Shown: positions 1 through 61,472 of the stretch, piece after piece
How the letters are laid out: every line of letters begins with the position of its first letter
Position numbering within the stretch: the first letter of the stretch is position 1
Translations under genes and position numbers: made by a program
Virus record (IMG/VR): IMGVR_UViG_3300046616_000596
Location: 1-61,472 of that record
Origin: a virus
Direction: 5' to 3' (one strand)
DNA length: 61,472 nucleotides
Notes under the pieces: model-generated
Seen by the model: only the letters and a program-made list of their open reading frames with translations
Told to the model about the DNA's origin: nothing
The model's database searches: none

Positions 1-1275
1 ATGCAATTCGACGTGCGGGCTGCAAAGCTTCTTGAGCCAGGCGCTCATATCATCTTAAGTGACTACCCTGGCTTGCGCTTGAAGGCGGCGGCTAGCGGTA
101 AGGTGTGGGTCTATCGTTACAAGAGCCTAGCAGACGGGAGGATGAGGCAGATCAAAATCGGCGGGTGGCCGGCGATGTCTGCAGCGAAGGCAATAGTCGA
201 GTGGGAGGTACTGAGGGCACGCCGCGATGCCGGCGCCGACCCAGCCGCTGAGCGACGGGCGAGTAGAGCGGCAGAGAAGGTGGCTGCATCCTTGCCCGAG
301 CGGAGTGGTCCGTACTTGGTGCGTGATGTGTGCGCCGAAAGTCTTGAGCACCTCAAGTTACGCCGTAAAGAAAAAGGTTGGCGTCAGGTTGAGCGCTTGT
401 TCAATGCGACACTGAATAAATTTGGCGCACAAGAAGCTGCAGGGGTAACGCGTCGCGCTGCATTTGATTTTCTTGATCAATTCAAGAAGACGCCCAGCCA
501 AGCCGCCAAGCTTAAATCGGAACTCGCCATCGCCTGGGATTACGCACTCGATGCAGGCAAGCTTCCAGAAACCACGCCAAATTGGTGGCGCATGATCATG
601 CGCGGCCACTTTAAGAGCAAAGGGAAGAAGATCGCCGGGAAACATATCGGCACAAAGAAGCGCGTGCTGTCGCCCCAAGAGCTGGCCATCCTAATTCCTT
701 GGCTGTCAAACTTTTCCCGGACCGTCGAGGATATTTGCACCATGTACCTGTGGACCGGTACGCGCGGAGCCGAAAGCTGCAGCATCTGCGCTGAGGAGGT
801 GACCGATGAAGCCGATGGCCTATGGTGGACAATCCCGAAGGAAAAAACGAAGAACGCACGCCTGGATAACGCGACGGACCTCAGGGTGCCGCTGACGGGG
901 CGCGCGGAAAGCATTGTGCGGCGCCGAATGCAGTTGATTCAGACGGGACCTTTGTATCCCAACAGGAAAGGTACCGGACCGATTCAGCAGCAAATCGTCC
1001 AGGGACAGGTCTACATCTATCAGCCGTATAGCAAGACACGCCCGACCTTCGTTCGCCCGCGCTTACCGGTGACGCATTGGGCGCCCCATGATTTGCGCCG
1101 GACGACGCGGACGATACTGGCGTCGTTAGGATGTCCTGATGAAGTTGCGGAGTCGGTGATCGGTCACGTGCAACCGGGGATCAAGGGAGTCTATAACCTG
1201 CACGAGTACGATAAGGAGCGGCGACTATGGCTTACTCGGGTCGATCAATATCTCGAATCCCTGTTGGTCGCTTAG
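1..1275 (+). CDS. int: Phage integrase, tyrosine recombinase
   Basis: This 424-aa tyrosine recombinase would integrate and excise the prophage. The first ~90 residues look like the DUF4102-type N-terminal arm-binding domain (YPGLRLKAAASGKVW near residue 22). The catalytic residues are visible: Arg255 in TGTRGAE, His363 and Arg366 in HDLRRT, His389 in VIGH, and the nucleophile Tyr398 in GVYNLHEY. Its length is normal for P4/phage integrases with this domain. The ATG is the first base of the window, so an upstream start cannot be excluded. It converges with the AlpA-like gene, overlapping by 44 bases. No att core could be identified because the upstream flank is missing. Confidence 0.95.
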   Translation: MQFDVRAAKLLEPGAHIILSDYPGLRLKAAASGKVWVYRYKSLADGRMRQIKIGGWPAMSAAKAIVEWEVLRARRDAGADPAAERRASRAAEKVAASLPERSGPYLVRDVCAESLEHLKLRRKEKGWRQVERLFNATLNKFGAQEAAGVTRRAAFDFLDQFKKTPSQAAKLKSELAIAWDYALDAGKLPETTPNWWRMIMRGHFKSKGKKIAGKHIGTKKRVLSPQELAILIPWLSNFSRTVEDICTMYLWTGTRGAESCSICAEEVTDEADGLWWTIPKEKTKNARLDNATDLRVPLTGRAESIVRRRMQLIQTGPLYPNRKGTGPIQQQIVQGQVYIYQPYSKTRPTFVRPRLPVTHWAPHDLRRTTRTILASLGCPDEVAESVIGHVQPGIKGVYNLHEYDKERRLWLTRVDQYLESLLVA

Positions 1276-1501
1276 GATGCCTGCCGTCGCAATTTTCCGG
1301 AGGGAGTAGATTCGACACGGGACGTGCTTCCGCCCACTCTTCAACCTCGCGTAAAAGCCACGCTACGCGCCGCCCGCTCATCTGTCGAGGTGCCGGGAAC
1401 TCAGCTTGCCGCACCATACGTTGCACTGTTGCTGTGCTCAGTGCAAGTATCGCGGCCACGTCCTGTAGATCGACGTAAATCGGTTTAAGCATTGCGCCCA
1501 T
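1232..1501 (-). CDS. AlpA-like excisionase/regulator (HTH)
   Basis: This 89-aa protein has a MerR/AlpA-type helix-turn-helix near residues 8-35 (DLQDVAAILALSTATVQRMV) followed by FPAPRQMSGRRVAWL, the usual AlpA wing. Family members act as excisionases or activators of int. It lies convergent to the integrase and overlaps its 3' end, the usual place for a phage Xis. It is the distal gene of the leftward operon, so it would be made when the leftward promoter is derepressed. MLKPIY at 1492 is an alternative start. Confidence 0.8.
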   Translation of the reverse strand: MGAMLKPIYVDLQDVAAILALSTATVQRMVRQAEFPAPRQMSGRRVAWLLREVEEWAEARPVSNLLPPENCDGRHPKRPTGIRDIDRPE

Positions 1502-1504
1502 AAT

Positions 1505-1804
1505 TTAATCCCCGTATCCCATACCCATCGCCCGCGCCGGCCCGCTTACCTGGTGCAGTGCATCTCCCATTGGCGGCCTGGCGCCGTTCCTCAACTCTGC
1601 CGCAATTCGCGCAATATCCTCACCCACCAGGATGACGCTGGATTCAGGCTTGACCAGTGCCGCCGCCAGTGCGTCAACCTTGTCCTCTATGCGTTTCAGG
1701 TGGGCGCGCAGATCTGAGTGTTGTCGCTCTTCGGGTGACAACGGCCTGGCGAGAAACTCGCGGATCTCGGCCGGTACCTGTGGCTTGTAATCAGGCGCCG
1801 GCAT
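1505..1804 (-). CDS. Hypothetical phage protein, 99 aa
   Basis: I do not recognise this 99-aa soluble protein. The middle (HLKRIEDKVDALAAALVKPES) could form a short amphipathic helix or coiled coil, which suggests oligomerisation. Its 5' end overlaps the 3' end of the 529-aa gene by 14 bases and its stop lies 3 bases before the AlpA-like gene, so it is part of the same leftward operon. No function can be assigned. Confidence 0.6.
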   Translation of the reverse strand: MPAPDYKPQVPAEIREFLARPLSPEERQHSDLRAHLKRIEDKVDALAAALVKPESSVILVGEDIARIAAELRNGARPPMGDALHQVSGPARAMGMGYGD

Positions 1805-3380
1805 GATCGACCCCTACCTTGCACCCGCAACGCTTACCAAAAGCCGTACCGGTACCGCCGCAAGGGCATTCGGCCGATAGCGCGGACTGGCCTTCGCCGT
1901 AAAAGGCGGCGTGCATTTCGGCCGATTGAATTGCCTGCTCTTTCGTGACGTCCCGGCACAGCGCCATACAGCCACGTTCGTCATCAAAGTATGCGGTGGC
2001 ACTCCAACTCCCGCGAGGGCTCTGTATTACCATGTACGGTCCAGCAACCATTCCGCCCAAGCCCAGGGTCTTCCATGCCAGCGACTTGCGTTGGAGGGCC
2101 TCAACTATGCTCGGCTCGCCTTCGCCTACCTGCTGGGGCGGTGCTGCGCGGTACAGTGGTATCAGCGGGGTTCCGAAGGACTTTGCAAATCTCGGGTCAA
2201 GTGTGACTGCCCAGCCATTATTCGGGTGTGTGACCGGCTGATACATCCACGCCACTGGCTCTGCTGCCTTCTTCTCGGCGAACAGCGATCCATCCTGCTC
2301 ATGCATCAGGCGCCAGTATTGCGGTTGCGTCAGCCAGCGGCAGGAGCTATCGAACAGCGCGTATTCACCACCTTTGTGCAGGATGCGTCCGATTACTTCG
2401 TAGCCGCGCTGCTGAAGGTCGGCCAGCAGGCGGTCGAACAGCGGGCGCTTGCCTGGCTCTGTCGCCTGCTGGCTGGCCGCTAGGGCGGCGCGGGCTTGCC
2501 AAGCAATCCACCTGTCTTCTTGTGGCGTCCCTGGTTCCGCTTCCTCCGTGTACAGCCAGCCCTGCTCCCTACGTTGCCATGTCTCAAATGCTGCACGCTC
2601 GTCTTGCCCGCCCTCTGGCGTGGCTTGCGCTGGGGTGGCGGTAGGCTCCTTGCCTGTCCATGCTAGCGTATCGCAGCGCGGGCACCAGGATACATTGCGC
2701 CCGCCCAGCTGCCCGTAATCATTCCATACATGCGAGCAGGCTGCATCGGTGGCGCTGGCCGCTTCCGGGGCAATAAGTTCGCCTGTCCAGTCGCCGCCGG
2801 GGCGAGGGAATGTGCTGCCCGTGCACCATTTCCAGCCGTGCTCTACGCGCTCCCAATGACCGCCGTTGATGGCGGGGGCTTTTGTGCCGATTGGCGCGTT
2901 TTCGAGCGTCAGCGCTTTGGCTGGCTCTTGCTGTGCGGGCGAGAGAATTGCACGTGCATACGCCTTGATCGCCGCATCGGTTGGGAATGCCATCGACTGG
3001 AAGTTGCCCTCATGCTTCACCACCTCCCACAGAGCCAGAGCGTCCGCATCGGAGATATCAGGCGATTGCCGGGCGGCTTGAGCTAGCTTCCCGGATAGAG
3101 CAGCAGCTAGGCGAGCTTCGGTTTCTTCAGCCTTGGCCTTGAAGTGGTCGCGCTCGGCTTCCAAATTTCGCACAACAATGCCTAGTGCGTCCTGAGCTTG
3201 CAGGCTTGCCTCTTCCCTATTCTTGGCACCCCAGGCTTCAATGTGGGCGATGATTTCCTGAAACCCTTCTTCGCTGAAAATTAATGTACGGCCGCAAGAC
3301 ATGAAGAACTCGCGGAACTCCGGCGTGTCAATGCTCTCTGCTTTGCCAGAGGTGATCTGGCTTTCGGTGGTGGTCGTCAT
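1791..3380 (-). CDS. Mosaic accessory protein, 529 aa, unknown function
   Basis: This large early protein of unknown function looks modular. The N-terminal ~110 residues contain a helical coiled-coil stretch (NLEAERDHFKAKAEETEARL). The middle has short blocks like those of lambdoid Ea22-type accessory proteins (EPVAWMYQ, IPLYRAAPPQ). The C-terminus has a Cys-rich knuckle (CPCGGTGTAFGKRCGC) that could bind zinc and resembles SEC-C/DnaJ-type motifs. It sits in the leftward operon downstream of the DUF6527-like gene. The mosaic build suggests recombination among accessory genes. The function is open. Confidence 0.6.
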   Translation of the reverse strand: MTTTTESQITSGKAESIDTPEFREFFMSCGRTLIFSEEGFQEIIAHIEAWGAKNREEASLQAQDALGIVVRNLEAERDHFKAKAEETEARLAAALSGKLAQAARQSPDISDADALALWEVVKHEGNFQSMAFPTDAAIKAYARAILSPAQQEPAKALTLENAPIGTKAPAINGGHWERVEHGWKWCTGSTFPRPGGDWTGELIAPEAASATDAACSHVWNDYGQLGGRNVSWCPRCDTLAWTGKEPTATPAQATPEGGQDERAAFETWQRREQGWLYTEEAEPGTPQEDRWIAWQARAALAASQQATEPGKRPLFDRLLADLQQRGYEVIGRILHKGGEYALFDSSCRWLTQPQYWRLMHEQDGSLFAEKKAAEPVAWMYQPVTHPNNGWAVTLDPRFAKSFGTPLIPLYRAAPPQQVGEGEPSIVEALQRKSLAWKTLGLGGMVAGPYMVIQSPRGSWSATAYFDDERGCMALCRDVTKEQAIQSAEMHAAFYGEGQSALSAECPCGGTGTAFGKRCGCKVGVDHAGA

Positions 3381-3389
3381 GGTGATCCT

Positions 3390-3764
3390 TTACGGGCGGA
3401 CGTGGTTTTCGTTGCGCTGCTCGATGTCGTTCAGCAGGACGGTCTGGCCGCGCATGTCGTGCGTGCTATCGTCCAGGAACTGAGCGTGGCCGTCGTTGAT
3501 CCACGAATGACAGAGGAAGTCGGTCCCGAAGTAATCGACGCCCTCCGTTTTCACGCTGGGGCGGATCGTCGGCGCTTCAACATCGCCATTCCACGTCCAG
3601 CAGTTCGTGCCGTCGCGCGTGCCCTTGAGAATGACCGGTAGCGTAAGGCGCCCGCTCGGGCCGGGTATGTTCAGCGTGACGTGCGTGCATTCTTCGATTG
3701 GGCAAGGCTGGTAGCCCGTGTTCCCGACGATTCTTACAGGTTGTGCTTTCAATTCGTTCTCCAT
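3390..3764 (-). CDS. DUF6527-like protein
   Basis: The 124-aa product has the pattern of a small phage family I know as DUF6527: a TWNGDVEAPTIRPSV block followed by CHSWINDGHAQFLDDSTHDM, with conserved Cys/His that may bind metal. The role of the family is unknown. The gene is in the leftward operon, 9 bases upstream of the 529-aa gene. The family assignment is from memory of the motif and is moderately sure. Confidence 0.65.
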   Translation of the reverse strand: MENELKAQPVRIVGNTGYQPCPIEECTHVTLNIPGPSGRLTLPVILKGTRDGTNCWTWNGDVEAPTIRPSVKTEGVDYFGTDFLCHSWINDGHAQFLDDSTHDMRGQTVLLNDIEQRNENHVRP

Positions 3765-3780
3765 TAGAGGAATGAATGGG

Positions 3781-3963
3781 TTATGGAATAGCGCGCAGGA
3801 TTTCGAGCCGAAGCTTCCCGATGTGCAAGGTCTTGCGGTATCTGTTGCACTCGCTGAAGATAGCTGGGCCGCCCCAGCCGGCAGCCAGCCCCGGTCCAGC
3901 GCGCTTCTTACTAAATAGGTTGAAACGCACCCAGAAGCCGAATTTGTATAAGTGCCAACTCAT
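3781..3963 (-). CDS. Small hypothetical protein, 60 aa
   Basis: This is a short, basic, aromatic-rich protein (MSWHLYKFGFWVRFNLF). It has no recognised family. Its start codon overlaps the stop of the upstream 120-aa gene in an ATGA, which supports translation by coupling. The N-terminus could be membrane-associated, but no clear transmembrane segment is present. Confidence 0.5.
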   Translation of the reverse strand: MSWHLYKFGFWVRFNLFSKKRAGPGLAAGWGGPAIFSECNRYRKTLHIGKLRLEILRAIP

Positions 3964-4322
3964 CGCTTCTCCCCTGTATCAGCCTGTTCTGGCTTGGTGG
4001 TGCGCTCGGCATCCATGCACTTGTGGTACAGCTTGATAGCGCGCTTCATGCTGGATCGTGTGCGGGTTGCTTCGCTCTGCGCCGCCTTCAGCTTTTCGGT
4101 CAGGTCGATGATCGCGAACGCTAGTTCATCATCCTCTTCGTGCTCGCCTTCGGTGAACGGTTCGCCAGTCTCCGAAATCCATTTCCGAAGGCAGGCCCAG
4201 CGACCGCGCTTGATTGCGTTCTTTTCGTCCTGTGCGCGCTGGAAGGTGACGGCGCGCTGACCGATGGTCATCAGAATGTTGCCCTCTGCCTGAAAGCCGG
4301 GAGTGCCAAGTTTGTCAGCCAT
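3960..4322 (-). CDS. Hypothetical protein, 120 aa (start MADKLG)
   Basis: The 120-aa product is charged, with an acidic run (GEHEEDDELAF) and a helical C-terminal half ending in KPEQADTGEKR. I chose the ATG at 4322, although the frame is open to 4592. The upstream part of that frame is out-of-frame sequence of the DUF551 gene, and this ATG overlaps the intended DUF551 stop at 4315. No function is recognised. Confidence 0.6.
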   Translation of the reverse strand: MADKLGTPGFQAEGNILMTIGQRAVTFQRAQDEKNAIKRGRWACLRKWISETGEPFTEGEHEEDDELAFAIIDLTEKLKAAQSEATRTRSSMKRAIKLYHKCMDAERTTKPEQADTGEKR

Positions 4323-5113
4323 GATCGCCCTCCGCCTTATCAGCGCTCTGAGCGAGTTGAGCGGGCGCGGGTGGGAGTGGCATCCAGTGAGAAGGATGGT
4401 AATCGTCATCCATGTCAAGGCTAGATGCGTCCCATGCTCCGTCAGAACGCATGTAATGACTTCCATTGCCATTGCACCATAACCAGTCTTCACCATCGTC
4501 CCCACGGCCCCCCTACCCAAGCACCACGTCCTTCTTCGTAAAGCCAAACAGGTGTACCAATATCTGGCAGCCGATCTTTCACGCTGATCCACTTGTCCTG
4601 CTCTTGCGCTGGAACCTGTTTAGCAAGAGCGGCAGCAGCGGAGAGAAGTGCGCGGACTTGATCTTCGCTAAACAGCGGGCGGCAGAACCACTTTTCCTCG
4701 TCATCGTCCCATCCTTCAGGCTTAGGCGGCTTCGGGAAGCTGACTTTGGAGCCGTAGCGCAGCGGAGTTACCCAAGCTGCACCATCTTTCGGCAAAGGCA
4801 GCGCCAGGATCGCCTTGCTCAGATCGGATGGTGCTGGCACTTCGGGCCAGTCGCCAACGCGGTAGCCGCAACCACCTGCCGCCGGATCGTGGTATTCGTG
4901 GAACGTCACGTTCTGGTTCGGCACGCCAGTCTGGCAATGCGGGCAGTACCACGGCAGGCGATCCAGTTGCTGCACAGGCTGCTCGGTAGTGGCGCTAGAT
5001 GCTAAAGCGGCGCGGAGTTCGGCGATTTCGGCGAGATACAGTTGGATCTGTACATCGGTTCCGGCGATGGCAAAGCCGCCGTGGCGTTCTTGTGCACTCT
5101 TGATCTTATCCAT
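4315..5113 (-). pseudogene. DUF551-domain protein, frameshifted
   Basis: The gene starts at 5113 (MDKIKSAQERHGG) and encodes a Cys-motif region (WYCPHCQTGVPNQNVTF) and then the start of a DUF551 domain (WISVKDRLPDIGTPVWLYEE). The frame then runs into a premature stop at 4490. The rest of the domain continues in another frame (DDGEDWLWCNGNGSHY, SHWMPLP) down to a TGA at 4315, which overlaps the start of the next gene. The switch point is a C6 run (G6 on the coding strand) at 4508-4513; removing one base restores a single ~265-codon frame. It is a real indel, phase variation, or a homopolymer sequencing error. Confidence 0.75.
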
Positions 5114-5312
5114 GGTTACCTCCAAGGCAGATAACGGTGATCGTTCCTTCCAGGTGCCCCATGCCAATCAACGTCACATCGCCGTCATCAGTAGCGCCTG
5201 CCACCGTGTACTTGCCGCTCGGCGTTCCGTCGCGCTCGTCGTTGAAAAGGCAGATGATGTCGCCAGCGCTAATGTGCTCGGGCTTCTTTTGTGTGATGAA
5301 TTCGATGTTCAT
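5106..5312 (-). CDS. Hypothetical protein, 68 aa
   Basis: The 68-aa product looks like a small beta-barrel: HISAGDIICLFNDER then GKYTVAGATDDGDVTLIGMG, a pattern of short strands split by Gly/Asp turns. It is unrecognised. It overlaps the DUF551 gene start by 8 bases and starts in an ATGA with the 103-aa gene upstream, so it is translationally coupled on both sides. Confidence 0.55.
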   Translation of the reverse strand: MNIEFITQKKPEHISAGDIICLFNDERDGTPSGKYTVAGATDDGDVTLIGMGHLEGTITVICLGGNHG

Positions 5313-5620
5313 GGCTTTACCCCACTAGCAGAGAGGATGGCGCGGGCAAACGGGATCAGCTTGCAAGGGTCGAACGTGTTCCCCGCGAAGTTCTTCGTGT
5401 AGATCCCAGACTCTGTAGCCGCTTGCAAAATCTGCCCATCGGTCATCTGCACTACTGCTGGAGCGGGAGAGGTGGCAGCTTCAGCGGCGGCGACCAATTC
5501 AGCGGCAGCATGGCGCGCGTCGCGGTGTCCTACTTTGTATGCGATTTTGTTGGTGTCTTCCGTGTATAGTGGGTTGCACGGCAGGCGCATGATCGCGTCA
5601 TGCAGTTCTTTGTTGTTCAT
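5309..5620 (-). CDS. Hypothetical protein, 103 aa
   Basis: This is an unknown phage accessory protein. The N-terminal third is helical with acidic and polar residues (MNNKELHDAIMRL). A linker rich in Ala/Pro follows (ATSPAPAVVQ). The C-terminal half ends LIPFARAILSASGV, a tail also seen in other proteins of this operon (compare AYARAILSPAQQ in the 529-aa protein). It shares an ATGA with the 68-aa gene. Confidence 0.55.
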   Translation of the reverse strand: MNNKELHDAIMRLPCNPLYTEDTNKIAYKVGHRDARHAAAELVAAAEAATSPAPAVVQMTDGQILQAATESGIYTKNFAGNTFDPCKLIPFARAILSASGVKP

Positions 5621-5621
5621 G

Positions 5622-5789
5622 TCATTCCTTAATCTTGGTCTTAAAGAGTGGTGCCAGAACTTCGCCTATCACAACCTCAGCGGCGGCATAGGCTTGCTGG
5701 CGCATCTGTGTCTTGTTCAGCTTCCGAGCGCGCGGTTTGGCAGTTGCTTGCCGCTGCTCGAAAGTTCCTCGGCGCTTCGCTTCGCCCAT
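5622..5789 (-). CDS. Small basic protein, 55 aa
   Basis: This short gene encodes a strongly basic N-terminal half (MGEAKRRGTFEQRQATAKPR) and an amphipathic C-terminal helix. The MGEAKRRG start is common in small phage-borne proteins. The stop lies one base before the 103-aa gene's start and the gene fits exactly between two operon genes. It may bind nucleic acid, judging from charge only. Confidence 0.55.
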   Translation of the reverse strand: MGEAKRRGTFEQRQATAKPRARKLNKTQMRQQAYAAAEVVIGEVLAPLFKTKIKE

Positions 5790-5792
5790 CGC

Positions 5793-6050
5793 TTATTCTT
5801 CCTTCGTAGATGGTTGGGTGGCGGCCATAGCAGCGTCGATAGCTTCCCGGACTTCACCCATCGTTGGGATGTCGTCATTGATCATGCGCAGTTCGAGCTT
5901 GATCAATGCATCGCTTGTTGTGTCCTTCCCCGAATAGAGATAGGCCAGTCGCGCAGAGTCCTGCTCGAGCTGAATTCGCTTCTCGGCCGCAGCCTTTGCT
6001 ATGGCTTCGTCATGGGCGTACTGTGCCCAGTTACGAGACATCGGCTTCAT
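5793..6050 (-). CDS. Hypothetical protein, 85 aa
   Basis: The 85-aa product is mostly alpha-helical (EAIAKAAAEKRIQLEQDSAR) with an acidic C-terminus. I chose the ATG at 6050 (MKPMSRNW) because it overlaps the stop of the 195-aa gene in an ATGA; the longer frame upstream is antisense noise. Function unknown. Confidence 0.6.
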   Translation of the reverse strand: MKPMSRNWAQYAHDEAIAKAAAEKRIQLEQDSARLAYLYSGKDTTSDALIKLELRMINDDIPTMGEVREAIDAAMAATQPSTKEE

Positions 6051-6634
6051 TTCGGCTCCTGTTGTTTGGTCTGTTCTGCTACTGCTGCGATAGGAGCGGC
6101 GACCAGTCGATAGAACCTGTTCCACGCGAAGCCTTCGCGTTCGCCCGACTCGTAGGCAATGAATGCCGTGCTGCCTTCTTCTGGCAGTCCCAACTCGGTG
6201 ACATCTTCGGCAACGCACTCAAGAACAAGGTCCATATCGTCTTTTTCAATCCAGCCGTTGACGATATGTGATACGGCTACTGAGTATTCATCGCGCTCAA
6301 CCGCGCAACCGCTTTCAGTGTTGATGAAAATCTTGAAGACCTTGTGATCCCCGGCGATATCTGGATACAGAACCTTGAGCTCTGCGCGCCTCACGTCGTC
6401 TTGCTCCATGAGCGCAACAACAGCATCGTTGTAGTCCTTCCGTGCTTCTGCCAGTTGGCGCTCCAACTCGGCGATGCGCGCCGTCTTCGCCTCAGTCTCA
6501 CGCTGCGCCGCCTGCCAGATGATTTCCTTGATCTGCTCCACGACTTGATGTGGCTTGCCTGCGGTGAAGTCGCCGAAGGCCTCATCGACCCAGGCAAGCA
6601 ATTCCGCGCGCTCTACGAATTCGTCTCGTTTCAT
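6047..6634 (-). CDS. Hypothetical coiled-coil protein, 195 aa
   Basis: The 195-aa protein has a predicted coiled coil near residues 40-80 (AQRETEAKTARIAELERQLA) and a globular C-terminal half with acidic patches (IEKDDMDLVLECVAEDV). It belongs to the leftward accessory block and shares an ATGA with the 85-aa gene. I do not recognise a family. A regulatory or anti-host role is possible but not shown. Confidence 0.6.
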   Translation of the reverse strand: MKRDEFVERAELLAWVDEAFGDFTAGKPHQVVEQIKEIIWQAAQRETEAKTARIAELERQLAEARKDYNDAVVALMEQDDVRRAELKVLYPDIAGDHKVFKIFINTESGCAVERDEYSVAVSHIVNGWIEKDDMDLVLECVAEDVTELGLPEEGSTAFIAYESGEREGFAWNRFYRLVAAPIAAVAEQTKQQEPK

Positions 6635-6636
6635 TC

Positions 6637-6912
6637 TTAGCTCCTTGGCATGCCTGCCAGTTCTCGCAGGCGGGCGATGGTCATCTCTGGTACCGCATCG
6701 AGGATCGCGATAATCAGACCCGGCGTCAGCAAATGCCTTCTCAGTTCAATGCGGTTCACGGTGGCGTAATCGACCTTCAGGAACGGCGCCAGGCTCTTGC
6801 CTTCCGGGACTTGCAGATGTTCGCGAACGTGGTTAAGTAGGCGGTTTGGCGTGTACGACACGCTGGCCAGCAATTCGCCGCGCGCCTCGGCCTTTTCTTG
6901 CGGGAGCTTCAC
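6637..6912 (-). CDS. Cro/YdaS-like phage protein, 91 aa
   Basis: The central part (LLNHVREHLQVPEGKSLAPF, then VDYATVNRIELRRH and MTIARLRELAG) resembles the degenerate HTH proteins found in betaproteobacterial prophages. The second YdaS-like protein in this window (21980-22192) has the same plan. It could bind DNA, but the recognition helix is not classical. It starts in an ATGA with the 72-aa gene downstream. Confidence 0.55.
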   Translation of the reverse strand: MKLPQEKAEARGELLASVSYTPNRLLNHVREHLQVPEGKSLAPFLKVDYATVNRIELRRHLLTPGLIIAILDAVPEMTIARLRELAGMPRS

Positions 6913-7127
6913 TGCTGCCTCCTATGTGCACAACCCGCGCAACCCTTATCCGTAAAACTTCCAGGCACGCATACCGGCGCGGGAGTCGTGGGAATTTCCT
7001 TCCAGCGCGGCACGCGGACTACCGTGTCACCCTGCTTGTATTCATGCCAGCCGTCTTGAACAACAAGAGGGCGGCCAGAGGGGCGAGGGCGGCCGTTGCA
7101 GCCATAGAGGTTGGTGGGGCGGATCAT
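6909..7127 (-). CDS. Hypothetical protein with C-terminal Cys pair, 72 aa
   Basis: The 72-aa product is rich in Arg/Pro and ends CAGCAHRRQQ with another Cys at VCVPG, so it could bind a metal. It is unrecognised. Its start codon at 7127 overlaps the extended -10 element (TCATGCTAAGAT) of the oppositely oriented 7166 gene, so starting transcription of one could interfere with the other. Confidence 0.5.
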   Translation of the reverse strand: MIRPTNLYGCNGRPRPSGRPLVVQDGWHEYKQGDTVVRVPRWKEIPTTPAPVCVPGSFTDKGCAGCAHRRQQ

Positions 7128-7135
7128 GCTAAGAT
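7124..7135 (+). promoter_or_regulatory. Extended -10 promoter of reverse cassette (TCATGCTAAGAT)
   Basis: The sequence TG-C-TAAGAT is an extended -10 hexamer 30 bases upstream of the rightward 72-aa gene at 7166. A very similar element precedes four other reverse-oriented small genes in the window. It overlaps the start codon of the leftward gene at 7127. The -35 region is weak, as is common for extended -10 promoters. Confidence 0.5.
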
Positions 7136-7393
7136 TTCCGTCCTGTCAGCAATCTTCCGGAGATCATGAAAACAAGAATCAAGCAGGGCGGAATTCGTCG
7201 GAGCGATAACGTCGTTACTCAGATTGGCACTCGTCGCGTTGAGAGCGGCAAGTACCAGGGGGTCGTGTTTCGTAAAAAAATCGACCCCATCGGCGGTATC
7301 GAGACCGAGATACGCTGCGAAGAGCATCGCGAAACAGAAGAAGAGGCTCTGGCTGATGCTCGCAAGGCGCGCGACGAGATGTGAGCGCTTCAT
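7124..7393 (-). CDS. Alternative leftward frame, 89 aa, one TM segment
   Basis: This frame is antisense to the 72-aa gene. It is joined by ATGA overlaps to RdgC on one side and the 72-aa gene at 6909 on the other, which is what a real operon gene would show. The product has one hydrophobic segment (SLFFCFAMLFAAYLGL). Against it, leucine codons are mostly CTC, the mirror of GAG on the other strand, and the opposite gene has its own promoter and ribosome site. I think the rightward gene is more likely, but both could be used. Confidence 0.35.
   Translation of the reverse strand: MKRSHLVARLASISQSLFFCFAMLFAAYLGLDTADGVDFFTKHDPLVLAALNATSANLSNDVIAPTNSALLDSCFHDLRKIADRTEILA
7166..7384 (+). CDS. Reverse-cassette small protein, 72 aa
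   Basis: This gene points against the surrounding operon. It has a good ribosome site (CCGGAG before ATG), its own extended -10 promoter, and codon use like other genes of the window (GAG, CGC, GGC, ATC). The protein is basic then acidic (GKYQGVVFRKKIDPIGG, RETEEEALADARKARDEM) and looks like a small beta-sheet plus helix fold. It stops 6 bases from the RdgC stop codon, filling the gap exactly. It competes with a leftward frame at 7124-7393. Function unknown. Confidence 0.6.
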   Translation: MKTRIKQGGIRRSDNVVTQIGTRRVESGKYQGVVFRKKIDPIGGIETEIRCEEHRETEEEALADARKARDEM

Positions 7394-8631
7394 GCTGCCG
7401 CCTCGACTTTGGCGGGCGTCGGCTGCATGATTTCGACGGCAGCCACCAAGAACAATTGGCCGGACTGCGATCCCGGCGGCAACTCCTTCGCGAGATCGAT
7501 GGCGGACTTGAGGGCGCCGTCACTGGTTTCCGCCATCCGCTCGCGCACGCGCTCAATCACCGGCTGGATCGTTTGGAAGTACAGTTCGTTGAGAACGTCG
7601 CGGTGCATGGCGCGGACCTTGTACAGGTCTGCAGTCAGGCCCACAGCGCGCTCAAACTTCTGCTCGCCGCCCGCAGTAACCTTTTCGATGGTCGCGCCGT
7701 GCTCACGCATCAAGCCGAGCAGGCTGGCGGCTTCCGGCTTGGACGGCGCCGCACCATCACTGGCCATGCCGCCTAGCGCACCCGTCAGGTCATGCAGCAG
7801 CTTCGTGAACTCGCCCGCGAACATCAGCAACTCGCCATCGAAGCGCTCCGCATCGTTTGCGGTGAAGCCCTGGTTCTCCTTCAGCACGTCCAGCAGCTTG
7901 ATACCCTTGACGGCCAAGGTCTGATCCAGCACGAAGCTGATCTTGGAATCCCAGGTCATCGCCAGTTTGGTGCACTGCTTCCCGGCTGCAATGTGGTGCC
8001 GAATGTCGGAAGGCTCCAGCGTGTGCGACTTGTACGCAACTTGGGCCTTGCTTTCGCCCGTCGCGCGGAGAATCGCATCGCGGTCAACGGTGAAGCCCGC
8101 AGGCGCCTCGTCGTCCTGCAGCCAGCCGGTCATCACAGCAACCGGCGAGCGCTGCACGCGCCACGCTTCGACCGGGAAGCGGTCTACGGCCTTAAGCAGC
8201 AGCTTGATCACGTCATCTGCCTTGCTCGCGGTGGCCGCGTCGATGATCAGCCATTCGCTGGTGATGATTGCGCGGGTGACGTCGCGTTTTACGTGCGAGC
8301 GCGGCAGCAGTTCGTCATAGACGCGCTCCTTGATTTCCTTCATCGCCTTCTTGCCTGGCGCGAAGCCTTGCTGCTCTTCCAGTTCGGCTGCGCGCGCTTT
8401 GGCGACCTGGTTGACCACGGAGGCAGGCAGCAAGCGGCGGTCGGTCGTCAGTTCGATCAGCAACCGGCCCTGGACCGAGTGAACGTGGGTGTCGCCGCGC
8501 GGCTTGGTGAAGCCTTGGCGCATCGCTTCGGAGTTGCCGATTTCGGCGTGGGCGAGGGCGGCCAATCCGGCTTCCAGAACTTCACGGTTGACGGGGTAGG
8601 TGAGGCGATAGATTTGAGCTGCTTTAAACAT
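7390..8631 (-). CDS. rdgC: RdgC-like recombination protein with C-terminal extension
   Basis: Residues 1-~300 match RdgC: FKAAQIYRLTYPV at the start, a GFTKPRGD block, and FAGEFTKLLHDLTGALGG. RdgC forms a ring on DNA and limits RecA loading. Bacterial RdgC is about 300 aa, while this one is 413 aa. The extra ~110 residues (ASLLGLMREHGATIEKVTAG to the end) are helical and unrecognised. With YqaJ and the 343-aa gene in the same operon it forms a phage recombination module. The next gene starts one base upstream. Confidence 0.85.
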   Translation of the reverse strand: MFKAAQIYRLTYPVNREVLEAGLAALAHAEIGNSEAMRQGFTKPRGDTHVHSVQGRLLIELTTDRRLLPASVVNQVAKARAAELEEQQGFAPGKKAMKEIKERVYDELLPRSHVKRDVTRAIITSEWLIIDAATASKADDVIKLLLKAVDRFPVEAWRVQRSPVAVMTGWLQDDEAPAGFTVDRDAILRATGESKAQVAYKSHTLEPSDIRHHIAAGKQCTKLAMTWDSKISFVLDQTLAVKGIKLLDVLKENQGFTANDAERFDGELLMFAGEFTKLLHDLTGALGGMASDGAAPSKPEAASLLGLMREHGATIEKVTAGGEQKFERAVGLTADLYKVRAMHRDVLNELYFQTIQPVIERVRERMAETSDGALKSAIDLAKELPPGSQSGQLFLVAAVEIMQPTPAKVEAAA

Positions 8632-8829
8632 TCAGGTCTCCGAAGGTGCTTTGCAGGTAATCGAAAGATCCGGGCATGCGCTCTTACCGCCTAGCGCCGC
8701 AATCACTTCAAACTGACTCATTGCGATGACGCCGCCATTGCCGTTTTCATCCGATATAGCCAGGTGGTAGACGCCGTTTGGCTGGCTCCAGCAGCTGACC
8801 AGCCGGCCAGTGATTCGAGTAGTATTCAT
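8632..8829 (-). CDS. Hypothetical protein, 65 aa
   Basis: The 65-aa product (MNTTRITGRLVSCWSQPNGV) appears to be a small beta-rich domain. I chose the ATG at 8829 because it overlaps the stop of the DUF1367 gene in ATGA, although the frame is open further. The stop is directly next to the RdgC start. Unknown function. Confidence 0.55.
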   Translation of the reverse strand: MNTTRITGRLVSCWSQPNGVYHLAISDENGNGGVIAMSQFEVIAALGGKSACPDLSITCKAPSET

Positions 8830-9287
8830 GTGAACCCCACAATTCTGTTGACCACGTTGTCCAAGTCGTCCCGCGTGTAGTTGCGAAGTACGCGCTGGAG
8901 CAGGACGTCGATTACCGCGGAATACAGCTTTTCGCGTTCGTCCTGGCTCATGCTGGCAAAGCTGAGGCTTTTTGCTGTCAGGCGAACCTCGCCTTTCAGG
9001 GTGACCGCGCTGTCGAAATAACCAGCTAAAACAGTGCAATCGTTCCTGAACTGGTCAAAATTCTTGGCGATCACCTCGCCCTTGTATGTGTGCTCGCCCG
9101 GCTCCCATGCCTCGTATCCGACCTGGAACAGCGCCATCAACTTCCGGTGGAACTTCGGGTTGTTCGCCCTCGTCACGCTGACCTTTAGGACATCCCCCAG
9201 CTTTAGCTTGCGGAGATATTCGTGCGACTCGCCATCTACAGGGATGAGGATGCCGCCCTGGGCCTTGGTGACGAGGATGTCTGTCAT
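8826..9287 (-). CDS. DUF1367 family phage protein
   Basis: The 153-aa protein matches the DUF1367 phage family, with LKLGDVLKVSVTRANNPKFH, RKLMALFQVGYEAW and a helical C-terminus. Members lie in recombination/early modules of lambdoid phages and are of unknown role, sometimes linked to NinB-like recombination functions. The ATG at 9287 overlaps the stop of the coiled-coil gene in ATGA; upstream residues of the open frame are rejected. Confidence 0.8.
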   Translation of the reverse strand: MTDILVTKAQGGILIPVDGESHEYLRKLKLGDVLKVSVTRANNPKFHRKLMALFQVGYEAWEPGEHTYKGEVIAKNFDQFRNDCTVLAGYFDSAVTLKGEVRLTAKSLSFASMSQDEREKLYSAVIDVLLQRVLRNYTRDDLDNVVNRIVGFT

Positions 9288-10678
9288 GCTGGAATTGCCT
9301 CCAGTTCGGCGCGTGCTGCCGCGTAATCGAAGCGCGCCATGCGGGCATCTGCCTGTTGCGCGTCCATGCCCCACTCGACCATGAACATGGAGCGGATGGA
9401 TTGCAGCAACTCGGAGTCCTCCGGCCATGCTTCGTTCGCCAGCATCTGGTCTGCGCTGTCGGCAAGTACTTCCGGCGGCGTGGCGGGCTGGCGGCGGGCG
9501 CGTTCAGCGTCAAATTCCGCGTCCATGACCAGCGCTTCTGCGTGCTCGACCGCTCGCTGGGCCAGTTGTGCAGCATCGAATTCGGCGTTCATCGCCAGGG
9601 CTTCGGCGTGGTCGGCGTCACGCTGGATTGCCAATTGCGTCTGACGCGCCTGCTCGGCCTTCTCATCTTCGAGCGCCTTGCGGTCGGCGGCAATCTGGGC
9701 GGCCTGCTCATCAAGCTTGCGCTGAGCTTCGGCGGCCGCGCGGGCTTGCGCCTCAGCTTCAGCGCGGGCATTGGCTTCGGCAGCTTCGCGCTGCTTGCGG
9801 GCGGCCTGCTCGATTGCTGCAGCTTGGTCGGCCAGGCGCTTAGCCTCAGCGGCCTGCTCATTGGCAACACGCTCCGCTTCCGCTGCGGCCGCACGCTGGC
9901 GGGCTTCAGCTTCGGCGCGCAGCTTTGCCAGCTCCGCACGTTCAGCGGCCAGGCGGGCGGCTTCCTGGCGCTGGGCCTCGGCGGCATCTTCGGCGGCACG
10001 GGCGGCATCTTCAGCCTTCGCCAGTTGCCCCAACACGTCGGCGCGGGCGGCGCAGTATTCGCCGGCCAAGTCCTCTAGTTCGGTCAGGTCGCGCTGCGGC
10101 GTGAGGACGGCAGCCAGCGCGGCAATTTCCGCGGAAGTCTTGCCTACAGCCTGACCGGGGAGGGCGCGCACTTCATTGATGATGGCGCGCAGTTTGTCCA
10201 GGCGGGCTTTCTCGGCTTCCAGCTTGGCTTGCTTGATCCGCTCTTTGCGTGCATCCTCGGCCTTGATGGCCTCATCAAACTTCGCCTCGTACGGCGCCGC
10301 CTCGGCAACCAGTTCTTTGTATTCGGAATCCAGCAGCTTGCCGATTTCGAGGATCGGCGCTTTGCGCTCCTTGCGGGTCTTCTCGCCGGAGATGCGTACA
10401 TCGTCACGGAAGGCGGCGCGGTACTGGACGGCAATCGCCATGCCTGCGGCGGTGGAGATATCGACGTACTTGTGCGGCCCGTCAAACATCTTGCGGTCTT
10501 CGAAGTGGAGTAGATCGGCTTCCAACTTCAACTTGTCGAGCGTCGAGCGATAAGGCTTAAAGACCTCAGCGACATACTTGGCCGGGTCCAGGGTTATCAG
10601 CTGATGCTGTGTGACGGCGGCGGCTGGCGCGGCCAGTGCGGTACCGGCTTCTGTCGGACGCTCAATGAGGTCTTCCAT
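9284..10678 (-). CDS. Long coiled-coil protein, 464 aa
   Basis: The N-terminal ~190 residues are globular (MFDGPHKYVDISTAAGMAIA). Residues ~215-370 are an almost unbroken Ala/Glu/Arg/Gln-rich coiled coil. A tandem pair follows (HAEALAMNAEFDA and HAEALVMDAEFDA). The C-terminus looks globular. It lies between YqaJ and DUF1367, so a structural or accessory role in recombination or DNA protection is possible. Its start overlaps the YqaJ stop (TAATG). I recognise no family with confidence. Confidence 0.7.
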   Translation of the reverse strand: MEDLIERPTEAGTALAAPAAAVTQHQLITLDPAKYVAEVFKPYRSTLDKLKLEADLLHFEDRKMFDGPHKYVDISTAAGMAIAVQYRAAFRDDVRISGEKTRKERKAPILEIGKLLDSEYKELVAEAAPYEAKFDEAIKAEDARKERIKQAKLEAEKARLDKLRAIINEVRALPGQAVGKTSAEIAALAAVLTPQRDLTELEDLAGEYCAARADVLGQLAKAEDAARAAEDAAEAQRQEAARLAAERAELAKLRAEAEARQRAAAAEAERVANEQAAEAKRLADQAAAIEQAARKQREAAEANARAEAEAQARAAAEAQRKLDEQAAQIAADRKALEDEKAEQARQTQLAIQRDADHAEALAMNAEFDAAQLAQRAVEHAEALVMDAEFDAERARRQPATPPEVLADSADQMLANEAWPEDSELLQSIRSMFMVEWGMDAQQADARMARFDYAAARAELEAIPA

Positions 10679-11448
10679 TATGCTGCCTCCTTATAGCGAA
10701 GCTGGGCTTCGTAGAATGAAACGAGTTTTTCGAATTCAGCCAGGTCGGCAACCATGGCGTCGATGTAAGCGTTGTCGCGGTCCACGCAACGGCGCCAGAG
10801 TTGCTTGCCGACCGGCGCGAGGGCGGGGCAGTACACGCAGAAGTCCCACCATGCGCGACCCGAGATCCACATGCAGCCCTGAACCTGATCCTTGAAGTCA
10901 TCGAAATTGCCGTCGATGAGGATTTCGCGAAGCGGGTCAGGCGAGATCAGGCACTTGTATTCGCTGCCGCCGGCCGTGCCGATCAGGCCGTCGGCGGATG
11001 CTCCGAACAGGCGATCTTCGGTCAGCACGAAGCCGGTACGGCGGACCACGTGGCCGGATTGCAGTTCGTGCTCCAGGCGGGCGGCCGGCTCCAGGTCATG
11101 GCCGCGACGCATGGCGTAGGTTTCATAACCTTCGTCCAAGGCCTTGCCGCTGATACGCTCGATGGCCAGGCGGAAGGCATAGGCCTTGGCGGCGTCCGAT
11201 GGTTCGCCGACAGGCAAGCCTTGCAGTGCGCGCTGGATGCCCTCGGCGCGCGGAGCGGCCTTGTACCCAGCTTCGTCACGCGCCGCCGCCTCGCTGGAGC
11301 CGGACAGGATCGCGTCGACGTATTTCTGCTGCTGTTCGGTCAGGCCGTTCACGCGGGAGCGAGCGACGCGGTACATGCTGGCGGTTATAACGCCCGCTCT
11401 GGCCTGATGCCATTCGGGCGAGCCCTGCTCGCAATGGATGACGATCAT
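10678..11448 (-). CDS. YqaJ-like viral recombinase (exonuclease)
   Basis: This 256-aa protein has the lambda-exonuclease/YqaJ motifs: QGSPEWHQARAGVITAS near the start, RRGHDLEP, GASADGLIG followed by EYKC (the metal-binding Asp and Glu-x-Lys), and QVQGCMW. It would degrade one strand of double-stranded DNA ends to give tails for annealing. It is coupled to the 343-aa putative partner upstream by an ATGA and to the coiled-coil gene downstream. Confidence 0.92.
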   Translation of the reverse strand: MIVIHCEQGSPEWHQARAGVITASMYRVARSRVNGLTEQQQKYVDAILSGSSEAAARDEAGYKAAPRAEGIQRALQGLPVGEPSDAAKAYAFRLAIERISGKALDEGYETYAMRRGHDLEPAARLEHELQSGHVVRRTGFVLTEDRLFGASADGLIGTAGGSEYKCLISPDPLREILIDGNFDDFKDQVQGCMWISGRAWWDFCVYCPALAPVGKQLWRRCVDRDNAYIDAMVADLAEFEKLVSFYEAQLRYKEAA

Positions 11449-12476
11449 GGCGCCACCTCGATTGCGTCGGCGTGCTTCTTCAGACCAGGGAATGCGGCGA
11501 CCATTTGATCTTTCGTGGCCTTGGACAGGCGCGCCCAGGAGGCGGCGAACATCTGCGCGTCCTCGGCCGCCAGGGCGATCAGGTCGGCGGCCATGCTGGC
11601 GAGTTCAGGATGCACTTCGGTTGCACCGCCAGTCGGCTCGGCTTCCACCGTGCGGGCACGGTCGGCCGCAGTGGCTTGCGCCTTCAGCGTGTCGTGATGG
11701 GCCGCCAGGGCCTTGCGATTCTCTTTGCCTGTGTCGGCAAAGAACTTCTGGTAGGCTTCCTCGCCTTTGGCGGCTGCCGTCTTGGCTGCAACCAGCAGTT
11801 CGGCGGGCGGCTCCGGCAGCGTGCTCTGCTGCGCGGCGTGCGCTGGCTCGTCGACGTCGTGCGGGCGCAGCTCTTCCGGTAGGTCCTCGATGTCCTGGTT
11901 GAACATATCGGAGGCGGCGGTGACTGCCAGGGTCATTGCCACGTGGGCGCGCTTGCATGCCATTTTGAGCACGGTATTGGCGAGGTCCGCCTGCTCAGTG
12001 CGCACTTGGGGCTGTTTGTAGATGCTGTCGTTCTTGCCCTTGCCGAACTTCACGCGCCGCATGCTTTCTGGCGTCTGGTCGAATTCCTCGGCGCAGATGA
12101 TCTTGCGCCACTTGTACTTTTCTTCGTTGGACGAACACTCACCCATACCGGAGCCCAGGGCCAGGCCTGAAACCTGATGCACACCAGTGCAAGTGACGCG
12201 GAAGCGCGCGGTCGTGGCGTCGCCCAAATCCTCGACCTGGTACGACGGCGCGATACGGAAGGCCACGCACAGCACCTCGGCGCCTGGTTTGTAGAGGGTT
12301 GGCTTTGGCGTGCCGGGAATCTTCCCGTAGTGGACGCCTTCTTTCATCACGGCGCGCATGACTTCCTGCACCATGTTGACCCGCTCGCGGATCTCGACGG
12401 CGGAGTAGCGGTGCACCTCGCCAGTGACCAGGCCAGCGGCTTCGCGGTGTGGCTGGATATCGACTACAGCATTCAT
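11445..12476 (-). CDS. Putative recombination partner (annealing protein), 343 aa
   Basis: The N-terminal half contains MKEGVHYGKIPGTPKPTLYK followed by PGAEVLCVAFRIAPSYQ, a block I associate with a phage recombination family found beside YqaJ exonucleases. The C-terminal half is Ala/Glu-rich and helical. By context it is the best candidate for the single-strand annealing partner of the exonuclease, but it is not a clear RecT, Erf or Rad52. I chose the ATG at 12476, which has a GGAG ribosome site; the frame is open to 12623. Confidence 0.65.
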   Translation of the reverse strand: MNAVVDIQPHREAAGLVTGEVHRYSAVEIRERVNMVQEVMRAVMKEGVHYGKIPGTPKPTLYKPGAEVLCVAFRIAPSYQVEDLGDATTARFRVTCTGVHQVSGLALGSGMGECSSNEEKYKWRKIICAEEFDQTPESMRRVKFGKGKNDSIYKQPQVRTEQADLANTVLKMACKRAHVAMTLAVTAASDMFNQDIEDLPEELRPHDVDEPAHAAQQSTLPEPPAELLVAAKTAAAKGEEAYQKFFADTGKENRKALAAHHDTLKAQATAADRARTVEAEPTGGATEVHPELASMAADLIALAAEDAQMFAASWARLSKATKDQMVAAFPGLKKHADAIEVAP

Positions 12477-12589
12477 TTCAAACTCCGAAAGAGTTGGTTC
12501 ACTTGGCGCTTTAAGAGCGCAGCGCGCACGGCCAATTTCAGCGGCAGGCCGGCGCGGCGGTTGTTGAGGATCTGGCGGGCGAGGGTCAT
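12473..12589 (-). CDS. Very small basic protein, 38 aa
   Basis: A 38-codon frame (MTLARQILNNRRAGLPLKLA) is joined by ATGA overlaps to the genes on both sides, which is why I call it real. The product is basic and amphipathic. No homologue is recognised. Confidence 0.45.
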   Translation of the reverse strand: MTLARQILNNRRAGLPLKLAVRAALLKRQVNQLFRSLK

Positions 12590-12705
12590 GGGGCAGCGGC
12601 GGCACGCGCGATTTCCAGCTCAATCTCGTAGCGGTAGTCCGCCGTACCGAGCGCGAAGTACAGGATCACGATCAGCAGCAGCGCGGCTTTGTCGAGCTGG
12701 CGCAC
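12586..12705 (-). CDS. Small membrane protein, 39 aa (GTG start)
   Basis: This 39-aa frame begins with GTG at 12705, has one hydrophobic helix (KAALLLIVILYFALG) and an acidic-helical tail. It sits 2 bases from the stop of the upstream 48-aa gene and overlaps the start of the next. A membrane peptide is likely; the role is unknown. Confidence 0.45.
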   Translation of the reverse strand: MRQLDKAALLLIVILYFALGTADYRYEIELEIARAAAAP

Positions 12706-12707
12706 GA

Positions 12708-12854
12708 TCAGCGCCCCGTATCGCGGACGGACTGCGTCAAGCCCCAGTCCAGGTTGCGGCGGATTTCTTCAGGCTTCGGCGGCGGAGTCTTTTCTTCACG
12801 GCGCTGCTGCATGTATGCGCGGACCTGGTATTTCGATGGATGATTCGTGTTCAC
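12708..12854 (-). CDS. Small charged protein, 48 aa (GTG start)
   Basis: I chose GTG at 12854 because it has an AAGGAG ribosome site six bases upstream, whereas the longer open frame to 12968 runs through the upstream membrane gene. The product (VNTNHPSKYQVRAYMQQRRE) is polar, with a KTPPPKPEEIRR linker. Unknown function. Confidence 0.5.
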   Translation of the reverse strand: MNTNHPSKYQVRAYMQQRREEKTPPPKPEEIRRNLDWGLTQSVRDTGR

Positions 12855-12865
12855 GACGATCTCCT

Positions 12866-13075
12866 TCAGCGAACGAGAAAAGCAATGAGGCCAATGAGCA
12901 AGAGCGCCCCGATAGCAGAGGCTGCAATCAGCGCGAAGCCAATCCAGAGAGGGAAGGTGACCAACCACCAGGACAGGCCAGCGATCACGCCGACGCCTGC
13001 GAACTTCAGGGCAACCAGCACGACCCCTAAGATGAAGATTGCGATACCGCCATACGTTGCAGATGCTTTGCTCAC
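12866..13075 (-). CDS. Two-TM membrane protein, 69 aa (GTG start)
   Basis: The 69-aa product has two long hydrophobic helices (GGIAIFILGVVLVALKFAGV and WIGFALIAASAIGALLLIGL). The start is GTG at 13075 with a strong CGGAGG ribosome site. It is a typical small phage membrane protein of early operons, possibly for superinfection exclusion or stress, but no function is shown. Confidence 0.65.
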   Translation of the reverse strand: MSKASATYGGIAIFILGVVLVALKFAGVGVIAGLSWWLVTFPLWIGFALIAASAIGALLLIGLIAFLVR

Positions 13076-13161
13076 GACTGCCTCCGTTTAGTTATCGAGC
13101 CTGGTTGCCTCCAGGGCGCCCGACATGGCGCGGCTTGGTGCGCTTTCTAACGCTGAATTCT

Positions 13162-13436
13162 TGGCGCCCCTACAGGGAATCGAACCCTGCTGATGTCGGC
13201 CCTTGCGCTCCGACCCCAAGCCACTCCGGGGCTTTACCGGCCTTCCACCGGATCAGAGGTTCTCGCCGCACCTCTCGCGGGCACTGTGCGCCAACCAGGC
13301 TGGCGTCTTGCGTTGCGGCTAGGGACTCCCGGCCCTTACCGCCTATGGTGGCCGGTACTGCTTTCCTCCGGCATGTCAGGTTCAGTTGCTTTACTTCATG
13401 TGAGGCACCTGACAGGTGTACAAACGTCCTTCGCAT
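13162..13436 (-). ncRNA. Candidate structured RNA with tRNA-like 3' end
   Basis: Read leftward, the last 28 bases (13189-13162) look like a tRNA 3' domain: a 5-bp T stem around TTCGATT, then TAGGGGC, a discriminator G and an encoded CCA. Upstream are several perfect short hairpins, including CGCCA/TGGCG with a 7-nt loop, AGAGGT/ACCTCT, AAGCC/GGCTT with a 7-nt loop, and GTCGG/CCGAC. I cannot fold a standard cloverleaf: a good D arm is missing and the GTCGG/CCGAC loop is 10 nt. An 88-codon frame covers it but looks like translated RNA sequence (ending GFDSL). It could be a degenerate tRNA or a new tRNA-like RNA. Confidence 0.35.
13406..13418. repeat. Perfect 13-bp palindrome CACCTGACAGGTG
   Basis: CACCTG and CAGGTG flank one central base in the gene-free stretch between the 69-aa membrane gene and the HNH gene. 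It could be an operator or a small hairpin. No promoter was placed with confidence next to it. Confidence 0.4.
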
Positions 13437-13449
13437 CAGCCTGCGAATT

Positions 13450-13566
13450 CACCACAAGAAAAAGAGCGATCATCACCCCGTGTAAATGCAGCCCGTCCGA
13501 GAATCCGTACAATCCGCCGCAAAGGTTCGATATGGTTTTGCACGCCTCGCGCTCTTTCTTGTGGTG
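13450..13566. repeat. Long inverted repeat (19/17 bp arms)
   Basis: CACCACAAGAAAAAGAGCG at 13450-13468 is the inverse of the sequence at 13550-13566, except for two extra A residues. The arms are about 81 bases apart, so a transcript could form a large hairpin. It lies next to the HNH homing endonuclease gene and the candidate RNA. I see no gene inside it. Confidence 0.55.
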
Positions 13567-13654
13567 GCTGGTTACGCCAGCCAGGCGGCTCCTAACGCAA
13601 AGCTAGCGAGGCATTACAGGTCCTACTGGGTCATTGCAATTCGCCCGACCAGGG

Positions 13655-14206
13655 CTAGCGCGATGGTGGCGGCACCACGCGACCGCTTCTTGCTCGCTCA
13701 GCCGCGACGACTTCGCGCTGACTAAACCGGAATTCGCCGAACACGATACGGGCGGCATCCTCGTAAGCTTGTGCAGCCAATTCTTTCGTTGCGAACGTGC
13801 CTAAATACTTTGTGGTGCCGTCTTTCTTGATTTGCGCAAACCACTTCCCATGCCTAGTTTTCGAGACACCCCTGAATCCTGATGTCCCATTCGCGATGCG
13901 ATTGGCGATATTCTGCGATTGCGTCGCCAAGCGCAGATTGGCAATCCGGTTGTCATCCCCAACTCCGTTGATGTGATCAATACCCATCTCCGGGAACTGT
14001 CCGTAGAAGATCGCCCACGCGATTCGGTGCGCCATATGCGTACGGCAGTCTAGGTTGACGATCCGATGCCCGCACTTATCAACACGACCACATGTCGTGC
14101 CGGCTCGACGCACTCCGTTGGCGGAGGACTTCTTCCAAGTCAGCACGCCCGTGATTGGGTCGTAGTCAATTTGGTCGCGGAGATAGTCGATGGACACTGT
14201 AAGCAT
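13655..14206 (-). CDS. HNH homing endonuclease with AP2 domain
   Basis: The 183-aa protein has an HNH core (GIDHINGVGDDNRIANLRLA) followed by an AP2 DNA-binding domain (GFRGVSKTRHGKWFAQI then KYLGTFATKELAAQAYEDAA). This pair is typical of free-standing phage homing endonucleases, which cut a target allele and spread the gene. A GGAG ribosome site precedes the ATG. It is followed by ~580 bases without a clear gene, so it may have inserted together with that stretch. Confidence 0.9.
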   Translation of the reverse strand: MLTVSIDYLRDQIDYDPITGVLTWKKSSANGVRRAGTTCGRVDKCGHRIVNLDCRTHMAHRIAWAIFYGQFPEMGIDHINGVGDDNRIANLRLATQSQNIANRIANGTSGFRGVSKTRHGKWFAQIKKDGTTKYLGTFATKELAAQAYEDAARIVFGEFRFSQREVVAAERARSGRVVPPPSR

Positions 14207-14218
14207 TTCGCGCTCCGC

Positions 14219-14701
14219 TCAGTACTTCGGTTGATCCTCGTTCATGCGCTTCATCAACAGCATCATTTGATGCTCACGGTTCGCGAGAGCAGTCAGGTCT
14301 GCGACGATGCGAAGCGCGGCTTTCACGCCCAGGTTCAGCGAATCGGACAGCGGCTTGCGTTGCGCCGGCTTCAGTTCGCGCTCGGCGTCGTGTTCCGCAT
14401 CGGCGTGCATGAAGTCCTTCACCACGCGCAGCAGTTCGCGACCGACAACGTCCGGGCCTTGCGACAGCGCTGTGCGCATCAGGCCGCGCAGGGCATGCGA
14501 GCCATTCAGGTACTCCAGCATCGCGGCTTCGGCGTGGCGCATCGTCACTTCGTTGCCCGCCACAATCGCTGCACGCATCGCGCCGATCTTTACCGAGGTC
14601 CGCGCACGCAAAGCGGATTCGTACAGTTCCTGTTCGCTGTCGCGGAGAATTGCCGCGCGGCTGGCGAGATCCGTTGCGATGCTGATGTCTGGTGCGCCCA
14701 T
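14219..14701 (-). CDS. Hypothetical helical protein, 160 aa
   Basis: The 160-aa protein is almost all helix (SRAAILRDSEQELYESALRA, NREHQMMLLMKRMNEDQPKY). I chose ATG at 14701 (MGAPDIS) with AGGA upstream; a TTG at 14725 overlapping the preceding stop is an alternative. It is near the start of the leftward operon, so it would be made early. No family recognised. Confidence 0.6.
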   Translation of the reverse strand: MGAPDISIATDLASRAAILRDSEQELYESALRARTSVKIGAMRAAIVAGNEVTMRHAEAAMLEYLNGSHALRGLMRTALSQGPDVVGRELLRVVKDFMHADAEHDAERELKPAQRKPLSDSLNLGVKAALRIVADLTALANREHQMMLLMKRMNEDQPKY

Positions 14702-14721
14702 GGTCTGGTCCTGTTCGTTGA

Positions 14722-14787
14722 TCAAGCGGCTGCTGCATCACCGCGCCGGGTTGCTTCTGCAAGTGCTGCGCGTTCTGTTGGCGACAT
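14722..14787 (-). CDS. Possible 21-aa leader peptide
   Basis: A tiny frame (MSPTERAALAEATRRGDAAA) follows a very strong AAGGAG ribosome site and fills the gap between the 107-aa and 160-aa genes. It could be a real microprotein or a coupling leader. The evidence is only the ribosome site and the spacing. Confidence 0.35.
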   Translation of the reverse strand: MSPTERAALAEATRRGDAAAA

Positions 14788-14797
14788 GACCGTCTCC

Positions 14798-15121
14798 TTA
14801 CTCTTTAAGTTCGCCTGCGGCGATCAAGGCATCTTTCGAGATCCGCGCCAGCCGCTGCTGCCTGGACGTCGCGCTGACCTGCTTGAGTGCGTCGACCATT
14901 TCTTTCCGGCTGTTCATCGCGGTAATAAGGCATTCCGCGACGAGCATTCCTTTCGCCGACAGCTTCGATTTCCGCGCCTGCTCCACCGTCAAGCCAATCT
15001 CGATTCCAAAGAGGTTGGCGATCACCTGGCCATTTGCATCGACCAGAAGATGAGCGTTACTTCCGTCGCTCATGCCTTGCTGGACCGGTAGTGCTATGGC
15101 GGTGTTGCAGTTCGGTTTCAT
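14798..15121 (-). CDS. Hypothetical protein, first gene of leftward operon, 107 aa
   Basis: This is the first gene after the leftward promoter. I chose ATG at 15121 because GGGAG lies 8 bases upstream; ATG at 15139 is possible. The protein has a small beta part (NAHLLVDANGQVIANLFGIE) and a helical C-terminus. Its operon position matches N-like or anti-repressor genes of other phages, but no such motif is seen. Confidence 0.6.
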   Translation of the reverse strand: MKPNCNTAIALPVQQGMSDGSNAHLLVDANGQVIANLFGIEIGLTVEQARKSKLSAKGMLVAECLITAMNSRKEMVDALKQVSATSRQQRLARISKDALIAAGELKE

Positions 15122-15158
15122 CTTTGGCTCCCGCCGCATTTACTGCTGCGACGAATTC

Positions 15159-15188
15159 ATTATATACATGCGCGGATAGGAAAAGCAA
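15159..15188 (-). promoter_or_regulatory. Leftward early promoter with operator in spacer
   Basis: On the minus strand, TTGCTT (-35) and TATAAT (-10) are separated by 18 bases. The spacer contains TCCTATCCGCGC, which also occurs (one base different) in the spacer of the rightward cro promoter. A repressor bound here would block the promoter. The first gene starts about 30 bases downstream of the likely start site. Confidence 0.75.
15170..15181 (+). promoter_or_regulatory. Operator OL1, GCGCGGATAGGA
   Basis: This 12-base site lies inside the leftward promoter. Identical bases recur at 15237-15248, and a variant with GCACGGATAGGA (opposite strand) lies in the rightward promoter at 18560-18571. 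I infer it is the site for the CI-like or Cro-like protein. Confidence 0.55.
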
Positions 15189-15236
15189 CACGCGAAACGA
15201 TATATTTTGTTGTTTGAAGTAGGTTGCTAAGTGCAA

Positions 15237-15248
15237 GCGCGGATAGGA
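15237..15248 (+). promoter_or_regulatory. Operator OL2, second copy of GCGCGGATAGGA
   Basis: This is an exact repeat of the site inside the leftward promoter, 67 bases away. Two sites near one promoter would allow cooperative binding. It lies within the divergent control region between the leftward operon and the RHH gene. Confidence 0.5.
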
Positions 15249-15324
15249 TGGGCAGCTCGCCATCTGGTGCATAGCCTGTCTATGCATTGCAAAATGCAAG
15301 TGACAACCGGCCAGTATGCCTGAA

Positions 15325-15347
15325 ATTGATACCTACCTGATACCAAT
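15325..15347. promoter_or_regulatory. Imperfect 23-bp dyad, possible RHH operator
   Basis: ATTGATACC and GATACCAAT form arms of an imperfect dyad with a 5-base centre, 39 bases before the start of the ribbon-helix-helix gene. TGATACC also repeats directly within it. It is a plausible autoregulatory site for that protein, inferred from position only. Confidence 0.4.
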
Positions 15348-15385
15348 CCCGGCAATCGTGCGTGACCTCGCAGCACAATTGCCGA

Positions 15386-15610
15386 ATGAATAAAATCAAG
15401 AAAACGGATTACTCAGCAATGACCCTGCGGCTACCGCAGGACGTGATGGAACGCTTGGACGTGGCGGCAGAACACAACGGCCGCACCAGGACAGATGAGA
15501 TACGTGCGAGGCTGGAAGCGTCGCCTACGGACGACCGCCTAACCGCCATCGAGGCCGAGCTGCAGGAGATGAAGGTGATGCTGCGGAAGCTGCTGGATGC
15601 GGCGGGGTAG
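15386..15610 (+). CDS. Arc/MetJ-type ribbon-helix-helix regulator, 74 aa
   Basis: The protein contains YSAMTLRLPQDVMERLDVAA followed by ENGRTRTDEIRARLEAS-type sequence, the ribbon-helix-helix pattern of Arc-like repressors. The C-terminus is a short coiled coil (IEAELQEMKVMLRKLLDA). I chose ATG at 15386 (MNKIKKTDYS); an earlier ATG at 15362 is less likely. It is transcribed away from the leftward operon and probably controls one of the divergent promoters. Confidence 0.75.
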   Translation: MNKIKKTDYSAMTLRLPQDVMERLDVAAEHNGRTRTDEIRARLEASPTDDRLTAIEAELQEMKVMLRKLLDAAG

Positions 15611-15826
15611 GTGCCAGCGGGCAGTTAAGACTGACAAAAACGCAACGCTTTTGCGCACTGCAATAACTAGTTGCACTTGCCTGCAACGCCTGTAGCATTT
15701 TTGCGCTAAACTGCCGCTAACACCATGGTGACGGCGACGTCAGAATGGTGGTCCAGTTAGGGTTTGCGGCACAGGACATTGTGCGAACAAAGCAAGACCA
15801 GCAAAGCTGGCTGTTAGGAGCACAAA

Positions 15827-16036
15827 ATGAAAACGATCGTTCAAATTATTGCGGATGGCATTCTGGCCATCGCTGATACATACACGTCACCACGCGAATA
15901 TAGTCAGCCCGCCAAAGACGGCTTCTTGAAAGATCGGGAAAACCTGCAAGGAGACGTCAGGCAGGTAGGGGAAGACTTAAGCCAAACAATTACAAAATAT
16001 GGCAAACAATCAAACCAGCCTCCAAGCTACAGATAA
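15827..16036 (+). CDS. Hypothetical protein, 69 aa
   Basis: This 69-aa protein (MKTIVQIIADGILAIADTYT) has a good ribosome site (TTAGGAGCACAAA). The N-terminal helix is amphipathic or weakly hydrophobic. Its 3' end overlaps the DUF2335 gene by 38 bases, so the two are probably co-transcribed. In the 216 bases upstream I see only a weak promoter candidate (TTGCAC/TAGCAT). Confidence 0.55.
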   Translation: MKTIVQIIADGILAIADTYTSPREYSQPAKDGFLKDRENLQGDVRQVGEDLSQTITKYGKQSNQPPSYR

Positions 16037-16460
16037 AGACGGTCAAACCGTATCAGTGCATCACACCCAGACCGACAGCCCAATCCTTCCTGCAGCAAAC
16101 CTCTTGGCGCTGGCAGAGATCCGTCCAGATCTCGTGGACTTCGTTTTGGATCAAACCAAGACCGAAGCGGACCATCGTCGCAAGAGTCAGTCGCTGCGGG
16201 ACACTTTCATCTTCATCGAGAGGATTTCGGGTGTTGTTGCTGGCGCCATCATCGCGCTCTTCGTTTTTGCATTAGGCGGCTATCTGGTGCTGCAAGGGCA
16301 TGACTGGGCCGGCGTCGCAATTTGTGGGACAACGTTGGTTGGTATAGTCAGCCTATTCGTCTCCCGCCAGTGGTCCGCACGCACACCAGGGCAGGCGCCT
16401 GAAAAACCAGTCAAGCGCCCACCAGCCAAGAAGGCAGCGCCAAGTAAATTAAGGCACTAA
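15999..16460 (+). CDS. DUF2335 family membrane protein
   Basis: The 153-aa protein fits DUF2335: a soluble N-terminus, RRKSQSLRDTFIFIERISG before two TM helices (VVAGAIIALFVFALGGYLV and WAGVAICGTTLVGIVSLFV), and a basic tail. Members are common in prophages and are thought to be lysogeny-expressed membrane proteins. A clear terminator follows at once, so the 15.8-16.5 kb pair is a separate transcription unit. Confidence 0.8.
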   Translation: MANNQTSLQATDKDGQTVSVHHTQTDSPILPAANLLALAEIRPDLVDFVLDQTKTEADHRRKSQSLRDTFIFIERISGVVAGAIIALFVFALGGYLVLQGHDWAGVAICGTTLVGIVSLFVSRQWSARTPGQAPEKPVKRPPAKKAAPSKLRH

Positions 16461-16484
16461 GCCCGCCCACCGCGGGCTTTTTTT
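16459..16484 (+). terminator. Intrinsic terminator after DUF2335 gene
   Basis: An 8-bp GC-rich stem (AAGCCCGC/GCGGGCTT) with a 5-base loop is followed by a run of T. It overlaps the stop codon of the DUF2335 gene and closes that unit. Confidence 0.9.
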
Positions 16485-16545
16485 ACGCCCGAAATACACC
16501 ACCATATTCCGCCCGGAGCATCGCCGGCTACGCGCCGGCATACTC

Positions 16546-16560
16546 ATCAATTGTCACTGG
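16546..16560 (+). repeat. Direct repeat copy 1, ATCAATTGTCACTGG
   Basis: This 15-base sequence recurs exactly at 17041-17055, and the two copies flank the pair of small genes at 16643 and 16746. The flanking pattern suggests a cassette boundary or repeated regulatory site. Confidence 0.65.
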
Positions 16561-16583
16561 CGCGCCTGACCCGCATATTCCGG

Positions 16584-16612
16584 TTGTAAACCTCGCCAGC
16601 ACCGATTAGACT
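16584..16612 (+). promoter_or_regulatory. Promoter for 53-aa gene
   Basis: TTGTAA and TAGACT are separated by 17 bases, upstream of a strong GGAGGGG ribosome site and the ATG at 16643. It would make this gene independent of the neighbours. Confidence 0.5.
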
Positions 16613-16642
16613 TGGCCGCAAGTTAGTCAGGGAGGGGTGGCG

Positions 16643-16804
16643 ATGAAGAAGATGATCGAACGCGTGGTGTTCTGCAATTGGCTGTTGTTTCTGGCGCGCT
16701 TGCCGGCCTACCCGTATAACTGGCTCATGCAAGCGCGCATGAACTTCATCGGTTACGGTGACTGTTTAACCAGCCGGAAAGAGTACGAAAACCGGTCGAA
16801 CTGA
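16643..16804 (+). CDS. Small basic/hydrophobic protein, 53 aa
   Basis: The product (MKKMIERVVFCNWLLFLARL) has a hydrophobic N-terminal helix and a polar basic C-terminus. It has an excellent ribosome site and its own promoter. It overlaps the oppositely oriented 94-aa gene by 59 bases at the 3' ends. Unknown; probably a lysogeny-expressed membrane peptide. Confidence 0.5.
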   Translation: MKKMIERVVFCNWLLFLARLPAYPYNWLMQARMNFIGYGDCLTSRKEYENRSN

Positions 16805-17030
16805 AGTAATCGCCGACTTCAAAGAAGGCGACTTCATCGGCCGCATGTAGTATTTTGCTGAAATCGAGCGTATGCGGCGCCTGGCTCGAATCGAAAAGAT
16901 AGACGACCGTGCTGCCGCCGAGCACGACTTTCTTGAAGTCCCCGCCGCAGCACTCCCCAATTACACCGTCGATTTGGGCGTGCTCGTATGTCGGCTTAGG
17001 TAGGTTGAAAATAGCGATGTATCGGGCCAT
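16746..17030 (-). CDS. Hypothetical protein, 94 aa
   Basis: This protein (MARYIAIFNLPKPTYEHAQI) shows alternating strands and helices with no TM segment. A GGAGACACG ribosome site precedes the ATG at 17030. It is convergent with the 53-aa gene, and the direct repeat copy 2 lies just upstream, overlapping its probable promoter region. Unknown function. Confidence 0.6.
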   Translation of the reverse strand: MARYIAIFNLPKPTYEHAQIDGVIGECCGGDFKKVVLGGSTVVYLFDSSQAPHTLDFSKILHAADEVAFFEVGDYFSSTGFRTLSGWLNSHRNR

Positions 17031-17040
17031 CGTGTCTCCG

Positions 17041-17055
17041 ATCAATTGTCACTGG
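17041..17055 (+). repeat. Direct repeat copy 2, ATCAATTGTCACTGG
   Basis: This is an exact copy of the 15-base repeat at 16546, placed just upstream of the 94-aa leftward gene. See copy 1 for the interpretation. Confidence 0.65.
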
Positions 17056-17117
17056 TGGGGCTACGCCAGAACCGAGTAGCCGCGATTCGCCAGGCAGGTC
17101 ATGATGATTTTGCGGTT

Positions 17118-17141
17118 AGCCTAGCGGCGCGCCGCTAGGCT
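17118..17141. repeat. Perfect 24-bp GC-rich palindrome
   Basis: AGCCTAGCGGCG is followed directly by its exact complement, giving a perfect palindrome centred on 17129/17130. It lies downstream of the lipoprotein gene. It may act as a terminator hairpin for that gene, though the T run is poor. Confidence 0.5.
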
Positions 17142-17170
17142 TGCTGCTATTCTTTGGCGTAGCGCGCGGA

Positions 17171-17554
17171 TTACTTCAGTACCGCCGCCTGGTCATTCAG
17201 TGCAGCCGTCGTCCCACAATTCTTCGTAATCGCGGTTTGCTGAATTGCATCCTGCTGCCCCTTTAGTGTGGCGAATTCCGCCTCCTGCTGTTTCATCCCA
17301 CCTAATGCGAACAGTGCAGGCCAAAATAGAAGACCTCCTGCCGTTGCAATTTTCTTATCGTTCGACGCGGCCTCATCCAGACGCCCACCCAACTGTTGCG
17401 CACGGGTCTGTAGGCGATCATTTTCGGCAGCGATCTGCTTGCAGTCGTAGTCCTTATACGTCAGAGGTGACTGGTAAGTACTGGCGATGTCCTTGCTCGC
17501 CGTGGCGCAGCCGGTGAGAGCGCACATGGCGCCGAGAATTGTGATTATTTTCAT
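17171..17554 (-). CDS. Prophage lipoprotein, 127 aa
   Basis: The protein starts MKIITILGAMCALTGCATAS, a signal peptide with lipobox LTGC and lipidated Cys16. The rest is helical and may be a periplasmic coiled coil (AAENDRLQTRAQQLGGRLDE), with a hydrophobic segment (GLLFWPALFALGG). It has a strong TGGAGG ribosome site at 17554. The position beside the repressor suggests expression in the lysogen and a cell-surface role such as exclusion. Confidence 0.75.
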   Translation of the reverse strand: MKIITILGAMCALTGCATASKDIASTYQSPLTYKDYDCKQIAAENDRLQTRAQQLGGRLDEAASNDKKIATAGGLLFWPALFALGGMKQQEAEFATLKGQQDAIQQTAITKNCGTTAALNDQAAVLK

Positions 17555-17890
17555 AGTTTCCTCCAGTAGTCGGCTAGGGCGCGCCGCTGCGCTTGTTTTT
17601 GTATCTGTAGAGTACACACAGGGCCACCTGAAGAAACTATCGAATAATTGCTTTTTCGATATTTCAACTGCGTTTCGCAACGCTTCAGAGATACAACTCA
17701 CCCCCGAGTTCAATCCTCCCCCACTCGGCGGCGCAGCAATGAAACTAGTCAAAACTTTTAAATTGCAATGTGAGAATCGCGCAATATTTCAGACAAAAAG
17801 TAATTGCGGAAAAGCCATCTTTTTCTTCGTTTCGATTCAGAACCAACCGTTATGCTGGCTCAACACTGATTACAAAACAGAGGAGGGGAG
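17555..17890. other. Intergenic region between lipoprotein and 59-aa genes
   Basis: This 336-base stretch is AT-richer than its surroundings and divergent. I see no gene I would support. A weak rightward -10 candidate (TTATGCT near 17851) lies 35 bases before the 59-aa gene. Leftward signals for the lipoprotein are not convincing. Confidence 0.4.
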
Positions 17891-18070
17891 ATGAAGAACC
17901 TGAACCGCATCATCGCTGCTTACAGCAAGATGGATCAGCGTCGGCGGGAGCAAACACTCAGGCACCTGGAGCGCTTGGCTCGCGAGCACCCGGACCGTCG
18001 CCTACTTCGTCTCGCCGCTAGCAACGGGCGGATTCAGGACTTTGGGCAAGTCGTCCGCATAACCGAGTAA
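17891..18070 (+). CDS. Small basic protein antisense to repressor 3' end, 59 aa
   Basis: This frame has a very strong GGAGGGGAG ribosome site and encodes a basic helical protein (MKNLNRIIAAYSKMDQRRRE). It converges with the repressor gene and overlaps its last 69 bases, so its mRNA is antisense to the repressor message. It may be a real small protein, a regulator of repressor levels, or both. Confidence 0.55.
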   Translation: MKNLNRIIAAYSKMDQRRREQTLRHLERLAREHPDRRLLRLAASNGRIQDFGQVVRITE

Positions 18071-18499
18071 GTCTTTTTGCGCTTCACCGTCCATCCTTCT
18101 ATGCATGGACACCAGAAGCCACTCTTGAGGGGTCAAGAAATGCGGTCCAGTCATCATCATCGGCGTGGCCCGCGGCATTTCCTCGACGTCAGTAACGACA
18201 CCCGTTTTGGTTTGGATATGCACTACCTTCGACCCTGCCAGCATGACGATATCCGAGTGCTCCGCCTCAATCGGGGAGCCTTCACTCAACCAGTTGTAGC
18301 TGACTCCTAATGGCTTTGCGAGCGCCCGGAGTGTCCCGGCTTCCGGGCCTTGCGTCATATTCCCCTTGAGGATGCGACTAATGGTGGCCTGAGGGACACC
18401 CGACTCCTTCGAGAGTCGATATTGCGACCATGGCTTAGCCCACTTCGAGTCGCGCATAGCCGCGTCGAGGCGTGACGCGATGTCAGAACAATTATCCAT
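18002..18499 (-). CDS. CI-like repressor, HTH without peptidase domain, 165 aa
   Basis: An XRE-type helix-turn-helix spans about residues 25-47 (SQYRLSKESGVPQATISRIL). The C-terminal part (ADDLPKVLNPPVAS at the end) does not look like an S24/LexA self-cleaving domain, and no Ser-Lys dyad motif is visible. So induction may need an antirepressor or another signal rather than RecA cleavage. The ATG at 18499 lies 5 bases after the -10, suggesting a leaderless mRNA. It is divergent from cro. Confidence 0.8.
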   Translation of the reverse strand: MDNCSDIASRLDAAMRDSKWAKPWSQYRLSKESGVPQATISRILKGNMTQGPEAGTLRALAKPLGVSYNWLSEGSPIEAEHSDIVMLAGSKVVHIQTKTGVVTDVEEMPRATPMMMTGPHFLTPQEWLLVSMHRRMDGEAQKDLLGYADDLPKVLNPPVASGETK

Positions 18500-18504
18500 A
18501 CATG

Positions 18505-18534
18505 ACTATACGGACGCGTATAAGAAAATCGCAA
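18505..18534 (-). promoter_or_regulatory. Repressor maintenance promoter (PRM-like)
   Basis: On the minus strand TTGCGA (-35, 18529-18534) and TATAGT (-10, 18505-18510) are 18 bases apart. The repressor ATG starts 6 bases after the -10, so transcripts would have essentially no leader, as for lambda cI from PRM. The 6-bp dyad TATACG/CGTATA at 18507-18522 overlaps the -10 and spacer and may be an operator. Confidence 0.65.
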
Positions 18535-18553
18535 CCGTACTCCATAGCGCGTG

Positions 18554-18582
18554 TTGACTTCCTATCCGTGCTTGTATATATT
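18554..18582 (+). promoter_or_regulatory. Rightward early promoter (PR-like) with operator
   Basis: TTGACT and TATATT are separated by exactly 17 bases. The spacer starts with TCCTATCCGTGC, the same operator as in the leftward promoter in the same orientation. The cro ATG at 18590 falls at the expected start of transcription, so the cro message would be leaderless or nearly so. Confidence 0.8.
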
Positions 18583-18589
18583 TCAGGAT

Positions 18590-18790
18590 ATGGACAAAGA
18601 CATTGGCACTTTGCTGCGAGAGATCAAGAGCGTTACTGGATGGAGCGAGCCGCGCATCGCGCAAAAGCTCGGAACATCCCAGCCGACGGTGAACCGCATC
18701 CTCAATGGCCAGGTCGATTGCAAGGGCAGCACGCTTCGAGCAATCACGGAGCTGCACACATCCGTCTGTTCTGAGTCCAAAGCCGCATAG
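18590..18790 (+). CDS. cro: Cro-like HTH protein, 66 aa
   Basis: The protein has a compact XRE helix-turn-helix at ~18-40 (EPRIAQKLGTSQPTVNRILN) and little else, like phage Cro. It is the first gene of the rightward operon and divergent from the repressor, the classic immunity layout. I chose ATG at 18590 (MDKDIG); an upstream ATG at 18551 would lie inside the promoter. Confidence 0.82.
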   Translation: MDKDIGTLLREIKSVTGWSEPRIAQKLGTSQPTVNRILNGQVDCKGSTLRAITELHTSVCSESKAA

Positions 18791-18833
18791 CAGTTGCTCC
18801 ACCCGCAGTAGAACCGCATCACGGGAGATTTGA

Positions 18834-19100
18834 ATGGAAGACCTGACGAACGAGCAAGTGCAGCGCGCGATCCTGGTGGAGTTGCAGAAGCAGACGGCGC
18901 TGCTGGTGACGTTGTGTCGGCACCAGGAAGATTCAGCCAAGCGCCTGGACACACATGATCGCGCCCTGGGAATGAGCCAGCCGATTCGCACTGCGGAGTC
19001 GATGCCGCGCAAAGAGAAGGCGCGCGCGCCGGTCGGCGTGTGGAACCCGGCTACTTGGCAGATTGATCCGATTCCGGCAGCAGCGTCTGCAGATTCTTGA
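18834..19100 (+). CDS. Hypothetical protein, 88 aa
   Basis: The 88-aa protein is helical in its N-terminal half (EDLTNEQVQRAILVELQKQT) and basic in the middle (PRKEKARAPVGVWNP). A GGGAGATTTGA leader precedes the ATG; nearly the same leader precedes the gene at 19400. Its 3' end overlaps the reverse gene at 19051. Unknown function. Confidence 0.55.
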   Translation: MEDLTNEQVQRAILVELQKQTALLVTLCRHQEDSAKRLDTHDRALGMSQPIRTAESMPRKEKARAPVGVWNPATWQIDPIPAAASADS

Positions 19101-19269
19101 TGGCGGCGCGAATCGGAAGTAGTTGCAAGTCGGCGGATGTGGTTTCTGGAGGGACTTTGAAGCCCTTCGTCATCTCCACTGTCACTGTGAGTGCGTAGAA
19201 AGTGAACGTAGAAGTTCCGATCACGCCATCCTCGGTGAATGTGCTTGTGACTTCTTTTTTGCAGTCCAT
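19051..19269 (-). CDS. Reverse-cassette small protein, 72 aa
   Basis: This leftward gene lies against the rightward operon. AAGGG six bases upstream supports ATG at 19269. The protein (MDCKKEVTSTFTEDGVIGTS) alternates short strands and ends in a helix. A TACGATT -10-like element lies at 19307-19312, similar to that of the other reverse cassettes but without the TG extension. It overlaps the end of the 88-aa gene by 50 bases. Unknown function. Confidence 0.5.
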   Translation of the reverse strand: MDCKKEVTSTFTEDGVIGTSTFTFYALTVTVEMTKGFKVPPETTSADLQLLPIRAAIKNLQTLLPESDQSAK

Positions 19270-19399
19270 GGGCATCCCTTCTGATGATTGTTGTTGAAGA
19301 GCTCCAATCGTACCCCAGTTGGGATGCCCGCCAGATTTGTAGTTGTAGTCGCAGTAGAAGCACCTGAAAGCCAGAAGTGAGATACACCGGGAGATTTAA

Positions 19400-19672
19400 A
19401 TGAAAGCAGAAGAAAGTAACAGCGGTGTTTGCGATGTCTTGGTCAAGACGTACCTCGATCCGGATCTGTTCCTGCATTTCCGGGATGTTTGCAAGGAAGT
19501 CGGACTTAAACATAGCAGCGCCTTAAGAACGTTAGTGAAGCAGTGGATTGCTGTTCATCGTAGGCCGCAAGCGGTCAAGGTGGAAGGGCCCAAAGTGGGC
19601 CAGGTGTTCGGGGTGCCAAGCCACGGCAGCAGAGTGAATTACGGCAGCACCCCGGGGCGCCTGCAGTCCTGA
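19400..19672 (+). CDS. Possible RHH-like protein, 90 aa
   Basis: Residues ~12-50 (VLVKTYLDPDLFLHFRDVCK then EVGLKHSSALRTLVKQWI) look like a strand followed by two helices, as in ribbon-helix-helix proteins. The C-terminus is loop-rich. The leader GGGAGATTTAA resembles that of the 18834 gene, so the two may derive from a duplication of regulatory sequence. DNA binding is an inference. Confidence 0.55.
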   Translation: MKAEESNSGVCDVLVKTYLDPDLFLHFRDVCKEVGLKHSSALRTLVKQWIAVHRRPQAVKVEGPKVGQVFGVPSHGSRVNYGSTPGRLQS

Positions 19673-19771
19673 CACAGCTGCACTCGAAGGGCTGTCCAGT
19701 GATTGCAGGCTGGTCTGGAAGCAAAGCGAGCCCACTCAATAGTGGGACGAACGCCAAACAAAGGAAAGTTC

Positions 19772-19957
19772 ATGCATCACACGGGAGGTAGTGGGAGCGG
19801 CCCAGCAAACGCCGATCCTGTAGACCGGGTGATTGCCATGGCGAAGAAATGGCGGCAGGCCGACAAGGATGCCGCCGCTACGAAGAGCCCAGCGGACGCC
19901 GGCAAGGAGTATCGCGCCCGGCAAGCCCTTCGCGACGCCATCGATAAGTTGCCCTGA
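19772..19957 (+). CDS. Hypothetical protein, 61 aa
   Basis: The 61-aa polar protein (MHHTGGSGSGPANADPVDRV) has a flexible Gly-rich start and a helical charged remainder. I chose ATG at 19772 because of the AAAGGAAAG ribosome site. Unknown function. Confidence 0.5.
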   Translation: MHHTGGSGSGPANADPVDRVIAMAKKWRQADKDAAATKSPADAGKEYRARQALRDAIDKLP

Positions 19958-20015
19958 CTTTGCAGTACCCGGCGGCCACGGTCGCCGGCCCACCCAACAA
20001 ATACGAGAGGTCCAA

Positions 20016-20354
20016 ATGCGCATGCCCAACTGGATTCACTGGTTCCTGACATTCGGATTCCTCGCGGTGGTCTACAGCGCCGCGCAAGCAGGTGACCTTC
20101 ACGCGAAGCAAGCATTCCCCATGCTGGCCGCGTTGCGCGCCCTGGCCGTGATGGTCATCGCAATGATCATGAACAGTGCCTGGTACGAGCGCCGCGGACT
20201 CATCGTGAACGTCGTCCATTTCTGCGTTGAGGTCGCGATCATCCTCGCACTCATTTACGCCGGCCACTACCTGGTGGTGATGCTCTCGATTTTGATGCTG
20301 TCGCTGTACGAATTTGCCCGAGGGCGCGTAGCACCCGCACCAAAAGCCGCCTGA
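20016..20354 (+). CDS. Four-helix membrane protein, 112 aa
   Basis: The product has about four hydrophobic helices (HWFLTFGFLAVVYSAAQAG, MLAALRALAVMVIAMIM, VVHFCVEVAIILALIYAG, LVVMLSILMLSLYEFA). A GAGAGG ribosome site precedes the ATG at 20016. It resembles prophage membrane proteins of unknown role. The longer upstream frame overlaps the previous gene and was rejected. Confidence 0.65.
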   Translation: MRMPNWIHWFLTFGFLAVVYSAAQAGDLHAKQAFPMLAALRALAVMVIAMIMNSAWYERRGLIVNVVHFCVEVAIILALIYAGHYLVVMLSILMLSLYEFARGRVAPAPKAA

Positions 20355-20396
20355 CCGTCCTATCCCTATTTCGTTGTTTTGTTCATGGAGCCAACC

Positions 20397-20498
20397 ATGA
20401 GTTACCTCCGTATTGCCAATCGCCGCGTACCGCGCGAACTGCAGGACCAAAAAACGCCTGCGCCACAGCCTAAACCGGCTCAGGGAGCGCAGCCATGA
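20397..20498 (+). CDS. Small Pro-rich protein, 33 aa
   Basis: MSYLRIANRRVPRELQDQKT is followed by a Pro/Gln-rich tail. ATGGAGCC gives a ribosome site, and the stop overlaps the next gene's start in ATGA. It is short but the coupling supports it. Confidence 0.45.
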   Translation: MSYLRIANRRVPRELQDQKTPAPQPKPAQGAQP

Positions 20499-20800
20499 AC
20501 GCATATCAGCCTGGCCAGCGCGTGTGCGGCCGCAATTTCATCGGCCCGTGCGCCGAATTTAACGGCGAACTCGGAACGATAGAGGAAGTGGTGCCAGCGG
20601 GCGTTTGTCACGGCACTTGCGCCATACCGACCCCATGGACCGGCTACGTCGTGTGCTGGGACGTTTGCGGCGTCATCAGCTGCAGGTTCGAAGCGGGAAT
20701 GCTCACGCTGGCCGAGAACCTCGCCCCTGTCGATGAAGACAGCGCCAAGCGTGAAGCGGATTCGATCATCAATCGCGCCAAAAACGGAGTTCCGGCATGA
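20495..20800 (+). CDS. Cys-containing hypothetical protein, 101 aa
   Basis: The protein has a beta-rich first part with several Cys (RVCGRNFIGPCAEFNGELGT, VCHGTCAIP, VCWDVCG), which may bind metal or form an SH3-like barrel. The C-terminus is a charged helix. ATGA couplings join it to its neighbours. No family recognised. Confidence 0.55.
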   Translation: MNAYQPGQRVCGRNFIGPCAEFNGELGTIEEVVPAGVCHGTCAIPTPWTGYVVCWDVCGVISCRFEAGMLTLAENLAPVDEDSAKREADSIINRAKNGVPA

Positions 20801-21069
20801 AGAACTTCTATGAAGTGGGGAAGGTGTACGTGTGGATGCACGTTTCCAGCGACTTGACGCACTTGATCGGAACGGAAGTTACCGTGGTCGGCCTCATTGA
20901 AGAATTTGAGGCGGCCAACGGTACGCGGCAGATGGGGCAACTGACTGACGTACATGACGATCACTACCACGTCATGGCACTCCCTGGCGACCTCCGCCCC
21001 AAGAATCCTCCATCCGGCGAGCAGTCCATCGCTGACATGTTCAACCAAACCTACTGTGTGCCAGCATGA
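20797..21069 (+). CDS. Hypothetical protein, 90 aa
   Basis: The protein (MKNFYEVGKVYVWMHVSSDL) looks like a small beta barrel, with GTEVTVVGLIEEF and a His-rich loop (DVHDDHYHVMALP). It may be related in fold to the preceding 101-aa protein. It is coupled by ATGA on both sides. Confidence 0.55.
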   Translation: MKNFYEVGKVYVWMHVSSDLTHLIGTEVTVVGLIEEFEAANGTRQMGQLTDVHDDHYHVMALPGDLRPKNPPSGEQSIADMFNQTYCVPA

Positions 21070-21398
21070 CCATCACCCGCGCCACTAAAGAAACCGCCAT
21101 CAGCGTCGGCCAATGGGTACTCGGTCCATCCGCCCTGGAATATGGTCTGCATTCCGAGCCCCGCTACATCACCCGCATCGCAGGGAAGCGCATTCACTAC
21201 AAGCGCCTGGATGGTCGGGAGTCGTTCATGATGCGCTCGGCCGTCCTGATCGTCTGCGATACCGAAGCGGAAGCGAAGGTTATTCACCAGCTGTCCAACG
21301 AGCGTCACGAGAAGGTCGCCGGCCAGGTCGACCACGTCATCCAGACGATTGGCCGCTGGTGTGATGCGCGTTTGGCTTCGTTGGTGGTGGTCGCATGA
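21066..21398 (+). CDS. Hypothetical protein, 110 aa
   Basis: The protein has a beta-rich N-terminal half (VGQWVLGPSALEYGLHSEPR, YITRIAGKRIHYKRLDG) and a helical C-terminal half. It is coupled to the ASCH gene by ATGA. The role is unknown. Confidence 0.55.
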   Translation: MTITRATKETAISVGQWVLGPSALEYGLHSEPRYITRIAGKRIHYKRLDGRESFMMRSAVLIVCDTEAEAKVIHQLSNERHEKVAGQVDHVIQTIGRWCDARLASLVVVA

Positions 21399-21847
21399 AT
21401 GATATCGGCTTCAACGACGAAATGCGCGCCCTGGTCCTAGCTGGCAACAAGACTCAGACCCGCCGCCTGATGAAAACGCAGCTGAAGTACGGCAACATCT
21501 GCGGAATCTTCCCATCATGGTATCTGCCGACGTCCGCCACTGGCGGCATCCTTTGGCCGAACGCCAAAGACCAGATCGCCGCCATGAATCCGTACGGCCA
21601 GCCAGGCGAGCGCTTGCTGGTGCGTGGCACGCAAGAGCAGATCGAGATTGTGTCGGTGCGTGCGGAGCGTCTGCAGGGCATCAGTCGTGGCGACGCGATG
21701 GGTGAAGGTTGCCCCTTCCCGAATATGGCGAAGGGCGATGATCCGCGCCAATGGTTTGGCAATTTGTGGCAACAAATCTATGGCGCCGACAGCTGGGACG
21801 CCAATCCGTGGGTCTACGCCATTGAGTTCAAGCGGGTGACCTCATGA
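21395..21847 (+). CDS. ASCH-domain phage protein, 150 aa
   Basis: The pattern MRALVLAGNKTQTRRLM, PYGQPGERLLVRGT, RAERLQGISRGDAMGEG and SWDANPWVYAIEFKR is that of phage ASCH-type (PUA-like) proteins. Such domains bind RNA or modified bases, so a role in RNA or nucleotide recognition is likely. It lies two small genes upstream of the YdaS-like regulator. The family call is confident, the function is not. Confidence 0.8.
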   Translation: MNDIGFNDEMRALVLAGNKTQTRRLMKTQLKYGNICGIFPSWYLPTSATGGILWPNAKDQIAAMNPYGQPGERLLVRGTQEQIEIVSVRAERLQGISRGDAMGEGCPFPNMAKGDDPRQWFGNLWQQIYGADSWDANPWVYAIEFKRVTS

Positions 21848-21942
21848 AGCTCTCCACCATCATCGCGCTCGCCTGCGCTTATGTACTGGCAGCCATTGTG
21901 ATCATTCTGACTTCCGACGCACCTCTCGGCCGGATGCTGTAA
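21844..21942 (+). CDS. Single-TM microprotein, 32 aa
   Basis: MKLSTIIALACAYVLAAIVI forms one membrane helix, followed by a short polar tail. It starts in an ATGA with the ASCH gene. It may be a membrane peptide of regulatory type. Confidence 0.45.
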   Translation: MKLSTIIALACAYVLAAIVIILTSDAPLGRML

Positions 21943-21979
21943 CCCGATTCACCCACCAATAAGACCAAGGAGAAAAATC

Positions 21980-22192
21980 ATGTGTGCCAATACCCTGCTT
22001 GACACCGTGTCGAGCCAAATGCAGTGCAAGAACGACGCCGCACTGTCGCGCCTGCTGGAAGTCGCGCCGCCGGTAGTTAGTAACTGGCGCCGTGGCCGCA
22101 TCGCATTCGGCCCAACGCATATCGTGCGCCTGCACGAGAAGGACCCCGAGGCATTCCCGGTCAAGCGCATCCGCGAACTACTGGCCGCCTGA
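21980..22192 (+). CDS. YdaS/Cro-like HTH protein, 70 aa
   Basis: The protein reads NDAALSRLLEVAPPVVSNWR followed by RGRIAFGPTHIVRLHEKD, the HTH and wing of YdaS/phage Cro-type proteins. AAGGAGAAAAATC gives a good ribosome site. It may be a second regulator of the early rightward region, and it has a relative at 6637-6912. Confidence 0.7.
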   Translation: MCANTLLDTVSSQMQCKNDAALSRLLEVAPPVVSNWRRGRIAFGPTHIVRLHEKDPEAFPVKRIRELLAA

Positions 22193-22197
22193 CAGCC

Positions 22198-22584
22198 ATG
22201 GTCCCTCGCTCCTGCTACATCAACGCCGCCCGCGACCGCGCTCAAACGGCTATCCCGGCTCCAGTGGCCACCTTCCGCTGCGCCTGCTGTGGGCAGCATA
22301 AGTACATCCCTGGACGGAAGAGTGCAGGGAAGATCGGTAAGCGGACGATCTGGCACTGCGCGGGGTGTGTGGGAGGCGGCTCAGTCGCCGACCTGAACCA
22401 GCTCAATGGGCCCGTTGGCCTTGCCGACGTTCTCGAGCTTGTTTCTGTACCCGCAACGGGGACAGAGGAAATAGCAACCAAAGTGGTCAATTCCCGGCTC
22501 GACCTGGGAGAACTGCCAGTTAGCAGTGCAGCGTTTGCAAGTCCACATGATGAACCTCCGCTCAAAGAAGGAATCGTAGCATGA
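22198..22584 (+). CDS. Zinc-ribbon protein with doubtful 3' half, 128 aa
   Basis: The first ~60 residues look real, with two Cys pairs (FRCACCGQHKYIPG and WHCAGCV). The rest (GGGSVADLNQLNGPVGLADV onward) is antisense to the reverse zinc-ribbon gene at 22381-22548 and seems to be read-through. I suspect the gene once stopped near 22380 and lost its stop when the reverse cassette entered. The exact end is uncertain. Confidence 0.45.
   Translation: MVPRSCYINAARDRAQTAIPAPVATFRCACCGQHKYIPGRKSAGKIGKRTIWHCAGCVGGGSVADLNQLNGPVGLADVLELVSVPATGTEEIATKVVNSRLDLGELPVSSAAFASPHDEPPLKEGIVA
22381..22548 (-). CDS. Reverse-cassette zinc ribbon protein, 55 aa
   Basis: MWTCKRCTANWQFSQVEPGI and CYFLCPRCGYRNK give a classic CxxC...CPRCG zinc ribbon. 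A CGGAGG ribosome site precedes the ATG, and TTGACG with TACGAT 16 bases apart lies further upstream, so the gene has its own promoter. It is oriented against the surrounding genes. It could bind nucleic acid or a host protein. Confidence 0.65.
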   Translation of the reverse strand: MWTCKRCTANWQFSQVEPGIDHFGCYFLCPRCGYRNKLENVGKANGPIELVQVGD

Positions 22585-22600
22585 CGCCGCGCTCCGTCAA
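22570..22600 (-). promoter_or_regulatory. Promoter of reverse zinc-ribbon cassette
   Basis: On the minus strand TTGACG (22595-22600) and an extended -10 TGC-TACGAT (hexamer at 22573-22578) are 16 bases apart. The element TCATGCTACGATTCC recurs at 22946-22960 and in variant form before other reverse genes. It overlaps a rightward ATGA that may be the remnant start of a lost gene. Confidence 0.6.
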
Positions 22601-22604
22601 GCCC

Positions 22605-22925
22605 TTAGTCCGCATCCATCGGCAGCGCCAGATGTTCGACAACACCCGTAAAGCGCTCGGTACCGTGATCACAGACAAGGTGCAGCTCGGGCTCATGGAT
22701 CGCGTCGCTGTTGATCCAGTGCGACACGGCCACGCGCACGGCGTCATCGCACTTAACGGCGTGATCCATACCTTCCGGCCAGTGGTTTGCGGGGAAGCAC
22801 AGGGCGTACTTCTGCTCGAAGGCCTGAACCGGCTTGCCAGTCCAGAGCGTGACGTAAGCGTAGCTGCCGTCAGTGATCACTTCGGCGAGCATTTTGCCGT
22901 CCTGGGCGGTGATGTTCATGCGCAT
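22605..22925 (-). CDS. Reverse-cassette protein, 106 aa
   Basis: MRMNITAQDGKMLAEVITDG has AAAGGA seven bases upstream and an extended -10 (TGCTACGAT) 24 bases upstream. The protein alternates strands (SYAYVTLWTGKPVQAFEQKY) and ends in a polar region. It opposes the rightward operon and fills the space before the methyltransferase. A rightward frame covering it (22581-22955) was rejected. Function unknown; an anti-defence role is only a guess. Confidence 0.6.
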   Translation of the reverse strand: MRMNITAQDGKMLAEVITDGSYAYVTLWTGKPVQAFEQKYALCFPANHWPEGMDHAVKCDDAVRVAVSHWINSDAIHEPELHLVCDHGTERFTGVVEHLALPMDAD

Positions 22926-22945
22926 TGCGTTTCCTTTCCAAAGAG

Positions 22946-22960
22946 GGAATCGTAGCATGA
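22946..22960 (-). promoter_or_regulatory. Extended -10 of reverse 106-aa cassette
   Basis: TCATGCTACGATTCC on the minus strand is identical to the element at 22570-22584. It overlaps the start codon of the methyltransferase at 22957. The -35 region is weak. Confidence 0.5.
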
Positions 22961-25077
22961 AGCGAGACGCATGCACCTTCGAGCTCGACTTAGGCAATGA
23001 GCTGATTATCGACAACTTCGCGGGCGGCGGTGGCACGAGCACCGGTCTTGAGTTGGCCTTCGGTCGTCCGGTCGACATTGCGATCAACCACGACCCCGAA
23101 GCGCTGGCGATGCACGCCATCAACCATCCGCATACGAAGCACCTGTGCGAGAGCGTGTGGGACATTGATCCGATTGAAGTCACCGGCAATCGCCCAGTCG
23201 GCCTGGTCTGGCTGTCACCTGATTGCAAGCACTTCAGCAAAGCCAAGGGCGGCAAGCCGGTCGAGAAGAAGATTCGCGGCCTTGCATGGGTGACGCTGCG
23301 CTGGGCGGCCAAGTGCAAGCCCAGGGTCATCATGTTGGAAAACGTCGAAGAATTCAAGACGTGGGGGCCGCTGCTGATCGAAGCCGACGGCAGCGCAAAG
23401 CCGGATCCGGCGAAGCGCGGCAAGACGTTCGACAGCTTCGTGCGCCAGCTGCGCGCCCATGGCTACTCTGTGGATTACCGCGAGCTGCGCGCCAGCGACT
23501 ACAACACGCCCACGATCCGCAAACGCTTCTTCATGGTCGCCCGCCGCGATGGACTGCCGATCTGCTGGCCAGAGCAAACCAATGGCGCTCCGACATCGCC
23601 CGCCGTCCTGGCTGGTAAGCAGCGCCCGTGGCGCACGGCCGCAGAGTGCATCGACTGGTCGCTGCCATGCAATAGCATCTTTGAGCGCAAGAAGCCGCTG
23701 GCCGAGGCCACGCTGCGCCGCATCGCCAAGGGAATCATGCGCTACGTGGTCGAGGCTGATCAGCCTTTCATCGTCGGCCAGGGTGGTCCGATCTACTCCG
23801 GCAAGCCCGTTTCGACAGAGCAACCATTTGGCACGCTGACGACCGAGAACCACCGCGCCCCGGTCGTGCCGAGCATCGTACCTGTGACGCACCAGGGTGG
23901 TGACCGCAACGAATCGGTGAACGAGCCGTTCCGCACGATCACAGGCGCGCAGCGGGGTGAGAAGGCTCTCGCACAGGCAACGCTCGTGCCTGTATCGCGG
24001 GCTGCTGAGGTGGCCGCATTTCTGACCGAACATGCCAACGCCAGCAATCAGCGCGTAATGCCTGCCGACGAACCGTTGCGCACTATCTGCGCCCAGGTCA
24101 AGGGTGGACACTTCAGCATGGTCTCAGCGGAGCTGGCGCCATTCGTTATGACGAATACAACCGGCCACCTGGGCGCTGAACTCGGTTCGCCGATCCCGAC
24201 CGTAACCTCCGCTGGAAATCAAGCCCTCGTATCCGCGCACATCACAAAATTCCGGACGGGCGCCACCGGCAGCGACCTTGCCGACCCGCTGCCGACCATC
24301 ACGGCCGGACCGAAGGAGAACCCAGCTGGCGCAGCGCACGCGCTGGGCATTGTGACGGCTCACATTCAGCGCGACATGGGCCAGAGTGTCGGCCATGCCG
24401 CTGACACTTCTCTGGGTACGGTGACGGCTGGCGGCGGCGGAAAATCAGCCCTAGTGACTGCCAACCTCATCCACATGGGGCACGGCGAGGGTGCCGGCGG
24501 AGGTAAGCGCTTCAGCCACGGCATTCGCGATGTGGAACAGCCTCTGAACACTGTCACAGCGAGCGGCGCTGCCGGCGCTGTGGTAGCCAGTACGTTAGTG
24601 AAGCTGCGCGGTACAAGTAACGCTGCTGCTGCCGATGAACCGATTGGCACGATCAGCGCCCAAGGGCAACACCACGCCGAGGTGCGCGCCTTCCTGGTCA
24701 AGTACTACGGCACGGACCAAGACCCGCGCCTGGAAGAGCCGCTACACACCGTGACCACGAAGGACCGCTACGGCCTTGTGAAGATTCAGGGCGTGGACTA
24801 TCAGATCGTGGACATCGGCCTGCGCATGCTGGCGCCGCACGAGCTGTACCGCGCCCAAGGCTTCCCGACGCACTACATCATCGACGAGATTCCTGACCCG
24901 GCGATCCTGTTTAAGGACGGTCATCAGGCCGACGGCGATCCACTGCTCTTGCCGCGCGTGCCGCTCACAAAATCGTCGCAGGTTCGGATGTGCGGCAACA
25001 GCGTGTGCCCGCCGTTATCCGAAGCCCTGGTGCGCGCTAACTTCATGCACGAGCATGAGATTGCGAAGGTGGCGTGA
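22957..25077 (+). CDS. DNA cytosine-5 methyltransferase with tandem-repeat region, 706 aa
   Basis: The C5-methyltransferase motifs are present: motif I DNFAGGGGTSTGLE (residues 19-32), catalytic Cys90 in SPDCKHFS (motif IV), ENVEEF near 128 (motif VI), and YNTPTIRKRFFMVARR (motif VIII). Residues ~286-608 hold about nine copies of a unit like D/E-xPLxTVTAxGxxxLVxAxL. Motif IX/X-like sequence follows (HELYRAQGFP, CGNSVCPPLSEAL). It would methylate cytosines and could protect phage DNA from host restriction. I see no partner endonuclease nearby. The 5' end overlaps a reverse-cassette promoter. Confidence 0.92.
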   Translation: MKRDACTFELDLGNELIIDNFAGGGGTSTGLELAFGRPVDIAINHDPEALAMHAINHPHTKHLCESVWDIDPIEVTGNRPVGLVWLSPDCKHFSKAKGGKPVEKKIRGLAWVTLRWAAKCKPRVIMLENVEEFKTWGPLLIEADGSAKPDPAKRGKTFDSFVRQLRAHGYSVDYRELRASDYNTPTIRKRFFMVARRDGLPICWPEQTNGAPTSPAVLAGKQRPWRTAAECIDWSLPCNSIFERKKPLAEATLRRIAKGIMRYVVEADQPFIVGQGGPIYSGKPVSTEQPFGTLTTENHRAPVVPSIVPVTHQGGDRNESVNEPFRTITGAQRGEKALAQATLVPVSRAAEVAAFLTEHANASNQRVMPADEPLRTICAQVKGGHFSMVSAELAPFVMTNTTGHLGAELGSPIPTVTSAGNQALVSAHITKFRTGATGSDLADPLPTITAGPKENPAGAAHALGIVTAHIQRDMGQSVGHAADTSLGTVTAGGGGKSALVTANLIHMGHGEGAGGGKRFSHGIRDVEQPLNTVTASGAAGAVVASTLVKLRGTSNAAAADEPIGTISAQGQHHAEVRAFLVKYYGTDQDPRLEEPLHTVTTKDRYGLVKIQGVDYQIVDIGLRMLAPHELYRAQGFPTHYIIDEIPDPAILFKDGHQADGDPLLLPRVPLTKSSQVRMCGNSVCPPLSEALVRANFMHEHEIAKVA

Positions 25078-25079
25078 TG

Positions 25080-25313
25080 CTATTCGCTAACAGGCCCCAG
25101 CTTGTTATCTACGAAGTCTTTGCCGATTCGCTGGCCACGCGCAATTGCGGCATCCGCGTCGCCGTCAGACGGTTGCGCGGAAAAGCTCTCCGATTCGCCT
25201 GTGAAATTGTTATGCACGATTACGGAGCAATGGAAGGAATCCTTGCCTGCCACGACTTGGTGATGCAACTCGGTGCTAATGATATAGCCGCGGTACGTAA
25301 TGGTATTGGACAT
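25080..25313 (-). CDS. Reverse-cassette protein, 77 aa
   Basis: The protein (MSNTITYRGYIISTELHHQV) has several strands and a C-terminal helix. GAGGGAGCT precedes the ATG, and an extended -10 TGA-TAGGAT lies 25 bases upstream, overlapping the next rightward start. It stops 3 bases from the methyltransferase stop. The fit into the gap is the same as for the other cassettes. Confidence 0.65.
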   Translation of the reverse strand: MSNTITYRGYIISTELHHQVVAGKDSFHCSVIVHNNFTGESESFSAQPSDGDADAAIARGQRIGKDFVDNKLGPVSE

Positions 25314-25334
25314 AGCTCCCTCGATAAAAAGAAG

Positions 25335-25349
25335 GCAATCCTATCATGA
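25335..25349 (-). promoter_or_regulatory. Extended -10 of reverse 77-aa cassette
   Basis: TCATGATAGGATTGC on the minus strand matches the cassette element with two changes. It overlaps the ATG of the rightward 52-aa gene at 25346. Confidence 0.45.
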
Positions 25350-25504
25350 CCCGCCATCGAGTCCTCACCGACACCCAGGTCCGCGAAATCCGCCAGACCT
25401 ACCAGTACCGCAAGAAAGGCTGCGGCTATGGAGCCCTCGCCAGGAAGTATGGCGTGGGTGAGTCAACCATCAGAGACATCCTTACACACCGAGTGAGCTA
25501 CTGA
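25346..25504 (+). CDS. Small HTH protein, 52 aa
   Basis: The protein is a single helix-turn-helix: TDTQVREIRQTYQYRKK, GYGALARKYGVGESTIRDIL. It resembles the HTH of resolvases and transposases. AAGAAGG lies upstream. It could be a minimal transcription regulator. It lies between two reverse cassettes. Confidence 0.6.
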   Translation: MTRHRVLTDTQVREIRQTYQYRKKGCGYGALARKYGVGESTIRDILTHRVSY

Positions 25505-25743
25505 TGAACATTTACCCTGATGCCATGGTCTTCAAGCCAGCTCGTCGCCCTAGCTTCAGCCCAACCCCTAGCCGCCCTGGTTGTCGGGAAAGTATCGGCC
25601 GATTCATCTTGAAAGACGATCGGGTCATGGATCGTCTTTCCCTCGTAGATGATAACGCGACCGCGAAACCTGTAACCGGGCGCTTCGTGTGCGCCGCAGT
25701 AAATCACATGCGTGTCGGTATTAATTTGGTAGGAGCTTTGCAT
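25498..25743 (-). CDS. Reverse-cassette protein, 81 aa
   Basis: MQSSYQINTDTHVIYCGAHE has a GGAGG ribosome site five bases upstream. The core (YRFRGRVIIYEGKTIHDPIV, FPTTRAARGWAEARATSWLE) is a small strand-and-helix fold like that of the 77-aa protein at 25080 in general plan. It overlaps the 52-aa HTH gene's stop by 7 bases. A promoter element (TCATGC-TATGCT) lies upstream. Confidence 0.6.
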   Translation of the reverse strand: MQSSYQINTDTHVIYCGAHEAPGYRFRGRVIIYEGKTIHDPIVFQDESADTFPTTRAARGWAEARATSWLEDHGIRVNVHQ

Positions 25744-25770
25744 AAGGACCTCCATGTTGTTATTTCGCGG

Positions 25771-25782
25771 AGCATAGCATGA
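25771..25782 (-). promoter_or_regulatory. Extended -10 of reverse 81-aa cassette
   Basis: TCATGCTATGCT on the minus strand gives TG-C-TATGCT, 28 bases before the 81-aa gene. It overlaps the ninG start codon at 25779. Confidence 0.4.
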
Positions 25783-26468
25783 ACCGCTCCAGCGAACTTA
25801 AGCGCAAGACGCCCCTTAAAAGCCAAGGCTTCGCACGATCCGACCGCATCGAAGCCCGCGAGGTATCGAAGCTGCAGCGCCAGGTTGAGCCGAAACCGTT
25901 GAGGGGGCCGCGCCAGCGTAAATGCGCCATCTGCCGCGAACTATTCGCGCCACGCTCGATGACGCACAAGGCCTGTAAGCCGGAATGCGCGGAGGAAGTG
26001 GCAAAGCAGGTCGCCGCGAAGCAGCGGGTAAAGGCAGAAAAGGTCGAGCGCGCCGAGGTGCGCCGCCTGAAGGAAGAGCAAAAAGGCATCAAGTATCACC
26101 TGAAGAAGACAGAGGCACTGGTGAACCTGTTCGTGCGCCTGCGAGACAAGCTCGATGGTTGTATCTCTTGCCACATGCCCAGCCACTACGACGGCATCTG
26201 GCATGCCTCGCACTTCAAGAGCGTCGGCAGCAATTCCGCGCTCCGCTTCAACACCTGGAACATTCACAAAGCGTGCGAGCAATGCAACCGCTTCAAGGCT
26301 GGAAACATCGCCGAATACGAAAAGCGCTTGGTACTGAAGATTGGCGCAGTGCGCGTGGAATGGCTGAAGAACCACGAACGGGTGCGCAAGTTCGACGTGG
26401 AGTGGCTGATGCGCCTGGCGGCAATCATGCGCCGGAAGATTAAACGGCTGGAAAAGAAAGCAGCATAA
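25779..26468 (+). CDS. ninG: NinG/Rap-like recombination protein, 229 aa
   Basis: The protein matches lambda NinG: basic N-terminus (MNRSSELKRKTPLKSQG), a zinc-binding Cys block (KCAICRELFAPRSMTHKAC), then GCISCHMPSH, WHASHFKSVGSN, and CEQCNRFKAGN, which resembles an HNH-like fold. Lambda Rap helps resolve recombination intermediates. It fits with the replication genes just downstream. Confidence 0.9.
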   Translation: MNRSSELKRKTPLKSQGFARSDRIEAREVSKLQRQVEPKPLRGPRQRKCAICRELFAPRSMTHKACKPECAEEVAKQVAAKQRVKAEKVERAEVRRLKEEQKGIKYHLKKTEALVNLFVRLRDKLDGCISCHMPSHYDGIWHASHFKSVGSNSALRFNTWNIHKACEQCNRFKAGNIAEYEKRLVLKIGAVRVEWLKNHERVRKFDVEWLMRLAAIMRRKIKRLEKKAA

Positions 26469-26481
26469 CAAGGAGATAACC

Positions 26482-26712
26482 ATGGCTCGCAAAATGGTAA
26501 CAGTGGAAATCGACGTTGATATCAGCGACTTCGATGACGACGTACTTTTAGAAGAAGTGCATGACCGCGGCATCAGTGAAATCCCGCCACTCTCCAGTGG
26601 CGACAAGCACCCAATGCACGCCGCATACCACGCGCTGAAGGCCGGCGACGAACGCCGCGCGTTGGAGGTTACGCGCTCGTGGCTGTGTGATGAGTTGGGA
26701 GTGGTGCTGTGA
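26482..26712 (+). CDS. Acidic hypothetical protein, 76 aa
   Basis: The protein has a strongly acidic N-terminal part (VEIDVDISDFDDDVLLEEVH) and a helical C-terminus. AAGGAG lies 6-7 bases before the ATG. It is adjacent to ninG and overlaps the GTG of the next broken gene. DNA mimicry is conceivable from the charge, but nothing more supports it. Confidence 0.6.
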   Translation: MARKMVTVEIDVDISDFDDDVLLEEVHDRGISEIPPLSSGDKHPMHAAYHALKAGDERRALEVTRSWLCDELGVVL

Positions 26713-26894
26713 AGCGGTGGCTCTGGCAAGTCCTTGTGCCTGGCGACCTTCCGTCCGCTGCTATCTGATTCATTGGTGCGATCTGGAATGTATCGGCTGC
26801 ATGGCGCCCTGAGCTGGCTGCGATCTACGCCGCACTCGGCGCGCTGAACCTGTACTCCTGGGACTACCAGCGCCGCCACAACGGCAACGACTGA
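26709..26894 (+). pseudogene. Small membrane protein interrupted by in-frame UGA
   Basis: From a GTG at 26709 the frame reads VKRWLWQVLVPGDLPSAAI, then a TGA at 26766-26768, then continues in the same frame as FIGAIWNVSAAWRPELAAIY and AALGALNLYSWDY to a TGA at 26892. Both parts fit a single ~61-codon membrane protein. The stop is likely a TGG-to-TGA mutation or read through. It is broken unless UGA is suppressed. Confidence 0.5.
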
Positions 26895-26910
26895 CGAAAC
26901 GAGGCCCTAC

Positions 26911-27309
26911 TTGAAACTCACGAAAGCGCAGCGCGCTACTTTACATGCCATGTTCGGCGGCCGGTGCGCCTACTGCGGCGAGCCACTGGGTGAACGCTGG
27001 CACGCCGACCACCTGGAAGCCATCGAGCGCAAGTGGGTTGCTGTGGGCGGCCGTGCCGTGGCGACCGGCGAGGCATGGAAGCCAGAAAACGACCGCATCG
27101 AAAACATGATGCCTTCCTGCCCGCCATGCAACATCGATAAGCACATGATGAAGCTGGAGCACTGGCGCGAGAAGCTGGCGCGCGCACTGGAAGTGCTGAC
27201 GCGGAACTATCCCACTTACCGCCACGCGCGCCGCTTCGGCCAACTACAAGAAACGCCACAGCCCATCGTTTTCTACTTCGAGCGCGTGGCAGCAAAGGAA
27301 GTTAAATGA
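26911..27309 (+). CDS. HNH endonuclease, 132 aa (TTG start)
   Basis: The HNH core is clear: CAYCGEPLGERWHADHLEAI, then ENDRIENMMPSCPPCN and HMMKLEHWR. TTG at 26911 is the start by frame and spacing, though the ribosome site is weak. It resembles phage recombination-associated HNH proteins of the ninG neighbourhood. It is coupled by ATGA to the 37-aa frame. Confidence 0.8.
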   Translation: MKLTKAQRATLHAMFGGRCAYCGEPLGERWHADHLEAIERKWVAVGGRAVATGEAWKPENDRIENMMPSCPPCNIDKHMMKLEHWREKLARALEVLTRNYPTYRHARRFGQLQETPQPIVFYFERVAAKEVK

Positions 27310-27419
27310 ATAACCCGGTCCAGCGCCGCCTTGAATACATGGCCCACACCGTCTACTGCAGGCTTCTTGCAAGGTGCGGCGTGCGCAATCTCGAATCCAT
27401 CCAGAAGCACGAAATATGA
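27306..27419 (+). CDS. Small protein, 37 aa
   Basis: MNNPVQRRLEYMAHTVYCRL is a short basic helical protein, coupled by ATGA overlaps to the HNH gene before it and the replication gene after it. No family is known to me. Confidence 0.45.
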   Translation: MNNPVQRRLEYMAHTVYCRLLARCGVRNLESIQKHEI

Positions 27420-28246
27420 CAAATGGCATCGACTGGTTCCGCTGGCATCACGGCAGCGTGACCGATCCGAAATTCCAACTAATCGCCAGCAAGGCCAGCG
27501 TGCGCCTGGGCGACGTGATCGCGGTTTGGGGCTTCCTACTTGAGAAGGCGAGCGCCAACCTGGTGCGCGGCGAGTACGGCGCCATCGATCTCGAGACGGT
27601 GGATTTCATGCTGGGCGCGGGTGAGGGCGCTACAGCGCGAATTATGCAAGCAATGAATGATCGCGGCCTGCTCGAAGCGGGCCGAATTGAAGCGTGGGAG
27701 CGACGTCAGCCGAAACGCGAGCGGGAAGATAGTACGGCGGCAGACCGCAAACGCCAACAACGAGCACGAGAAGCCGAAGAAAGCCAAGTCACACCATGTG
27801 ATGACGATGTCACGCCATGTCACACCACGTCACACCAAAAAACACCCAGAGTAGAGAAGAGTAGAGAAGAGAAGAAGGAAGGAACTAAGCCTAAGGCTAA
27901 GCGAGATGTAGAGGCCTCCGGCTCACGCCTTCCGCCCGACTGGCATCCATCCGCCGAAGACACGCTTTTCTGCAAGACCGAGCGCCCAGACCTTCGCCCT
28001 TCTGAGGTCGCCAAGCGGTTCTACGACCACTGGATCGCAAAGCCAGGCAAGGATGGGCGTAAGGCGAACTGGTCGGCCACGTGGCGCAACTGGGTGCGCA
28101 ACGAGAAGCAGCAGCCGGCGGCGCGCGGCTCCGCTGGCGCACCGGCCGGCACCGTGTACGACCAAAGCATGGCCGCCGCCGCGCGCGCCAAAGAGAAAAT
28201 TTTCGGCCCGGCAGCCGACGAAGGAGTAATCGATGCAACAGAGTGA
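27416..28246 (+). CDS. Replication initiation protein (lambda O/DnaT-like), 276 aa
   Basis: The N-terminal ~100 residues are a winged-helix-like domain (GIDWFRWHHGSVTDPKF, SKASVRLGDVIAVWGFLLEK). The middle is a charged linker whose DNA carries iterons. The C-terminal domain (DWHPSAEDTLFCKTERPDLR, KANWSATWRNWVR) resembles DnaT/phage replication domains. It would bind the origin inside its own gene and recruit a helicase loader. I chose ATG at 27416; an upstream ATG at 27374 is less likely. Confidence 0.8.
   Translation: MTNGIDWFRWHHGSVTDPKFQLIASKASVRLGDVIAVWGFLLEKASANLVRGEYGAIDLETVDFMLGAGEGATARIMQAMNDRGLLEAGRIEAWERRQPKREREDSTAADRKRQQRAREAEESQVTPCDDDVTPCHTTSHQKTPRVEKSREEKKEGTKPKAKRDVEASGSRLPPDWHPSAEDTLFCKTERPDLRPSEVAKRFYDHWIAKPGKDGRKANWSATWRNWVRNEKQQPAARGSAGAPAGTVYDQSMAAAARAKEKIFGPAADEGVIDATE
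27788..27837 (+). other. Phage replication origin (four iterons inside the O-like gene)
   Basis: GTCACACCAT, GTCACGCCAT, GTCACACCAC and GTCACACCAA begin at 27788, 27809, 27819 and 27829, so spacing is 21, 10 and 10 bases (one or two helical turns). A purine-rich run (27842-27883) follows. The arrangement copies lambda ori, which lies in gene O. Confidence 0.7.
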
Positions 28247-28877
28247 CTACGACGAGTTTGTGGGCATGGTGAGCGCCGTGACCGAACTGTACGGCAAGGC
28301 CGCCAGCGAATTCACCATCGGCATCTGGTGGGCGGCGCTGAGGCGTTATGACCTGTCAGCTATCCGCCAAGCCTTCGACCGCCACGTCCGCAATCCGGAC
28401 ACCGGCCAGTTCGCGCCGAAGCCCGCCGACCTGATCCGCATGATGGGCGGCACGACGCAAGATTCCGCCCTGGTGGCGTGGGCCAAGGTCGACCGCGCGC
28501 TGCGCGTAGTGGGCCCCTATCGCAGCGTGGTCTTCGATGATGCGCTTGTCCACCGTGTGCTGACGGAAATGGGCGGGTGGGTCGCGCTGGGCACGAAGAC
28601 CGAGGACGAATGGCCGTTCATCGCCAAGGAATTCGAAAGCAGATACCGGGGCTACAAGATGCGCAACGAGGTGCCGGAATACCCGCCGGTCCTCGTTGGC
28701 ATGGCGGAGGCACAGAACCAGCAAGTGGGCTTCGCGTCCGAGCCGCCGATGCTTATTGGGCACGCTCCCGCAGCGGAGAAGGTTAGAGCGTTGGGATCAA
28801 ATCAGCCGATTCTGGAAATGCAGCCAGCTGGCGAACTGGTGCCGCTCAGCGCCAAGCAGATCGGTCACGCGGCATGA
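28233..28877 (+). CDS. DUF6475-type protein, helicase-loader candidate, 214 aa
   Basis: The protein (DYDEFVGMVSAVTELYGKAA, WWAALRRYDLSAIRQAFDRH, KPADLIRMMGG) belongs to a group found after O-like genes in betaproteobacterial phages, and I recall it as DUF6475. By analogy with lambda P it may load the helicase. The start overlaps the end of the O-like gene by 14 bases. The function is inferred from context. Confidence 0.7.
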   Translation: MQQSDYDEFVGMVSAVTELYGKAASEFTIGIWWAALRRYDLSAIRQAFDRHVRNPDTGQFAPKPADLIRMMGGTTQDSALVAWAKVDRALRVVGPYRSVVFDDALVHRVLTEMGGWVALGTKTEDEWPFIAKEFESRYRGYKMRNEVPEYPPVLVGMAEAQNQQVGFASEPPMLIGHAPAAEKVRALGSNQPILEMQPAGELVPLSAKQIGHAA

Positions 28878-29101
28878 AATGCCTCGACTGCCTCCGCATC
28901 CAGCCACCACCCCGTGGCATGCCCGGCCAGTGCAAATGTCCTGGTGATCCAAATGGAGTAACCAAGAGCCTCCACTACGAACGCCAGTGCAACAGATTTA
29001 TCCAGATCACCGAAGCGCAACGAGAAGCAAAGCGCGAAGAGTGGAAGCGAATCATGAACCCGCCCGTGAGGGCTAAGAAGGAGACTGAAGATGAAAGTTG
29101 A
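28874..29101 (+). CDS. Small Cys-rich protein, 75 aa
   Basis: The protein has three Cys motifs (MKCLDCLRIQPPPR, GQCKCPGD, ERQCNRFI), a possible zinc binder, and a basic helical C-terminus. It is coupled by ATGA to the loader candidate. I recognise similar proteins in phages but not a function. Confidence 0.6.
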   Translation: MKCLDCLRIQPPPRGMPGQCKCPGDPNGVTKSLHYERQCNRFIQITEAQREAKREEWKRIMNPPVRAKKETEDES

Positions 29102-29276
29102 GATTCGACCGAATGGCAAGATGGTGATCCAGCCAGAATCCATGACGGAGCAGTACGCGCTCGAATGCTGGTACGACGGCGCGAAGAACGAGGTTGCGCA
29201 GCGCATGGAAGGCGCCACCCTGATTTCCTCGAAGAGCATTGCAATCGGGTCATACCCAGAAAGGCTTGTGCTGTGA
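29091..29276 (+). CDS. Hypothetical protein, 61 aa
   Basis: The protein (MKVEIRPNGKMVIQPESMTE) is a small strand-helix-strand protein with the look of phage 'DUF' microproteins. It overlaps the preceding gene by 11 bases and its stop overlaps the GTG of the next. Confidence 0.55.
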   Translation: MKVEIRPNGKMVIQPESMTEQYALECWYDGAKNEVAQRMEGATLISSKSIAIGSYPERLVL

Positions 29277-29497
29277 ACCAATCCGAAATCCCACGCCTGG
29301 AGCGCCTACGCTCCACCCTAACCGACATCATCAAGCTCGCAGAGCAGAAGACAGTCGAAGCAGATCCAGACGGCCGCAACATCGAACAACTGGAGAACGA
29401 TGGCGATCTACCGGCGCCGATCATGGATGCGAGGGTACAGCTCGGGCTGTTGGTGCGGATGCTGGAACAACCCACAGTGGAGACGCAGAATGCCTGA
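29273..29497 (+). CDS. Helical protein, 74 aa (GTG start)
   Basis: GTG at 29273 overlaps the upstream stop (GTGA). The protein is a helix pair (SEIPRLERLRSTLTDIIKLA, APIMDARVQLGLLVRMLEQP). It is likely oligomeric. Unknown function. Confidence 0.5.
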   Translation: MNQSEIPRLERLRSTLTDIIKLAEQKTVEADPDGRNIEQLENDGDLPAPIMDARVQLGLLVRMLEQPTVETQNA

Positions 29498-29690
29498 CGA
29501 TCAAATCCCACGCCTCGCCGCCCGCATTGCGGAAATCGACCAGCAGATGCGCGCACTGGACGAAGAGCGGCGGACCACGCAAAAAGCGCTTTGCGCCGCA
29601 CAGGGGTTGCGCTGCTTCTGCAACTGCAGCGCGCCACTTTTCGAAATGACAGAACAGAAACTCGACTGGGGAGGTGTGTATCATGATTAA
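29490..29690 (+). CDS. Helical Cys-containing protein, 66 aa
   Basis: ATG at 29490 overlaps the upstream frame. The protein (IPRLAARIAEIDQQMRALDE) is a long helix ending in a Cys cluster (GLRCFCNCSAP), perhaps metal bound. It shares the IPRL start with the preceding protein, so the two may be duplicates. Confidence 0.5.
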   Translation: MPDDQIPRLAARIAEIDQQMRALDEERRTTQKALCAAQGLRCFCNCSAPLFEMTEQKLDWGGVYHD

Positions 29691-29745
29691 ACCAGAACAC
29701 ACCAGGCCATTAAACCTGCGGCACGCGAAAGGTGGTGCAGCATGA
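29683..29745 (+). CDS. 20-aa microprotein
   Basis: MIKPEHTRPLNLRHAKGGAA follows a strong GGGGAGGTG ribosome site and overlaps the genes on both sides. It may only couple translation to the downstream membrane gene. Confidence 0.3.
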   Translation: MIKPEHTRPLNLRHAKGGAA

Positions 29746-29918
29746 TGGGCGCTGGCGTTTTCCTCTTCTTTGTCGGATGGTTCGGCGCACATGTGACGGT
29801 GAAGTACAAACACCCGACGCGCTTCACGCCCTATGACTTTTCGGGGTTATTGCTCATGGTCGGCGGCCTGTTGATGTTGGCCAGCGTGGCAACCTTCCTG
29901 TATCGGTGGATGCCGTGA
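29742..29918 (+). CDS. Two-TM membrane protein, 58 aa
   Basis: The protein has two hydrophobic helices (GAGVFLFFVGWFGAHVTV and GLLLMVGGLLMLASVATFLY) separated by a basic loop. It starts with two ATG codons at 29742, coupled to the 20-aa frame. The role is unknown. A 21-codon frame (29918-29983) follows but is not strongly supported. Confidence 0.5.
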   Translation: MMGAGVFLFFVGWFGAHVTVKYKHPTRFTPYDFSGLLLMVGGLLMLASVATFLYRWMP

Positions 29919-29993
29919 TGAAAATAATCTCGACCCTACCGCTGCGCGCGCCCCAGTTTGCGGGTATGCTGCGCGAAAATTGAGGGAGACATC

Positions 29994-30536
29994 ATGGGCT
30001 TCATCGACAAATACGTCCACTCCGTGAATTCGAGCGACCTGCGCGACGACGATCACCACCATGCCACTGAAGCGCTTGTCGCCTCCGCATTGGCTGATTT
30101 TAGTGGCAGCCTGGGCGCGCAGCTCGCACGGGTGAAGTATGCCGACGGCGCGGCGCACAAAGCTTTCGAGGCCGGCGGCAAGAACCTCGGGCCGCTGCTG
30201 AGAGCATGGGAAGTCATCGTGCGAGAGCGGGGTAGGGCCCGGCAATGGCTGCCGATCCGGGCGGAATGGGATATCCCAGCTGCTGAAGCGCTTTACAAGC
30301 GCGTGGCACACGCCTCACTCGCCCATTGGATCGACCCGAACTGCATGGCATGCCATGGAGCCAAGCAGACGCCGGACCGACGTATTTGCGAAACCTGCAA
30401 AGGATCTGGACAAGCCGCACTGCCAGCTGGTGGCCTGGAGCGCGAGCGCACGCTGGATATGATCAGCGAACTGGAAGGCTGCTACCAATCCTACAATCGC
30501 CGCGCATCGAGCGCGCTTAAGAGGGAAGAATCATGA
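29994..30536 (+). CDS. Zinc-finger protein, candidate late antiterminator (Q-like), 180 aa
   Basis: The C-terminal part has two CxxCxGxG-like units (CMACHGAKQTPDRRICETCK then GSGQAAL), as in phage 82/HK022-type Q proteins and DnaJ. The N-terminal half is helical (ATEALVASALADFSGSLGAQ). It is the second gene before the late promoters, which fits Q. Ribosome site AGGGAGACATC supports ATG at 29994. The Q role is inferred. Confidence 0.6.
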   Translation: MGFIDKYVHSVNSSDLRDDDHHHATEALVASALADFSGSLGAQLARVKYADGAAHKAFEAGGKNLGPLLRAWEVIVRERGRARQWLPIRAEWDIPAAEALYKRVAHASLAHWIDPNCMACHGAKQTPDRRICETCKGSGQAALPAGGLERERTLDMISELEGCYQSYNRRASSALKREES

Positions 30537-31357
30537 ATGACCAGCAGATCATCGACTTCGTGCGCACAACTGGCAAGGCCCGTATCGTTCAAGTGTCGGA
30601 TAAGTTCGACGTGCCGCCGCAGGAGGCTGCCGACCGCTTGCGCGAACTGGCGCGCGACGGCAAGCTTAAGGAATCCAGCGGCTTCGCGCCCAATGGCCTG
30701 AAGTGCCCCGTATTTGATGTTCCCGAAGCCGCGCCGAGCATGACCGCCTCCGGCTTCCCCATCCCGTCCACACGCGTTCACGCCGCGCCGCCGGCTGAAG
30801 TTCAGGAGGTGACGCCAGTCGCAGCGGAACCGCCGCCGGAAGTCTTCAGCGACGCGCCAAAGCTCACCAAGGCCGAACAGGTGATCGCATTCATCCGCGA
30901 GCACGGCGAAGCCACGTCATCCGATCTGCATCGCCTCCTAGGCCTGAAACCGGAAGAGTACGCCTCCAGTTACCTGAATGCGCCGCTGAAAGATGGCCGC
31001 CTGGTTCGCGACGGGAAAATCTGGAAGCTGGGCGACGGCACGCCCATGGCCCCGACACCTAAAGCCAAGTCGTTGCGCGAGCAGTCAATCTCACCAGCGA
31101 AAGCCGATGGTCCAGTGGCGCAGTTTAGTGGAACCGATGCGCACGCGAAGATCGAGATTTCAGCCATTCCGGCGCCGAAGCAACCGGAGCCCGCGCCAGT
31201 CGCGTCTAGTGTCTCACCAGCCTTCCGCGTCGGCCTTTGGTCTGATGGTGTGATCGAACTGCAGCGCGGCGGCCAAACGGTCGCAACAATGAGTCAGGGC
31301 GAGAGTGAACAATTGTTGTCGTTCATCGCTACCGCGCAAGTTCCGCGTGCCGCCTGA
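30533..31357 (+). CDS. DUF1627-like protein with two winged helices, 274 aa
   Basis: Two similar wing-helix blocks appear: IIDFVRTTGKARIVQVSDKF at the start and AEQVIAFIREHGEATSSDLH near 115. They are separated by a Pro/Ala/Glu-rich linker. Another Pro-rich linker leads to a C-terminal patch (GLWSDGVIELQRGGQTVATM). The plan is like DUF1627 and related phage DNA-binding proteins. It is the last gene before the late promoter, so it may also affect late expression. Confidence 0.65.
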   Translation: MNDQQIIDFVRTTGKARIVQVSDKFDVPPQEAADRLRELARDGKLKESSGFAPNGLKCPVFDVPEAAPSMTASGFPIPSTRVHAAPPAEVQEVTPVAAEPPPEVFSDAPKLTKAEQVIAFIREHGEATSSDLHRLLGLKPEEYASSYLNAPLKDGRLVRDGKIWKLGDGTPMAPTPKAKSLREQSISPAKADGPVAQFSGTDAHAKIEISAIPAPKQPEPAPVASSVSPAFRVGLWSDGVIELQRGGQTVATMSQGESEQLLSFIATAQVPRAA

Positions 31358-31377
31358 CGCTCGCATGCAAATAGTAG

Positions 31378-31406
31378 TTGTAAACCAAAAACAGTCGATT
31401 TATAAT
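31378..31406 (+). promoter_or_regulatory. Late promoter candidate 1
   Basis: TTGTAA and TATAAT are separated by 17 bases. The terminator at 31557 lies about 150 bases downstream, an arrangement like lambda pR' and tR' where a Q protein loads. The region from here to 31714 holds no protein gene of normal size. Confidence 0.65.
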
Positions 31407-31515
31407 TGACGCACATGCTTCTCGCGCTCGTAATGCAGGCTTCGAGCCTCACCGCCAGCGAGAATCCGGCGAAGGGACCCTAGAAATTGCTTAAGCCCCG
31501 TTCGCCCCTACACTT

Positions 31516-31544
31516 TTGTTGTTTCGCTCACTGCGCGCTATAGT
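31516..31544 (+). promoter_or_regulatory. Late promoter candidate 2
   Basis: TTGTTG and TATAGT are 17 bases apart. Transcription would start near 31551, just before the terminator hairpin at 31557. Such a short leader would need a readthrough factor. Confidence 0.45.
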
Positions 31545-31556
31545 CGCAGGAGCACC

Positions 31557-31582
31557 AAAGCCACCCCTCACGGTGGCTTTTT
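31557..31582 (+). terminator. Intrinsic terminator (tR'-like)
   Basis: A perfect 9-bp stem (AAAGCCACC/GGTGGCTTT) with a 6-base loop is followed by T residues. It stands between the late promoters and the packaging genes. Confidence 0.85.
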
Positions 31583-31655
31583 CATTTCTGGAGCCCACCT
31601 CATGAAAATGAAACTCTTGACCATCGCCAGTCACGGCTGCTAAACCGAGTCTCCA

Positions 31656-31699
31656 GTACCGGCTCACCCCGGTACCTTGCCGCCTTCGGGCGGTCTTTT
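31656..31699 (+). terminator. Two tandem hairpins before late genes
   Basis: A 7-bp stem GTACCGG/CCGGTAC (31656-31675) is followed by CCGCC-TTCG-GGCGG (31680-31693) and TCTTTTA. The second is a terminator. A 13-codon frame with a ribosome site (31602-31643) lies between the terminators, but I do not call it a gene. Confidence 0.6.
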
Positions 31700-31714
31700 A
31701 TTCCGAGGTCCACC

Positions 31715-31912
31715 ATGAACACCGAATTCACCGTCAGCACCACGCGCCACCGCCTGCTATGCAAATGGTGGATGCGTACGCGTCCGTGCGAAGTCCATGT
31801 GACGCCAGAAGGTGTGAGCGCGCCAGTGGAACTCTACTGCCCGTGGTGGGCGCTGCCGCTTGACGCGCTCCATGCGCTGATCTTCGGTAGCATGAAGCTG
31901 TTGCCTGCGTAG
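31715..31912 (+). CDS. Hypothetical protein, 65 aa
   Basis: The product (TTRHRLLCKWWMRTRPCEVH, ELYCPWWALPLDALHALIF) has Trp and Cys residues and a possible weak membrane part. CGAGGTCCACC precedes the ATG. It is the first gene of the late operon and of unknown role. Confidence 0.5.
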   Translation: MNTEFTVSTTRHRLLCKWWMRTRPCEVHVTPEGVSAPVELYCPWWALPLDALHALIFGSMKLLPA

Positions 31913-31922
31913 TAGATGCGCC

Positions 31923-32048
31923 ATGAAGCTCCCGCGCTTTCGCCGTAAGCCTGACCTACAGGCGATAGCGCTGGCCGCTGCTGCGATCCTCGCAACTGTG
32001 GTCGCCTGCTCGATGATCTACATCGACTTCCGCACGCTGATCGGCTAA
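31923..32048 (+). CDS. Single-TM microprotein, 41 aa
   Basis: MKLPRFRRKPDLQAIALAAA carries one membrane helix (IALAAAAILATVVACSMIYI) and a basic N-terminus. It starts 10 bases after the previous stop. Function unknown. Confidence 0.45.
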   Translation: MKLPRFRRKPDLQAIALAAAAILATVVACSMIYIDFRTLIG

Positions 32049-32050
32049 CC

Positions 32051-32251
32051 ATGCCATTCCCCGGCTCCTACTACACCAACCTCTTACACGTCCTGGTGGC
32101 GAACCGCAAGATCGAAGAGATCAAGGAGTTAGGCAACCGCTTGACCGACAGCGAAGAGGCAACCACCATCCTGCGCGCCAAGGGCTACGACGGTCAAACG
32201 CTGGCCGATATGGTGCGCAAGGTGCCGCCGGCTACGTTACGGCATTCTTAG
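32051..32251 (+). CDS. Hypothetical protein, 66 aa
   Basis: The 66-aa polar helical protein (NLLHVLVANRKIEEIKELGN) follows the previous gene by 2 bases. Its end overlaps the opposite 63-aa gene by 15 bases. Unknown function. Confidence 0.5.
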   Translation: MPFPGSYYTNLLHVLVANRKIEEIKELGNRLTDSEEATTILRAKGYDGQTLADMVRKVPPATLRHS

Positions 32252-32428
32252 TTCACTCGGGCGCGCCGCAAAGCACTGTGCCGCCTCAATAAGCTCTCGC
32301 CAATCAGGTGGCAGCCCTAGTTGGTTCTCTAGTGCGGCCATGCGACGCGCCTCCTGCAGTATGAGTAGCGTGCCAGGCGTCAGGCGCAGGGCGGCGGGTT
32401 GGTTGTGGCACATGATGTAGTCGGTCAT
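32237..32428 (-). CDS. Leftward small protein, 63 aa
   Basis: MTDYIMCHNQPAALRLTPGT is followed by helices (LLILQEARRMAALENQLGLP). It points against the late operon and converges with the 66-aa gene. The ribosome site (GGGAATC) is fair. A promoter is not obvious. It may be a further reverse cassette. Confidence 0.45.
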   Translation of the reverse strand: MTDYIMCHNQPAALRLTPGTLLILQEARRMAALENQLGLPPDWRELIEAAQCFAARPSELRMP

Positions 32429-32544
32429 TTTGATTCCCAAGTAGGTGAGGAAGTACCAGCGTACCGGGGAACTATTGGAATTTGTAGCCACCTTTTACAA
32501 TATTTTCAGCCACCTCCGGGTGGGTAACCCTCGCACCCTTAGTT

Positions 32545-32865
32545 ATGAAGCTGACACGCTTACAGCCACGGCTAAAGCCGACGAGCACGAGTCGCCTTCA
32601 GCTCGCACCACTCCCCACCGGTACGGTCGAGCGTAAGCGTGGGCGCGCAGGCGTGAAGGATCGCGAGGCCATCAAGCGTCGTGACAACGGGTTGTGCGCC
32701 GAGTGCATCGCCATCGGGCGACCCGGCCCTGGCTGGCTGGTCGACCACATCATCCCGCTGTGGAATGGCGGGTCAGATGATGAAAGTAACAAGCAACTTC
32801 TTTGTCAAGCACATCACGACGCCAAGACCGCGCTTGAGGCGGCGCAGCGTCACCGAGGGTATTGA
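32545..32865 (+). CDS. HNH endonuclease of packaging module, 106 aa
   Basis: The protein has a basic N-terminus and the HNH block CAECIAIGRPGPGWLVDHII, PLWNGGSDDESNKQLLCQAH. HNH proteins next to terminase assist DNA packaging in HK97-like phages. About 150 bases without a gene separate it from TerS; I see nothing there but the TerS ribosome site. Confidence 0.85.
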   Translation: MKLTRLQPRLKPTSTSRLQLAPLPTGTVERKRGRAGVKDREAIKRRDNGLCAECIAIGRPGPGWLVDHIIPLWNGGSDDESNKQLLCQAHHDAKTALEAAQRHRGY

Positions 32866-33017
32866 TGCGATGAGGGCTCAGTGGCCCACCTGACGGCGCG
32901 GCGAGCCATCGCCAGCGGCCAGGAGGGAGGGGGCGGGTTGCATCTCTGCAACCTTCCGACCCGGACACCGCACTGTACCTCACGCACGGAAAAAATCCCC
33001 CTCCAAGGAATTTGTTA

Positions 33018-33497
33018 ATGGCTTTAACAGGCAGGAAGCAGAAGTTTGCCGCTGCCATATTGGCGGGTTTCTCCAATAAGGACGCGGCGATCAAGGCGGG
33101 TTACAGCGCCGCCACTGCTTCACAGGCTGGGTCACGTCTTGTTAAAGATAAGGATGTCGCCGCATACATCAAGGCGAACAGGAAGGATGTCAAGAAAGCA
33201 TCCACCGAAAGCAGGGAAGGTGCGGCGCCTGAATACGTGACTCCAAACTTCGATCTGAAGTCGGCCTTGATGTATAGCGACCCGCAGGACTACCTGATGG
33301 CAGCCATGAATGATCCAGGACTGGAAACGAAGCTCCGCATAGATGCGGCGAAGACCCTGATGCCATTCAAGCACAACAAGTTAGGTGAGGGCGGCAAAAA
33401 GGACGCGCAGAAGGATGCGGCCAAAAAGGCGGGCGGCGGCCGCTTTGCTTCGGCTGCGCCACCTAAGTTGGTTGCCACCGGTGGGAAGAAAGTCTAA
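33018..33497 (+). CDS. terS: Terminase small subunit, 159 aa
   Basis: The N-terminal region (ALTGRKQKFAAAILAGFSNK, DAAIKAGYSAATASQAGSRL) is the HTH of phage small terminases, and the C-terminus is basic and Ala/Gly-rich. It recognises phage DNA for packaging. I chose ATG at 33018 (AAGGA upstream). It is joined to TerL by TAATG. Confidence 0.88.
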   Translation: MALTGRKQKFAAAILAGFSNKDAAIKAGYSAATASQAGSRLVKDKDVAAYIKANRKDVKKASTESREGAAPEYVTPNFDLKSALMYSDPQDYLMAAMNDPGLETKLRIDAAKTLMPFKHNKLGEGGKKDAQKDAAKKAGGGRFASAAPPKLVATGGKKV

Positions 33498-35185
33498 TGC
33501 CCACCTGGACCACCGCATGCCCAGACTGGGCGGATCGGCTGCGCCGCGGGCAATCAATCATCCCGGCACCGATATTCCCAGACGAAGCAGAGCAGGGCCT
33601 GGAGGTAATGCGCTCGCTGCGCATCGTCGACGCGCCAGGTAGCCCCACGATTGGGGAGGCTTCAGGGCAGTGGATATTCGACCTGGCCGCGACTGTATTT
33701 GGTTCCTACGACGCTGAGAGTGGTCGCCGGCTCATCACGGAATGGTTCGTGATGCTGCCGAAGAAGAATTTCAAGTCGGGCCTCGCGGCCTCGATCATGC
33801 TCACCTGCCTGATCCGCAACTGGCGCCAGTCTGCGGAATTCACCATTCTGGCACCAACACTGGAAGTCGCGAACAATAGCTTTGGTCCCGCCAAGGACAT
33901 GGTGACTTATGAGGAGCCTGGCGAGGACGATCAGCTGGGCGATCTTATTCAGGTCCAAACGCACATCAAAACGCTGACGCATCGCGAAAAGAATGCGACG
34001 CTGAAAGTGATCGCGGCGGATCCGAATACGGCGGCGGGTAAGAAAAGTGTCGGGACGCTTGTCGAGGAGCTGTGGCTTTTTGGTAAGCAGTCTAGCGCCA
34101 AGGAGATGTTTCGCGAGGCGCTTGGCGGCCTGGCGTCGCGTCCGGAAGGGTTCGTGATCTGGATCACGACGCAGAGTGACGATCCGCCAGCTGGAGTGTT
34201 CAAGGAGAAGCTGCAGTACGCGCGCGACGTCCGCGATGGCAAGATCCATGACCCTCAGTTCTTGCCGATCATCTACGAGCACCCCCCGGAGATGGTCAAG
34301 TCCAAGGCGCACATGCGCGTCGAGAACATGGGGATTGTCAATCCGAATCTCGGACACTCCGTCGATCAGGCGTTTCTGGAGCGTGAGCATCGCAAAGCCA
34401 GTGAAGAAGGCGAGGCGTCGCTCCGTGGATTTCTCGCTAAGCACGGCAACGTTGAGATTGGCCTGAATCTCCGCTCCGATCGCTGGGCCGGCGCCGATTT
34501 CTGGGAGGCTGCAGCTGTTGCTGAAGTCACCATCGAATATCTACTGGAACACAGTGAGGTCATCGTCGTTGGAATCGATGGCGGTGGCTTGGACGACTTA
34601 CTGGGCCTGACGCTGGTCGGACGCGAACGCGACACTGGCCGGTGGCTTACCTGGAGCCACGCATGGGCGCACGAGATCGTGCTCGATCGCCGCAAGGAAA
34701 TTGCCCCGATGCTGCTCGACTTCCAGAAGCAGGGGCACTTGACGCTTGTGAAAAGGCCCGGCGACGACGTGCGCGAGGTGGCCGACCAGATTTGCCAAGT
34801 ACGTGATGCTGGATTGCTCCCGGAGAAGGCTGCGATTGGCGTCGATGCGGCCGGTATTACGGACATTGTTGATGAACTGGTTTCCGAAGAGCGCGGCATC
34901 CAGATCGAACAGATCGTCGCCGTCCAGCAGGGTTGGAAGCTCAATGCCGCAATCAAGACGACAGAACGAAAAGTGGCTGGGCGCGAGTTAGTGCACGGCG
35001 GACAGCCTTTGATGGCGTGGTGCGTGAGTAATGCCCGGATCGAAGACCGGGGTAACGCGATCTCGGTGACCAAGCAGGCATCCGGCAAAGCAAAGATCGA
35101 CCCGCTAATGGCGCTGTTCGACGCTGTTTCGCTGATGGCGCTGAACCCCGTCGCTGGCGGCGGTAAATCATTCTGGGAAACCTAA
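33497..35185 (+). CDS. terL: Terminase large subunit, 562 aa
   Basis: The packaging ATPase/nuclease shows a Walker-A-like LPKKNFKSGLAA (~87-98), a Walker-B-like LVEELWLFG (~188-196), and the nuclease Asp motif VVGIDGGGLDDLLGLTL (~356). Length and order match the HK97-type (Terminase_1) family. The TerS overlap and downstream portal confirm it. Confidence 0.95.
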   Translation: MPTWTTACPDWADRLRRGQSIIPAPIFPDEAEQGLEVMRSLRIVDAPGSPTIGEASGQWIFDLAATVFGSYDAESGRRLITEWFVMLPKKNFKSGLAASIMLTCLIRNWRQSAEFTILAPTLEVANNSFGPAKDMVTYEEPGEDDQLGDLIQVQTHIKTLTHREKNATLKVIAADPNTAAGKKSVGTLVEELWLFGKQSSAKEMFREALGGLASRPEGFVIWITTQSDDPPAGVFKEKLQYARDVRDGKIHDPQFLPIIYEHPPEMVKSKAHMRVENMGIVNPNLGHSVDQAFLEREHRKASEEGEASLRGFLAKHGNVEIGLNLRSDRWAGADFWEAAAVAEVTIEYLLEHSEVIVVGIDGGGLDDLLGLTLVGRERDTGRWLTWSHAWAHEIVLDRRKEIAPMLLDFQKQGHLTLVKRPGDDVREVADQICQVRDAGLLPEKAAIGVDAAGITDIVDELVSEERGIQIEQIVAVQQGWKLNAAIKTTERKVAGRELVHGGQPLMAWCVSNARIEDRGNAISVTKQASGKAKIDPLMALFDAVSLMALNPVAGGGKSFWET

Positions 35186-35346
35186 TGCAAAAAGTTATCC
35201 AAGCCATGCCTGACGCATTGATTGTGGTCGGCGCGAGCGCTATTGCGTACGGCGCATGGCTAATCCACCCCGCCGCGGGCTTTATCACCGGAGGCGTGCT
35301 GATGATCGCCGCAGGCGTGGCATCCGCCTTAAAGGCCAGTAAATAA
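35185..35346 (+). CDS. Small membrane protein between TerL and portal, 53 aa
   Basis: The product (MPDALIVVGASAIAYGAWLI, AGFITGGVLMIAAGVASALK) has two TM helices. It overlaps TerL and portal by TAATG joints, so it is a real cistron. Small membrane genes here are seen in related prophages; the function is unknown. Confidence 0.65.
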   Translation: MQKVIQAMPDALIVVGASAIAYGAWLIHPAAGFITGGVLMIAAGVASALKASK

Positions 35347-36575
35347 TGTCCATCTTCGTGCCGACCGGCGCTCGCCTCAACCAGGCGTTCAAGGAGCCGT
35401 TCTGGCAAGAGATGGCTGGGTGGTTCTCATCCGCCACGGGCAAGGCCGTCAATATTCGCACGGCGATTCGTGTGGCGACGGTTTTCGCTTGTTGCCGTGT
35501 GATCGGCAACGGTATGGCGCAGGTCCCACTGAAGCTGATGAGGGAAAGCGAGGATGGTAAGAGTCGCTCGCCAGCCAAGACTCACCCGCTTTACAACCTC
35601 CTCGCGTTGAAACCGAACAGCTGGCAGACGAGCTTCGAGTTTCGTCAAATGCTCGCTTGGCACGTCGAGCTGTGCGGGAATGCATATGTCTTCAAGAGTA
35701 AAAGCTCCAGCGGGAAAATACTGGAGCTCATACCGTTTGCACCAGGCATGGTTGTCTCTCGTCGCGACGAAAACTTCAACTTGTTTTACGACGTGGTTGG
35801 GTACGACGGGTCAGCGCGGACTTTCACGCAAGACCAAATCTGGCACTTGCGCGGCCCATCTATGGATGGTTTTGAAGGTCTAGACGTGGTCAAGCTGGCG
35901 CGGGACGCAATCGGGCTGGCCATGACGACTGAGGAGGCGGTTGCTCAACTCCACAGGAATGGCATCCGAAATTCGGGCGTCTACTCCGTTGAAAATACCC
36001 TAAACAAGGACCAGCACGCATCATTGACACGCTGGGTAAATGAGCAGTTCACCGGCTTGCAAAACGCTGGAAAGCCGATGATCCTGGACCGCGGCGCTAA
36101 GTTCCTGAGCACTTCGATGAGCAGCGTCGATGCGCAGTCGAACGAAACACGCAAGCAGCAGATCGAGCAAATCTGTTCCTTCTTCGGCGTACTCCCAATC
36201 AAGGTGGGCTATTCGGATAAGACCGCAACGTTTGCGAGTGCCGAAGAAATGAATCGCGCACACCGTGAGGATTGCCTGGCGCCGCGTTGGGAATCGTTCG
36301 AACAGTCTGCAGCGATCAACCTGCTGACCGAACAGGAAAGGGCGCAGGGGCTCTACTTCAACTTTACCGAAGAGGGTCTTCTGCGCGGCTCGGCCAAGGA
36401 TACAAAAGATGTGCTGCTGGGCTATGTAAATGGCGGCGTCATGTATCCCAATGAGGCCCGAGCTAAGTTGGACCTGAACCCTGATCCCGACCCGGCAAGC
36501 AACCGCCTGCGTGTCCCCGCAAATATTGTCGGAGAACCGGCAGAAACACCTGCATTACCAGCCCCAAAACCGTAA
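35346..36575 (+). CDS. HK97-family portal protein, 409 aa
   Basis: The protein matches HK97 portal: VNIRTAIRVATVFACCRVIG near the start, HPLYNLLALKPNSWQTSFEF, IWHLRGPSMDGFEGLDVVKL, and AEEMNRAHREDCLAPRWESF. It forms the dodecameric channel at the capsid vertex through which DNA enters. The length is normal. Confidence 0.95.
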   Translation: MSIFVPTGARLNQAFKEPFWQEMAGWFSSATGKAVNIRTAIRVATVFACCRVIGNGMAQVPLKLMRESEDGKSRSPAKTHPLYNLLALKPNSWQTSFEFRQMLAWHVELCGNAYVFKSKSSSGKILELIPFAPGMVVSRRDENFNLFYDVVGYDGSARTFTQDQIWHLRGPSMDGFEGLDVVKLARDAIGLAMTTEEAVAQLHRNGIRNSGVYSVENTLNKDQHASLTRWVNEQFTGLQNAGKPMILDRGAKFLSTSMSSVDAQSNETRKQQIEQICSFFGVLPIKVGYSDKTATFASAEEMNRAHREDCLAPRWESFEQSAAINLLTEQERAQGLYFNFTEEGLLRGSAKDTKDVLLGYVNGGVMYPNEARAKLDLNPDPDPASNRLRVPANIVGEPAETPALPAPKP

Positions 36576-36584
36576 GGACCCCAC

Positions 36585-37601
36585 ATGCCCCTAAATTCTA
36601 TGCAGCCCAAGGCCGCAGGCAGAGTCCTGTCCGCGGCAAATGAAGGTCGCCTGCGCGATGCTCGCGACTACATCGACTCGGTGCTGTCGCAGCTGACGCA
36701 AGAGGAGCAGCAGGAAAGCGCGTTGGCACGCCAGAATCGTGCCGCGCTCAAGCCGGGACGAGTGCGCGTCAATGCCGACAGCGGCGATGACGAGGCGGAG
36801 ATCCTGATCTACGGCGACATTGGTTACGGATGGTACGACGCAGGCATTACCGGTGAAACGATCACCAAAGAGATCAAGGAAATCGATGCCGACACGATCC
36901 ACGTCCGCATCAACAGCGGTGGCGGTCTCGTCTTTGAGGGCATGGCAATTTACAACGCTCTGGCCCGTCATGACGCAAAAATCATCATGCACGTTGATAG
37001 CATCGCTGCGTCTATCGCAAGTGTGATCCTCATGGCCGGCGATGAAATCCACATCGCCGAAGGCGCTCACGTGATGATCCACAAGCCCTGGTCATTCGCT
37101 ATGGGGGATGCATCTGCGTTCCGCAAGGAAGCCGAGATCCTCGACAAGCTGGAAAAGGGAATCATCGACATCTACGAGGCACGCACGGATGCCAAGCGCG
37201 CTGATCTGGAGAAGTGGGTGGCTGCGGAGACGTGGTTCACCGGCCAGGAAGCCGTCGATGCTGGCTTTGCTGACGCAATGACTCCAGCGAAGAAGAAGAG
37301 CAAGCCCGCCAATTCGGCGATGTTCAACCTATTCAAGAACGCGCCGCGCAATCTACTGGCGGCGTCAGATACCCCCGAAATTCGCGACTTCGAAGTCTTC
37401 CTGCGCGACGCAGAGGGGCTTTCGCAGGCGCAAGCAAAGCGCATCGCAGCAGCGATGCCAAAGGCGAATCGCGACGATTCGACCACACAGCACGAAGAAC
37501 CCCACCGCGATGGCGGGGTGTCTGCGGCTGAAGCAAGCAGCGACCTCGCAAAAAGGCTCGCGCAAAGCATCAACCAATTCACCTCCTCCATCAAGGAATA
37601 A
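36585..37601 (+). CDS. ClpP-type prohead protease with scaffold-like tail, 338 aa
   Basis: This is a Clp-protease-fold phage maturation protease. The nucleophile is probably Ser143 in VDSIAASIAS, with His166 in GAHVMIHKP. The C-terminal ~100 residues (from about 240) are helical and may act as a scaffold. Its position between portal and capsid fits. Start at 36585 has AAGGACCCC upstream; 36600 is possible. Confidence 0.92.
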   Translation: MPLNSMQPKAAGRVLSAANEGRLRDARDYIDSVLSQLTQEEQQESALARQNRAALKPGRVRVNADSGDDEAEILIYGDIGYGWYDAGITGETITKEIKEIDADTIHVRINSGGGLVFEGMAIYNALARHDAKIIMHVDSIAASIASVILMAGDEIHIAEGAHVMIHKPWSFAMGDASAFRKEAEILDKLEKGIIDIYEARTDAKRADLEKWVAAETWFTGQEAVDAGFADAMTPAKKKSKPANSAMFNLFKNAPRNLLAASDTPEIRDFEVFLRDAEGLSQAQAKRIAAAMPKANRDDSTTQHEEPHRDGGVSAAEASSDLAKRLAQSINQFTSSIKE

Positions 37602-37604
37602 ATC

Positions 37605-38831
37605 ATGGCTGACAAAGACGCAGTTCAAGAAGTAATGGAAGCGTTCACGGAGTTCAAGAAAACGAACGACGCGAACCTGCAGAAGCAAAGCGCTGCGCTG
37701 GACGAAAAGCTCGACAAGATCAACAAGGTCTTCGACAAGTACGAGCCGATGAACCAGCAACTCGCGCTGATCGACAAGCAAAACAAGGCTATGCAGGAGC
37801 AACTGGACAGCATCGAGAAGATCGCCAATCGCGCCGGCCTTGGCGGCGACGTCGATCCGCAAGCGAAGGCTGCGCAGGAATACATGGCAGCGTTCAATCG
37901 CGCGATGCGCCGCCAGGCGGGCGACCGGGATCCTGCCGATATGCAGATCATTAAGGATCGCTCGGCAGCACTGGTCAAGGGCGACGACGCTAGCGCCGGC
38001 TACCTGCTGGCGCCTCCGGAAATGCAGAAAGAGATCATCAAGAACATTATTGAGATGACCCCGATCCGATCCCTGGCAACCGTCCGCAGCATTGGTGTTG
38101 GCAGCCTGAAGATGCCACGTAAGACCGGCAACGGCTCGGCTTCGCGTGTCGGCGAAGTCGCGCCGCGCACCAATACTGGCGATCCTGCCTACGGCATGCT
38201 GGAATTCCTGGCGCCGGAAATGTTCGCTCGCATCGAAGTCTCGCAGCAGATGCTGGAAGATTCGGACTACGACCTGCTGGCCGAACTGCGCGAAGATGCA
38301 GCCGAGCAGTTCTCGGTGCGCGAAGGCGTCGAATCGGTCAGCGGTACCGGTGGTTCGAACCAGATGGAAGGCATCCTGACCAATGCCGACATCGGCTTCA
38401 CCGTCAGTGGCGCGGCCTCGACGCTGACTGCCGACGGCCTGCTGACGCTGTATCACGATCTCAAGACCGCGTATGCCCGCAACGCAATGTGGGGCCTGAA
38501 CCGCAATACGCTGGGCCAGGTCCGCAAGCTGAAAGACACCACCAACCAGTATCTGTGGGCGCCAGGTATCGCCAACGGCGTCCCAAACACCATCCTGGGC
38601 GGCTCCTACGCCGAGATGGCTGATATGCCAAACGTGGCGGCTAACTCGTTCCCGATTGTCTTCGCTGACTTCAAGAAGCTGTACGTGATCGTGGACCGCG
38701 TGAATGTCTCGCTGCAGGCCGACTACACCACTGGCGCGGATAACGGCGTGGTGGTGTTCCGTGCCCGTCGCCGTGTTGGTGGTGGCGTACGTCAGGCGGA
38801 AGCTGGCCGCAAGCTGAAGATCTCGACCTAA
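37605..38831 (+). CDS. Major capsid protein, HK97 fold, 408 aa
   Basis: An N-terminal coiled-coil delta domain (ALDEKLDKINKVFDKYEPMN) of ~100 residues is followed by the HK97 capsid core (GYLLAPPEMQKEIIKNIIEM, PRKTGNGSASRVGE, FARIEVSQQMLEDSDYDLLA). The delta domain would be removed by the protease upstream. The end (GRKLKIST) is complete. Confidence 0.95.
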   Translation: MADKDAVQEVMEAFTEFKKTNDANLQKQSAALDEKLDKINKVFDKYEPMNQQLALIDKQNKAMQEQLDSIEKIANRAGLGGDVDPQAKAAQEYMAAFNRAMRRQAGDRDPADMQIIKDRSAALVKGDDASAGYLLAPPEMQKEIIKNIIEMTPIRSLATVRSIGVGSLKMPRKTGNGSASRVGEVAPRTNTGDPAYGMLEFLAPEMFARIEVSQQMLEDSDYDLLAELREDAAEQFSVREGVESVSGTGGSNQMEGILTNADIGFTVSGAASTLTADGLLTLYHDLKTAYARNAMWGLNRNTLGQVRKLKDTTNQYLWAPGIANGVPNTILGGSYAEMADMPNVAANSFPIVFADFKKLYVIVDRVNVSLQADYTTGADNGVVVFRARRRVGGGVRQAEAGRKLKIST

Positions 38832-38846
38832 TCAGTCGCCGCCAAT

Positions 38847-38862
38847 CCCCGCTCTGGCGGGG
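38847..38862 (+). other. Hairpin between capsid and next gene
   Basis: CCCCGC and GCGGGG form a 6-bp stem with a 4-base loop in the 59-base gap, without a T run. It may slow transcription or stabilise capsid mRNA. Confidence 0.45.
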
Positions 38863-38890
38863 AACTTCCATCAAATTCTAGGAGATCCAC

Positions 38891-39283
38891 ATGCGTGACC
38901 TGAAATCCAGCTTTAAACCGGTGCAGTCGCTTTTGCCAATCAATCGAAACGCTGCTGCCAACGGCTCGGGTGTCGATACACTCGGCTTCAACTCCGCGTG
39001 CGTCGTGTTTTCGACCGGCGCCATCGGCGGCACCGCCACCCCGACCTTCACGTTCGAAGTGCAGGAAAGCTCCGATAACGTGAGCTTCACCGCTGTTGCT
39101 GATGCGGATATCCGCGGCGTGGAACCTGTGGTGACCGCAGCAAACCAGGTCGCCACTGTCGGATACATCGGCAACAAGCGGTATATCCGCGCCATTCTGA
39201 AGACCGTTGCGGGCACCTCCCCGACCCTCGACTGCGCCGCGGTCATCCTCCTGGGCCACCCAACCAACGCGCCTGCGGTCTAA
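38891..39283 (+). CDS. Hypothetical head protein, 130 aa
   Basis: The protein is beta-rich (CVVFSTGAIGGTATPTFTFE, VQESSDNVSFTAVADADIRG) and lies directly after the capsid, where decoration or head-stabilising proteins are usually coded. A GGAGATCCAC ribosome site is good. I do not recognise a family. Confidence 0.65.
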   Translation: MRDLKSSFKPVQSLLPINRNAAANGSGVDTLGFNSACVVFSTGAIGGTATPTFTFEVQESSDNVSFTAVADADIRGVEPVVTAANQVATVGYIGNKRYIRAILKTVAGTSPTLDCAAVILLGHPTNAPAV

Positions 39284-39289
39284 CCGCTC

Positions 39290-39307
39290 GGGCGGCTCAG
39301 GCCGCCC
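39290..39307 (+). other. Hairpin downstream of head protein gene
   Basis: GGGCGGC-TCAG-GCCGCCC forms a perfect 7-bp stem followed by ATTCTC, so it is a weak terminator or processing site before the 145-aa gene. Confidence 0.5.
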
Positions 39308-39328
39308 ATTCTCATGAAAGGGTAAACC

Positions 39329-39766
39329 ATGCATATTCGCATGACAAAGACGGAAACCGGCTCGGTGGATGGTATCGCCGTAAGTCAGTACGCGGAAGGC
39401 CAGGAGTATCACTTGACGAATACAGATGGCGAGCGAGAGCTAGCCCGCGCGTTCGTAGCCGCAGGCTCTGCGACAGACCTGTCCGATGGCTCTGAGCGCG
39501 AACCCAATAAAGCAGAGCTGTTGGCCGCCCGCGACGCCCTCATGGCTCGCGAGAGTGAGTTGGCTACTGAGGCCGCCCGCATCAACCAGGCCAGCACCGA
39601 CCTGGCGCTCGAAGCGGCCGCCGTCAAGGATGCTGCTGCCGCCAACACTGTCGAAGCCGGCCGGCTGACCGCTGAGCGCGCCCAACTGGAGGTCGACAAA
39701 GCCGCGTTTGAGGCTTCGAAGTCGGCGTCGGTCGAGGTTCCCGCTAAACCCGGTAAGAAGCAATAA
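39329..39766 (+). CDS. Hypothetical head-region protein, 145 aa
   Basis: The N-terminal ~50 residues are beta-like (MHIRMTKTETGSVDGIAVSQ); the C-terminal two thirds are an Ala/Glu-rich coiled coil (ARDALMARESELATEAARIN) with a basic end. Position suggests a head accessory protein. Not assigned to a family. Confidence 0.6.
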   Translation: MHIRMTKTETGSVDGIAVSQYAEGQEYHLTNTDGERELARAFVAAGSATDLSDGSEREPNKAELLAARDALMARESELATEAARINQASTDLALEAAAVKDAAAANTVEAGRLTAERAQLEVDKAAFEASKSASVEVPAKPGKKQ

Positions 39767-39819
39767 CCCACCCGCCGTCCTGGTGCCGGGCACTGCCCAC
39801 CATCCAATAAGAGGTATCC

Positions 39820-40392
39820 ATGCAACAAGACAAGTGCAACGCACAGGAGTCGTCCTGCGCGTCGATCGGTCACGACTGTGACCAGGGCGATTCCCTGTTG
39901 GCGCGCGGCGTCTTCCACGCAGTGTTGCGTGATGCCGAAGGTAATGTGCTCTGGGAAGACACGTACAAAAACACGGTCGTCACCCAAGGCAAAAACTACC
40001 TGCTGGACAACGGCCTGGCTGGTTCCGCTTACACCGCCGCCTTCTATATGGGACTGATCTCGTCCACGAGTTACAGCACCATCGTGGCCGGTGACACGGC
40101 GGCATCTCACGCGGGCTGGCTGGAGGCGGGCGGCACGAATGCGCCTACCTACTCCAACGCCAATCGCCTGACCGCCGCGTGGTCAGCCGCATCGGGCGGC
40201 AGCAAAGCTCTGTCTGCGGGCCTGACCTTCACGTTCAACGGCTCCGGCACAGTAAAGGGCAGCGCGTTCTGGACCAACAACACCAAAGACGGCACCTCAG
40301 GAACGCTTTTGAGCGCCGGCCTGTTCTCTGGCGGCGATCAGCCTGTTGTCTCGGGCAACACGCTGACCATCACCTACACCCTGAGCCTGTAA
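39820..40392 (+). CDS. Hypothetical virion protein, 190 aa
   Basis: A Cys-containing start ([20 protein letters not shown]) is followed by a beta-rich domain ([40 protein letters not shown]). It looks like a small head or fibre decoration protein of the type found in Burkholderia phages. A function is not shown. Confidence 0.6.
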
Positions 40393-40401
40393 GGAGCATC
40401 C

Positions 40402-40596
40402 ATGCCAATCGCACATAAGATCGGCGCCAAGGTGCGCCAGGTTGTCAAACCGATCCAGGGTGAAGTCGCGAACGCCGCAATCATCGACGGGGAAGTGCAA
40501 TTCGAAGTCAGCTATACCGGTGACGACGGCGAGCAGCATTCGCGCTTCTTCAAGGAAGACGAGATCGAGGCTGCCGGCGAGGCTGAGCAAGCATGA
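40402..40596 (+). CDS. Hypothetical protein, 64 aa
   Basis: The 64-aa protein (MPIAHKIGAKVRQVVKPIQG, FEVSYTGDDGEQHSRFFKED) is beta-like with an acidic tail. AAGGAGCATCC lies upstream. It is coupled to the next gene by ATGA. Head region, role unknown. Confidence 0.6.
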   Translation: MPIAHKIGAKVRQVVKPIQGEVANAAIIDGEVQFEVSYTGDDGEQHSRFFKEDEIEAAGEAEQA

Positions 40597-41063
40597 ACCA
40601 GCTTCAGCAAGCCGCGCTCGAAGGCCTGGTGGATCGGGCGCTGACGGCCGACGAGATTGTGGCCATCGACCCGCTACTCGCGCCAGACAACCGCAACGAC
40701 GTGGCGATCGCCGAGATCCTGTCGGCTGGACGGGCCAGGCTCGGTGCGCTGCGTAAAACCACGTTCCAAACGTGGGCTGCACACACGGGCGTGCGCGCGT
40801 CCATCGAAGACCACGCGCATAACGACGTCTCGCCCCTGCAGTCCATCGCACTGACGCTGCGCGACTTCCTGTGGTCGGACACGAGCGTGATCTATTTCGA
40901 TGTCCAGGAAAACGTGGACATGCTGCAAGCCTGGGTGAGTGCCAACGCCATTACGCAGGAACAAGCCAATGACCTGCTTGCGAAGGCGAGTTCGCCCGAT
41001 CCAATCCACTACAACGCCGTCTCTGACGCCCTGAACATTGCAGAGGGGAGGGCTACCCTATGA
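40593..41063 (+). CDS. Hypothetical protein, 156 aa
   Basis: The protein is helical (ADEIVAIDPLLAPDNRNDVA, LQAWVSANAITQEQANDLLA) and overlaps neighbours by ATGA. It lies within the cassette between the capsid and connector genes. I do not recognise a family. Confidence 0.6.
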   Translation: MNQLQQAALEGLVDRALTADEIVAIDPLLAPDNRNDVAIAEILSAGRARLGALRKTTFQTWAAHTGVRASIEDHAHNDVSPLQSIALTLRDFLWSDTSVIYFDVQENVDMLQAWVSANAITQEQANDLLAKASSPDPIHYNAVSDALNIAEGRATL

Positions 41064-41500
41064 GCGGCGAAACCGTCATCGTCTACGGCACCACCGTAAC
41101 AGCGGAAGCCAATGGTGCATCGATCGCAAACAACGCCATTGGTACGGCTGACGATGCCACTTATGACCCTATCGCGACTGCTGGTGGATACCCGTTTGCC
41201 GACATCGTTCTGGGCCTGACGTTTGGTACGGCGCCTACCGAAGGCACTCAAGTGGCGGTGTACGCCCAGCTGCTCGACGTGGACGGCACGGCAGACAACG
41301 ATGTGCCGGAAACCACGCGCCCAGGGCGCCTGCTGGGCGTGGTGATCGTCAACAACGTGACCACGCTGCAAACCCTGGTGATCGAGGAGGTGCGCATGCC
41401 TTCGAAGTGCCAGCTGTACCTGCACAACATCGGTACCGGGCAATCCATTTCCTCCGGCTGGACGGCCAAGATCAAGCCTCTCACGTACAAGGTGCAGTAA
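41060..41500 (+). CDS. Hypothetical virion protein, 146 aa
   Basis: The protein is beta-rich (VIVYGTTVTAEANGASIANN, FADIVLGLTFGTAPTEGTQV, CQLYLHNIGTGQSISSGWTA). It resembles small structural phage proteins that sit next to repeat proteins. Its exact role is unknown. Confidence 0.6.
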   Translation: MSGETVIVYGTTVTAEANGASIANNAIGTADDATYDPIATAGGYPFADIVLGLTFGTAPTEGTQVAVYAQLLDVDGTADNDVPETTRPGRLLGVVIVNNVTTLQTLVIEEVRMPSKCQLYLHNIGTGQSISSGWTAKIKPLTYKVQ

Positions 41501-41503
41501 GCC

Positions 41504-43093
41504 ATGGCTGGCGTAGTCGTACCACGCCGACGGAAGAGGTTTCCGCAAGGCGGCAATCTTCAGGTTGACGCGAAACTTGCGGCGACGCTCGGCATGGTCT
41601 GGCTGTCTGGCTCGTACGCGACAGCCGCCGGCTCGAATGGCTACCTACTGGACGTGATCACCGGCCGCAAAGCTGCCAATTTTGACGCATTCAATTACTT
41701 CGCTCGCGCCGTCCACACTCTCGGCGTTATAAATACCCGCGTCATCGTTTCAAGTGACAGTGGCGTAAGGTACGACGGTCCCGTAGCGCTGCTGCACGGA
41801 GTCACAGAGTTCACTCTGGTCTCCACGTTCATTTTCCGCGTAGGCGCGACCTCCGCGCAGTGGTTGAATTTCCGAGTCGACAACCAGCACACCCTAGACG
41901 TCATTAGCCAGACATCCAGCACCCTGACGTTCGGATGCGATTGGGCTGGGGCATGGAACGGTGCAACGACCCAAACGCTGTCCGGCCTGAAAGATGGCGA
42001 TGTCGTCACCATCTGCGCGGTAGTCAACCAGGCGGGTGCGCGGTTCTTCGCCAACGGGCGATTCATCGGCACGAAGAGCGGTACCGGCTTCACAGTGTCC
42101 ACGGCGTCGGACTCGACGGCAATCGTGAACATGATCCGCACGGACTACGTGCAGGGCATGGCGAGCAAAAAGGCGTTGCCGGACGCAGTGGCAATGGCGA
42201 TAACGGCCGATCCGACCCTGATCTTTCGCGAGCAGGCGATGTGGATTGCGGGTGCTTCGAGTGTAACCGCCTACAACGCAGCGGTCACCGAAAGCGCAAG
42301 TGCATCAGATTCGTGTAGCGCGGTACTGAATGCCGTTGCCGCGATGGTGGAGGCGGCAACCTCAAGTGACGTTCAGACGGCGGCACTCAGTGCATCTGCG
42401 AACGTCAGCGAAAGCTCGGCGGCGACCGATGCCGCCACAGCATCAGCTCAGATGTCAGCTCAGGTGAGTGAATCCGTAACCGTTTCGGATGCTATGGCGG
42501 CGACCAAGCAAGCCACTGCATCGGTAAGTGAAGCAGTGGCTGCATCTGATGCTGCAAGCGCAGTCGCCACAATGACCACGAGCAATAGCGACACCCTCAC
42601 AGCGACTGATGTTACGGCGCCGTCTGGGACGCTGAATGCAGCCGTGGTGGAGGGTGTCGCGGCCAGTGACACATCGAGCGCTGCACTCGCCGCCACCGCG
42701 AGCGTTGTCGAATCGGTGAGTGCGGCAGATGTCCGCGCCGCAGCAGCCGCGTTCATTGCCGCACAGCTGGAAACCGTCACAGCTTCAGATTTAACTGATA
42801 CCTCCGGCGCCAGCTTGTCGGCGAGCCTCAGCGACTCGATCAGTCCTTCCGACAGCCAGAGTGCCTTTATGGCCGCGATAGCCGCTTGCCTGGAGCAGGT
42901 CACGGCAAGCGACACCATTTCATGTTTCATGTCCGCCGCGGCTTCAGTGATCGAGGCGGGCTCAGCGATCGACGTATGCGCAGCAACAGGCGGTAGCGGG
43001 TCGTTTGCGAGGGCGCCAGCCGGAAATGGCTATTCACCGCGGCGCGACGAGCGATGCGTGAGGCCCGCAGCAATCCAAAGGAATAACCGATGA
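41504..43093 (+). CDS. LamG-like protein with tandem 20-aa repeats, 529 aa
   Basis: Residues ~1-245 look like a concanavalin/LamG-type beta sandwich. About 12 repeats follow in residues ~260-500, each near 20 aa, with the core V-S-E-S-x-x-x-S-D-x-x-x-A (e.g. VSESVTVSDAMAATKQATAS). The C-terminus is basic and disordered. Such proteins are thought to extend from the virion. It sits between head and connector genes, so it may be a head fibre. Confidence 0.7.
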   Translation: MAGVVVPRRRKRFPQGGNLQVDAKLAATLGMVWLSGSYATAAGSNGYLLDVITGRKAANFDAFNYFARAVHTLGVINTRVIVSSDSGVRYDGPVALLHGVTEFTLVSTFIFRVGATSAQWLNFRVDNQHTLDVISQTSSTLTFGCDWAGAWNGATTQTLSGLKDGDVVTICAVVNQAGARFFANGRFIGTKSGTGFTVSTASDSTAIVNMIRTDYVQGMASKKALPDAVAMAITADPTLIFREQAMWIAGASSVTAYNAAVTESASASDSCSAVLNAVAAMVEAATSSDVQTAALSASANVSESSAATDAATASAQMSAQVSESVTVSDAMAATKQATASVSEAVAASDAASAVATMTTSNSDTLTATDVTAPSGTLNAAVVEGVAASDTSSAALAATASVVESVSAADVRAAAAAFIAAQLETVTASDLTDTSGASLSASLSDSISPSDSQSAFMAAIAACLEQVTASDTISCFMSAAASVIEAGSAIDVCAATGGSGSFARAPAGNGYSPRRDERCVRPAAIQRNNR

Positions 43094-43650
43094 CAGTTCG
43101 ACTTGTAACGCCGCCGGCAGCGTTGGCGCTCTCGCTCGCGTCCGCAAAGGCGGCGCTGCGCATTGATGGCAGCGACCAGGACGAATTAGTCTCTTCGTGG
43201 GTGGCCGGCATCGTTTCGTACGCGGAACATATTACCGGCCGATCATTCGTCAATCAGGGATGGCGTGTCACGCTGGATGCGTTCCCTGATGCGATTGAGC
43301 TGCCGCGCCCGCCAGTGATCCAGGTGGCATCGGTTCAATTCCTCGACTCGAACGACGCACTGCAAACGCTCAGCCCGGCGGATTACGTCTCGGACATAGC
43401 CAGTGAGCCTGGGTATGTAGTGCCGGCGCGCGGCAAATCGTGGCCGGCGACTTACGACGAGATAAACGCCGTGACCGTGGAATGCACCTGCGGCTACGGG
43501 GCGAACGAATCCGCCGTCCCGGCTGGAATCAAACTGTACATTCTGGCGAAGCTGCGCGAGCAATTTGACCCTGCCATTCACGCTGATCGCGGCGCGGTGC
43601 AGAGCAGCTTCCTTGACTCGCTGCTGGATCCATTCAAGGTGTACGCATGA
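43090..43650 (+). CDS. Head-tail connector, phiE125 gp8-like, 186 aa
   Basis: The protein matches the phiE125 gp8/head-tail connector family (LVTPPAALALSLASAKAALR, PPVIQVASVQFLDSNDALQT, CGYGANESAVPAGIKLYILA). It forms the ring below the portal. It overlaps the repeat gene by ATGA. Confidence 0.88.
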   Translation: MTVRLVTPPAALALSLASAKAALRIDGSDQDELVSSWVAGIVSYAEHITGRSFVNQGWRVTLDAFPDAIELPRPPVIQVASVQFLDSNDALQTLSPADYVSDIASEPGYVVPARGKSWPATYDEINAVTVECTCGYGANESAVPAGIKLYILAKLREQFDPAIHADRGAVQSSFLDSLLDPFKVYA

Positions 43651-43967
43651 CCTTCGCTAGCACGCTGAAGCACAAAGTCTCGATCCAATCGAAGACGGCC
43701 GACAGCGACGCGGAAGGCCAGGCGGTTGAGAATTGGGCGGAGATCGCCGCGCCGTATGCGGACATTCGGCACTTGTCCGGACTGGAAACCGTCAAGGGTG
43801 GCGCGGTAACTTCGGCCGTCAAGGTATCTATCCGCATCCGCTACCGCCCTGGGCTGGATGCCGGTATGCGCGTCGTGCACGGTACTGATGTCTACAACAT
43901 ACAGGCAGTCCTCCCAGACAAGGTGCGCTGGGTCTATGTAGATCTGGCCTGCGAGGTGGTGAAGTGA
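43647..43967 (+). CDS. Head closure / head-tail adaptor, 106 aa
   Basis: The protein has the SPP1 gp16/HK97-type head closure pattern (FASTLKHKVSIQSKTADSDA, IRHLSGLETVKGG, VVHGTDVYNIQAVLPD). It seals the DNA-filled head and joins the tail. It is coupled to both neighbours. Confidence 0.88.
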   Translation: MTFASTLKHKVSIQSKTADSDAEGQAVENWAEIAAPYADIRHLSGLETVKGGAVTSAVKVSIRIRYRPGLDAGMRVVHGTDVYNIQAVLPDKVRWVYVDLACEVVK

Positions 43968-44503
43968 CCAAGGCCCGGATGCTGCGTGTGGACCTGGGCG
44001 GTCTGAACTCGTATCTGGATGAGTTGGGGGATGCCGCAGAAGAGGGTGCCCGCCCAGCGGCCCAGGCGGCTGCACAAGTGCTTTACGACGATGTGATGCA
44101 AAACGTGTCGTCCATTGGACGCACGACCGGCAATCTCGCCAACGCGATCTATCAGGCGTATTCCTCCGCGAACAGCGGCCCGGGTTACGCAACCTATCAC
44201 GTCAGCTGGAACGCAAAGAAGGCACCTCACGCAATTCTCGTGGAATTCGGCCACATGCAGCGCTACAAGTCGTATGTCGGGAAGGATGGCAACTGGTACA
44301 CCGCGGTTCGACAGGAAATGCGAGGTAAGCCGAAACCGAAGCGAGGGGCCTCGCAGAGCGTCAAGGATGCGTATTACGTCCCGCTCCCGGCGCCAAAACA
44401 GGTGGCGGCGAAACCATTCATCCGGCCAGCGATGTCGAAAGCGGAAGCTGCCTATGACGCAGCCGAAAAGGTGTTGCTCGATTACGTAATCCGGCCATCG
44501 TAG
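43964..44503 (+). CDS. HK97 gp10-like tail component, 179 aa
   Basis: The protein is like HK97 gp10 (LNSYLDELGDAAEEGARPAA, KKAPHAILVEFGHMQRYKSY, KPFIRPAMSKAEAAYDA). It takes part in head-tail joining or tail completion. The length is slightly more than usual because of an insertion rich in Lys/Pro near 125. Confidence 0.88.
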   Translation: MTKARMLRVDLGGLNSYLDELGDAAEEGARPAAQAAAQVLYDDVMQNVSSIGRTTGNLANAIYQAYSSANSGPGYATYHVSWNAKKAPHAILVEFGHMQRYKSYVGKDGNWYTAVRQEMRGKPKPKRGASQSVKDAYYVPLPAPKQVAAKPFIRPAMSKAEAAYDAAEKVLLDYVIRPS

Positions 44504-44515
44504 GCAGAGGCGCCC

Positions 44516-44875
44516 ATGACCCTGGAAGCAAAACTGACCGCCGTCTTGAAGGCGGTGTGCCCGCACGCGTTCACAGACTTCGCCCCGAACGGAACGCCCC
44601 GCCCGTGCATCACGTTCCAGCAGATCGGAGGGCAGGTCATCCCCGTGCTCGGTAAGGAAGTTCCATCGGTGGAGAACGCCGAAATGCAGATCAATGTCTG
44701 GTCGGACACACGGACGGAGGCGAAAGCCCTCATCAAGCAGATTGAATCAGCACTAATCCTTGCTGCAACCGTGCAGGCGAAACCGCTCGCCGCGCCGGCG
44801 TCGGACTTCGATTCGGACATCCCGGTCTATTGCAGTAGGCAGGACTTTTCAATCTGGTGCGATAGAGACACCTAA
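44516..44875 (+). CDS. DUF3168 tail completion protein, 119 aa
   Basis: The product (EAKLTAVLKAVCPHAFTDFA, CITFQQIGGQVIPVLGKEVP) fits DUF3168/gpU-like tail terminator proteins, which cap the tail tube. It ends at a pair of terminators. Confidence 0.85.
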   Translation: MTLEAKLTAVLKAVCPHAFTDFAPNGTPRPCITFQQIGGQVIPVLGKEVPSVENAEMQINVWSDTRTEAKALIKQIESALILAATVQAKPLAAPASDFDSDIPVYCSRQDFSIWCDRDT

Positions 44876-44881
44876 ATTTTG

Positions 44882-44952
44882 GCCCGCGTTGGCGGGCTTT
44901 TCTTCTGCCCGTAGAGGGCGCCACCAAGCCGCAGAGATGCGGCTTTTTTTTC
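44882..44952 (+). terminator. Two tandem terminators inside the tail operon
   Basis: GCCCGC-GTTG-GCGGGC with TTTTCTT (44882-44903) and AAGCCGC-AGAGAT-GCGGCTT with eight T (44926-44952) stand between two essential tail genes. Late transcripts must pass them. They may set the ratio of downstream proteins or be silenced by antitermination. Confidence 0.85.
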
Positions 44953-44971
44953 GTCCGCAGAAAGGGCAATC

Positions 44972-45613
44972 ATGGGTTACTTTTTCCCTGAAGGAAGTTC
45001 GCAACAGTTTTCTCAAACCTTCGCATCCGCGAAGACCATCAGCGCGATCACGAATGCGAATCCGGCCGTAGCTACTTCGACAGCGCACGGCTACGCATCG
45101 AACGATGAAATCCTCCTGACGTCCGGCTGGGAAGATGCTTCCGAGACGGTGTGGAAGATCACCGTCATCGATGCAAACTCGTTCTCGATCAACGGCCTGG
45201 ATTCCACCAACACCGCCTTCTTTGCGGCAGGTGCCGGCGTCGGCACGGCGCAGAAGGTCACTGCCTGGACTGCGATGCCGCAGGTGCTGTCTATCTCCGG
45301 CTCCGGTGGTGATGCGAAGTTCACCGACGTGGCACCGCTGGCCAAGCGTAACGCGCTGAAGATCCCAACCGGCTTCAACGCGACCACTCTGAGCCTGACC
45401 CTGGGCCATGACGCGTCCAACGCGAACTACCAAACCATGCTGGGTATCTCCCGCTCGCTGTCGAAGACCGCCTTCAAGCAGTCGATCGTCGGTGGTGCGC
45501 TGACCTACGGCTACGGCTACATGAGCGTGTCCGAAATCCCAGTCCTGAATAGCGGCAACGTCAACACGGTAACCGCCGTGATGACTCTGACTGGCCGAGC
45601 CATCTCCTACTAA
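44972..45613 (+). CDS. Major tail tube protein, 213 aa
   Basis: The protein (FPEGSSQQFSQTFASAKTIS, NEILLTSGW-type Ig-like strands, KRNALKIPTGFNATTLSLTL) fits the tail tube of siphophages, at the usual place between completion protein and chaperone. A terminator pair precedes it. The region 45614-45709 has no gene. Confidence 0.88.
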   Translation: MGYFFPEGSSQQFSQTFASAKTISAITNANPAVATSTAHGYASNDEILLTSGWEDASETVWKITVIDANSFSINGLDSTNTAFFAAGAGVGTAQKVTAWTAMPQVLSISGSGGDAKFTDVAPLAKRNALKIPTGFNATTLSLTLGHDASNANYQTMLGISRSLSKTAFKQSIVGGALTYGYGYMSVSEIPVLNSGNVNTVTAVMTLTGRAISY

Positions 45614-45709
45614 CCGACGCAAGTCGATCCAGAGCACCGGCCAGCGGCTGTCGCCTTCGCGGGCGCATCCGTTGGCACGGGCATTTTTATCATCCCGCGA
45701 AAGAGAATC

Positions 45710-46144
45710 ATGGCAAAAATCATCCTCGGAAAACCACCGAAAACCATCAAGAAACCGCTGTCCTTCACCATGCTGGACGGCACTGTCGGCAGCATTGAAG
45801 TGCAGTTCACCTACCGCACGCGCAAGGAGTTCGGCGTCTTCGTTGACTCGATGCTCGACGTGATCAAGGCGGAAAGCGAAGCAGCGGTCGAGGCGGCAAA
45901 GACGAAGGTTGCCGAAGAGGCCGAAGCACCAACGATTGACTTTGGTGTCCGTGAGTCGGAGCTGAACGCCAAGAAGGCGCAGCGCCAGGCCGACTTCATT
46001 ATGGGCTCCGTCGAGGGCTGGAATCTGGACATTCCCTTCGACCGAGAGGCTGTCGAGCAGTTGATCGATGAGATGCCACTGGCTGCGACCACCATCATCC
46101 AGTCTTACCGCGAGGCGATGACGGAAGGACGTCTGGGAAACTAA
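45710..46144 (+). CDS. Tail assembly chaperone, G-like, 144 aa
   Basis: The protein (KIILGKPPKTIKKPLSFTML, EVQFTYRTRKEFGVFVDSML) is the short form of the lambda G-type tail chaperone that helps wind the tube around the tape measure. Its last codons are part of a GGGAAAC slippery site followed by TAA. Confidence 0.85.
   Translation: MAKIILGKPPKTIKKPLSFTMLDGTVGSIEVQFTYRTRKEFGVFVDSMLDVIKAESEAAVEAAKTKVAEEAEAPTIDFGVRESELNAKKAQRQADFIMGSVEGWNLDIPFDREAVEQLIDEMPLAATTIIQSYREAMTEGRLGN
46135..46141 (+). other. Programmed -1 frameshift site GGGAAAC
   Basis: In the zero frame this reads G-GGA-AAC-TAA; a -1 slip gives GGG-AAA-CTA-AGG and an open frame to 46458. It matches the X-XXY-YYZ rule and the known lambda G-GT site (GGGAAAG). 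A downstream GC-rich region (GGCGGCCGCCGCGGCG) may form a stimulating hairpin. Confidence 0.85.
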
Positions 46145-46458
46145 GGGCGGCCGCCGCGGCGTTCTATGGCGGCGGGGGAAAGGCTGAATTAAACCCCTTC
46201 CTTGCTGCGGTGGCCGCAGCACAAAAGCCTCAAGACACTGAGGTCTGGCCGGAAAACCATCCGGCCTTTCATCTCTTCGTCGCATTGCAGACGCAATGGA
46301 CGCCAGGACATAACGGGCCGATCGGCCTGAACTATCTCGTGCTGTTCCAAAAGTTGGACCGAATGAATCTCACCGCGTTTGAATACGACGAGTGGGAGGA
46401 AGACATTCGCGTCATGGAATTAGCCGCGCTGGAAGCATTGCAAGAGTCAAAAGGGTAG
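46141..46458 (+). CDS. Frameshift extension (GT-like), DUF1799-type domain
   Basis: The -1 frame adds LRAAAAAFYGGGGKAELNPF, then a domain with PENHPAFHLFVALQTQWTP and YDEWEEDIRVMELAALEAL, like DUF1799. The fusion with the upstream gene would be about 249 aa. The region has no good start of its own; GTG at 46210 is possible but less likely. Confidence 0.8.
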   Translation, partial: LRAAAAAFYGGGGKAELNPFLAAVAAAQKPQDTEVWPENHPAFHLFVALQTQWTPGHNGPIGLNYLVLFQKLDRMNLTAFEYDEWEEDIRVMELAALEALQESKG

Positions 46459-46462
46459 GTTT

Positions 46463-49400
46463 ATGACTGAAAAGCGGCGCATACAACTCGAAGCGGAGGT
46501 CGATACCACCCGCACGCGAGATGGCTTCCAGGAGATCGGGCAGCAGGCCAATACCATGGCCACGACGGTCACGTCGGCCGGTGAGAGGGCGGGTACTGCG
46601 GTCGGGAACATCGGCAATGGCGCTGACCGTGCTGCCGCAAAGGTTGAGGCTTCACAGCGCAACCTGATTGCCTCCATACAGAGAACCACGACAGCGATGG
46701 AGGCCGGCGGCCGCTCGACTGCCGCTTACTATGAAATGCTGGCTAATCAGCGCAATGTCAGCGCTGATGCCCTGGCGCCGTACATTGCCGCTCTCCGCGC
46801 CGTCGAGGATGCGCAGGCCCGCTCAGCGCAAACGCTTGCCTCGCAGCAGACGGCTCAGCGCCAGGCCGCCGAAGCGGCGCGCGAACAGGCCGCCGCACAG
46901 CGAGAGGTGGCGCAAGCCCAGGCTGGGCGCGATGCTTTCCTGAATAGCCTACGCGAACAGGTAGCGCTGTTCGGCCGTTCGTCCGATGAAACGCTCCGTT
47001 ATCGCGCGGCACAGGCCGGCGTGTCGCAAGAGGCATCGCACCTTATTTTGCAGCTGCAGAACATGCGCGCCGCTCACGAAGGTATAGCGGCGGCCACGCG
47101 GGACGAAGCCGCAGCCGCCCGTGAGGCGCAGCAAGCGCAATCGCGCCGTGACGGCTTTATCGCCAGCCTGCAACAGCAGTCGGAAGCTATCGGTCGCACG
47201 CGCGTTGAATTGTTGGAGATGCAAGCTGCACAGATGGGTGTTGCCACGCAGGCGGCACCGTTCATTGCCCGCCTACGCGAGGCGGATAGTGGAATTGCGA
47301 GCACGGGCATGTCGGCGCGCGCTATGGCGGCATCGTTGCGGCTGGTCCCGGCGCAGCTCACGGACATTGTCGTAGGGTTGCAGGCTGGGCAAGCGCCAAT
47401 GACGGTGATGCTGCAACAAGGTGGCCAGCTGCGCGATATGTTTGGCAGTGCGGGCGCCGCGGCACGCGCGTTGGGCGGATACGTTGTGAGCCTGATTACG
47501 CCACTCACCGTGATCGCCGCCGCTGCTGTTGCACTTGGTGTTGCTTACCACCAGGGCAGCAAGGAGGCTGACGCCTATAACAAGTCGATTATCGTCACCG
47601 GCAATGTCGCGGGGACGACAGCAAACCAGCTCTCGGATATGGCGCGATCCATCGGTGCATCCGTTGGTACGCAAGGTGCAGCCGCGGAAGCACTGGCGTC
47701 ACTCGTGGGTACTGGGCGGGTAAGCGCCGACAACCTGCAGCAGTTCGGTAAAACGGCGGTAACCACCCAGAAAGCGCTCGGCATTGCCGTGGCCGATACC
47801 GTTTCCGCGTTTACTGACCTGGGCAAAGACCCGCTGCAGGCAACCGAACGCCTGAACGACAAATACCATTACCTGACCGCATCGGTGTACGCGCAGATTA
47901 AGGCGCTGGAGGATCAGGGTAAGAAGGACGAGGCAGGCGAGGTCGCGCAAAAGGCATTCTCAGACGCCCTGGAAACGCGGTCGACCAAGATGGTCGCCAA
48001 CCTTGGTCTGGCGGAAAAAGCTTGGGCAGGTATCAGTGGCGCGGCGAAGAAGGCCTGGGATGCGATGCTGGACGTGGGTCGCCAGGAGACGCCGGAGCAG
48101 GAAATTGAACGCCTGCAGGCGAAGATCGCCAAGGCCGCCAAGACCCCTCTAACCATCGACAAGAAGAACGTCGGTGACGCGCTCTTTGCAATTCAGCAGG
48201 ACCGCTTCAATGGCGGCGCGGACGCACGCGGCAATCTCGATGCGGACAAGGCACGCGTTGCGGTTCTGATCGCCCAGGAAGAAGCCAAGAAGCGTATGGC
48301 CGCTATTGACGCGGGCCGTCAGAAGTTTGACGAAGCGGATATCTCTTGGCAGAAGGAGGGTGAGCAATTTCTCTCGCGGAAGGCGCAGCTTGAGAAGGAA
48401 GTCGCCAAGACGCGTGAACTCGGGCTTGCGGCCGGTATGTCCGACGTTGATATCCAAAAGCGCGTCGGTGAAGTCCGGAAAAAGTACTCCGACATCTACA
48501 ACGATAGCGTCAACGCTCAAATTGAGGCTATACAGCGCCGCGGCGATATCGAGGAAGAGCGCGCTAAGCGCACTCGGATGGTGGTGACGGCGGAACAGGC
48601 CCTTGGATTCACCACTAGCCTCGATTCTCAGTTTAAGTACGAAGAAAAGCTTGAGGCCCTGGATCAGGCCGCATTCGAGCGCGAGAAGAAGCGCCTCCAG
48701 GAGAAGCTTGCGCTGACCGCGCAGAAACCGAACAGCGAAAAAGACCAGGCGGAACTGCGTGGGCAGATTGCGAAAGTGGAAGAGGCTCAAGAGACTCGAA
48801 GGCTCGAACTCAAACAAAAGATTATAAAGCTCGACACGGACGATAACGCGCGCATCGCCGCCAATCTTAATGCTCTCTCCGATGCGCGCAGCAATGAGCT
48901 GAACTCCCTCAACCAGCAGCTCCAGGCACAAAAGGATTCGAATGCGGAAATTGGCCTAAGCCGTACGGGCGTGGCAGATCTTCGGATGAAGATCGCCGAC
49001 GAAACTGCGACTCGCTACGAGAACGAGGCTTCGATCATTTCCGGTAATGAGGCGCGGAAAAAAGACGCCGACACGATGAGGGAAAGCGCGGCGCGCATTC
49101 GCGAAATTGCACAGGCGCAGCGCGACGGAATTATCAAACAGGAAGACTTTGAGCGTCAAAGGAATTTCTGGTCATCGATCGATAACGCCGCGCATCAGGC
49201 CTTCCTGTCGATCGGTGAGGGCGGCAAGTCCGTCGCCCAGCGTCTAAAGGATAGTTTCAAGAGCATCTTCTTTGACTGGCTGTACCAGATGACCATCAAG
49301 AAGTGGATCATCAACGTCGGTACCGGCTTGGGCGCTCCGGTTGGCGTTTTTGGAAGTGCCGCGAGTGCTGCATCTGGCCCAGGTTCTGCGGCCAATGTAG

Positions 49401-51823
49401 CCGGTGAGGTTGGTGGTGCTTTCAGCCTCGCTGGCGCAGCTTCCAATTTATACGGGGCGCTCACAGGCGGTGCAACCCTCTCGGGAGGCTTGGGAACCGG
49501 CTTCCTTGGCAGTCTGGCCGGCGGATTGAATGGCGCAGGTATCGGTTCGGCTCTGGAATCGACGCTCGGCATGCAAATCGGTAACAGCATTGCGAGCACT
49601 GTAGGCACTTCCGTGGCAGGAGCCCTTTCCACCGGTCTTGGCGCGATAGCAACGGCGCTTCCATGGGTTGGCGGCGCCATGGCTGCGCTCAGCCTCGGCA
49701 AAGCCGCTTTCGGCCACGGACCCAAAGAAGTAACCTCCGCCGGCATCCAAGGCACTTTCGGCACTGATACTTTCACTGGCCTCCAGTTCCAGGACTGGGT
49801 GAAGAAGGGCGGCTGGTTCAGCTCGGACAAGAAAGGCACGGACACGCCTGGACTTGATCCACAGACTCAGAGCGCGCTGAATACTACCTACAAGAGCATC
49901 AAAGATGCCACGTCTGAGTATGCCAAGGCCCTGGGCCTTTCGACTGACACGATCGACGGCTACAGCAAGCAGATCAAACTGGCTCTGACGTCAGATAAAG
50001 ATCAAAACGACAAGCTGATTGCGGAAATGTTTGCCGGGATCAGCAACGATCTGGCATCCAGCCTGCTGCCGAACATCGCCGCGCTTGAGAAGGCAGGGGA
50101 GTCCGCAGGTGCTGCGCTGCAGCGCCTAGCCGGTGACTTCGCGGTCGTCTCTGCGTCGATGAAGGCGATCGGGGTGGACGCGGACAAAGCCTTCGGCGCC
50201 GTGGGTGCAGCTTCGCTCGAGGCGCGCGAACGGCTCATCGCCCTGGCTGGCGGTATCGATAAGTTCGGTACGCAATCGGAATTCTTCGCGCAAAACTTCC
50301 TCACCAACGAGCAGAAGATCGCGCCGACTCAAAAGCTAGTTGCCGCCGGGTTGGCGGAGCTTGGCTACTCCAGCCTGAAAACGGTCGATGACTTCCGCGG
50401 TGCAGTGCTTGGCCTGGCGGATTCCAGCGCCCTGGCTACAGAGTCCGGAGCAAAGACTTATGCTGGCCTACTAAAGCTCGCCCCTGCATTCTTTGACCTG
50501 GCCACATACATGGACGGCGTTACAAAGGCAGCAAAGGAGTTGGCGGAGACCAACCTGGCGAAAGCTCTGCGGGATGCCGCCGACGAGGCGAGCAACTATA
50601 TGTCCGGCGTAAATGCATCATTAGATGCAGTGAAAGCAGTCATCGACCGCGACAAAAACGTGGTGCAGCAAGCCTACGACGCAGCGATGAGCGGCTTCAC
50701 CAAGCGCATCGACAAGCTTAATGATGCGATCGGCAAGACCAAGTCTATTGTCGATGTGCTGCATGGTGCCCTCGATAATCTCGATGTGCCGAACCAAGGC
50801 GACGCAGCTCGCGCCATGGCTGCAGCACAACTGAAGTCTTTCGCCACTATGGCTAAGGCAGGCGGCGTGCTTCCGGATGTGGAGATACTCCGCAAAGCCA
50901 TCACTGGCGCAACGAAGTTCAGCGAGGACAACTACACTTCGTTCGCAGACTACCAGCGCGACGTCATCAGTACCCGCGGCGATATCGCTGCCCTGGGCGG
51001 CATCGCGGACGACAAGCTTGACCTGCAGCAGAAACAACTCGATGCGCTGACCTCACAAAAAGACGCAGCTCAAGCGTATTACGAATCGCAGCTCAATGGG
51101 CTGAATTCGCAGCTGGAGTACGCGCAGCAACAGGTCGACCTGCTCTCCGGTATTGATACGTCACTCATGACGCTGTCGCAAGCCATGGCTTCCCTGAAGA
51201 CAACCGTTGCAGCCGCTCAGGGTAACTCCGCGGTCGGCGTAAATGCCCAAATCTCCGCCGCTTACCAGCAGTACCTTGGCCGCGCGCCGGAACAAGCCGG
51301 CATGGAGTTCTACCAAAAAGCCTACTACTCCGGTCAATCCACGCTCGATCAGATCGTCAACTTCATCAAAAACTCACCGGAGGCTGGCATCGTGCGCGGC
51401 AATGGTGGTGGCAGCAATGCCAACCCAGCGCCTTGGGCAGCTTCGGCGTCAAACAGCAGTCAACTCGGTACGCCGGAAACGAATCCGTTCTATTGGGCTG
51501 AGCGTGACATGTATGGACTGAAGGGCTTTGCGAGCGGCGGCGACTTCGCGGGCGGGCTGCGCATCGTCGGTGAGAACGGGCCGGAACTGGAAGCGACCGG
51601 ACCATCGCGGATCTTCAACGCAAGCCAGACGGCAAGCATGCTGCGTGGCGGCAATTCCGACGCACTAGCGCAAGAGGTCAAAGAGCTGCGCAAGGAGTTG
51701 AGCAAGTCCCGCGAAGAGATGAATCGCGCTCTCTACGCCATCGCTAAAAACACCATGAACACTGCAGACCACCTCGACAACGCAGTGAACGGCGACGTTC
51801 CTTTGACTGTTTCAGCCATCTGA
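46463..51823 (+). CDS. Tape measure protein, 1786 aa
   Basis: This is a long tape measure protein that fixes tail length. The N-terminal ~280 residues are coiled coil, then a TMP_2-like block (VPAQLTDIVVGLQAGQAPMT, GNVAGTTANQLSDMARSIGA) near 300-480. Gly/Ala hydrophobic stretches appear around 960-1080. A DUF4214-like segment (AYQQYLGRAPEQAGMEFYQK) is near residue 1597. At ~0.15 nm per residue the tail would be roughly 270 nm, a rule-of-thumb estimate. Confidence 0.93.
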   Translation: MTEKRRIQLEAEVDTTRTRDGFQEIGQQANTMATTVTSAGERAGTAVGNIGNGADRAAAKVEASQRNLIASIQRTTTAMEAGGRSTAAYYEMLANQRNVSADALAPYIAALRAVEDAQARSAQTLASQQTAQRQAAEAAREQAAAQREVAQAQAGRDAFLNSLREQVALFGRSSDETLRYRAAQAGVSQEASHLILQLQNMRAAHEGIAAATRDEAAAAREAQQAQSRRDGFIASLQQQSEAIGRTRVELLEMQAAQMGVATQAAPFIARLREADSGIASTGMSARAMAASLRLVPAQLTDIVVGLQAGQAPMTVMLQQGGQLRDMFGSAGAAARALGGYVVSLITPLTVIAAAAVALGVAYHQGSKEADAYNKSIIVTGNVAGTTANQLSDMARSIGASVGTQGAAAEALASLVGTGRVSADNLQQFGKTAVTTQKALGIAVADTVSAFTDLGKDPLQATERLNDKYHYLTASVYAQIKALEDQGKKDEAGEVAQKAFSDALETRSTKMVANLGLAEKAWAGISGAAKKAWDAMLDVGRQETPEQEIERLQAKIAKAAKTPLTIDKKNVGDALFAIQQDRFNGGADARGNLDADKARVAVLIAQEEAKKRMAAIDAGRQKFDEADISWQKEGEQFLSRKAQLEKEVAKTRELGLAAGMSDVDIQKRVGEVRKKYSDIYNDSVNAQIEAIQRRGDIEEERAKRTRMVVTAEQALGFTTSLDSQFKYEEKLEALDQAAFEREKKRLQEKLALTAQKPNSEKDQAELRGQIAKVEEAQETRRLELKQKIIKLDTDDNARIAANLNALSDARSNELNSLNQQLQAQKDSNAEIGLSRTGVADLRMKIADETATRYENEASIISGNEARKKDADTMRESAARIREIAQAQRDGIIKQEDFERQRNFWSSIDNAAHQAFLSIGEGGKSVAQRLKDSFKSIFFDWLYQMTIKKWIINVGTGLGAPVGVFGSAASAASGPGSAANVAGEVGGAFSLAGAASNLYGALTGGATLSGGLGTGFLGSLAGGLNGAGIGSALESTLGMQIGNSIASTVGTSVAGALSTGLGAIATALPWVGGAMAALSLGKAAFGHGPKEVTSAGIQGTFGTDTFTGLQFQDWVKKGGWFSSDKKGTDTPGLDPQTQSALNTTYKSIKDATSEYAKALGLSTDTIDGYSKQIKLALTSDKDQNDKLIAEMFAGISNDLASSLLPNIAALEKAGESAGAALQRLAGDFAVVSASMKAIGVDADKAFGAVGAASLEARERLIALAGGIDKFGTQSEFFAQNFLTNEQKIAPTQKLVAAGLAELGYSSLKTVDDFRGAVLGLADSSALATESGAKTYAGLLKLAPAFFDLATYMDGVTKAAKELAETNLAKALRDAADEASNYMSGVNASLDAVKAVIDRDKNVVQQAYDAAMSGFTKRIDKLNDAIGKTKSIVDVLHGALDNLDVPNQGDAARAMAAAQLKSFATMAKAGGVLPDVEILRKAITGATKFSEDNYTSFADYQRDVISTRGDIAALGGIADDKLDLQQKQLDALTSQKDAAQAYYESQLNGLNSQLEYAQQQVDLLSGIDTSLMTLSQAMASLKTTVAAAQGNSAVGVNAQISAAYQQYLGRAPEQAGMEFYQKAYYSGQSTLDQIVNFIKNSPEAGIVRGNGGGSNANPAPWAASASNSSQLGTPETNPFYWAERDMYGLKGFASGGDFAGGLRIVGENGPELEATGPSRIFNASQTASMLRGGNSDALAQEVKELRKELSKSREEMNRALYAIAKNTMNTADHLDNAVNGDVPLTVSAI

Positions 51824-51827
51824 CCTC

Positions 51828-53420
51828 ATGATCATTATTGAACCTACCGCGATGTCGGATGCGGGGTACACCCGCGCCGGTCCAGGCTGCTACACGGACT
51901 ACAACGGCGTACTTCAGACAGCGGCAGCGAATGAGTTGCGGGTGTCGTATGACCCGTCAGACCTCACGAAGCCGCCGTCTGTGTTGCTGGAGGCGGCAGG
52001 GATTAACCTGGCGCTGCAGTCGGAGGCATTGGACTCCGCCCCGTGGGCGACATATGCCTGCTCGGTAGGTGCTAATAATTCTCAGTCACCTGCATATACG
52101 GCAACAGCCGACAAGCTGTTTGAAGATACGTCGAATGGAGCGCATGGTTGGTTCCAAACCACGACATATGCTGCAAGCACCGTCTACACACTTTCATTCT
52201 TCGTAAAGGCCGCTGGCAGGACCGCGATTTATGCAGAGGCTCAAACTTTAGTCCCTACATTTCCGTCGGCAATTTTTGATCTAAGCGCCAAGTCAACCAA
52301 CTCATCTTCAGCCACGATCAAGAGTGCTGGCAATGGATGGTACTTCTGCACACTGACCTTCAATAGTGGAATCGGGGTAGCAGCCAATAACATCAATTTC
52401 AATATCGTAAGCGGATCGTCGGTCAGGAGCTACCAAGGCGACGGCTCCAGTGGTCTGCTGGTATGGGGTGTGCAGCTAGAAGTCGGCGCGAAGGCGACCA
52501 GCTACATCCCCACTACCAGCGCCGCCGTCACTCGCGCAGCCGACGTAATCGGTACTCCTACCGGCACGCTTCTCAGCTCCAACATCGCCGAGAACGAATA
52601 TCCGCCCTATGCAGTGGGCACTTCGTTTGCGCTGAATGCCTTCTGCATCGACCCGCCAAACCACCTGATCTACCAGTCGGCGGTTGCCTCCAATCTGGGG
52701 AACGCGCTGACCGATGAAACCAAGTGGACAAAGATCGGCTACACGAACCGCTGGCGCGCGATTGACCAGTACAACAACACGGTCACCTCAAACCCGGAGC
52801 GCATCGTCTACGTGTTCACGCCGCAGCAGCTTGCGCAAGGCTTCTACCTGGGCGGGCTCGATGCGGACGAAGTCCAGGTGGTTGTGCAAGACCCGGTCGA
52901 GGGCATCGTCTACAACGAGGTCCAAAGCCAGCAGGTATCGAACAGCCAAAGCAGCTACTACCGCTGGATGTTCAGCCGCATCCGGCGCAAGACCTTCGCT
53001 GTCTCGGTCATGCTGCCGCCATACGCCAACGCGATTGTCACGATCATCATCAAGAAGCCAGGCGGCACGGCTAAGTGCGGCATGTGCGTGCTTGGGCCTC
53101 TCATGGACATCGGCCTTGCCCAGTACGGCCTTGGCGCGGAAATCAAAGACTACTCCACCACGAAATTCGAGTTCGACGGCACCAGCACGACCACTGAGCG
53201 CGGCTACTCCAAGCGCCTTTCGGTCGATGTGATCGTGGAGAACGACAACCTCGATTACGTCAACGAGCTACTCATCAACTATCGCCAAAAGAACGTCGTC
53301 TACGTCGGTTCTGTCCTATGGGGTATGGCGATCGCTTACGGGAAATTCTCGTCCTTTAAACCCGTCATTACGGAGTTTGAAATCTCCAAGATGGCAATGC
53401 AAATCGAGGGCACTGTGTAA
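51828..53420 (+). CDS. Tail tip protein with carbohydrate-binding-like N-terminus, 530 aa
   Basis: The first ~240 residues look like a jelly-roll carbohydrate-binding domain common in phage spikes (LEAAGINLALQSEALDSAPW, GKATSYIPTTSAAVTRAAD-type end). The C-terminal ~200 residues (YYRWMFSRIRRKTFAVSVML, KYGLGAEIKDY-type region) look like a tail tip or baseplate protein. It follows the tape measure directly, so it may replace the usual lambda M/L/K/I/J set. The role is inferred. Confidence 0.65.
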   Translation: MIIIEPTAMSDAGYTRAGPGCYTDYNGVLQTAAANELRVSYDPSDLTKPPSVLLEAAGINLALQSEALDSAPWATYACSVGANNSQSPAYTATADKLFEDTSNGAHGWFQTTTYAASTVYTLSFFVKAAGRTAIYAEAQTLVPTFPSAIFDLSAKSTNSSSATIKSAGNGWYFCTLTFNSGIGVAANNINFNIVSGSSVRSYQGDGSSGLLVWGVQLEVGAKATSYIPTTSAAVTRAADVIGTPTGTLLSSNIAENEYPPYAVGTSFALNAFCIDPPNHLIYQSAVASNLGNALTDETKWTKIGYTNRWRAIDQYNNTVTSNPERIVYVFTPQQLAQGFYLGGLDADEVQVVVQDPVEGIVYNEVQSQQVSNSQSSYYRWMFSRIRRKTFAVSVMLPPYANAIVTIIIKKPGGTAKCGMCVLGPLMDIGLAQYGLGAEIKDYSTTKFEFDGTSTTTERGYSKRLSVDVIVENDNLDYVNELLINYRQKNVVYVGSVLWGMAIAYGKFSSFKPVITEFEISKMAMQIEGTV

Positions 53421-54535
53421 TGACTTTCACTTCTATTGATCCCATCCCAACCGGTCTGCGCAGTCAGCAGCAAGCGGTGTTTGATGCGGCGATGGCGGGC
53501 TTCATGCAGCAGCTACCGACGACTGTCACGCAGATGAACACGGCAGGCTCGCAGACGGACGTGAATGCCGCTGCGGCTACTACTGGCGCGAATTCGGCAA
53601 CGGCACAGGCTTTGATTGCCACTTCGGCGGCAGCCGTGGCCACGTCGGCATCCGGTGCGTTGATGTTCAATAGCGGGACGAGCTACACGCAGGGACAGGC
53701 CGCCATCTCCCTCGTGAACTTCCAGACATACCGGCGCAAGACGGCGGGCGCGAGCGCCACCGATCCCGCGAACGACCCGACCAACTGGAATATCGGCAAT
53801 CAGACCCTGCAGATATACACTCCGCGCACGTCGAATATCCAGCTCGTGCAATCAGACAGCGGCAGGCTGATCGATGTGACGAGCGGCAGCTTTACGCAAA
53901 CCTTAGCCGCAGGGATATCCCTCGGTATCGGCTGGTATGTGGATTACAGGAATTCTGGTACGGGCGATGTGCTTATCGACCCTAATACCTCGGAACAGAT
54001 TGCCGGCGCTCTGACATTTAGTCCGACCAAATCCGGGCAGAGCACGTACCGCATCAGCTGGGATGGGTCAGCTTTCCAAGTGGTCATTTTGTCGGCCATT
54101 TCCGGCTACATAAAGGTGAGTGATCAGAAGGCAAGCGGCACGCAAGGCGGTACCGCTACGACTACGAACATCACGGCGGTTCGCACCTTGAATACTGTGG
54201 AGGCGAACACGATTGCCGGTGCTTCTCTCGCAGCAAACACTGTAACGCTTCCGGCGGGCACCTACAGAGTGCGCGCCTCGGCGCCATTCTGCTCCACCGG
54301 CACCTCAAAAATTTTCCTCTACAACAACACGGATAGCACTTACACGGTAATTGGCGACTCGCTCTTAACGCCCGGCACGGCGACTCTCTACGGGCAGTTC
54401 ACTATCACGGCGCAAAAAGATTTCCGCATAAGGTACTACGTCGGCACAACGTCAGGAACAAATGATCTCGGGGCTAATGTGAACTCTGGTCAGGTCGAAG
54501 TTTATGCGCAAGCGGAATTTACAAAGGCGGCATGA
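53420..54535 (+). CDS. Tail fibre protein, 371 aa
   Basis: The N-terminal part (RSQQQAVFDAAMAGFMQQLP) is helical, followed by Ala/Thr-rich trimer-like repeats. The C-terminal ~170 residues are a beta domain (NTIAGASLAANTVTLPAGTY, IFLYNNTDSTYTVIGDS) of the C1q/TNF-like type often found as receptor-binding heads. It starts on the stop of the previous gene and probably makes the receptor fibre. Confidence 0.7.
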   Translation: MTFTSIDPIPTGLRSQQQAVFDAAMAGFMQQLPTTVTQMNTAGSQTDVNAAAATTGANSATAQALIATSAAAVATSASGALMFNSGTSYTQGQAAISLVNFQTYRRKTAGASATDPANDPTNWNIGNQTLQIYTPRTSNIQLVQSDSGRLIDVTSGSFTQTLAAGISLGIGWYVDYRNSGTGDVLIDPNTSEQIAGALTFSPTKSGQSTYRISWDGSAFQVVILSAISGYIKVSDQKASGTQGGTATTTNITAVRTLNTVEANTIAGASLAANTVTLPAGTYRVRASAPFCSTGTSKIFLYNNTDSTYTVIGDSLLTPGTATLYGQFTITAQKDFRIRYYVGTTSGTNDLGANVNSGQVEVYAQAEFTKAA

Positions 54536-54963
54536 TGATCTATGTAACCTATGACGAAACCGGCGCGCTGACCGGCTACTACAATCAAGACCTGCACCCG
54601 GATCATGTGGTCTGCCATATCGAGGTCGCCGAGCCACTGGTAAATCATTGGACCAGCTACCAGGCCAATGCCGCGCGCAATGGACTGGAAGACGCGCCGC
54701 CGTACGTGCCGCCGGTCGTTGTGCCCGCCAGTATTACACGCCGCCAAGCCCGGCAGAAACTCTTGCTCGCTGGTCTACTGGACTCCGTAGAGCCGATGAT
54801 CGAGGCTATTCCCGATGCCACAGCTCGGGCATTGGCGCTGATCGAGTGGCAGGACTCGCAGGTATTCGAGCGCCACCGCCCGCTCGTGATCTCCATAGGC
54901 TCGGCGCTGGGCCTGGATTCAGCGGAACTCGACACGCTGTTCATCGAAGCGAGCGCGCTATGA
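54532..54963 (+). CDS. Tail fibre assembly-like protein, 143 aa
   Basis: The N-terminal part (MMIYVTYDETGALTGYYNQD) and the C-terminal helical part (SITRRQARQKLLLAGLLDSV, LALIEWQDSQVFERHRPLV) resemble tail fibre assembly proteins next to fibre genes in related phages. It overlaps the fibre gene by ATGATG and the next gene by ATGA. Confidence 0.7.
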   Translation: MMIYVTYDETGALTGYYNQDLHPDHVVCHIEVAEPLVNHWTSYQANAARNGLEDAPPYVPPVVVPASITRRQARQKLLLAGLLDSVEPMIEAIPDATARALALIEWQDSQVFERHRPLVISIGSALGLDSAELDTLFIEASAL

Positions 54964-55442
54964 CCTTCCGCGCCTGCTTTTACAAAGGAACGCATCCTGG
55001 CCTGCCTGGGCTCTATAACCGCGCCGTGCGTTGGTGGGACAACTCCGACTACTCGCACATGGAGATTCAGTTCTCCGACGGACTGTCTGCCTCGTCGTCC
55101 TTCATGGACGGCGGTGTGCGGTTCAAACAGATCAACTACAGCACGGGCGAGAACTGGGACTTCATCCCACTCCCGGCCTGGATGGAGCCATTCGCGCGCC
55201 AGTACTTCGAGGATCGCGTCGGCTGGAAGTATGACGTGCTCGGCAATGTCCACTTCGTGTTTTCCCCGATTCGCGGCGATCGCAAGAAACTCTCCTGCTC
55301 CGAGGGTGGTATCGAGGCGTGCAGCATTCCTGTTGGTCAGGGCTTCCGCTTCACCCCCGGTGGTGCCCATGCTCTCCTCTCCAGCCGGATGCTCGCGCAC
55401 TGCGGCCCGACGTTCGTCAGTGTCGAATTCAATAAACAGTAG
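54960..55442 (+). CDS. Permuted NlpC/P60-type (YiiX/YebB-like) peptidase, 160 aa
   Basis: His33 and Glu35 in DYSHMEI come before Cys113 in KKLSCSEG, the order seen in circularly permuted papain-like NlpC/P60 proteins. The protein may cleave peptidoglycan peptides or act on tail assembly. I chose ATG at 54960 for ATGA coupling. Typical siphophages place a K-type NlpC domain before gpJ, so this position is different. Confidence 0.7.
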   Translation: MTFRACFYKGTHPGLPGLYNRAVRWWDNSDYSHMEIQFSDGLSASSSFMDGGVRFKQINYSTGENWDFIPLPAWMEPFARQYFEDRVGWKYDVLGNVHFVFSPIRGDRKKLSCSEGGIEACSIPVGQGFRFTPGGAHALLSSRMLAHCGPTFVSVEFNKQ

Positions 55443-55510
55443 TCCCGCACCACACCCCTGAAATCCCGAACTTCCGGCGTTCGGATTTCTTGCCTCACCC
55501 CTGCTGGAAC

Positions 55511-55536
55511 AGCCCGCCATGCGCGGGCTTTTTTAT
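55511..55536 (+). terminator. Intrinsic terminator before tailspike gene
   Basis: AGCCCGC-CATGC-GCGGGCT with six T separates the peptidase gene from the tailspike gene. The ribosome site of the latter follows directly (GAGGACAT). Confidence 0.85.
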
Positions 55537-55553
55537 TTCGACAGAGGACATAG

Positions 55554-57071
55554 ATGACGACCTGGTATGTAAGGCCAAATACGTCGCATAACGCGACGCG
55601 AAACGGCACGTCCTACGCGAATGCATGGGGTGGTTGGAGCGAGATCGTTTGGGGCGCCAGTGGGGTGAAGACGGGTGATGACCTTTACGTTTGCGGGGCG
55701 CATGTCTACGCAACTGGCATCACCGTTGGAGTCCATACTGCGGTTGTCGCTCCGGTCACCATTCGCGGCGACCTTGCGGCCGATCCGGGAAGTATTAGCT
55801 TTACCACGCTGACCGACACGCTGACCATGGCGCGGGCGTGCACGAATCTTCTCGGGTTCACGAACGTTGCCGCTGTTACGCACAATGGCGCAGCCGTCAA
55901 TTGCCGGTACCTGTACAACACGTTCAACACTCCGGGCAGCACATCGGGGATTCGCTTCGGCGCGGTCAACGACTTCCACAGCGACATCGAGATTCGGGGT
56001 AATACGTTCAACACCATCGCTCCATCGCCCACGGTGCACGCAGCGATTCGCTGGTGGGTGCAGACCGGCTCCAATTCGAGCATGACCCGCTGCACGATTG
56101 AGAAAAACACTTTCACCAATCAGGCGAACCGCTCGGTGATCGAATTCCGCACGCAGAACGACAGCAATGCTGCGGCGACGATGACGGACATCAAGGTCAA
56201 CTACAACACGTGGTCCAATTATGCCGGCACTGCGCTTGGCCTGGATTGCCCGGGCACGCTGGGCCTGCCGTTCGCCGCTCACGGGGTACAGGTGCGCGGA
56301 AACACCTTCACTAATGGGCTGGAATCGCCTACTGCGGTATTTGGCGGCTGCATCGGCCTCACTGGCTGGGGTCCGTCCACGACTCCGGGATTCGGCGACA
56401 ACCTGGTTGCAGACAACGTGGCGACAAACATTGTCGGTCCGACGAGCTTTGTCGATACCTTCTGGGGCAGTTATCTCATTCAGGACAATGTTGGTGATGG
56501 CTTCACCACCAACAGCATCGACGGCAACGGCATCATTTTGGACATTGGCACTGTCAATACCATTGTGCGCCGCAACCGCATCAAGAATGCATGGGGTAAG
56601 GCGGGCGTGTTCAATTCCGGCTGCGGCTTGATGATTCTCGGCCAGTGCACTAACAACCAAATTTACGGCAACTGGTTTAGCGGCATGCAGACCGGGATTT
56701 TCCTCGGCGACACGCAAGGCGCGTGCGACAACAAGGTCCATAACAATGTGTTCCTCGGAGTCACTCAGAACGCCGTCTATATCCACAGCACGGCTGCGCT
56801 GCTGAACGGCATGCTGTGCGCGAATAATTTCTTTGGCGGCGACGGCTACAGCGTCCGGGATCTTTCGGGCGCCAATTGGACGATGGAGCAGTTCAACACC
56901 TTCTCCGGCTTCTCGCTGGGCACCTCGAATCACACGCTCGGCAGCCGAAGCGTGACTCGCGCGGCGGGCATCGCCAGTGCTCTTTATGCAGATGCCAACC
57001 TCAGCGGATTGGATGCTGGCATGGTCGCCTCGCTGACAGCCCTGCCGAACTCCGTATTGCACTTGCAGTAA
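55554..57071 (+). CDS. Right-handed beta-helix tailspike/depolymerase-like protein, 505 aa
   Basis: The protein is a beta-helix: repeated NTF/N-rich turns (IEIRGNTFNTIAPS, CTIEKNTFTNQANRSVIEFR, VQVRGNTFTNGLES, KVHNNVFLGVTQNAVYIHST). Such proteins bind or cleave surface polysaccharide. It is isolated by terminators on both sides, so it may be a swappable cassette. Catalytic residues cannot be named from sequence alone. Confidence 0.8.
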   Translation: MTTWYVRPNTSHNATRNGTSYANAWGGWSEIVWGASGVKTGDDLYVCGAHVYATGITVGVHTAVVAPVTIRGDLAADPGSISFTTLTDTLTMARACTNLLGFTNVAAVTHNGAAVNCRYLYNTFNTPGSTSGIRFGAVNDFHSDIEIRGNTFNTIAPSPTVHAAIRWWVQTGSNSSMTRCTIEKNTFTNQANRSVIEFRTQNDSNAAATMTDIKVNYNTWSNYAGTALGLDCPGTLGLPFAAHGVQVRGNTFTNGLESPTAVFGGCIGLTGWGPSTTPGFGDNLVADNVATNIVGPTSFVDTFWGSYLIQDNVGDGFTTNSIDGNGIILDIGTVNTIVRRNRIKNAWGKAGVFNSGCGLMILGQCTNNQIYGNWFSGMQTGIFLGDTQGACDNKVHNNVFLGVTQNAVYIHSTAALLNGMLCANNFFGGDGYSVRDLSGANWTMEQFNTFSGFSLGTSNHTLGSRSVTRAAGIASALYADANLSGLDAGMVASLTALPNSVLHLQ

Positions 57072-57089
57072 CCCACCCAGTCCATTCCT

Positions 57090-57113
57090 GCCCGCCGCGT
57101 GCGGGCTTTTCTC
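57090..57113 (+). terminator. Intrinsic terminator before holin
   Basis: GCCCGC-CGCGT-GCGGGC with TTTTCTC separates the tailspike from the lysis genes. Confidence 0.8.
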
Positions 57114-57128
57114 ATTGTAAAGGCCGAT

Positions 57129-57476
57129 ATGACCGAACCAGTCTCCACCTTCCTGGCGCTGCTCGCCGCGCTTGGTAAATTCATCATCGCAAACCTGCCT
57201 GGCGCTATCGGCTCGGCTATCTCGCTCAAGTTCCTTGGCAAGGACTTGTCGATCAGCCAAAAACTGACCTCGTTCGCCACTGGTTGCGCGTGCGCAGTTT
57301 ATGCCGCACCGGCAATCATCGAGCTTTGCCACATTCCAGGTGAGCACATTGGCGGGTTGCTTCAGCTGGTGATCGGCATCTTCTCACTGGCCGTGGTCCG
57401 CGAACTGTTCGTGGAGATCAACAATGCGGACCTGATCGGGGCGCTGAAGCGCCGTTTCCTCGGGGGCGACAAATGA
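57129..57476 (+). CDS. Holin candidate, 115 aa
   Basis: The protein has three likely TM helices (FLALLAALGKFIIANLPGAI, ISQKLTSFATGCACAVYAAP, LLQLVIGIFSLAVVRELFVE) and a basic C-terminus (GALKRRFLGGDK). It stands first in the lysis cassette. I chose ATG at 57129 (MTEPVSTF), though the ribosome site is weak. Confidence 0.8.
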   Translation: MTEPVSTFLALLAALGKFIIANLPGAIGSAISLKFLGKDLSISQKLTSFATGCACAVYAAPAIIELCHIPGEHIGGLLQLVIGIFSLAVVRELFVEINNADLIGALKRRFLGGDK

Positions 57477-57610
57477 TCCCCAAACTACTCTCCTGCGCGG
57501 TGCTCGGCGCCTGCATCTGGGGCGTGCTCAATCCCCGCATCCAAACACGCACGGTCGGCACGCTGTCCCTCTCCCTGATCGGCATCCTGGCTGCTGTGAG
57601 TCTGCTATGA
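57473..57610 (+). CDS. Second small holin-like membrane protein, 45 aa
   Basis: MIPKLLSCAVLGACIWGVLN and VGTLSLSLIGILAAVSLL give two hydrophobic helices. It is joined to the holin and the endolysin by ATGA overlaps. It may be a second holin or an antiholin. Confidence 0.6.
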   Translation: MIPKLLSCAVLGACIWGVLNPRIQTRTVGTLSLSLIGILAAVSLL

Positions 57611-58185
57611 CACTCGATCAGCTTATCAAGATCATGCCAATGGCCCGCAGCCGGGCGCCGACCTTTGTTGACCTGCTCAACGCGGCGATGGGGGAATTCG
57701 AGATCAACACGCCAGCGCGGCAAGCCTCGTTCCTGTCGCAGATCGGCCACGAGTCCGGCCAACTGCGCTACACGAAAGAACTGTGGGGCCCAACGCCGCA
57801 GCAAATGCGGTACGAACGTGACTTCACCGCCGTATGGCCGCCAAGGGTCAAGACCGACCGCAACCAGCTTCCTTTCGACCTCGGCAACAGCGAGAAGGGC
57901 GACGGCGAACGCTTCATGGGGCGCGGCCTGATCCAGACGACCGGCCGCAAGAATTACGCGGCATGTGGCGTGGCCCTGGGCCTAAACCTGATCGAGCAGC
58001 CCGACCTGCTGCAACTGCCGGTCAACGCCTGCCGCTCGGCGGCGTGGTTCTGGAAGTCCAAAGGGCTGAACGAACTGGCTGATACGGGCGACCAGGAGCG
58101 GGTGACGCGCCGAGTGAATGGGGGCTTAACCGGCCTGCCTGACCGCGTGGCGCTGTTCAAGGTCGCACAGGAGGTGTTGGCGTGA
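57607..58185 (+). CDS. GH19 endolysin (chitinase-like), 192 aa
   Basis: The protein is a glycoside hydrolase 19 domain: SFLSQIGHESGQLRYTKELW with catalytic Glu49 and Glu58, then RFMGRGLIQTTGRKNYAACG and AAWFWKSKGLNELAD. It cuts peptidoglycan. No signal peptide is seen, so release needs the holin. Confidence 0.93.
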   Translation: MTLDQLIKIMPMARSRAPTFVDLLNAAMGEFEINTPARQASFLSQIGHESGQLRYTKELWGPTPQQMRYERDFTAVWPPRVKTDRNQLPFDLGNSEKGDGERFMGRGLIQTTGRKNYAACGVALGLNLIEQPDLLQLPVNACRSAAWFWKSKGLNELADTGDQERVTRRVNGGLTGLPDRVALFKVAQEVLA

Positions 58186-58769
58186 TCCCGATCCCCGCCT
58201 GGGCCTGGCGCCTGCTTGCCATCGGCGGCGCACTCGTCGCCCTGTGGTTCGCCTACGAGGCATGGGAGCACCACATCTACCAGCAAGGCTACAGCAAGGC
58301 CAATGGCGAATGGATAGCCAAGGAAGAGGGTATCTCCGCTGCTGCTGAAGCCAAATATCAGAAGCAGTGGCAAGACGCGGTCCGGCGCGGTGACCAGCTG
58401 CAAACCAAAGTCAACGAACTGACGGCCACCCGCACGGCCATGGAGAACGATCATGCGAAGAATCTTAAGCAGGCTGTTGCCTCTGCTGTGTCTGGTGCTG
58501 AGCGCCTGTGGTGCCGCGCCCAGTCTACAGCCCACCCGCTACCTGGAAGCACCACCCAAGCGCCTGCCGCCGATCCCGGTGGATCTGGATCAGCACAAGG
58601 AACCGAAATCCTGCCTGGACTGGCTGGCCAGCTTATCGGCATCGCCGGAGCTTCAGCAAAAGACGTGCGGGACTACAACAGCCTCCTCGACTACACACGA
58701 ATGATCCGTACCGAGTGCCTACGCACTGAAGGGGATGGAAATGCCGAAGAAGCCACAGCCCGACCCTGA
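58182..58769 (+). CDS. i-spanin (Rz-like), 195 aa
   Basis: The N-terminal TM helix (WAWRLLAIGGALVALWFAYE) is followed by a periplasmic coiled coil (AAAEAKYQKQWQDAVRRGDQ, LQTKVNELTATRTAMENDHA). The C-terminal ~90 residues are read in the frame overlapping Rz1. It links with Rz1 for outer membrane disruption. It overlaps the endolysin by ATGA. Confidence 0.85.
   Translation: MIPIPAWAWRLLAIGGALVALWFAYEAWEHHIYQQGYSKANGEWIAKEEGISAAAEAKYQKQWQDAVRRGDQLQTKVNELTATRTAMENDHAKNLKQAVASAVSGAERLWCRAQSTAHPLPGSTTQAPAADPGGSGSAQGTEILPGLAGQLIGIAGASAKDVRDYNSLLDYTRMIRTECLRTEGDGNAEEATARP
58453..58704 (+). CDS. o-spanin (Rz1-like) lipoprotein, nested, 83 aa
   Basis: MRRILSRLLPLLCLVLSACG is a signal peptide with lipobox LSAC and lipidated Cys19. 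The rest is Pro-rich (EAPPKRLPPIPVDLDQ). It lies wholly within Rz in another frame, the classic nested spanin arrangement. Confidence 0.88.
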   Translation: MRRILSRLLPLLCLVLSACGAAPSLQPTRYLEAPPKRLPPIPVDLDQHKEPKSCLDWLASLSASPELQQKTCGTTTASSTTHE

Positions 58770-58938
58770 ATCGTGCGAGCACTGCCACTACTGGCAGGGC
58801 AATGACGCGCGCGACTACGGCTATTGCCGGCGCTTTCCTCCTGTCGCCGCGCTTGGCGAGAACGGCCCCGAGTCGCACCAGCCTGTAACCGAATGCAGTG
58901 AAACTTGCGGCGAATTCAAGCGCCGCCTTAACTCGTAA
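58741..58938 (+). CDS. Cys-rich hypothetical protein, 65 aa
   Basis: The protein (MPKKPQPDPESCEHCHYWQG, YCRRFPPVAALG, CSETCGEFKRR) holds five Cys and His, likely a small zinc fold. GAAGGGGATGGAA gives a ribosome site for ATG at 58741. It overlaps the 3' end of Rz. Similar proteins follow lysis genes in other phages. Confidence 0.65.
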   Translation: MPKKPQPDPESCEHCHYWQGNDARDYGYCRRFPPVAALGENGPESHQPVTECSETCGEFKRRLNS

Positions 58939-58945
58939 GGTGAGC

Positions 58946-60112
58946 ATGGAAATCGATCCGAAAAACGAACTGCTGCGAGAGGTGGCGACGGCCCGCCAGT
59001 TAGAAGTGCTGAATGCCCTGGCGCAGCACAAGACCATCACCGGGGCGGCGAAGGCGCTGGGCGTGACCCGGTCGACTGTGCAGGATTCGCTGAAGTCACT
59101 GAACGCGGCGGCGGCGCGCAAAGGCTACGCTCCCGGCCACTTCGAGCACGGCACAGCGCCTGGCTTCAACATGGGTAAGGTCACGGTGCAGCGCGGCCCG
59201 GACGGCGAGGTCGAGCGGACCTGGGAGCGCCAGAGCCCCGATCAAGAGCAGGTTGCGGAACTGCTGCGTCGCTTCGTCGCGGAGTTGAGTGAAGGCGTTA
59301 AGGGGCTCTCACCCAAGGTTCGCGCGCCTGCCATGACCAACGCCGACCTGCTGACGGTCTATCCCATTGGTGACCATCACCACGGGATGTATGCGGACCC
59401 TTCCGAGACCGGCGACGCCTACGACGCGAAGATTTCCGTTCACCGCCTGGAAAGCGCTTTCGACCACCTGATCGCGCTGTCGCCGCCGTCCGAAACCGCC
59501 TTGCTACTCAACCTCGGGGATTTCCTTCACGGGAACGACAGTACCAACGAGACCGAGCACGGAAACCGGCTAGATGTCGACACGCGGTTCGGCAAGGTCA
59601 TGCACTCGGGTGCAATGGCGTTGGTGCGGTGTGTCCTGAAGCTGCTACGCAAACACCAAACCGTCATCGTGTGGAATATACGCGGCAACCATGACCGCGA
59701 CGCTGCCCTGGCCATCGCAATGGCAATGAGCTTCTACTTTCACAACGAGCCGCGCGTGATCGTTGATATCGGCTCATCCCTCTACAAGTATCACCGCTTC
59801 GGGCGCGTCCTCATTGGCTCGCATCACGGCCACGGTGCGAAGGCTCAGGACCTGCCGCTGATCATGGCTGAAGACCGCAAAGAGGATTGGGGCGTTACTG
59901 ATCACCGGGTCTGGCACTGCGGGCACATTCACCACCTGACGCGCCGGGATTATGTGGGCTGCACGGTCGAGACGCACCGCACGCTGGCCGGCACCGACGC
60001 ATGGCACGCGGGACAGGGCTACCGCAGCAAGAAGGATATGAACGCCATCGTGTACCACCGGAGTCACGGCGAGATCCAGCGTACCCGCTTTGAAATGGGG
60101 ATGCTGAAATGA
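58946..60112 (+). CDS. HTH-metallophosphoesterase phage protein, 388 aa
   Basis: The N-terminal ~70 residues have an HTH (TITGAAKALGVTRSTVQDSL). The C-terminal ~260 residues are a calcineurin-like phosphoesterase: GDHHHG (~142), NLGDFLHG (~188), RGNHD (~246), SHHGHG and CGHIHH (~325). It probably needs two metals and acts on a nucleotide or DNA end. I chose ATG at 58946 because AAGGTGAGC lies upstream. Confidence 0.85.
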   Translation: MEIDPKNELLREVATARQLEVLNALAQHKTITGAAKALGVTRSTVQDSLKSLNAAAARKGYAPGHFEHGTAPGFNMGKVTVQRGPDGEVERTWERQSPDQEQVAELLRRFVAELSEGVKGLSPKVRAPAMTNADLLTVYPIGDHHHGMYADPSETGDAYDAKISVHRLESAFDHLIALSPPSETALLLNLGDFLHGNDSTNETEHGNRLDVDTRFGKVMHSGAMALVRCVLKLLRKHQTVIVWNIRGNHDRDAALAIAMAMSFYFHNEPRVIVDIGSSLYKYHRFGRVLIGSHHGHGAKAQDLPLIMAEDRKEDWGVTDHRVWHCGHIHHLTRRDYVGCTVETHRTLAGTDAWHAGQGYRSKKDMNAIVYHRSHGEIQRTRFEMGMLK

Positions 60113-60364
60113 ACCTCGTCGCCGTCTTCATAACGTCCTTCTTCTTCGTCGGGCTGCGGAGCTTCCAGCAACTCAACGTCGTCCACCGCAAATACTGGTG
60201 GGTCATGCCGACCTCGATGTGCATGGCGGCGTGTGAAGTTATTCCTGATCGCTACCGCAGCCAAGGGCTATGGTTGGATCGTAATCGCCATGGGCACGGG
60301 TGCTGGCCTGGGCTGTCTGGCTTCAATGAGGTTGCACGAATGGCTAACCAAGAAAAAGCAATAG
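60109..60364 (+). pseudogene. Membrane protein gene with frameshift
   Basis: The frame starts MNLVAVFITSFFFVGLRSFQ, and after ~60239 the good continuation (FLIATAAKGYGWIVIAMGTG, MRLHEWLTKKKQ) is in another frame ending with TAG at 60362. Removing one base near GTTATTCC (60238-60245) joins both into an 84-aa protein with three TM helices. As written, the frame runs on into the dNTPase gene. It may be a real mutation or a sequencing error. Confidence 0.7.
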
Positions 60365-60834
60365 ACCCACTGTCCGATGCGCATGAGGCGCTGACCTTTG
60401 GCGAGATCAAAGACACAAATCCAAAGGACGCCATCGCAACGAACAAGCTGCCAACGCACCTCGTTTCTCCGATCGTCAAAGCCTATCAGGCAATCGCGCA
60501 CTTCCTCGGCAACGTGAAATACGGCGCCTGGAACTTCCGTGCTGCCGGCGCGCGGGCCTCAGTCTACCGGTCGGCGCTGGATCGCCATGTCGATGCATGG
60601 TGGGAGGGTGAGGAATACGACCCGACCGACGGCACGCCGCACCTGGCCAATGCGCTCGCCTGTCTGAATATCCTCATCGAGGCGAAGCACTCCGGCGGGC
60701 TGATTGATGACCGGCCACCGAGCCGCGGCGCTGAATATGCGAAGATTCGCGCAGAATTTGAGGCCTTGATGCCGAAGATCCGCGAGCGGTACGCCGACAA
60801 GAACCCGAAGCACTACACCATCGCGGACAGCTAG
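60340..60834 (+). CDS. dATP/dGTP diphosphohydrolase-like protein (DUF5664), 164 aa
   Basis: The protein (KDTNPKDAIATNKLPTHLVS, HFLGNVKYGAWNFRAAGA, LDRHVDAWWEGEEYDPTDGT) matches the DUF5664 family, which I recall as a dATP/dGTP diphosphohydrolase domain. Phage enzymes of this sort alter dNTP pools. I chose ATG at 60340 with GAGGTT upstream. The end overlaps the ligase stop by 4 bases. Confidence 0.75.
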   Translation: MANQEKAIDPLSDAHEALTFGEIKDTNPKDAIATNKLPTHLVSPIVKAYQAIAHFLGNVKYGAWNFRAAGARASVYRSALDRHVDAWWEGEEYDPTDGTPHLANALACLNILIEAKHSGGLIDDRPPSRGAEYAKIRAEFEALMPKIRERYADKNPKHYTIADS

Positions 60835-61472
60835 CGCTTGAACCGCTTCGCCGGCACCGCGCCCGGGCGCTTCAGCTTGAACCAGTCCGGACTCCTGACA
60901 CCTGGCTGGTAAATCGAATCCGCCCGCTTTGCGACCACCCCCTCCAACTCTAGCTGTATTGCGCTCGCGTAAAGCCACGAGATCGGATGGATGACGTCTT
61001 CGCCACTCATATGCTGGACGTATAGCGTGTGCGCCGGCTGCAGCTTTTCCAATAGTCGCGCCAGGCGCTCCTTGCGCCAGAGTAGCGGCTTTTCAGTGAT
61101 GTCCTGACTGTCTTCCTCCAGCAGGTCAAATACGCAGTAGGTTACGACCGGATCGCCAGCCGAATACTTCCGTCTCCGTGCTCGCGCGTGCACCGCCATG
61201 AAGTCACTGCACCCGAATTCATTGAGCACGCACATCTCACCATCCACGATCATCTGGCCGCAGTCTAGGCTGGCCAGCGCGTCGCGTATCTCAGGGAACC
61301 ATTTCGTAATATCCGTGCCGCTCTTGGAGCGCAAAGCGCACTGGCCACCGCCGAACTGCGCCAAGCTGCGATATCCGTCGTGCTTCGGCTCGACGACCCA
61401 GCCATCCTGATCCTCGGGCGCGACTTTCCGTTCATCCAGCAGCATGGGGAGTAGGCCGGCGAAATAGATCAT
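60831..61472 (-). CDS. ATP-dependent DNA ligase, adenylation domain only, 213 aa
   Basis: The nucleotidyltransferase motifs are clear: EPKHDGYR with catalytic Lys30, DGEMCVL, YCVFDLLEED, ELEGVVAKRADS and DWFKLKRPG. The protein ends right after the last motif, so it lacks the usual OB-fold domain. It is oriented leftward, convergent with the dNTPase. The start is the last base of the window, so an upstream extension is possible but not needed. Confidence 0.85.
   Translation of the reverse strand: MIYFAGLLPMLLDERKVAPEDQDGWVVEPKHDGYRSLAQFGGGQCALRSKSGTDITKWFPEIRDALASLDCGQMIVDGEMCVLNEFGCSDFMAVHARARRRKYSAGDPVVTYCVFDLLEEDSQDITEKPLLWRKERLARLLEKLQPAHTLYVQHMSGEDVIHPISWLYASAIQLELEGVVAKRADSIYQPGVRSPDWFKLKRPGAVPAKRFKR

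What the first reader, a model, noticed from the sequence alone, without database searches (positions are those of the whole stretch)
23813..24780. Nine tandem units in the methyltransferase target region
Between motifs VIII and IX the enzyme carries about nine units with the pattern (D/E)xP(L/F/I)xT(V/I/L)(T/S/C)xxGxxxLVxAxL. The region is ~320 residues, far longer than a normal target domain. Multi-specific C5 methyltransferases have several TRDs, but a regular repeat array like this could give a modular or evolvable specificity, or a binding scaffold.
Basis: partly seen in the sequence, partly recalled or inferred. Interest (0 to 1): 0.62.

Follow-up and report, generated by a model that had tools for sequence, protein, structure and literature searches.

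The report
Phage methylase with swappable recognition units
This phage enzyme, which very probably methylates DNA to hide it from bacterial restriction enzymes, carries a row of nine different small units drawn from a pool of about twenty that related phages mix and match, almost never using the same one twice, which suggests that each unit recognises its own DNA sequence.

Summary
Window 22957-25077 (+) encodes a 706-residue solitary cytosine-C5 methyltransferase. Nine diverged units of 32-49 residues lie between motifs VIII and IX, where such enzymes keep their target recognition domain. Each unit is recognised by a profile of the other eight better than any of 500 shuffles.

Relatives settle most of the rest. 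In 181 complete relatives the array has 4-12 units (1,459 in all). They fall into about 24 discrete types, shared across phyla. A type almost never occurs twice in one protein (1 duplicate against 141 expected). In relatives with 95% or more identical catalytic cores, 526 unit gains and losses never involve a type already present (65% expected). Close relatives differ by whole-unit, in-frame insertions and deletions. Every type tested is under purifying selection about as strong as the core. This fits a combinatorial array of distinct target recognition domains, as in Bacillus SPbeta-type multispecific methylases, but longer and with exchangeable cassettes. It argues against a scaffold, a TALE-like code or one fixed site.

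Not shown: which DNA sequences are methylated, and the fold of the array (AlphaFold confidence below 50). Sequence kinship to SPbeta recognition domains is only suggestive. I found no published description of these arrays in the library searched.

The parts
22957..25077 (+). Solitary DNA cytosine-C5 methyltransferase, 706 aa (P0001); ATG start conserved as MKRD in homologues
   Evidence: PF00145 E=1.2e-23 on residues 17-202, phrog_116 E=8.8e-98; core fold of a close family member matches M.HhaI, M.HaeIII, DNMT1
23005..23046 (+). Motif I, SAM binding (IIDNFAGGGGTSTG, residues 17-30)
   Evidence: near-invariant columns in 98 homologues
23215..23253 (+). Motif IV, catalytic cysteine (SPDCKHFSKAKGG; PDC instead of the usual PPC)
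   Evidence: S87 P88 D89 C90 invariant
23338..23355 (+). Motif VI (ENVEEF)
   Evidence: E128 N129 V130 invariant
23515..23553 (+). Motif VIII region (IRKRFFMVARRDG)
   Evidence: R188, R190, F192 invariant
23764..23874 (+). Unit 1, type G (PFIVGQGGPIYSGKPVSTEQPFGTLTTENHRAPVVPS)
   Evidence: profile 17.5 bits; type G in 100 proteins
23875..23985 (+). Unit 2, type J (IVPVTHQGGDRNESVNEPFRTITGAQRGEKALAQATL)
   Evidence: 20.7 bits; type J in 74 proteins, median identity 77%
23986..24135 (+). Unit 3, type I (EHANASNQRVMPADEPLRTICAQVKGGHFSMVSA), with a short insert before it
   Evidence: 29.6 bits; type I in 90 proteins, median identity 77%
24136..24243 (+). Unit 4, type K (APFVMTNTTGHLGAELGSPIPTVTSAGNQALVSAHI)
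   Evidence: 22.8 bits; type K in 63 proteins
24244..24366 (+). Unit 5, type E (TKFRTGATGSDLADPLPTITAGPKENPAGAAHALGIVTAHI)
   Evidence: 19.0 bits; type E in 121 proteins
24367..24468 (+). Unit 6, type F (QRDMGQSVGHAADTSLGTVTAGGGGKSALVTANL)
   Evidence: 28.9 bits; type F in 114 proteins
24469..24597 (+). Unit 7, type M (IHMGHGEGAGGGKRFSHGIRDVEQPLNTVTASGAAGAVVASTL)
   Evidence: 21.2 bits; type M in 50 proteins
24598..24696 (+). Unit 8, type A (VKLRGTSNAAAADEPIGTISAQGQHHAEVRAFL), usually next to last
   Evidence: 31.3 bits; type A in 162 proteins
24697..24780 (+). Unit 9, type B (VKYYGTDQDPRLEEPLHTVTTKDRYGLV), usually last, just before motif IX
   Evidence: 23.1 bits; type B in 149 proteins
24820..24867 (+). 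Motif IX (LRMLAPHELYRAQGFP)
   Evidence: R623 M624 L625 E629 L630 invariant
24979..25017 (+). Motif X (QVRMCGNSVCPPL); the Asn corresponding to M.HhaI Asn304 is kept, as expected for ordinary SAM
   Evidence: C679 G680 N681 invariant in 98 homologues; role of this position from PMC12783734

Best explanation
This is a multispecific phage cytosine-C5 methyltransferase. One catalytic core is shared by nine small target-recognition units in tandem, each of which most likely presents the flipped cytosine of its own short DNA sequence to the common active site. The phage thereby protects its DNA against several restriction enzymes with one solitary enzyme. The units are cassettes from a pool of roughly twenty types shared among phages of many hosts. 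Recombination adds, removes and replaces whole units much faster than the core diverges, and a type already present is not taken twice. Shown here: core identity, unit array in the recognition-domain position, discrete types, non-redundancy, whole-unit exchange, purifying selection on every type tested. Inferred: that each unit reads a different DNA sequence, and that the benefit is anti-restriction.
For: The core is a C5 methyltransferase with all key motifs, and the array lies exactly between motifs VIII and IX. There are 4-12 units in 181 complete homologues. About 24 types exist, with 1 within-protein duplicate against 141 +- 8 expected by shuffling (0 against 121-128 at stricter cuts). 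Of 526 unit differences between proteins with cores at least 95% identical, none is of a type the partner already has, against 65% expected. Close pairs differ by whole-unit, in-frame insertions or deletions of 96-129 nt. Single units at 93-100% DNA identity sit next to cores of only 72-81% identity, so units and cores recombine. Arrays differ in 1 of 12 pairs at 97-99% core DNA identity, 7 of 13 at 95-97%, 30 of 45 at 92-95% and 130 of 143 at 88-92%. dN/dS per type is 0.05-0.27, core 0.13, so each unit matters. The PxxT[VIL] core is kept in 97-98% of units, as expected if each is itself a functional recognition domain; the TRD threonine is Thr250 in M.HhaI (own knowledge; a T250G mutant structure appears). 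There is precedent: Bacillus temperate phages array several TRDs in one methyltransferase to protect against many R-M systems (review PMC12707154; PMC8936443).
Against: No target sequence is known for any unit. The array could not be modelled (pLDDT below 50 at residues 289-615). Profile similarity to SPbeta-group recognition domains is only marginal, and none to solved structures is detected. A test for altered site abundance in phages with and without a type found nothing after correction. Absence of duplicates could partly reflect deletion by recombination between like units. Close pairs are not independent observations.
Confidence: 0.77

Rival explanations
1. The units act together as one composite reader, each contributing part of a single long or degenerate site, in the manner of TALE or Pumilio repeats; changing the array changes the one site.
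For: Units are short, tandem and share a conserved core; order and content vary.
Against: A base-per-unit code would reuse the same unit often; here a type is essentially never used twice. Two units (A, B) stay near the end while the rest come and go, and each type stays under the same constraint whatever its neighbours.
Confidence: 0.08
2. The array is a DNA- or protein-binding scaffold (processivity, dimerisation, decoy for a restriction or defence protein), and specificity resides in one unit or in the core.
For: Length and repetitive character; terminal types A and B are near-universal and B sits immediately before motif IX, where a single recognition domain would be.
Against: A scaffold would tolerate or favour duplicate units and would not need about 20 types each with its own conserved sequence across phyla. 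The array is in the recognition-domain position and nearly every unit keeps PxxT[VIL].
Confidence: 0.1
3. Only some units work; the others are remnants kept by recombination, so the enzyme is effectively mono- or bispecific.
For: Fast turnover of units.
Against: All types tested show dN/dS far below 1, about as low as the catalytic core.
Confidence: 0.05
4. The enzyme transfers a carboxymethyl group (CmoX-like) rather than a methyl group.
For: The second PDB sequence match is the carboxymethyltransferase CmoX, 8YF3.
Against: CmoX replaces the Asn of motif X by Arg to bind carboxy-SAM (PMC12783734); here that Asn (N681) is invariant in 98 homologues, and the CmoX motif IV SPPC reads SPDC.
Confidence: 0.02

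Closest known systems
Multispecific C5 methyltransferases of Bacillus SPbeta-group phages (M.SPRI, M.Phi3TI, M.SPBetaI, M.H2I) and M.(phi)BssHII
   Same: Phage-borne solitary C5 methyltransferase; several small recognition domains in tandem between motifs VIII and IX, each with a T(L/V/I) core; proposed role is protection from restriction (PMC8936443; PMC12707154).
   Different: A different core lineage (motif IV PDC; 25% identity to a phi3T methylase core). 4-12 units instead of a few. A shared pool of about 20 types across Pseudomonadota and Bacillota. The unit profile does not detect SPbeta or SPR domains, and only a marginal in-register match to one SPR domain exists.
Single-domain C5 methyltransferases (M.HhaI, M.HaeIII)
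   Same: Catalytic core fold and motif order.
   Different: One recognition domain instead of an array.
PHROG families phrog_116, phrog_23072 and phrog_13621; 'DNA cytosine methyltransferase' of prophage and plasmid records
   Same: This is the same family: hundreds of phage and plasmid records match.
   Different: Annotated only as a methyltransferase in the records seen; no unit array noted there or in the papers searched.
HsdS specificity subunits of Type I restriction systems
   Same: Specificity changes by exchange of recognition-domain cassettes (own knowledge; general account).
   Different: Two recognition domains making one bipartite site with a separate adenine methylase subunit; here one polypeptide with many units.

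Membership tests
DNA cytosine-C5 methyltransferase (PF00145) | Motif I FxGxGG SAM-binding loop | tested here: met
   DNFAGGGGTSTG, near-invariant; Pfam 84.5 bits against cut-off 22
DNA cytosine-C5 methyltransferase (PF00145) | Motif IV catalytic PCQ/PPC cysteine | tested here: met
   Cysteine invariant, but in the variant SPDC context
DNA cytosine-C5 methyltransferase (PF00145) | Motifs VI, VIII, IX, X in canonical order | tested here: met
   ENV, RxRxF, RMLxPxEL, GNSV conserved columns
DNA cytosine-C5 methyltransferase (PF00145) | Core fold of M.HhaI/DNMT1 | tested here: met
   Foldseek E about 1e-10 to DNMT1, M.HhaI, M.HaeIII with the model of a 530-residue homologue
DNA cytosine-C5 methyltransferase (PF00145) | Transfers methyl to cytosine C5 | not testable with these tools
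   needs enzyme assay or methylome
SPbeta-type multispecific C5 methyltransferase | Several recognition domains of roughly 35-40 residues in tandem between motifs VIII and IX | tested here: met
   Nine units, spacing 32-49 residues; that the units are recognition domains is inferred from position and core motif
SPbeta-type multispecific C5 methyltransferase | Each domain has the T(L/V/I) core | tested here: met
   T 97%, then V/I/L 96%, over 1,459 units
SPbeta-type multispecific C5 methyltransferase | Homology of recognition domains to SPbeta/SPR domains | tested here: inconclusive
   HMM no hit; hhalign 17.8 in register with SPR 330-366 against 99 of 100 column shuffles at or below 16.4, one outlier of 132.9
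SPbeta-type multispecific C5 methyltransferase | Domains exchangeable as modules between relatives | tested here: met
   Whole-unit indels and swaps in close relatives
SPbeta-type multispecific C5 methyltransferase | Several distinct methylated sequences, each lost on loss of one domain | not testable with these tools
   needs methylome of unit deletions
CmoX carboxymethyltransferase | Arg in place of motif X Asn (M.HhaI N304) | tested here: not met
   N681 invariant; criterion from PMC12783734
TALE-like base-per-unit reader | Same unit type reused within an array | tested here: not met
   1 duplicate against 141 expected

The most novel reading that the evidence does not exclude
A pan-phage exchangeable set of about twenty recognition-domain cassettes, from which phages of many hosts assemble non-redundant arrays of up to twelve specificities on one methylase core. 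Array content would turn over at about 5% core divergence and track the restriction systems met: a combinatorial, evolvable anti-restriction shield, larger than any multispecific methylase I know of.
Probability: 0.5. Interest if true: 0.82.

Novelty: new variant of a known kind. Interest (0 to 1): 0.7.

Why it matters
Multispecific methylases have been known mainly as a curiosity of a few Bacillus phages with a few recognition domains each. Here the same architecture appears as a widespread family in hundreds of phage and plasmid records from Gram-negative, Gram-positive and actinobacterial hosts. It has up to 12 units, a limited shared pool of unit types and a near-strict rule against duplicates. 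If each type has its own target, decoding about 20 types would give the specificity of the whole family, show how phages pre-empt the restriction repertoire of their hosts, and provide a ready set of plug-in recognition domains for programmable 5mC deposition. Natural pairs that differ by a single unit (L040 and L087; L031 and L099 near unit K) make the question directly testable.

Tried and rejected
Structure of the array: two AlphaFold jobs (P0001 and a short homologue with five units) gave a good core but pLDDT mostly below 50 over the array, probably because unit types are permuted in the alignment, so no fold claim is made.

Homology of units to solved structures: profile search at E up to 10 found nothing.

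Homology to SPbeta-group recognition domains: HMM negative, hhalign marginal.

Assigning target sequences through altered abundance of palindromic 4- and 5-mers in phages with and without a type, in matched pairs: 432 tests, best p=0.0019, Bonferroni limit 1.2e-4, so nothing.

Recent tandem duplication as the origin of the array within this gene: rejected, because units of the window are at most 37% alike while the same types elsewhere reach 82-100%.

Looser clustering (cut 0.70) fuses types A with E and C with K and then counts 64 duplicates against 176 expected; the conclusion holds in direction at every cut.

Carboxymethyl transfer: rejected on motif X.

Relatives of the host genome: not available, the record is a virus record.

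Full report
WHAT IS THERE. The finding lies in one gene, window 22957-25077 (+), 706 residues from an ATG that homologues share. Pfam and PHROGs call it a DNA cytosine-C5 methyltransferase. Its motifs are I (DNFAGGGGTSTG), IV (SPDCKHFS), VI (ENVEEF), VIII (IRKRFFMV), IX (LRMLAPHELYRAQGFP) and X (QVRMCGNSVCPP), largely invariant in 98 homologues. The core fold, modelled on a 530-residue homologue, matches DNMT1, M.HhaI and M.HaeIII. Between VIII and IX, instead of one target recognition domain, are nine units ending at 24780. The window is a temperate tailed phage with integrase, recombination exonucleases, replication and NinG-like genes, terminase, portal, protease, capsid and tape measure. 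I saw no partner restriction endonuclease among the neighbouring ORFs annotated, but not all window ORFs were annotated.

IS IT REAL. Yes. For each unit, a profile of the other eight scores it above all 500 shuffles. The family profile finds about 1,346 units in 161 homologues and none above 5 bits in 805 shuffled proteins. The units are not a DNA tandem repeat: no two units of the window exceed 37% identity, and spacing varies from 32 to 49 residues. Over 1,459 units of 181 complete proteins the only near-invariant residues are the P and T of PxxT[VIL] (98% and 97%), with V, I or L next at 96%.

UNIT NUMBER IS NOT FIXED. Complete homologues carry 4 to 12 units: 2 with four, 51 with seven, 33 with nine, 3 with twelve. 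Distant members count too: Myxococcus phage Mx4 has six and ZF40 eight, and Gordonia, Mycobacterium and Arthrobacter phage 'DNA methylases' with about 25% core identity still show three to five. Hundreds of phage and plasmid records hold relatives.

UNITS COME IN TYPES. Clustering gives about 24 types (19 to 40 by cut-off), named A-X. The window is G-J-I-K-E-F-M-A-B. Median identity within a common type is 46-77%. Ten types occur in both Bacillota and Pseudomonadota. A and B usually close the array, but many other pairs of types occur in both orders (31 of 49 frequent pairs, at a looser cut-off).

TYPES ARE NOT REPEATED. Among 86 proteins with cores below 90% identity, one duplicate is seen where 141 +- 8 are expected by shuffling units between proteins; at stricter cut-offs, none against 121-128. 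A test without clusters agrees: the closest pair of units in a protein exceeds half-maximal similarity in 5% of real arrays and 77% of random ones. Between proteins with cores at least 95% identical, 526 unit differences never involve a type already present, where 65% would by chance (the 160 pairs are not independent). Recombination between identical copies could purge recent duplicates, but same-type units from different phages are usually only half to three quarters alike, so this does not readily explain the rule. Redundancy of function does.

UNITS MOVE AS CASSETTES. L040 and L087 (98.4% core DNA identity) differ in content by one unit L. L013 and L020 differ by an in-frame 129-nt insertion carrying unit M, besides a replaced first unit. 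L031 and L099 differ by 111 nt carrying unit K, besides a replaced first unit, and L208 and L246 by 96 nt carrying unit K. Conversely, single units of 93-100% DNA identity sit on cores only 72-81% identical. Arrays differ in 1 of 12 pairs at 97-99% core DNA identity, 7 of 13 at 95-97%, 30 of 45 at 92-95% and 130 of 143 at 88-92%. Every type tested is under purifying selection (dN/dS 0.05-0.27, core 0.13; dS is near 1, so values are approximate).

HOW IT MOST LIKELY WORKS. The array occupies the recognition-domain position and each unit keeps the threonine core typical of such domains, so the simplest reading is one recognition domain per unit: each unit in turn docks its own DNA sequence at the shared active site. 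This is the design of the Bacillus SPbeta-group methylases, which array several recognition domains in one polypeptide and so protect against many R-M systems (PMC12707154; PMC8936443). A pool of interchangeable, non-redundant specificities under selection to differ is what the data look like. A scaffold or a TALE-like code predicts repeated use of the same unit. A single fixed site predicts a fixed array. The steps not shown are the target sequences and the geometry by which distant units reach the active site.

WHAT FAILED. Neither AlphaFold job resolved the array. The unit profile finds no solved structure. Against SPbeta-group proteins the HMM is negative, and hhalign gives a marginal in-register match to the last SPR recognition region: 17.8, against 16.4 or less in 99 of 100 column shuffles, with one aberrant shuffle of 132.9. 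An attempt to infer targets from site abundance gave nothing. CmoX-type carboxymethylation is made very unlikely by the motif X asparagine.

NOVELTY. The kind is known (multispecific phage C5 methylase). The length, the limited shared pool of types, the near absence of duplicates and the breadth were not found described in the papers searched, although that library lacks most subscription journals, and one of the original papers that I asked for is not held. I file it as a new variant of a known kind.

Noticed in passing
L167:247-3390 (Pseudomonas phage Lana): The homologue is 1,047 residues long because an intein-like insert of about 340 residues interrupts catalytic motif IV right at the active-site cysteine (SPDC...VVHNCTHFS).
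   Followed up: partly
L251, L252, L253 (Gordonia, Mycobacterium, Arthrobacter phages): Actinophage genes called 'DNA methylase' are distant members with three to five recognisable units; some units resemble types A/Q and B.
   Followed up: partly
window 22605-22922 (-): A small divergently oriented ORF (MRMNITAQDGKMLAEVITDG...) begins close to the methylase start and looks like a real gene.
   Followed up: no
E. coli chromosomes, hits H182-H184: Prophage homologues lie beside a phage N-6-adenine methyltransferase, so cytosine and adenine modification may be paired.
   Followed up: no
plasmid collection: 452 plasmid records hold relatives, 86 of them Acinetobacter; some may be phage-plasmids.
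   Followed up: no
window 27784-27875: Short low-complexity tandem repeats (10 and 5 bp) inside the replication-protein ORF 27374-28246.
   Followed up: no
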